Part shown: positions 1-18,281 of the stretch, one piece after another
How positions within the stretch are numbered: the stretch's first letter is position 1
Layout of the letters: every line of letters starts with the position of its first letter
NCBI GenBank assembly: GCA_947258625.1
Contig: CAMYJN010000006.1
Location: 1 to 18,281, forward strand
DNA length: 18,281 nucleotides
Reading direction: 5' to 3'
Origin: an uncultured Polyangiaceae bacterium
GTDB taxonomy: Bacteria > Myxococcota_A > Polyangia > Polyangiales > Houyiibacteriaceae
Position numbers and translations under genes: made by a program
Notes under the pieces: model-generated
What the model was told of the DNA's origin: nothing
What the model saw: the letters and a program-made list of their open reading frames with translations, nothing else
Databases searched by the model: none

Positions 1-1006
1 GCTCTTTGCCTAGGTGCTCGAAGGCGTGCCGGGTCGCTACACGTCCCCTCGCCGTGCGCGCCAGCAGCCCCTTCTGAAGAAGATAGGGCTCGTAGACGTC
101 TTCGAGCGTATCGCGCGGCTCGCTCAACGCGGCCGCCAAAGTCTCGATGCCGACTGGGCCGCCATCGTAGTGATCGATGATTACGGTCAGATAGCGACGG
201 TCCATTTGGTCGAGGCCCGCCGCGTCCACGTCGAGCCGCTCGAGCGCTTCGCGAGCGGACTCCGCATCGACCTTTCCGTCCGACAAGACTTCGGCGAAGT
301 CGCGCGAACGACGCAACAGGCGATTGGCGATTCGAGGCGTGCCACGCGAACGCCGAGCAAGCTCCTGCGCAGCTTCTGCGCTGATCGCGAGTGCGAGCAA
401 ACGCGCGCTTCGCTCGAGGATCGAGCGTAGGGCATCTTCCGGGTAGTAGTCGAGGCGCGCGACGTATCCGAAGCGCGATCGCATCGGGTTCGTGAGAAGG
501 CCCGTTCGCGTCGTTGCCCCGACCAGCGTGAACGGGCTCAACGGAAGTTGTAGCGTCTGCGCATACGGCCCGTCACCGTTGACGATGTCGATGCGGAAAT
601 CTTCCACCGCGGTGTAGAGGTTCTCTTCGACGGTTGCGTTCAGGCGATGGATTTCGTCGATGAAGAGCACGTCGTTGGGCTCCAGCTTGGTGAGAAGCGC
701 AGCGAGCTGCCCCTTGTGCTCGATGGCCGGACCGGAGGCCGAGTGCAGCGTAACGCCACGTTCACCTGCTAAAATCAGAGCCAGAGTCGTCTTGCCAAGC
801 CCTGGCGGACCGCAGAACAAGGTGTGGTCGACCGGCTCGCCGCGTCGTCGCGCCGCCTCCACGAAGATGCGGAGGTTGTCTTTGATACGCTCTTGGCCGA
901 CGAAGTCATCGAACTGCGACGGACGAAGGCTTCGGTCGAACACGCGATCCTCGGTCTGCTCCTCGATACCGAGGTTCTTGTTCGCTCTGGCTTCCATTTC
1001 ACTCAT
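1..1006 (-). CDS. ruvB: Holliday junction branch migration helicase RuvB (C-terminus off the left edge)
   Basis: RuvB is the AAA+ hexameric motor that, loaded by RuvA, pumps DNA through a Holliday junction during recombinational repair. The reverse frame stays open from the ATG at 1006 to the window edge, giving about 335 residues, so only a short C-terminal end is missing. Visible motifs are Walker A GPPGLGKT (about 66-73), Walker B LFIDEIH (about 114-120), sensor-1 GATT (about 163-166), the Arg-rich segment MRSRFG (about 175-180), and the C-terminal winged-helix region with [11 protein letters not shown] (about 281-291) and [15 protein letters not shown] (about 308-322). The start overlaps the ruvA stop as ATGA, so translation is probably coupled. 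Identification is very secure because the whole family pattern is present. The true stop cannot be seen. Confidence 0.97.
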
Positions 1007-1611
1007 GACAACGCCGACAGCGCCGCGCGCAACAGTCCTTCGACGTTCTCGTCGCTCGAAGCGTCCATCGCGCTTCCGACCGCGGCCTCTGCCTCGTTTC
1101 GTTTGTATCCCATTTGCACCAAGGCACCAACGACCGTGTCACCCGCCGAGTCCGCTGGGCCCCGAACCGCCCGAAGCCGAACCCCGGTCTTCTCGCTCCC
1201 GGCGAAGTCGAGTTTCCCCTGCAGGTCGACAAGGATGCGTTCGACCGTCCTCTTTCCGACGCCGCTGATCCCTTTGAAGGCGGACTTATCTTGTCGTGCA
1301 ATCGCGTCGCGGAGCTCGCTCGCGTTCATGACGCCCACGATCGCAAGCGCGAGCTTGGGGCCGATGCTGCTCACTTTGAGAAGGGCGCGAAACGCGGCGC
1401 GGTCTTCGGTCGTGGCGAAGCCAAACAGGGTCATCGCATCCTCGCGGACGTGCGTATGGATTTGAAGCTCGACCGTCTGCGCCGGCTCCGAGCCAAGCCG
1501 CCCGACCGTGCCAGCAGGCAAAAACACCTCGTATCCGACACCGTGGACGTCGACGATGACCGACCCATCCGCCTCTCGATGCTCGATCGTGCCGCTTAGT
1601 CTGCCGATCAC
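1003..1611 (-). CDS. ruvA: Holliday junction DNA-binding protein RuvA
   Basis: RuvA tetramers bind the four-way junction and load RuvB. The 202-residue product has the usual family length and domain order. An N-terminal OB fold starts [10 protein letters not shown] and contains [11 protein letters not shown] (about 22-32). Two helix-hairpin-helix motifs follow, [14 protein letters not shown] (about 81-94) and [14 protein letters not shown] (about 114-127). An acidic, flexible linker (about 135-160) leads to the small C-terminal domain that contacts RuvB (about 160-202, with [17 protein letters not shown]). It lies between ruvC (81 bases upstream) and ruvB (4-base overlap) on the same strand, the standard ruv order. 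No key segment is missing. Confidence 0.98.
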
Positions 1612-1692
1612 GAAGCGAGCCTAGCAGGTTACTGAACAGGTGTGTGCATTTCCGGCGGCTCGACGTCCATCGCTGGGGTTCAGCGCCCGGGG

Positions 1693-2178
1693 CTAGCGGC
1701 CGAGCGCCTTGGATCGACTCGCTTGGATGTGGGTAATCGCGACGGCTAGGGCGTCGGCCGCGTCTTCTTCGGGTGTGGTCTTGAGTCCGAGGAGCGCTGC
1801 GATCAGGCGTGCCACCTGCGTCTTGTCGGCCGCGCCACCTCCGACGACGGTGCGCTTCACGACCGCCGGTGGGTACTCGTAGACCTCGAGCCCAGATTGC
1901 GCCGCGACCAGCAGCGTTACGCCGCGCGCATGGCCGAGCTTCAACGCCGCGTTTGGGTATTTCGCGAAGAAGATCTCCTCCACGGCAACTGCTTCGGGCC
2001 GGTGCTCGCGGACGACCTGCTCGAGGCCCTGGTGGATCAGGTGCAGACGCGTCGCGAGCGGTAGCTTTTCAGCGACACGGATCGTTCCTGCGCCGACCTG
2101 ATGAAGCCTCGTTCCTTCGAGCTGCACGACACCCCAGCCGGTGCGCCGGCTTCCGGGGTCGATGCCGAGGATGCGCAT
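1693..2178 (-). CDS. ruvC: Crossover junction endodeoxyribonuclease RuvC
   Basis: RuvC is the dimeric, metal-dependent resolvase that nicks two opposing strands of the Holliday junction. The 161-residue product opens with MRILGIDPGSRRTGWGVV, which carries the first catalytic Asp (D7). The other acidic residues expected from the E. coli enzyme are present: Glu67 in AVEEIFFAK, and Asp139 and Asp142 in EEDAADALAVAITH. The NAALKLGHARG segment (about 76-86) is also conserved. The gene starts 7 bases after the yebC stop on the same strand, so both are probably on one transcript. All four metal-binding acidic positions are kept, so it should be active. Confidence 0.98.
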   Translation of the reverse strand: MRILGIDPGSRRTGWGVVQLEGTRLHQVGAGTIRVAEKLPLATRLHLIHQGLEQVVREHRPEAVAVEEIFFAKYPNAALKLGHARGVTLLVAAQSGLEVYEYPPAVVKRTVVGGGAADKTQVARLIAALLGLKTTPEEDAADALAVAITHIQASRSKALGR

Positions 2179-2185
2179 GTCCCGG

Positions 2186-2932
2186 TCACGCCATTTCGGC
2201 GAGCGCTTGCTCGCTGAGTTCGAAGTCGGAAAACACGTTCTGCACGTCGTCGTGGTCGTCGAGCGCCTCGAAGAGCTGCATCATCTTCTCAGCATCGCGC
2301 CCTTCTACGACTTTTGGATTGTTCGGTATGTACTCGAGCGCCGCTTCCCGTACCGTGATTCCCGCATTCGAGATTGCATCACGCACCACATCGAGATCGT
2401 TGCGCGGGGTGGTGATGACCCACTCATCTCCGATCAGCTCCATGTTCTCCGCACCACCGCCCACGGCTGCCTCGAACAGCTGCTCTTCGCTCGCTGCCTC
2501 TTTGTCGACTCGGACGATGCCCTGTTGCTCGAAAGCCCAAAGGGCCGACCCGCTGCTGCTGATCTGTCCGTGGTTCTTGTCGAAGAGCTTTCGCACCTCG
2601 GCAATGGTCCGATTGCGGTTATCGGTCACCACCTCGCAGATGAACAGCGTGCCATCGGGGCCAACTCCCTCGTAAACGAGCTCTTCGTACTGAACGCCTT
2701 CGAGCTCGCCTGTCCCCTTCTTGATCGCACGAGTCACGTTGTCGGCAGGCATGTTCACGCCCCGCGCGAGATCGATCGCACGCCGCAGCCGCGCGTTGCC
2801 GTCCGGATCACCACCGCCCGAGCGCGCGGCGATGGTGATCTCTTTGATGACTTTCGTGAATAGTTTCCCGCGCTTGGCGTCCTGAGCACCCTTGCGCCGC
2901 TTGATTGTCGACCATTTGCTGTGGCCACTCAT
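2186..2932 (-). CDS. yebC: YebC/PmpR/TACO1-family regulatory protein
   Basis: The 248-residue product begins MSGHSKWSTIKRRKGAQDAK and continues with RGKLFTKVIKEITIAARSGG, the signature start of the YebC/TACO1 family. Family members have been described as DNA-binding regulators and, for some members, as ribosome-associated factors that help translate proline-rich stretches. The sequence alone cannot decide between these roles. The middle contains NMPADNVTRAIKKGTG (about 60-75) and the C-terminal half carries the usual YIPNNPKVV segment. It is the first gene of the minus-strand run yebC-ruvC-ruvA-ruvB, an arrangement common across bacteria. Its upstream 85 bases are shared with the divergent lipoprotein gene. 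Confidence 0.95.
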   Translation of the reverse strand: MSGHSKWSTIKRRKGAQDAKRGKLFTKVIKEITIAARSGGGDPDGNARLRRAIDLARGVNMPADNVTRAIKKGTGELEGVQYEELVYEGVGPDGTLFICEVVTDNRNRTIAEVRKLFDKNHGQISSSGSALWAFEQQGIVRVDKEAASEEQLFEAAVGGGAENMELIGDEWVITTPRNDLDVVRDAISNAGITVREAALEYIPNNPKVVEGRDAEKMMQLFEALDDHDDVQNVFSDFELSEQALAEMA

Positions 2933-2940
2933 ACCGTCCC

Positions 2941-2991
2941 CTTATTCAACGGAATTGCTCGGGTTTCAAGCCAATCCTGGCGATGAATAAG
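2941..2991. promoter_or_regulatory. Divergent intergenic region with 8-base inverted repeat
   Basis: The 85-base gap between yebC (minus) and the Cys-rich lipoprotein gene (plus) holds CTTATTCA at 2941-2948 and its exact reverse complement TGAATAAG at 2984-2991, 35 bases apart. These are AT-rich islands in GC-rich DNA. On the minus strand, the copy nearest yebC overlaps a possible -10 (TGAATA, 2943-2948) with a weak -35 TTGAAA (2964-2969) at a short 15-base spacing. The repeat is directly visible. A promoter or operator role is inference. Confidence 0.4.
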
Positions 2992-3017
2992 CCTAGCGCC
3001 CGTGCGTCGAACCCCTC

Positions 3018-3812
3018 ATGAAACGCATTGGGATTCTCATCATCGCACTACTCGGAGTCGCCGGCTGTGACAGGGACTCCCGCTATTTCTGCATCGCCGA
3101 CGGGCCCCTGAGCGAGCGCGGTTGTTTCCTGTGCCGGGGGGACGAATGCGACCCGCAACCCGCGCCGCAGCGAGATTTCTGCGAGGCCGACACCGACTGC
3201 GCGGTCGGTGAGCTTTGCACGACGCTTGGCTGCGCCAGCGAATGCCAAGAAGCGTACGACTGTCCACTTGGTACGACCTGCGCGGACAATGGCCTCTGCC
3301 TGAACCCGCTCGAAGGGGAACCCGACCCGCCTCCATTCAGCTGTCAATTCAATTTCGAGTGTGGGGACGAGCGCATCTGCATCGATGGTGAATGCCTCAT
3401 CACATGTCTCGACGGTCCGTGCCCCGAAACCCAGCAATGCGTCGCGGGCGCTTGCCGGCCTTGCACCGATGAGAGTTGCCTCACCAATTGCACCGACGAC
3501 ACGAACTGTGCCGAGTACGAGTACTGCAGCTCGTTCCAGTGTATCCCGGACACTCGCCCAGAGCAGTTCTGTCCCGAGAACGACTGTCAGCCCGGCCGCG
3601 TGTGTGTTCGCGGGCAATGCCGCACGCCTTGTGACACCGACGAACAATGCGCGCGGATCGACACGACCATCCGTTTCTGCGCGCCAGTCGAGGCGCAGAA
3701 CCTCTGCGTCAGAAGCAGCGAGGTGCTCGCGGAGTGTCAGCTCAACATCGACTGCGGGCTCGGCGAGGAATGCGTCGACGGCTCTTGTGCCGCGAGCTCC
3801 ACGTCGCCCTGA
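3018..3812 (+). CDS. Cys-rich predicted lipoprotein
   Basis: This 264-residue protein starts with a basic n-region and a hydrophobic core ending in the lipobox VAGC, so Cys17 would be lipidated after signal peptidase II cleavage. I count 39 cysteines in total (about 15 percent). They fall in a repeating pattern C-x(4-6)-C-x(4-5)-C-x(3-4)-C, for example CEADTDCAVGELC, CLDGPCPETQQC and CQLNIDCGLGEEC. Such small disulfide-knotted modules are frequent in secreted proteins of myxobacteria, but I recognise no named family or function. Asp at position +2 would mean inner-membrane retention under the E. coli Lol rule, which may not hold here. The gene is divergent from yebC, and its last 76 bases overlap the end of the opposing glycosyltransferase gene. 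The final Cys motif lies in that overlap, so the reading frame is likely genuine there. Confidence 0.85.
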   Translation: MKRIGILIIALLGVAGCDRDSRYFCIADGPLSERGCFLCRGDECDPQPAPQRDFCEADTDCAVGELCTTLGCASECQEAYDCPLGTTCADNGLCLNPLEGEPDPPPFSCQFNFECGDERICIDGECLITCLDGPCPETQQCVAGACRPCTDESCLTNCTDDTNCAEYEYCSSFQCIPDTRPEQFCPENDCQPGRVCVRGQCRTPCDTDEQCARIDTTIRFCAPVEAQNLCVRSSEVLAECQLNIDCGLGEECVDGSCAASSTSP

Positions 3813-5278
3813 CCGGGCAGCAGCGCTTCCCGTAGGCTGGCCAAGCCGACCCAAATGAACCCTGCGCAAAACAGGAGCAGAAAGGGCACGCTCGCCCAGC
3901 TTTGAGTCGCAATTGCGATGAGCAAGCTCGCGGTGCAGTAGAGCGCGAAGCCGAGCTCGACCGTATTGTGCCATGGCCAGCGGCCGCGGTAGCCCTTCGC
4001 ACCCGATTCTGCCCCGGCATCTAGAACGCCGCGCTTCGGAGTCCGAACGAACTCGACGTCCCGCCCGAACAAGCCTTCAATCGCCGCTCTCCCGTTGTTG
4101 ATCGAAAGGCCGATACCAAGCGCCATCATTGCAGGTAGTCGTTTGATGGCTTCCCACCGACCGCCGTACAGATCGTGATGCGCGACGACGTAAAACGCCG
4201 CGACCGAGCCACAGGTCGCCACGAACATGGGCACATCGAGCATCAGTAGCTCTGGGTGTTCCAACTGACGACGGATCAACATGTTTGGAAGTTGGAGCAA
4301 AGCCAACACCAACAAGAACAGGTACGCGAAGTTGTTGGTCAGATGAAACACAGCTTCGGTCTTGACTTGGCGACTCAGCGGGGCGCTCAGGATCGTGCCG
4401 AGGAGCTTGCGCGCGGTTTGAACCGAGCCCTTCGCCCATCGGTACTGCTGCCCTTTGAAACTGTTCATGTCGGATGGCAGCTCTGCAGGCGCGCTCAGCT
4501 GCGGTGCATACACGAACCTCCAGCCCGCGAGCTGTGCACGGTAGCTGAGGTCCATGTCTTCGGTGATCGTATCGTGCTGCCAACCACCGGCGTCGATGAT
4601 GGCTGACTTGCGCCACATGCCTGCGGTGCCGTTGAAGTTGAAGAAGCGCCCCGACCGGTTGCGCGCGCTGTGCTCGATGACGAAGTGCCCGTCGAGGAGC
4701 ATGGCCTGGCAGCGAGTGAGCAGCGACCGGTCCTGATTCAGGTGGGCCCAGCGGGCCTGCACCATGCCCACTGCTGGGTCTGTGAAGAAGTGGATCAGCT
4801 CACGGACGATTCCTGGTCCCGGCACGAAGTCCGCATCGAAAATCAGTATGAAATTGCCTTTTGCGACCTCCATGCCGGCCTCGAGCGCTCCGGCCTTGTA
4901 GCCGTGGCGGTCCTCGCGATGAAGATAGACGACGTCCAGTCCCTGCGCCCTCAGCGCCTCGCACCGGGCGCGAGCGATCGAGGACGTGGCGTCGGTCGAA
5001 TCGTCTAGAACCTGAATCTCGAGGCGGTCAGCCGGGTAGTCGATTCGAGACGCCGCGTCGATCAGTCGATCTGCAACGAACATCTCGTTGAACATCGGCA
5101 ACTGAACCGTTACGAGGGGCAGGTCCGTTTCGTCGAATCGGGCCGGGGGCAGCGACCGCTCACGACGGTGGCGGAGGTACGCGAGCAGAAGGGCGCTTCG
5201 GTGTACGCCGTAGAGCGCCAGCACGCCGAGCGTGAATAGGTAGAGAATGATGATCAGAGTTTGCAAATCGGAATCCAA
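3737..5278 (-). CDS. Processive family-2 glycosyltransferase (cellulose synthase/CslA-like)
   Basis: This 513-residue membrane enzyme probably transfers sugars from a nucleotide donor to a growing beta-linked polysaccharide at the inner membrane. One N-terminal membrane segment (about 7-25) precedes a GT-A domain with VQLPMFNE (58-65), LDDSTD (91-96), FDAD (147-150, metal binding), TEDMD (239-243, catalytic-base region) and QQYRW (277-281). That D, DxD, TED, QxxRW set marks processive beta-glycan synthases. Further hydrophobic segments lie near 310-332, 350-367, 383-395, 440-460 and 463-482. There is no PilZ domain. The closest named relatives are probably CslA-type glucomannan or cellulose-synthase-like enzymes, but the product cannot be read from sequence. 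It starts 24 bases after gltX on the same strand. The last 25 or so residues are Ser/Pro/Gln-rich and overlap the opposing lipoprotein gene. Confidence 0.9.
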   Translation of the reverse strand: MDSDLQTLIIILYLFTLGVLALYGVHRSALLLAYLRHRRERSLPPARFDETDLPLVTVQLPMFNEMFVADRLIDAASRIDYPADRLEIQVLDDSTDATSSIARARCEALRAQGLDVVYLHREDRHGYKAGALEAGMEVAKGNFILIFDADFVPGPGIVRELIHFFTDPAVGMVQARWAHLNQDRSLLTRCQAMLLDGHFVIEHSARNRSGRFFNFNGTAGMWRKSAIIDAGGWQHDTITEDMDLSYRAQLAGWRFVYAPQLSAPAELPSDMNSFKGQQYRWAKGSVQTARKLLGTILSAPLSRQVKTEAVFHLTNNFAYLFLLVLALLQLPNMLIRRQLEHPELLMLDVPMFVATCGSVAAFYVVAHHDLYGGRWEAIKRLPAMMALGIGLSINNGRAAIEGLFGRDVEFVRTPKRGVLDAGAESGAKGYRGRWPWHNTVELGFALYCTASLLIAIATQSWASVPFLLLFCAGFIWVGLASLREALLPGQGDVELAAQEPSTHSSPSPQSMLS

Positions 5279-5302
5279 GGAAACGGGAGATCCAAAGCGA
5301 GC

Positions 5303-6757
5303 TCAATCCGAATGCATCGGCGCGGCCGCTGCGATCTCGGCGCCAGTTCGCAGGCGCGTTAGAGTCTTTTCTTTGCCCAGAACTTCCATGACTTCGAAGA
5401 GGCCCGGGCTTTTCGTGCGGCCGGTCAGCGCCACACGGGCGGGCTGGGCGACCAGTTTCATCGAGAGCTCGTTCTCTTCGAGCCAAGCTTTCACGGCGTG
5501 TTCGAGTGGCTCTTTTGCGAAGGGCTCTACTGCCTCGAGCACGTCGGCCAAGCGTCGAAGGTTGTTCGCGTAGGCCGGCGCGAGGAACTTCCGTTTGCCC
5601 TTCGCATCGAACTCGACGTTTCGAAAGAAGTAGTCCACCGCATCGGCCACTTCAATGAAGGTCTCCGCGCGTGGCTTTACGTAGGGGATCGTTTTCAAAA
5701 GCACCGAGTCGTCCGCAGCCACGTCGATGCCGATTCTAGCGAGGAACGGAATCGCCCCCCGCGCGATCTCCTCATCAGAGAGCATTCGGAGATGCTCGGC
5801 CTGAACGTGGAGGAACTTCTTCGCGTCGTAGCGGCCCGCCGTCGAGCCGACGCGATCCCAGCTGAACTTCTCGATCAGCTCTCGTCGTGTGAAGATCTCC
5901 TGGTCGCCGTGGGACCAGCCGAGTCGCGCCAGATAGTTGATCACTGCGTCGGGCAGGTAACCCATATCGCGGTATTCGAGGACGCCGACCGCCGCGTGGC
6001 GTTTCGAAAGCTTCTCGCCATTGGGCGCGAGGACCATAGGCATGTGTGCGAACTTGGGAACGGCCGCGCCGAGCGCTTCGTAAAGCAGGATTTGAGGCGC
6101 GGTGTTGATCACGTGGTCGTCGCCGCGCGCGACCAGCGTCACCTCCATCGTCAGGTCGTCGACGACGCAACCGAAATTGTAGAGCGGCATCCCATCGGGG
6201 CGGAGCAAGATCGAGTCCTGCAGGGTGAAGTTGAGAATCTCGATCTTCCCTTTGACCTCGTCGACCCAGCTCGTGACTCCTTGGTGAGGTGCACGGAAGC
6301 GTATCACGTGACGCGCGCTCCGGTCGGCGGGAGGGTCGCTCCGGTCTCGCCACGGGCTTTGAAAGCGGAAGCCATCCTTGGTGCCGCTCTTCTGATGGGC
6401 TTCGCGCGCGGCCGCGATTTCTTCCTTCGTCGCGTAGCAGCGATAAGCATGACCGGATTCGATCAGCTTCTCGGCGTACGCGGCATAGATGTCGAGACGC
6501 TCGCTTTGCACATAAGGGCCATGATCCCCCCCGACTTCGGGGCCCTCATCCCAGTCGAGGCCGAGCCACCGCATCGAATCGAGAACGACCTGGATGCTCT
6601 CGTCGGTGCTGCGCTGGCGATCGGTATCCTCGATCCGGAGTATGAACGTGCCATGGTTCCGGCGCGCCCAGAGCCAGCTGTAGAGCGCAGTCCGCACGCC
6701 GCCGATGTGCAAGTAGCCCGTGGGCGACGGGGCGAAGCGGACGCGAACCTCGGACAT
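5303..6757 (-). CDS. gltX: Glutamate--tRNA ligase (GluRS)
   Basis: This is a class I aminoacyl-tRNA synthetase that charges tRNA-Glu, and possibly tRNA-Gln if the indirect amidation route is used. The chosen ATG gives 484 residues beginning MSEVRVRFAPSPTGYLHIGG, where HIGG (17-20) is the HIGH element. The frame stays open 84 codons further upstream, but that stretch is not GluRS-like and overlaps the divergent gene. The KMSKS equivalent is KLSKR (249-253). RIEDTDRQRS (41-50), PLYNFGCVVDDL (191-202) and VARGDDHVINTAPQ (209-222) are typical of the family. The C-terminal half is the anticodon-binding helical region. The gene is followed closely by the glycosyltransferase gene. Confidence 0.97.
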   Translation of the reverse strand: MSEVRVRFAPSPTGYLHIGGVRTALYSWLWARRNHGTFILRIEDTDRQRSTDESIQVVLDSMRWLGLDWDEGPEVGGDHGPYVQSERLDIYAAYAEKLIESGHAYRCYATKEEIAAAREAHQKSGTKDGFRFQSPWRDRSDPPADRSARHVIRFRAPHQGVTSWVDEVKGKIEILNFTLQDSILLRPDGMPLYNFGCVVDDLTMEVTLVARGDDHVINTAPQILLYEALGAAVPKFAHMPMVLAPNGEKLSKRHAAVGVLEYRDMGYLPDAVINYLARLGWSHGDQEIFTRRELIEKFSWDRVGSTAGRYDAKKFLHVQAEHLRMLSDEEIARGAIPFLARIGIDVAADDSVLLKTIPYVKPRAETFIEVADAVDYFFRNVEFDAKGKRKFLAPAYANNLRRLADVLEAVEPFAKEPLEHAVKAWLEENELSMKLVAQPARVALTGRTKSPGLFEVMEVLGKEKTLTRLRTGAEIAAAAPMHSD

Positions 6758-6800
6758 GGCGGAAGGGCTACCTGCCGCCCGTGACTCGGTCAAGCGAAGC

Positions 6801-6849
6801 GGCGGTTGGTTTTGGCCGCCGGGGTTCATGGTCTCCGAGGAACCCCCGG
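6801..6849 (-). promoter_or_regulatory. Two hairpins in the gltX leader region
   Basis: Upstream of gltX, GGCGG (6801-6805) can pair with CCGCC (6816-6820) across a 10-base loop. CCGGGGTTC (6819-6827) can pair with GAACCCC plus GG (6840-6846, 6848-6849) with one bulged C. The two stems share bases 6819-6820, so the outermost pairs of one must open if both form fully. They fall 44-92 bases before the gltX start and could be leader RNA structures if transcription starts farther out. There is no T-run, so neither looks like an intrinsic terminator. Confidence 0.3.
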
Positions 6850-6888
6850 ATATCCCAGGGCCCCGGGGTAGCGCCTCGAGCCTTCCAA

Positions 6889-6914
6889 ATGCGAGCTGGT
6901 CATTTGACTCGCAT
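6889..6914. promoter_or_regulatory. 7-base dyad between gltX and the M16 genes
   Basis: ATGCGAG (6889-6895) and CTCGCAT (6908-6914) are exact reverse complements 12 bases apart, in the 204-base divergent gap between gltX and the M16 peptidase pair. The size and spacing resemble a site for a dimeric regulator. A TTGACC hexamer lies just downstream (about 6923-6928), facing the M16 genes, but no convincing -10 follows it. The dyad is seen directly, and its function is unknown. Confidence 0.3.
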
Positions 6915-6961
6915 CGAATCGCCTTGACCCAAACTGGCTCCGTGATCACGCTCACGCGTTC

Positions 6962-8308
6962 ATGGCAACGCCTCAGGTTCTGATTGAACGGCTCAACCGT
7001 GGCGTTCAAAAGCGCAACGCACGCTGGGCGTTCCTACGCGATATGGCCTTTGGCGACGCGCTCCGGCTTCGCCGCTTTCGCTTGGGCAATGGGCTGACCG
7101 TGCTGACGCTCGTCGATCGGTCCGCGCCGACCGTGAGCTACCACAGCTGGTTTCGCGTGGGTTCTCGGCATGAGCGTCCAGGCAAGACGGGGCTTGCGCA
7201 CCTGTTCGAGCACCTGATGTTCAACGCGACACGAAACCACCCGCCCGGCGACTTCGACCGCCTAATGGAAGGGGCCGGGGCCGAGGCCAACGCGGCGACG
7301 TGGACAGATTGGACGTACTACTTCGAAAACGCGCCTCGGGATGCCTTGCCGCTTCTCATCGAGCTCGAAGCCGATCGCATGGCGAATCTCGTTCTTCGTG
7401 TGCCCCAAGTCAGCTCGGAAAAAGAAGTCGTTGCCAACGAGCGAAAGCTACGTGTGGACGATGACGCCGAGGGCAAGGCCCTCGAGCTTCTGTACGAGCA
7501 CGCGTTTGTTCGGCACCCGTATCGCTGGCCGACGATTGGTTCCATGGACGACATTCGCGGCTTCACCGTGAAGGATTGCCGCGAGTTTTATCGAACACAC
7601 TATGCGCCGAGCAACGCAACCATCGTCATCGCCGGTGATTTCAGTGAATTCAAAGCGCTTTCGCTGGTCCAGAAACACTACGGAGGCCTGTCTGGTGTCC
7701 GCCGGGTCGAAAGGCGCAGGGTGTCCAAGGAGCCCCCGCAGCGTGCCGAGCGAGTCTTCCAGCTGCCGGCGCCGACGCCGACGGAAAAGATACTTCTAGG
7801 CTACCGCGCGCCATCGTTCCTCGACCCCGACACACCGGCGCTCGTCCTTGCAAACGAGGTCTTGTTCGGCGGCCAGAGCTCGCGGCTGCACCGGCTGTTC
7901 TGCTTGGACGAAGAGCTCGCACTTTCGGTGCGAGGCTCGATTTCACCTTTCGTCGACCCCGGTCTCTTCGAGATGTGGATTCTTCTCCGGGAGGGAAAGA
8001 AGAAGGCCGCTGCCCTGGCGTTGCTCGATCGGGAGCTCGGCCGGCTCGGCTCCGAGGGGCCGACCCCGATCGAGCTCGAAAAGGCGATCAGTCAGCTGGA
8101 GCTTTCGTTTTTGCACAGCATGGAAACCGCGGGAGGGAAGGCCGAGCAGATCGGTTTTTACGAGACCGTTGCCGATGACGGCGCCGCCGTGTTCGAGCGG
8201 CTCGAGGCCTACCGCGAAGTGTCGACCCGCGACGTGAAGCGGGCAGTCGCCAAGTACCTCCGTCCTTCGCGGCGAACGCGCATCGAGATTTTGCGAAGAG
8301 CGTCATGA
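6962..8308 (+). CDS. M16-family zinc metallopeptidase, catalytic subunit
   Basis: This 448-residue protein has the inverted zinc motif HxxEH as HLFEH (80-84), with the third ligand Glu160 in VVANERKL at the family spacing of about 76 residues. This indicates an active M16 (pitrilysin/mitochondrial processing peptidase-like) enzyme that degrades peptides in a clam-shell chamber. Flanking family signatures include LGNGLTVLTLVDRSAPTVSYHSWFRVGSRHE and AEANAATWTDWTYYFE. The second M16 half-domain covers about 215-448. No signal peptide is visible, so it is probably cytoplasmic unless the true start is different. The start is uncertain: Met28 (at 7043) is an alternative and neither start has a clear ribosome-binding site. 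The stop overlaps the next start as ATGA. Confidence 0.92.
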   Translation: MATPQVLIERLNRGVQKRNARWAFLRDMAFGDALRLRRFRLGNGLTVLTLVDRSAPTVSYHSWFRVGSRHERPGKTGLAHLFEHLMFNATRNHPPGDFDRLMEGAGAEANAATWTDWTYYFENAPRDALPLLIELEADRMANLVLRVPQVSSEKEVVANERKLRVDDDAEGKALELLYEHAFVRHPYRWPTIGSMDDIRGFTVKDCREFYRTHYAPSNATIVIAGDFSEFKALSLVQKHYGGLSGVRRVERRRVSKEPPQRAERVFQLPAPTPTEKILLGYRAPSFLDPDTPALVLANEVLFGGQSSRLHRLFCLDEELALSVRGSISPFVDPGLFEMWILLREGKKKAAALALLDRELGRLGSEGPTPIELEKAISQLELSFLHSMETAGGKAEQIGFYETVADDGAAVFERLEAYREVSTRDVKRAVAKYLRPSRRTRIEILRRAS

Positions 8309-9579
8309 GCGTACTGGTCGAGTCGAGCGACGTGCTTCCGCTCGTCGATGTGGAAATCGCCTTCGCAGCAGGGAGCCTTCAGGACCCAGCGGGTCGAGAG
8401 GGTCTCGCGCTGCTCACGGGGCACCTCATGCGACGGGGCCCGCGGGGGCTGTCCCAGCAACGTTTCGAGGATCGGCTCGCAAGCCTTGGAGCACGGGTGT
8501 CGGTCCAGGTCTCGATGCGCTCGACTCGGATTCGCGCGACCGTGCTTCGCCGTAATTTGGAGCCATTGCTCGGGCTTCTAGCCGATTTGGTTTGGCGGCC
8601 TGCCCTCCGTGCCAGCGACTTCGCTAAGCTCAAACGCCAAGCGCAGGCGGCGCTGATCTCGCGACTGGACGACGACCAGACCCTCGCGGCCCTATGTTTC
8701 CGCGAGGCGCTTTTCGGCGAGCATCCTTATGCTCGCGCTCAGAGTGGGACGGCGGACAGCCTTGCTCGCATCGGCCTCCGGCAGATCGAGAGCTTCTACG
8801 CGCGAAACTTCGAGAAGCGGGCTTTCCTGGTCGGAGTCGCCGGTGACGTGTTCGATGCCGAGGCGCGCGCGCTGGTCTCGTCGTACTTTCCAAGCACCAA
8901 ACGGCAGAAGCGAAAAGACTCGGTCGTTCCAGCGACTAGGACGCGCCCCGGCCGCCATGTGATCATCGTCGACAAGCCCGAGCGAACGCAGACCCAACTC
9001 TACATCGGCACCCTCGGCGCACGCACGCACGACCGCAAGCTCTTCCCGCTCATCGTGTCCAACACTGCATTTGGTGGGACCTTCAGCGGTCCACTCATGC
9101 AGGAAGTTCGCGCAGTGCGGGGCTGGAGCTACTCCGCACACAGCCGTTTGCTGCACGCAAAGCAAAGAGAAGCTTGGTACATGTCGACGGCGCCCGCTGC
9201 CGGATACTCGGCGGATTGCGCGGCGCTACAACTGGACTTGCTCGAGCGCTGGATCGATCCCGGAATCAAGAAGTCCCAGCTCAGCTTCGCGCAGCGCTGG
9301 TTGATCAATAGCCACTGTTTCGATCGCGACACGCCGTCCAAGCGCCTGGAATCTCGCCTCGATGTCGAGCTCCTCGGGATTCCCCGCAACTACGTGGAGA
9401 AGTACGACGAGCTCGTGGCTGGCGTCAGCCTCCAGAAAGCCAATGAAGCAACGCGTGCTCGAATTTCGACCCGAGACCTCACGATTGTCGTGGTTGCAAC
9501 CGCAAACGAGGTAGCGAGCGCGTTCGAGCGTCTACCCGGCGTGAAGTCGTTGGAAATCGTTCCCTTCGACCGGGGCTAG
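8305..9579 (+). CDS. M16-family protein, non-catalytic partner subunit
   Basis: This 424-residue M16-fold protein lacks the zinc motif: the equivalent of HxxEH reads GHLMRRG near residue 39, so Glu and the second His are gone. It keeps the C-terminal signature VRAVRGWSYSAHS, which matches the Arg/Tyr-containing R-G-x-x-Y segment of M16B partners. In characterised M16B heterodimers, one subunit supplies zinc and the other supplies this Arg/Tyr pair for substrate binding. The ATGA overlap with the upstream active subunit supports equal production of the two chains. Its stop shares a CTAG tetranucleotide with the stop of the opposing PilZ gene. No signal peptide is seen. The family call is strong, and the heterodimer is inference from known examples. 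Confidence 0.88.
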   Translation: MSVLVESSDVLPLVDVEIAFAAGSLQDPAGREGLALLTGHLMRRGPRGLSQQRFEDRLASLGARVSVQVSMRSTRIRATVLRRNLEPLLGLLADLVWRPALRASDFAKLKRQAQAALISRLDDDQTLAALCFREALFGEHPYARAQSGTADSLARIGLRQIESFYARNFEKRAFLVGVAGDVFDAEARALVSSYFPSTKRQKRKDSVVPATRTRPGRHVIIVDKPERTQTQLYIGTLGARTHDRKLFPLIVSNTAFGGTFSGPLMQEVRAVRGWSYSAHSRLLHAKQREAWYMSTAPAAGYSADCAALQLDLLERWIDPGIKKSQLSFAQRWLINSHCFDRDTPSKRLESRLDVELLGIPRNYVEKYDELVAGVSLQKANEATRARISTRDLTIVVVATANEVASAFERLPGVKSLEIVPFDRG

Positions 9580-10289
9580 TCCGTCAGAACGCGCCGCAGC
9601 TCGGAGCGGCTCCAGACGCGCGGCACCCGGACCTGTGGCAGCTTGGCCAGGCCTTTCGCCCGCTCGTGAAGCTCTCCGTTGGGCTCGGGCAAAATGATCG
9701 TTCGGAGGTCATCCGATTTCGTGAAAAACTCGATCACGTCCATCGATGAAGCATCGTGCGTAGCCGAGTGAACGATCAGGCCGGCGTACTCGGTTTCTTC
9801 GCTCTCCAGCTCTCGAACCGCGTCTGCGAGCGAATCGACACCTGAGACCGGAAAGCCAAAGCTTCGAATCTCGGCTTCGATCTCCTCACGTACGCGCCGC
9901 CGAGGTTCGAACACCAAGAGAGGAAGCTGCATCGCAACCGCATCGCGCCGCACGAGCGCGCGCAAGACCGCGTTGTGAATCGCATCTTCTTGGTCCGCCG
10001 ACAAGATGGGGAAAGCGATTGCGAGGGCGACGCCACCGTTCTCCCCGCGCGCGCGACGAACCGAGCCCGTCAGACTCATCGTCTCCTCGCTGCTGTTGAG
10101 ATCGATCAAGAGGTGCACGAGGTGGCCGGGCCGCAGTTTGCGATCGCCCGACACCATTGCACCTCCCGCAGAGATGTTTTCGAGCGTGTACTGACCAACG
10201 CGATCGCCTCGTTGAAACAAGATGGCACGGCCGTCCAGATCAACCCTGTGATTCGAGCGTCGATCCTTTTGTGCCCTTGCATGCCCCAT
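9576..10289 (-). CDS. PilZ-domain protein with degenerate receiver-like C-terminus
   Basis: The 237-residue product has an N-terminal PilZ domain (about 8-112) with both c-di-GMP-binding motifs: RxxxR as RSNHR (11-15) and NxSxxG as NISAGG (38-43). It should therefore sense c-di-GMP. The second half (about 120-237) has the alternating strand/helix rhythm of a response-regulator receiver: LLVFEP (124-129), GLIVHSATHDASSMDVIEFF (170-189), then RVPRVWSRSELRRVL. The acidic pocket is absent, the phospho-accepting Asp position appears to be His or Ser, and the conserved Lys is not evident. It is thus best called a pseudo-receiver. It stands alone on the minus strand between the M16 pair and the divergent sigma-54 activator. 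Gliding, pili or polysaccharide control are the usual outputs for PilZ proteins, but the target here is unknown. Confidence 0.82.
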   Translation of the reverse strand: MGHARAQKDRRSNHRVDLDGRAILFQRGDRVGQYTLENISAGGAMVSGDRKLRPGHLVHLLIDLNSSEETMSLTGSVRRARGENGGVALAIAFPILSADQEDAIHNAVLRALVRRDAVAMQLPLLVFEPRRRVREEIEAEIRSFGFPVSGVDSLADAVRELESEETEYAGLIVHSATHDASSMDVIEFFTKSDDLRTIILPEPNGELHERAKGLAKLPQVRVPRVWSRSELRRVLTD

Positions 10290-10343
10290 CGAGATTTAAG
10301 AGTGCCGAGTCGGACGACGAAAAGCTAGTCCACAAGGGGTGAT

Positions 10344-10416
10344 AAACCGATCGATGTCATGCCGGTTTGCGGATTCCCTCTTTTGGGGTTCTCAATCGTA
10401 ACAAAGATCGTATACT
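10344..10416. promoter_or_regulatory. Divergent promoter region with dyad and candidate sigma-70 promoter
   Basis: The 213-base gap (10290-10502) between the PilZ gene and the sigma-54 activator contains AAACCG (10344-10349) and CGGTTT (10363-10368), an inverted repeat with a 13-base spacer. Facing the activator, TATACT (10411-10416) is a good -10 with a mediocre -35 TTCTCA (10389-10394) at 16 bases. This would leave a leader of about 80 bases before the ATG at 10503. No strong ribosome-binding site is visible for either gene. The promoter assignment is tentative. Confidence 0.35.
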
Positions 10417-10502
10417 CGCCGACCAGTGCGCGCCGCCGGCGCTCAACGCGATCCAAGCCCAGCGGTGACACGTAAATTCGGGTCTGGTAGAGTGCCGGCC
10501 CT

Positions 10503-12326
10503 ATGCCGAGCCTAAAGTGGATGGTGCAGCAGGGCCGGCCCCGCGTGTTTGGGATTTACAAGCGCGTGACGTCGATCGGACGGGCCGGGGCAAACGATAT
10601 TTCGATCGATTCGGAGGCTTTGGAAGCGCACCACGCGCAGCTGGTGTTCGATGGACGGGACTTCGCCGTGACGCCCGTCGATCCCGGAGCGACGTTCCAG
10701 GTCAACGGCAAGAAAAAGAAGAAATCAAAGATTTTTCACAACGACAAGCTGACGCTAGGAGACGTCGAGCTGGTGTTCTCACTCTACGACGAGGGCAGCT
10801 CACGCGATCCGGACGTTCAGGGCAGGGCCTCTCAGACCGCCGAGATCGAGGGAATGATGAAGCTGAGCGATTTCAATCGCCGGCTGCTCGAGATACGAGC
10901 CATCCCAGACCAGATCGAAGCACTGCTCGACGCGGTGATCGACGTCATCCACGCGAACAAAGGTTTCGTCATCTTGCTGCGTGACGGAGACCCGGAGATC
11001 GCCGCCGCGCGCAACGTCGACCGAGAGACGATTCCAGATGCGGTGACCCAGCTTTCAGACAGCATTCTTCGCCGTTGCATCGACTCGCGCCAGCCACTGA
11101 TCGTGAGCGACGCCGTCAACGACACCATGTTCAACTCGAGCGAAAGCGTGATGGACCTGCAGCTCAGCTCCGTCATGGTTGCGCCTCTGATTGCGCAGGG
11201 TCAGCTCCTCGGACTGATCTACGTGGGCAACGACAACGTGGTGAACCTATTTGAGCAATCGAGCCTTGAGGTGCTGACGGTGTTCGCGGGCCAGGCATCG
11301 CTCATCTTGCAGAACGCGATCTTGCTCAATCAGCTCACCACCGATCGCGATCGCATCGCCGAAGAGCTGGAGTCGCAGAAGTTCGGCGGGATCATCGGCA
11401 GCTGCCCGAGCTTGCAAGAAGTGTTTCGTCGCGTAGAGAAAGTGGCGGCGGCCGACATCAACGTCCTGATTACCGGCGAGACCGGTACCGGAAAGGAACT
11501 ATTCGCGCGCGAGCTACATCGTCGCTCCAATCGTGCCGAAGGCCCTTTCGTCGTCGTCAATTGCGGTGCCATTCCCGAGAATCTCATGGAGTCGGAGCTC
11601 TTTGGTCACGTGCGCGGGGCGTTCACCGGCGCGGTGTCGACGCGGCAAGGCAGCTTTCAAGCAGCAGACGGTGGCACGCTGTTCCTCGATGAGATCGGCG
11701 AGATGCCGCCGGCGCTTCAGGTGAAGCTGCTGCGCGCCCTCCAGGAACGCGTCGTCGTCAAAGTTGGCGACACGAAACCTCAGGCGGTCGACATTCGCGT
11801 CCTCGCAGCGACCAACCGCGATCTCGAAGCTTCGATCAAAGAAGGGACGTTTCGGGAGGATCTCTACTATCGCTTGAACGTGGTGAACCTTCATCTGCCA
11901 CCGCTTCGAGAGCGCGGAGACGACATCACAATCCTCGCGAAGTTCTTGCTCCACAAGTACGCCACGGAATTCGGCGCAACGGTCAATGGCTTTACCCCCA
12001 AGGCACTCGAGGCCATGCACAACTACGACTGGCCCGGGAATGTTCGTCAGTTGGAGAACCGCATCAAAAAGGCGATCGTGCTCGCGGACAAGACGCTGAT
12101 CGGCCCGGACGACCTGGACTTGGGTGGCGATCAACGGCGCGCGGTCATTCCGCTCACGCAAGCCCGGGAGGAGTTCACGCGAACGTACATCCTCGAAGTC
12201 CTCGAGCGAAACGGCGGAAATCGCACGCGAACGGCCCGGGATCTGGGCGTCGATCCGAGGACCATCTTCCGATATCTCGAGCGCGAGCCCGACGCTCCGG
12301 AGCCTGGTGGAGCTGCCGAGGGCTGA
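10503..12326 (+). CDS. Sigma-54-dependent transcriptional activator (FHA-GAF-AAA+-HTH)
   Basis: This 607-residue bacterial enhancer-binding protein remodels sigma-54 RNA polymerase by ATP hydrolysis. The domains in order are: an FHA domain (about 8-96, with SIGRAGANDISI and HHAQLVFDG) that would bind a phosphothreonine partner, a GAF domain (about 125-275), an AAA+ domain (about 295-530) and a Fis-type helix-turn-helix (about 560-595, NGGNRTRTARDLGVDPRTIFRYL). The AAA+ part has Walker A GETGTGKE (325-332), the sigma-54-contacting GAFTGA loop (372-377), Walker B TLFLDEIGE (392-400) and an arginine-finger region near 450-470. FHA-linked activators are typical of myxobacteria and usually answer to Ser/Thr kinases. 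No kinase gene is in the window. The palindrome just behind this gene and the promoter match beyond it are possible targets. Confidence 0.96.
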   Translation: MPSLKWMVQQGRPRVFGIYKRVTSIGRAGANDISIDSEALEAHHAQLVFDGRDFAVTPVDPGATFQVNGKKKKKSKIFHNDKLTLGDVELVFSLYDEGSSRDPDVQGRASQTAEIEGMMKLSDFNRRLLEIRAIPDQIEALLDAVIDVIHANKGFVILLRDGDPEIAAARNVDRETIPDAVTQLSDSILRRCIDSRQPLIVSDAVNDTMFNSSESVMDLQLSSVMVAPLIAQGQLLGLIYVGNDNVVNLFEQSSLEVLTVFAGQASLILQNAILLNQLTTDRDRIAEELESQKFGGIIGSCPSLQEVFRRVEKVAAADINVLITGETGTGKELFARELHRRSNRAEGPFVVVNCGAIPENLMESELFGHVRGAFTGAVSTRQGSFQAADGGTLFLDEIGEMPPALQVKLLRALQERVVVKVGDTKPQAVDIRVLAATNRDLEASIKEGTFREDLYYRLNVVNLHLPPLRERGDDITILAKFLLHKYATEFGATVNGFTPKALEAMHNYDWPGNVRQLENRIKKAIVLADKTLIGPDDLDLGGDQRRAVIPLTQAREEFTRTYILEVLERNGGNRTRTARDLGVDPRTIFRYLEREPDAPEPGGAAEG

Positions 12327-12337
12327 CATTAATGTCA
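12324..12337. promoter_or_regulatory. 14-base perfect palindrome, candidate activator binding site
   Basis: TGACATTAATGTCA is its own reverse complement over all 14 bases and begins with the stop codon of the sigma-54 activator gene. It is AT-rich in GC-rich surroundings. A further TGACA half-site occurs at 12360-12364. An overlapping six-base inverted repeat (AGGGCT 12319-12324, AGCCCT 12344-12349) is not followed by a T-run, so a terminator is unlikely. Its position about 90 bases before the candidate -24/-12 promoter suits an upstream activating sequence. Confidence 0.45.
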
Positions 12338-12400
12338 TAGGTAAGCCCTGAATTTCATGTGACACTGTGGAAAGCCCAAGGTTTTTCGGGTTCGGAACCG

Positions 12401-12416
12401 CGGCATGGCCTTTGCT
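12401..12416 (+). promoter_or_regulatory. Candidate sigma-54 (-24/-12) promoter
   Basis: The sequence CGGCATGGCCTTTGCT matches the sigma-54 consensus YTGGCACG-N4-TTGCW closely: GG at 12402-12403, GC at 12414-12415 with exactly 10 bases between, GGCA and TTGC intact. Transcription would start near 12427, inside the first codons of the downstream gene as called. That would require the second Met (12432) and a nearly leaderless message. This conflict is the main argument against the site, while the activator gene next door argues for it. Confidence 0.35.
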
Positions 12417-12971
12417 TCTAAATTCGCTGGGATGCTTTACTTTGCTTCATGTGTCGCGGCGCTGGCCTTCGCCTCCAACGGTGGCTGCATTGCAACGAGT
12501 CCAGTCGAGTTCGACCCCGACGAGAACTTCCCGCCCTCGATCATCAGTCAACCTCTCGCAGATTTCCCGCTGAACGAGATAGGCGAGCTCAAACTGGATG
12601 ACCCGCTCGCTCCGGAGGAGCCCGCGGAGGTGCCGCTGCAGGTGATCATCCGCGATCCCAACTTCGACCAGACGCTGGAGTATCGAATTTTCCTCGACGG
12701 GCCTCTGCCGCCCCCCCAGGCCGAGTTTCCGATTCAACAGGGAAACATCGAGCCAACGGGCTTCCTGGAGCGCCCACGGACGTTTGCGATTTCTTACGAT
12801 GAGCTCGCCCCCGGGGAATGCCATAAGATCGAGCTCATCGTAGTGGGCCAGTTCACCATGAGCAGAGTCGAGCTGCGCAGCCCGGAGGAGGAGGGCGATA
12901 TCGACGCAGCTACCTGGTGGGTTCGGGTAACCGACTCCGACAATCCCACCATCCAGCAGGAGTGCCGATGA
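12405..12971 (+). CDS. Predicted secreted protein or lipoprotein, unknown function
   Basis: The 188-residue product starts with Lys6 followed by a hydrophobic stretch (about 8-23) ending in SNGGC (24-28). This is an imperfect lipobox with Asn at -3, so lipidation at Cys28 is probable but not certain. The mature part is acidic and Pro-rich (FDPDENFPPSIISQP, DDPLAPEEPAEVPLQVIIRDPNFDQTLEYRIFLDGPLP) and looks beta-stranded, possibly an Ig-like or cadherin-like fold. I recognise no named family. Met10 (12432) is an alternative start, but it would remove the only positive charge of the signal peptide. The stop overlaps the start of the next lipoprotein gene as ATGA, so the two are translationally coupled and probably act together at the cell envelope. 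Confidence 0.75.
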   Translation: MAFASKFAGMLYFASCVAALAFASNGGCIATSPVEFDPDENFPPSIISQPLADFPLNEIGELKLDDPLAPEEPAEVPLQVIIRDPNFDQTLEYRIFLDGPLPPPQAEFPIQQGNIEPTGFLERPRTFAISYDELAPGECHKIELIVVGQFTMSRVELRSPEEEGDIDAATWWVRVTDSDNPTIQQECR

Positions 12972-14689
12972 AACCGTGGTGGCTCTTGGCGCTCGCCGGC
13001 TTCGCCGGATGCAGCTTCGATTCGGAAGGCGTCTTCGCGATCAGCAACTCTTGCGGAGGCGATGCGAGCTGCTCGCAAGGAGTATGCGACGACAACATCT
13101 GCATCGATGACTCCGGCGCATCTGTAGATGTCGCGATCGAGGTTCTTCGCGGCTCGTCTGACCCCCAGGTCGTGACGTCTTGGAGCTGGGCGTTTGCCGC
13201 GGAACCTGTTTCCGGACGGAGCAGCCGTGACCTTCTCCTACCGGCGACTCGGCAGGTCCTTGGAACGGTCCGCTGGGACGGTGCACGCGTTCCTGCAACG
13301 CTTCGCTTCGTTCGCCGGATGCGCGACGCCGTCGCGCCGTTGGCCTCCGTGCCAATCGAGGTGGATACCTTGCCTGAGGCCTCGGGCGGAGATGGGTCGG
13401 AGGACTTTGATTTCAGCACCACGTTGGTCGCCGGCGAGACCTATGACGTGGTCGTGCTGCCGAGCAGTGACACAGTCATGGCACCCGCACAGGAGCCAGC
13501 TCCCGCGATTAGAAGCCTGCCCCCGCTCTACCTGGTGCTTTCGATCGACGATGGAGAGTCCAGTGAGCCCTTCCGCTTCGACATTACCTTTCCTGCCAGT
13601 CTCGCTGACGACTGTGAAGGCATCAATGCTATCGGCTGCACCTTGAAGGCCCAGGTTTTCAGCGACGATGGCCAGGTGGAGCTTCCGGAGGCGGGCTTAC
13701 AGGTCCGGGCCATCGACACGACGACCGGCCGTGTCGTTTCCTCGATTGCTGAGACCGATCAGACCGGGCATTTCATGATTCGAATCAGCGATACCGCCGC
13801 GGACTACTTGATTCGCGTGACCTCGAGCGTCGAAAGTGATTCCTTCCCAGCCGTCTCGGTCGACCCGGAGGAGGAGTTCAAGGACGACCCTCCCGAGGAG
13901 AAGCGAATCCTGATCGATCGTCTCGCCCGCATTCAGGCCACGGGCGAGGTACGCGACGAGATCGACAGAGCGGTGCCAGGCGCGGCTGTGCGATTTTTGT
14001 CTACCACTATCTTTGAGGGGAGTCAGCCTGGTCTCGTGGGCTCCTTCACCGGCTCGGCAACGACGAACGAGGATGGCGGCTTTGGCGTGGAGCTATTGCC
14101 CGGCATCTATTCGATCACGGTTACTCCGCCGGAAGACAGCGAAAACAGCTGGGGCATCCTTTCCGCCGATGCGGAGGTTGGCGAAGGGCTGACAACGATC
14201 GAGACATTGGTCATCCCTTCCCAGCTCGGCCTTGAGGGCACGGTGGCAACCTTCAGCGATGAGCCTGCGGCCGGGGCAACGGTTCTTGCTCGGGCCCGTC
14301 CAGGCGCGGACCCTAGTGCCATGCAGCGGTCTCAAGAGGTGGTGTCGGACGATCTGGGCAAGTTCGCAATGAGCGTTGACCCCGGGCTCTACGACATGCA
14401 GGTGAAGGTGCCTGCGGAATCGGGCTTTTCGTGGTTTGTCGAGCCGGACCTGCTGATGAGCATCGATCAGGGCGACCTGCGCAAAGAGTATCTCTTGGAG
14501 CCGCCGATTGCGGTTTACGGCGTCATCCGGACGAGCGAAGGGGAACCCCTGCCGAACGCGCTGGTCCGCGGCTATCTCTTTAATAACAGCGACGGCGGGG
14601 CGGCCCGTCCTCTGCAAATCGCCGAAACCGTGTCGGGCGAAGACGGCAGCTACCGGTTGCTCATCCCACCGCGTCTCGGCGGCGAATGA
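12968..14689 (+). CDS. Lipoprotein with carboxypeptidase-regulatory-like repeats
   Basis: The start at 12968 is chosen because it overlaps the previous stop (ATGA) and gives a clean signal peptide ending in FAGC, with Cys15 lipidated. The product is 573 residues. A short Cys-rich module follows (CGGDASCSQGVCDDNIC, 29-45), then a region without a recognised family. Four beta-sandwich repeats of the carboxypeptidase-regulatory type come next, at about 225-285, 322-390, 420-482 and 515-573. Their consensus is G-x-V...E-x-P-x-x-G-A-x-V...DG-x-F-x-x-x-L-x-PG-x-Y-x-x-x-V. Such repeats are usually surface-exposed binding or structural modules. The last repeat stops at YRLLIPPRLGGE, lacking the closing strand seen in the others, and this end lies inside the opposing lnt gene (29-base overlap). 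Function is unknown. Confidence 0.82.
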   Translation: MKPWWLLALAGFAGCSFDSEGVFAISNSCGGDASCSQGVCDDNICIDDSGASVDVAIEVLRGSSDPQVVTSWSWAFAAEPVSGRSSRDLLLPATRQVLGTVRWDGARVPATLRFVRRMRDAVAPLASVPIEVDTLPEASGGDGSEDFDFSTTLVAGETYDVVVLPSSDTVMAPAQEPAPAIRSLPPLYLVLSIDDGESSEPFRFDITFPASLADDCEGINAIGCTLKAQVFSDDGQVELPEAGLQVRAIDTTTGRVVSSIAETDQTGHFMIRISDTAADYLIRVTSSVESDSFPAVSVDPEEEFKDDPPEEKRILIDRLARIQATGEVRDEIDRAVPGAAVRFLSTTIFEGSQPGLVGSFTGSATTNEDGGFGVELLPGIYSITVTPPEDSENSWGILSADAEVGEGLTTIETLVIPSQLGLEGTVATFSDEPAAGATVLARARPGADPSAMQRSQEVVSDDLGKFAMSVDPGLYDMQVKVPAESGFSWFVEPDLLMSIDQGDLRKEYLLEPPIAVYGVIRTSEGEPLPNALVRGYLFNNSDGGAARPLQIAETVSGEDGSYRLLIPPRLGGE

Positions 14690-16205
14690 ACATGACCAAG
14701 ATGGCTGCGAGCCCGAGCCATCCCGGCCAGTCGCCGATGCGCCCGTAGATGGTGTCCCCTTCGAGCATGCGAATGTCGTATCGGAGGTTCTCACGAGTGA
14801 GGAGGCCAGACTGGGCGACGACGCGGCCAAGCGGATCGATGACGGCACTGATGCCGCTATTGGTGGACCGCACCATGTAACGCCGGTGCTCAATTGCGCG
14901 ATACCGTGACAGCACCAAGTGAATCCAAGGTTCTTGGCTGTCGCCGAACCAGGCGTCGTTGGTGAGGTTGATCAGCACGTGAGGATTGGATTCACGCACC
15001 ATCTTTCGGGTGAAGCGCGCAAGCACGTCTTCGTAGCAAACCGGTGTAGAGATTCGCCAGGGCCCCAGGGTCAACGGGCGAACGTGGGTCCCAGCGCTGA
15101 AGCGCCCGCTGTTTGGCGAAAGGTCGTAGAGGATCGGGAAGATGTCGCCGAAGGGAAGATACTCTCCAAACATCAGCAGGTAGGTTTTGTCGTAGGTCGA
15201 GCGCACCGTGCCTTCGCTGTCGGTCAAAAAGACCGTGTTGTAGACCCTCCGCTTGCCGTCGACTCGCTCCGTCGAAACGCCTCCGAAGAGGAGCGGAGAT
15301 TTCAAGTCTTGCCGCACCAAATCCGCCGAGAGCGGCACCCTTCGCGGAAGGCCGTCGACGAATGCCGATTCGGGCCAAATCAGTAGATCGAGCTCGCCCT
15401 GCTCTTCCAGCTGGCGGCTTTGTTCGAGGTGGCGCCGATGACCTTCTTTCGCCTCGCTGCGTTTTGCGAAGATGCCCATGTTGACCTGGACGATTCCGAT
15501 ACGAAGGATGGGTGCCTCCTCGAGCTCCGCTTCGACTTGAGCGATGCGGACCATTCCGTAAATCGCCGTGAAGGCGACCGCAGCGACCGTGAGGCCCCAG
15601 AGGGCTTTGGGAGCGGGTCGTCGTGCTCGCCTCCAACGCCAGGCCTCGTAAATCGAGAGGTTGACCAAGGCCATGACGACCGTCACGAGCATCGGACCGC
15701 CGAGTTCTGCGATCTGCACGAACGCCGTCTGCGCGAAGAGACTGTTGGAGAGATAGGTTGGGAAAAGGGACGGGTAGAGCCACTCGATCAGGAGCAGCGT
15801 CGGGATGGCGACGAAGCTCGTGCTCCAACCACGCCTTCGAAGGGCGCGATAGACCAGACCGTAAACCGCGAAATTGAATCCCAGATAGGCGGAGAACAGC
15901 AACCAGAACAGAGCGCTCGCCGCGTATCCGTACCCAGAGAACACGTCGAGGAACTCGACGAGCCAGTGGTAGCCTCCGGCGCAGGTCACCGTGCCGTAAA
16001 GCCAAGCGACAGCAAGGCTGTGACGCCAGGTTCGCCCGAGGCCGAGCTCGAGCGCGCACCAGAGGGGCACCAGGCAGACCAGGGACAGCGGCCAAACCCC
16101 GAATCCGGCCCAGCCGAGGAAATAGAATGCGCCTCCAAGGATTGCGAGTCCGTACGCCTGGTGGCGAGGCCTCAGGCCGGAGTTGTTGGAGCTGCTCTCG
16201 GTCAC
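14661..16205 (-). CDS. lnt: Apolipoprotein N-acyltransferase Lnt
   Basis: Lnt is the inner-membrane enzyme that adds the third acyl chain to the N-terminal Cys of lipoproteins. The start is a GTG at 16205 that overlaps the bioA stop as GTGA, giving 514 residues, normal for the family. The frame is open further upstream, but that part is antiparallel noise within bioA. Multiple membrane segments cover about 15-225. The nitrilase-like domain follows with the catalytic triad visible: Glu279 in LIWPESAF, Lys340 in YDKTYLLMFGEYLPFG and Cys390 in TPVCYED. Also present are LINLTNDAWFG (411-421) and the final membrane helix (about 493-508). It probably serves the lipoproteins encoded nearby. The 3' end overlaps the convergent lipoprotein gene by 29 bases. 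Confidence 0.95.
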   Translation of the reverse strand: MTESSSNNSGLRPRHQAYGLAILGGAFYFLGWAGFGVWPLSLVCLVPLWCALELGLGRTWRHSLAVAWLYGTVTCAGGYHWLVEFLDVFSGYGYAASALFWLLFSAYLGFNFAVYGLVYRALRRRGWSTSFVAIPTLLLIEWLYPSLFPTYLSNSLFAQTAFVQIAELGGPMLVTVVMALVNLSIYEAWRWRRARRPAPKALWGLTVAAVAFTAIYGMVRIAQVEAELEEAPILRIGIVQVNMGIFAKRSEAKEGHRRHLEQSRQLEEQGELDLLIWPESAFVDGLPRRVPLSADLVRQDLKSPLLFGGVSTERVDGKRRVYNTVFLTDSEGTVRSTYDKTYLLMFGEYLPFGDIFPILYDLSPNSGRFSAGTHVRPLTLGPWRISTPVCYEDVLARFTRKMVRESNPHVLINLTNDAWFGDSQEPWIHLVLSRYRAIEHRRYMVRSTNSGISAVIDPLGRVVAQSGLLTRENLRYDIRMLEGDTIYGRIGDWPGWLGLAAILVMFIRRRDAVG

Positions 16206-17503
16206 CGGGCGCTTCGTAGCACGCGTTCGGTGGATTCGCGCACGATGCCGAGCAAGCGCTCGAGGTCGGCGTCCTCGATGTTGAGTGGCGGAACCAGATA
16301 GACCGTGTTGCCGAGGGGGCGGAGATGCGCGCCGAGCTCGAGGGCGGCTTCGGAGATCTCCCAGCCGACGGTACCCATGTAGCCGCGCACTCCAACGTCG
16401 AATGCAGCGCACATCCCCAGGGCTCGCGGCGAGGACACACCGACGACCTCGTTCATCTCCAGGATGCGAGCGGCGAGTCGCGCCGCTTTGGGCTTCACGG
16501 CTTCCAGAATCTGCTCGTCACGATAAATCGCCAAGACTTCCCGCGCGACCGCTGCGCCGAGCGGGTTGCCGCAAAAGGTGTGTCCGTGCATCAGCGCGCG
16601 GCTTTTGTCTCCGCGAAAGCCATCGTAGATCCGATTGGTCGCCAGGGTCGCGGCAAACGGTAAGACGCCGCCGGAGAGGCCTTTTGCTGTACACAGCAAG
16701 TCCGGCGTGATGCCCGCCTGATCGCACGCCCACATCGGGCCCGTTCGGCCGAAGCCGGTGAAGACCTCGTCCGCGATCAAGAAGGTGTCGGCTCGCTGGG
16801 TCTCTAGTCGAAGCTCGGCGAGCAGCTTCGGCGGGTACATCCGCATGCCAGCGGCGCCTTGGACCAGTGGCTCGACGATCACAGCCGCGATCCGATGGGA
16901 ATCCCTGCGCAGCAGCTCGAACAGATGTTCAAACACCGGCTCCCAGTCCTGGTCGACCGCGTCGGCCGGCCTTCCGACATCAAATAGAATCGGGCGAAAC
17001 ATCGCACTGAACTCGTCGACGGCGCCTGCGCTCATCGCTCCCAGGGTGTCGCCATGGTAGGCGCCGGGAAGGCCGAGGAAGCGCGTGCGCGCCGGTCGGC
17101 CGTTTTGCTGCCAATACTGAAAAGCCATTTTGAGTGCGACCTCGACCGCCGTGGAGCCGTTGTCGCTATAAAAGACCCGGTCGAGCCCGCCCGGGGCAGT
17201 GTCCGCGAGCTCGGCGGAAAGACGCGCGGCCGGCTCGTGCGTCACCGCAGCCAGGGTGCAGTGCATCATACGTTCGGATTGCCGCACGATCGCTGCGCGA
17301 AGACGCGGATGGCCGTGCCCGAGATTGTTGCACCACCAGGACCCGCTGGCGTCGAGCACCCGCCGCCCATCGCCGGCGATCAGCCAGGGCCCCTCAGCCC
17401 GATCCACCACGAAGAGCGGACGGCTTTCGTGATCGTCACTCGAAGTGTACGGGCGCCAAAGGTGCGCCCGATCGAGGGCGATCAGCTCGTCGTCGGTGGG
17501 CAT
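16202..17503 (-). CDS. bioA: Adenosylmethionine--8-amino-7-oxononanoate aminotransferase BioA
   Basis: This PLP-dependent class III aminotransferase makes 7,8-diaminopelargonate in biotin synthesis, using S-adenosylmethionine as amino donor. The ATG at 17503 gives 433 residues beginning MPTDDELIALDRAHLWRPYTS. A TTG ten codons upstream (17533) is a less likely start. The PLP lysine is K274 in TAKGLSGG, and ADEVFTGFGRTG supplies Asp245 and Arg253, the same numbering as in the E. coli enzyme. SDNGSTAVEVALKMA (113-127) binds the cofactor phosphate, and LWRPYTS carries the substrate-pocket Tyr. No other biotin genes are in the window. It overlaps lnt by 4 bases, so lnt translation is probably coupled to it. 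A 533-base repeat-rich gap separates it from ftsK. Confidence 0.95.
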   Translation of the reverse strand: MPTDDELIALDRAHLWRPYTSSDDHESRPLFVVDRAEGPWLIAGDGRRVLDASGSWWCNNLGHGHPRLRAAIVRQSERMMHCTLAAVTHEPAARLSAELADTAPGGLDRVFYSDNGSTAVEVALKMAFQYWQQNGRPARTRFLGLPGAYHGDTLGAMSAGAVDEFSAMFRPILFDVGRPADAVDQDWEPVFEHLFELLRRDSHRIAAVIVEPLVQGAAGMRMYPPKLLAELRLETQRADTFLIADEVFTGFGRTGPMWACDQAGITPDLLCTAKGLSGGVLPFAATLATNRIYDGFRGDKSRALMHGHTFCGNPLGAAVAREVLAIYRDEQILEAVKPKAARLAARILEMNEVVGVSSPRALGMCAAFDVGVRGYMGTVGWEISEAALELGAHLRPLGNTVYLVPPLNIEDADLERLLGIVRESTERVLRSAR

Positions 17504-17649
17504 TGGGCGGACTTTGCGATGAGGTGACAACAAGTGCCAACCGGGGCGCCGTGAGCGCGACGCAGGGGTTCGACGGACGGGGCGGCTTGTAAAAGTGGCC
17601 GGAGGGGCTGGGGGTCAGCGTTCAACTTGCGCTGCCGCGGGCGCTTGGA

Positions 17650-17700
17650 GGCGGGGCGTTGGATTGGTTGCGTGCTGAGGTTTGATTGAACCGCCCCGCC
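17650..17700 (-). repeat. 9-base inverted repeat in the bioA upstream region
   Basis: GGCGGGGCG (17650-17658) and CGCCCCGCC (17692-17700) are exact reverse complements around a 33-base loop, about 150 bases before bioA. A third segment, GGGGCGG (17579-17585), can pair instead with CCGCCCC (17691-17697). Two mutually exclusive hairpins are therefore possible in a bioA leader RNA. The complementarity is certain, but a regulatory switch is only a possibility. Confidence 0.4.
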
Positions 17701-17728
17701 CACCCCCACCCGTAGTCCTCCCTGGCGC

Positions 17729-17777
17729 GGCAATCGCTTCGCTCTGCCTTGCCGGCGCTTCGCGCCGGGCTTCGCCC
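17729..17777. repeat. Cluster of short GC hairpins with TTC/GAA loops
   Basis: Three stems follow closely: GGCAA (17729-17733) with TTGCC (17749-17753), CCGGCGC (17752-17758) with GCGCCGG (17762-17768), and GGGC (17767-17770) with GCCC (17774-17777). Neighbouring stems share two bases each. The last two are closed by the triplet TTC (GAA on the minus strand). The cluster resembles short repeated extragenic palindromes, but copy number cannot be tested in one window. Confidence 0.4.
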
Positions 17778-17825
17778 TTCAGGCTCGCGCTGCCGCCTGC
17801 CGTTGGGGGAGGTGGTTGGTCCTGT

Positions 17826-17837
17826 CTCCGTACGGAG
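17826..17837. repeat. 12-base perfect palindrome beside the large inverted repeat
   Basis: CTCCGTACGGAG is self-complementary over 12 bases and shares its last base with the first base of the large inverted repeat that starts at 17837. It could be a protein-binding site or part of the same element. No gene start is nearby on the plus strand. Confidence 0.4.
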
Positions 17838-18024
17838 GGGCGCGGGGAAACGCGTCATGGGGTGGAGTCGACGTAGCGAGTGACAATCTGCACGGGAGCA
17901 ACCACCGCAGATTGGGCGCGAGCTCCGAGGCGAGGCTTGCGTGGTCAGAGCCCCCAAGTGCATCCGACCACCTTTGCAAGCCGAGCCGTTCGACGTAACC
18001 CCGTGTCGCGTTTCCCCGCGCCCC
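17837..18024 (+). ncRNA. Candidate structured RNA or cruciform element between ftsK and bioA
   Basis: The ends form a long helix. GGGGCGCGGGGAAACGCG (17837-17854) pairs perfectly with 18007-18024. After one T-T mismatch a further nine pairs (17856-17863 region with 17998-18005, including one possible G-U) follow, then a 3x3 loop and five more pairs (17867-17871 with 17990-17994). Inside are two hairpins: CAATCTGC/GCAGATTG (17884-17891, 17907-17914), and a longer one joining 17929-17946 to 17966-17987 with stems GGC/GCC, GGCTTGC/GCAAGCC and GTGGTC/GACCAC. Its interruptions are a tandem G-A pair and a CTTT bulge. The G-U and tandem G-A pairs work only if the plus strand is the RNA. I recognise no known RNA family, and no promoter or terminator is obvious. 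A REPIN- or MITE-like DNA repeat is the main alternative. Confidence 0.35.
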
Positions 18025-18036
18025 GTGTCGACCGCG

Positions 18037-18281
18037 CTACATCGGTCCGACGAGGACTTCTCTTCGTCCGCCCGCCTTGGAGCTCGGCGGCCCGACGACG
18101 CCTTGCTGTTCCATCTGTTCGACGAGCTTCGCGGCCTTGTTGTAGCCGACGCTCAGCTGGCGCTGGACGTGACTGATCGAGCAGTAGCCGGCGTTTGCGA
18201 CCACGGCGACGGCCTTGTCGTAGAGCGGGTCGTCGCTCTCACTGCCGAAGCCCTCGTCGTCGCGTGGCTTCACGATCTCTT
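18037..18281 (-). CDS. ftsK: DNA translocase FtsK, C-terminal gamma domain (rest off the right edge)
   Basis: Only the last 81 or so codons are in the window, and the frame stays open to the right edge. The segment DPLYDKAVAVVANAGYCSISHVQRQLSVGYNKAAKLVEQMEQQGVVGP matches the FtsK gamma winged-helix domain, which reads KOPS sequences to orient the motor and contacts XerD at dif. FtsK pumps chromosomal DNA through the closing septum. The recognition helix segment SVGYNKAAKLVEQME is intact. The protein ends GRREVLVGPM. The stop lies 12 bases from the right arm of the large inverted repeat, so that element would be at the 3' end of the ftsK transcript. Confidence 0.93.
   Translation of the reverse strand, partial: EIVKPRDDEGFGSESDDPLYDKAVAVVANAGYCSISHVQRQLSVGYNKAAKLVEQMEQQGVVGPPSSKAGGRREVLVGPM

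Follow-up and report, generated by a model that had tools for sequence, protein, structure and literature searches.

The element and its place in the window

The window analysed here, 18,281 nt of a draft genome from an uncultured Polyangiaceae bacterium, contains a 503-base gap. It is bordered by the 3' end of a gene that we take to be ftsK (minus strand, stop at 18037) and by the 5' end of one that we take to be bioA (minus strand, start as called at 17533); these and the other gene names in the window were read off the translations, without a family search. The following features lie in this gap:

17837-18024, plus strand: whole copy of a three-way-junction repeat (hereafter the junction element), identified by its fold, as one of 30 places in its own genome and by a covariance model match
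17837-17871, plus strand: 5' arm of the P1 stem, identified by the fold and an inverted repeat; helix 1 pairs vary on both sides
17872-17927, plus strand: P2 hairpin, its foot with a conserved GTGMCAA ... TTGG pairing (fold and conservation)
17929-17987, plus strand: P3 hairpin, in which CTTGCG ... TGCAAG is conserved and the 3' side has a bulge (fold and conservation)
17990-18024, plus strand: 3' arm of the P1 stem, identified by the fold, an inverted repeat and pair changes across copies
17691-17805, plus strand: GC-rich "left block", a separate repeat present in 36 of 71 left flanks of the junction element
17554-17623, minus strand: older, truncated copy that keeps the right half only and adjoins the called start of bioA (profile positions 108-177 by nhmmer, 34.2 bits)

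In the minimum-energy fold of the plus strand, 17837-18024 forms a three-way junction whose closing stem of 31 pairs (18 pairs, a 1x1 mismatch, 8 pairs, a 3x3 loop, 5 pairs) encloses two hairpins. This agrees with the earlier note on this DNA, which had described arms of some 32 pairs with one mismatch, one 3x3 loop and two hairpins. Of the inverted repeats listed for the window, the longest is the one formed by the two arms, which are 35 nt in length, 86% complementary and 118 nt apart. Fold energies are -120.6 kcal/mol for the plus strand (z -10.67) and -111.1 kcal/mol for the minus strand (z -7.58), with none of 200 shuffles as good in either case; on either strand the element is thereby predicted to be far more stable than its shuffled versions, most of all on the plus strand.

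Known structured RNAs (tmRNA, 6S RNA, SRP RNA, RNase P RNA or any Rfam family) were ruled out, as no Rfam covariance model matched in the window at the gathering score. The top match there of a permissive scan, MIR1858, reached 24.6 bits against a cut-off of 137, and the junction elements of six loci from four other genomes (G030, G240, G022 and G012) gave no Rfam match at E<=1. The supposition that no known family is involved has therefore held. A scan of 17400-18281 returned no terminator-like site, and no T run follows the window's junction element.

Dispersal across genomes

By DNA search the junction element occurs at 30 places in its own draft genome (E<=2e-10, window included). In 7 cases the match begins no more than 9 bases from the start of its contig, as is usual for repeats. 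Matches at E<=0.001 were obtained in 18 of the 19 genomes of the genus, from at least 1 to at least 41 per matching genome, and with the 30 places these rule out a single-locus gene. In the family, 18 of 33 genomes matched by DNA search, none of them among the 14 outside the genus. Among 240 genomes of the class, a first covariance model, built from 21 full-length copies, matched 14, of which 11 belong to the genus; the new ones were G030 and G022 of the same family and G240 of another. A second model, run on 377 genomes of the phylum, matched 12 (9 from the genus; 4 of 233 genera) and added G195, from a third family. The same fold was thus recovered in four further genera of the order by the covariance-model search that had been proposed, and in every one of the five genera some genome has three copies or more. 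The window copy itself scored 200.1 bits as a member of the model's own training set. Copy numbers per genome are lower bounds because a limited number of candidates was scored in each: up to 40 and 25 in the DNA searches of genus and family, 10 with the first model and 6 with the second.

An exact pattern scan with one genome per species gave 66 stretches, titled Myxococcales, Polyangiaceae, Deltaproteobacteria or uncultured bacterium. The window's copy had no match in plasmid and phage sequences, and IMG/VR contained neither an exact match to the pattern nor a relative of the G022 transposase described below. Among the genomes sampled, the element turned up only in this genome's order. No earlier account of it was found in the portions of the literature consulted.

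Presence and absence at orthologous sites

Nineteen filled sites were compared with 40 orthologous stretches fetched from relatives (42 pairs of loci), and the covariance model was run on all 40. As 32 of these have no model match (some stop at a contig end), the junction element comes and goes. Full copies are present in six, three in the same orientation (L250, L253, L264) and three in the opposite one (L248, L249, L255), and two stretches have a partial match (L268, L269). When 13 pairs were read base by base, 7 showed no recognisable remnant: in G002 and G015, for example, two convergent genes end a few bases apart where G000 has the junction element. The remaining 6 have a short, or a possible, remnant. 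Two remnants in G013 are mini-hairpins built from arm ends, the expected outcome of deletion between the arms. No target site duplication was visible in the 13 comparisons, where old insertions may have lost theirs. The junction element is dispersed, and present or absent at orthologous places.

The ftsK gap follows the same pattern. A model match was found in this gap at 4 of 16 loci of the genus with an ftsK end (the window, G013, G017 and G009), and only the window's own lies at its place. G013, the closest relative by FtsK, has a full-length copy adjoining bioA (L158), opposite in orientation to 17837-18024; the window's 17554-17623 remnant is what is left of a copy of this type and shares its orientation. 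The G017 copy is likewise turned the other way from the window's; that of G009 has the same orientation, stands about 85 bases from the stop (12 in the window) and is cut by the contig end. A start read as bioA follows ftsK without the element in G001, G002, G007, G011, G014 and G015, the gap in G002 being about 40 bases. By eye, the G003 gap contains a right-arm stub running into another repeat, oriented as the window's copy is and at about its distance from the stop; it may be the window's insertion, decayed.

A locus-specific regulator of ftsK or bioA was rejected because 12 of the 16 ftsK loci are without a model match (several of these contigs end early), and the element has no special link to ftsK. 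The earlier note had proposed a structured RNA beside ftsK and had named absence from relatives as counting against it. Its observation was right, and stronger than its author could know; its reading was half right, in that a plus-strand fold under selection stands (see below) and the tie to ftsK does not. It had also expected many dispersed copies with identical arms if the structure were a mobile repeat: dispersed copies are indeed many, but their arms differ widely yet stay paired.

Conservation of the fold

Covariation was assessed in a model-fitted alignment of 30 junction copies from the five genera. A standard pair is formed in 97.6% of cells, against 70.9% with partners shuffled, and both positions have changed in 48 of the 62 pairs, against 35.5 in shuffles. 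The covariation score is 0.629 compared with 0.153 in shuffles, none of 500 of which scored as high, and with 0.07-0.11 in controls with slid partners; the check for compensatory changes that had been suggested thus turned out positive, and an earlier count on 26 copies agreed. Alignments fitted by a covariance model lean towards the model's structure, but an artefact is unlikely given the slid and shuffled controls and the pairing visible in single copies. Both partners vary in each of the 27 pairs of helix 1, which is the outer portion of the closing stem, and the arms of several G195 and G030 copies, about 30-40 bp long, match perfectly or almost so. Sequence conservation centres on the junction, each motif having its exceptions: P2 has at its foot GTGMCAA paired with TTGG, CGAGG separates the two hairpins, P3 carries CTTGCG and TGCAAG, and CCGTCC follows P3. 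Most of the stem sequence has changed, and the three-armed fold has stayed the same.

Departures from Watson-Crick pairing differ between the strands. Folding without G-U pairs, which treats both strands alike, was applied to 106 distinct copies of at least 150 nt, taken from 91 of the 118 rows of alignment A2 (the rest being antisense or short partial) and 21 of the 28 rows of A3. Plus-strand mismatches comprised 236 G-U against 58 A-C and 230 G-A against 49 C-T; G-U exceeded A-C in 83 copies, A-C exceeded G-U in 9, and 14 had equal numbers. The suggestion that such interruptions are tolerated as RNA pairs only on the plus strand, made for the window's copy, therefore applies to the whole family. 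In the genus the outer stem has 152 G-U against 14 A-C, while the inner hairpins are nearly even (28 against 24), with 141 G-A against 32 C-T.

Since copies share descent, changes were also counted on a tree of 91 copies. This gave 81 inferred changes to G-U against 16 to A-C, 12 each to G-A and C-T, and 126 direct exchanges between Watson-Crick pairs. The loops show a plus-strand excess of C-to-T over G-to-A of about 2.5, so part of the G-U excess is not due to selection. G-C-derived pairs changed 56 times to G-U and 7 times to A-C, where the loops predict 71% G-U (p 8e-4), and A-T-derived pairs 24 and 7 times, where the loops predict 31% (p 1.5e-7); the G-U excess on the plus strand thus persists after allowing for the loop asymmetry. 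RNA and single-stranded DNA predict the identical asymmetry. The plus strand has been kept able to fold as one three-way junction, with an outer stem free in sequence and conserved nucleotides near the junction.

Neighbouring genes and repeats

Neighbours were called by an ORF heuristic of our own for the 78 distinct copies with both ends, of 107 profile matches, in the genus only and including orthologues. The right end of the junction element faces a stop codon in 60 of 76 cases, 36 of them within 25 nt, and by this heuristic a start in the other 16. Where both neighbours were called, 34 of 53 copies lie between convergent genes; in the window, as read from the translations, convergence is seen in 3 of the 15 pairs of neighbouring genes, and the gene to the left of the window's own copy is not convergent. 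At 3 of 5 loci in G195 the element forms head-to-head pairs with the right ends outward. Searches for a shared gene beside the copies of G030, G240 and G195 led nowhere: among 20 flanking proteins compared with Pfam there is no transposase, 3 have no domain and the other 17 contain ordinary ones (GyrB, tyrosyl-tRNA synthetase and YebC among them). Orientation relative to replication was also discarded, as mean GC skew, a weak proxy, is -0.0006 with the element on the plus strand (49 loci), without bias.

The 71 left flanks carry the left block (36), another hairpin repeat (14) or neither (21). The left block contains short TTCG-loop hairpins, and in one G013 gap (L251) its flank sequence remains beside a junction reduced to a mini-hairpin. 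The hairpin repeat that replaces it, in L013, L009 and L073 among others, has the ends GGAGAACGGCTCG and CGAGCCGTTCTCC. A third palindrome (CAGGCGCTCGCGTGGGGGCGG...) was seen by eye inside the junction element in L040 (G000 C155) and against its right remainder in L144 (G007), as if nested. Degenerate arrays of hexamers (CAGTGT/CAGCGC type) also occur in several intergenic gaps of the genus (L262, L272, L169, L171 and others).

Candidate mobilisers

Retrotransposition, with right-half copies as 5' truncations, was rejected: many right-half partial copies in G007 border runs of N, and reverse transcriptase genes are rare in the genus (2 of 19 genomes, the window's own draft not among them). Y1 transposase matches occur in 12 of the 19 genus genomes, loosely in step with junction copy number. 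Y1 matches are lacking in G195 and G240, which have junction copies, and are weak in G030 and G022; G027, G031 and G032 have Y1 matches without a junction match. Within the genus, G011 has a Y1 match and no junction copy; G000 and G010, both about 80% complete, have at least 33 and at least 26 copies and no Y1. A search of 10 Y1 loci and 2 reverse transcriptase loci found no junction element. At an apparently shared chromosomal place (L173, L175, L177, L179 and L180) a Y1 gene has inverted ends of its own (GGGACACTCTCCACC or similar).

The situation in G022 is a lead. All three junction copies found there stand 155-167 nt from the start of a divergently oriented transposase gene of the ISAs1 family (NF033564, E 6.7e-34), and all three such genes, whose proteins are 100, 88 and 70% identical to the query, have a junction copy (L217, L293 and L294). 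Homology among these copies spans transposase and junction; contig ends conceal one boundary of the block, for which no clear terminal repeats were found. A T run follows the junction stem directly on the plus strand in L217 and L293, and further downstream in L294. Relatives of the transposase were absent at E<=1e-6 from the 19 genus genomes, G030 and G195, and the two weak relatives in G240 lie on contigs other than its junction copies.

What the element may be

The junction element is probably a non-autonomous mobile repeat of about 185-195 nt whose plus strand is required to fold, be it as RNA or as single-stranded DNA. Such a unit would spread through a plus-strand single-stranded form, either a transcript or a single-stranded DNA hairpin, and a protein acting in trans could recognise it by its fold instead of a fixed terminal sequence. 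It would survive mainly where it is least harmful, in short gaps between convergent genes, and decay there by deletion between its arms. Counting against a mobile repeat are the lack of a visible target duplication and an outer stem without the fixed terminal sequence of classical ends.

Could it serve the host instead? Plus-strand RNA made by read-through from the left gene might fold at the stop of the right gene and stop or process antisense transcripts. The frequent position between convergent genes, the right ends close to stop codons, the outward right ends of the G195 pairs and the T runs in G022 would all suit such a 3'-end element. It remains unlikely in our estimation, if not far-fetched, given the 32 of 40 orthologous stretches without a match, the 16 right ends that face a start, and a window copy with no T run, no terminator-like site nearby and no convergent gene to its left; convergent gaps are moreover a safe harbour for any insertion. 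A DNA palindrome without single-strand function, in which one arm templates repair of the other, would show paired changes without selection on the fold. In its favour, turnover of the outer stem is fast, with double Watson-Crick changes in 6.6% of pairs even between close copies at 3.3% loop divergence (54 copy pairs), and perfect or near-perfect arms occur in several G195 and G030 copies. It does not predict G-U over A-C beyond the loop asymmetry, an excess that already strains it, nor covariation in the two inner hairpins or conserved junction bases, and we hold it to be quite improbable as a full account; arm-templated repair could act additionally on the outer stem.

Further readings name a mobiliser. 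In one, the junction is an accessory part of an ISAs1-family transposon, whose transposase spread the solo copies. The pairing of the two in all three G022 cases found suggests it; the lack of clear terminal repeats there, the lack of a protein match in the genus, G030 and G195, and the separate contigs of the weak relatives in G240 speak against it and leave it a poor prospect, about level with the palindrome. A bolder version, only slightly less doubtful, makes the junction the structural RNA or single-stranded DNA key of an ISAs1-family DDE transposon, recognised by its fold, and the solo copies fold-addressed mobile units; if true, it would give a DDE transposase a conserved non-coding partner. 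A REPIN-like element moved by a REP-associated (Y1) transposase is very improbable. Y1 is widespread in the genus, the Y1-less genomes that are at least 90% complete (G002, G012, G014 and G015) have only 1-5 copies found, inverted doublets occur, and weak Y1 matches exist in G030 and G022. Copies and Y1 nevertheless occur one without the other both among genera and within the genus, nor does the junction element border the Y1 loci examined, most of which have other ends.

Comparison with known repeat systems

Stem-loop interspersed intergenic repeats, including ERIC, are described in the available part of one account as defined per species and often folding into a single stem-loop, sometimes a double or complex one (PMC2267715). 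The junction element resembles them in being short, non-coding, intergenic, dispersed and strongly folded, and differs from them, as far as that text goes, in keeping a three-way junction across five genera with most stem pairs exchanged (PMC2267715). Prokaryotic MITEs, typically AT-rich according to the accessible sections of a review, are matched in size, inverted ends, intergenic place and stable predicted transcript fold; unlike the MITEs described there, the junction element is GC-rich, lacks a conserved terminal sequence, shows no target duplication in the sites compared and has no matching autonomous element found in the genus (PMC10969869). Its ends are inverted, but their sequence is not common to the family; the 13 comparisons read gave no target site duplication; and an autonomous relative with the same ends is hinted at only by the ISAs1 linkage in G022, where one boundary lies behind contig ends.

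REPINs have conserved REP ends and a variable spacer in the excerpts consulted (PMC3116915). Like REPINs and their RAYTs as portrayed there, the junction element is non-autonomous and extragenic, with inverted doublets in some genomes and compensatory changes in its hairpins; unlike them, it varies in the outer stem, is conserved inside, and has a distribution that needs no RAYT (PMC3116915). Instead of a short REP with conserved ends, the unit is about 185-195 nt long with variable ends and occurs in pairs at some loci only, and instead of a co-occurring RAYT there are copies without a Y1 match in G195 and G240 and a mixed picture within the genus.

The myxobacterium Nannocystis exedens reportedly carries msDNA-like repeats. 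The junction element is likewise a repeat in a myxobacterium, and is unlike a retroelement of that kind in that only 2 of the 19 genus genomes have a reverse transcriptase gene. Classical mobile repeats are recognised by conserved ends. The family described here has free ends and a conserved inner fold on one strand in five genera, so that the addressing of mobile repeats by the shape of a single strand becomes testable. It also displays covariation in what is probably a mobile repeat, and strong covariation alone is thus no proof of a stationary regulatory RNA.
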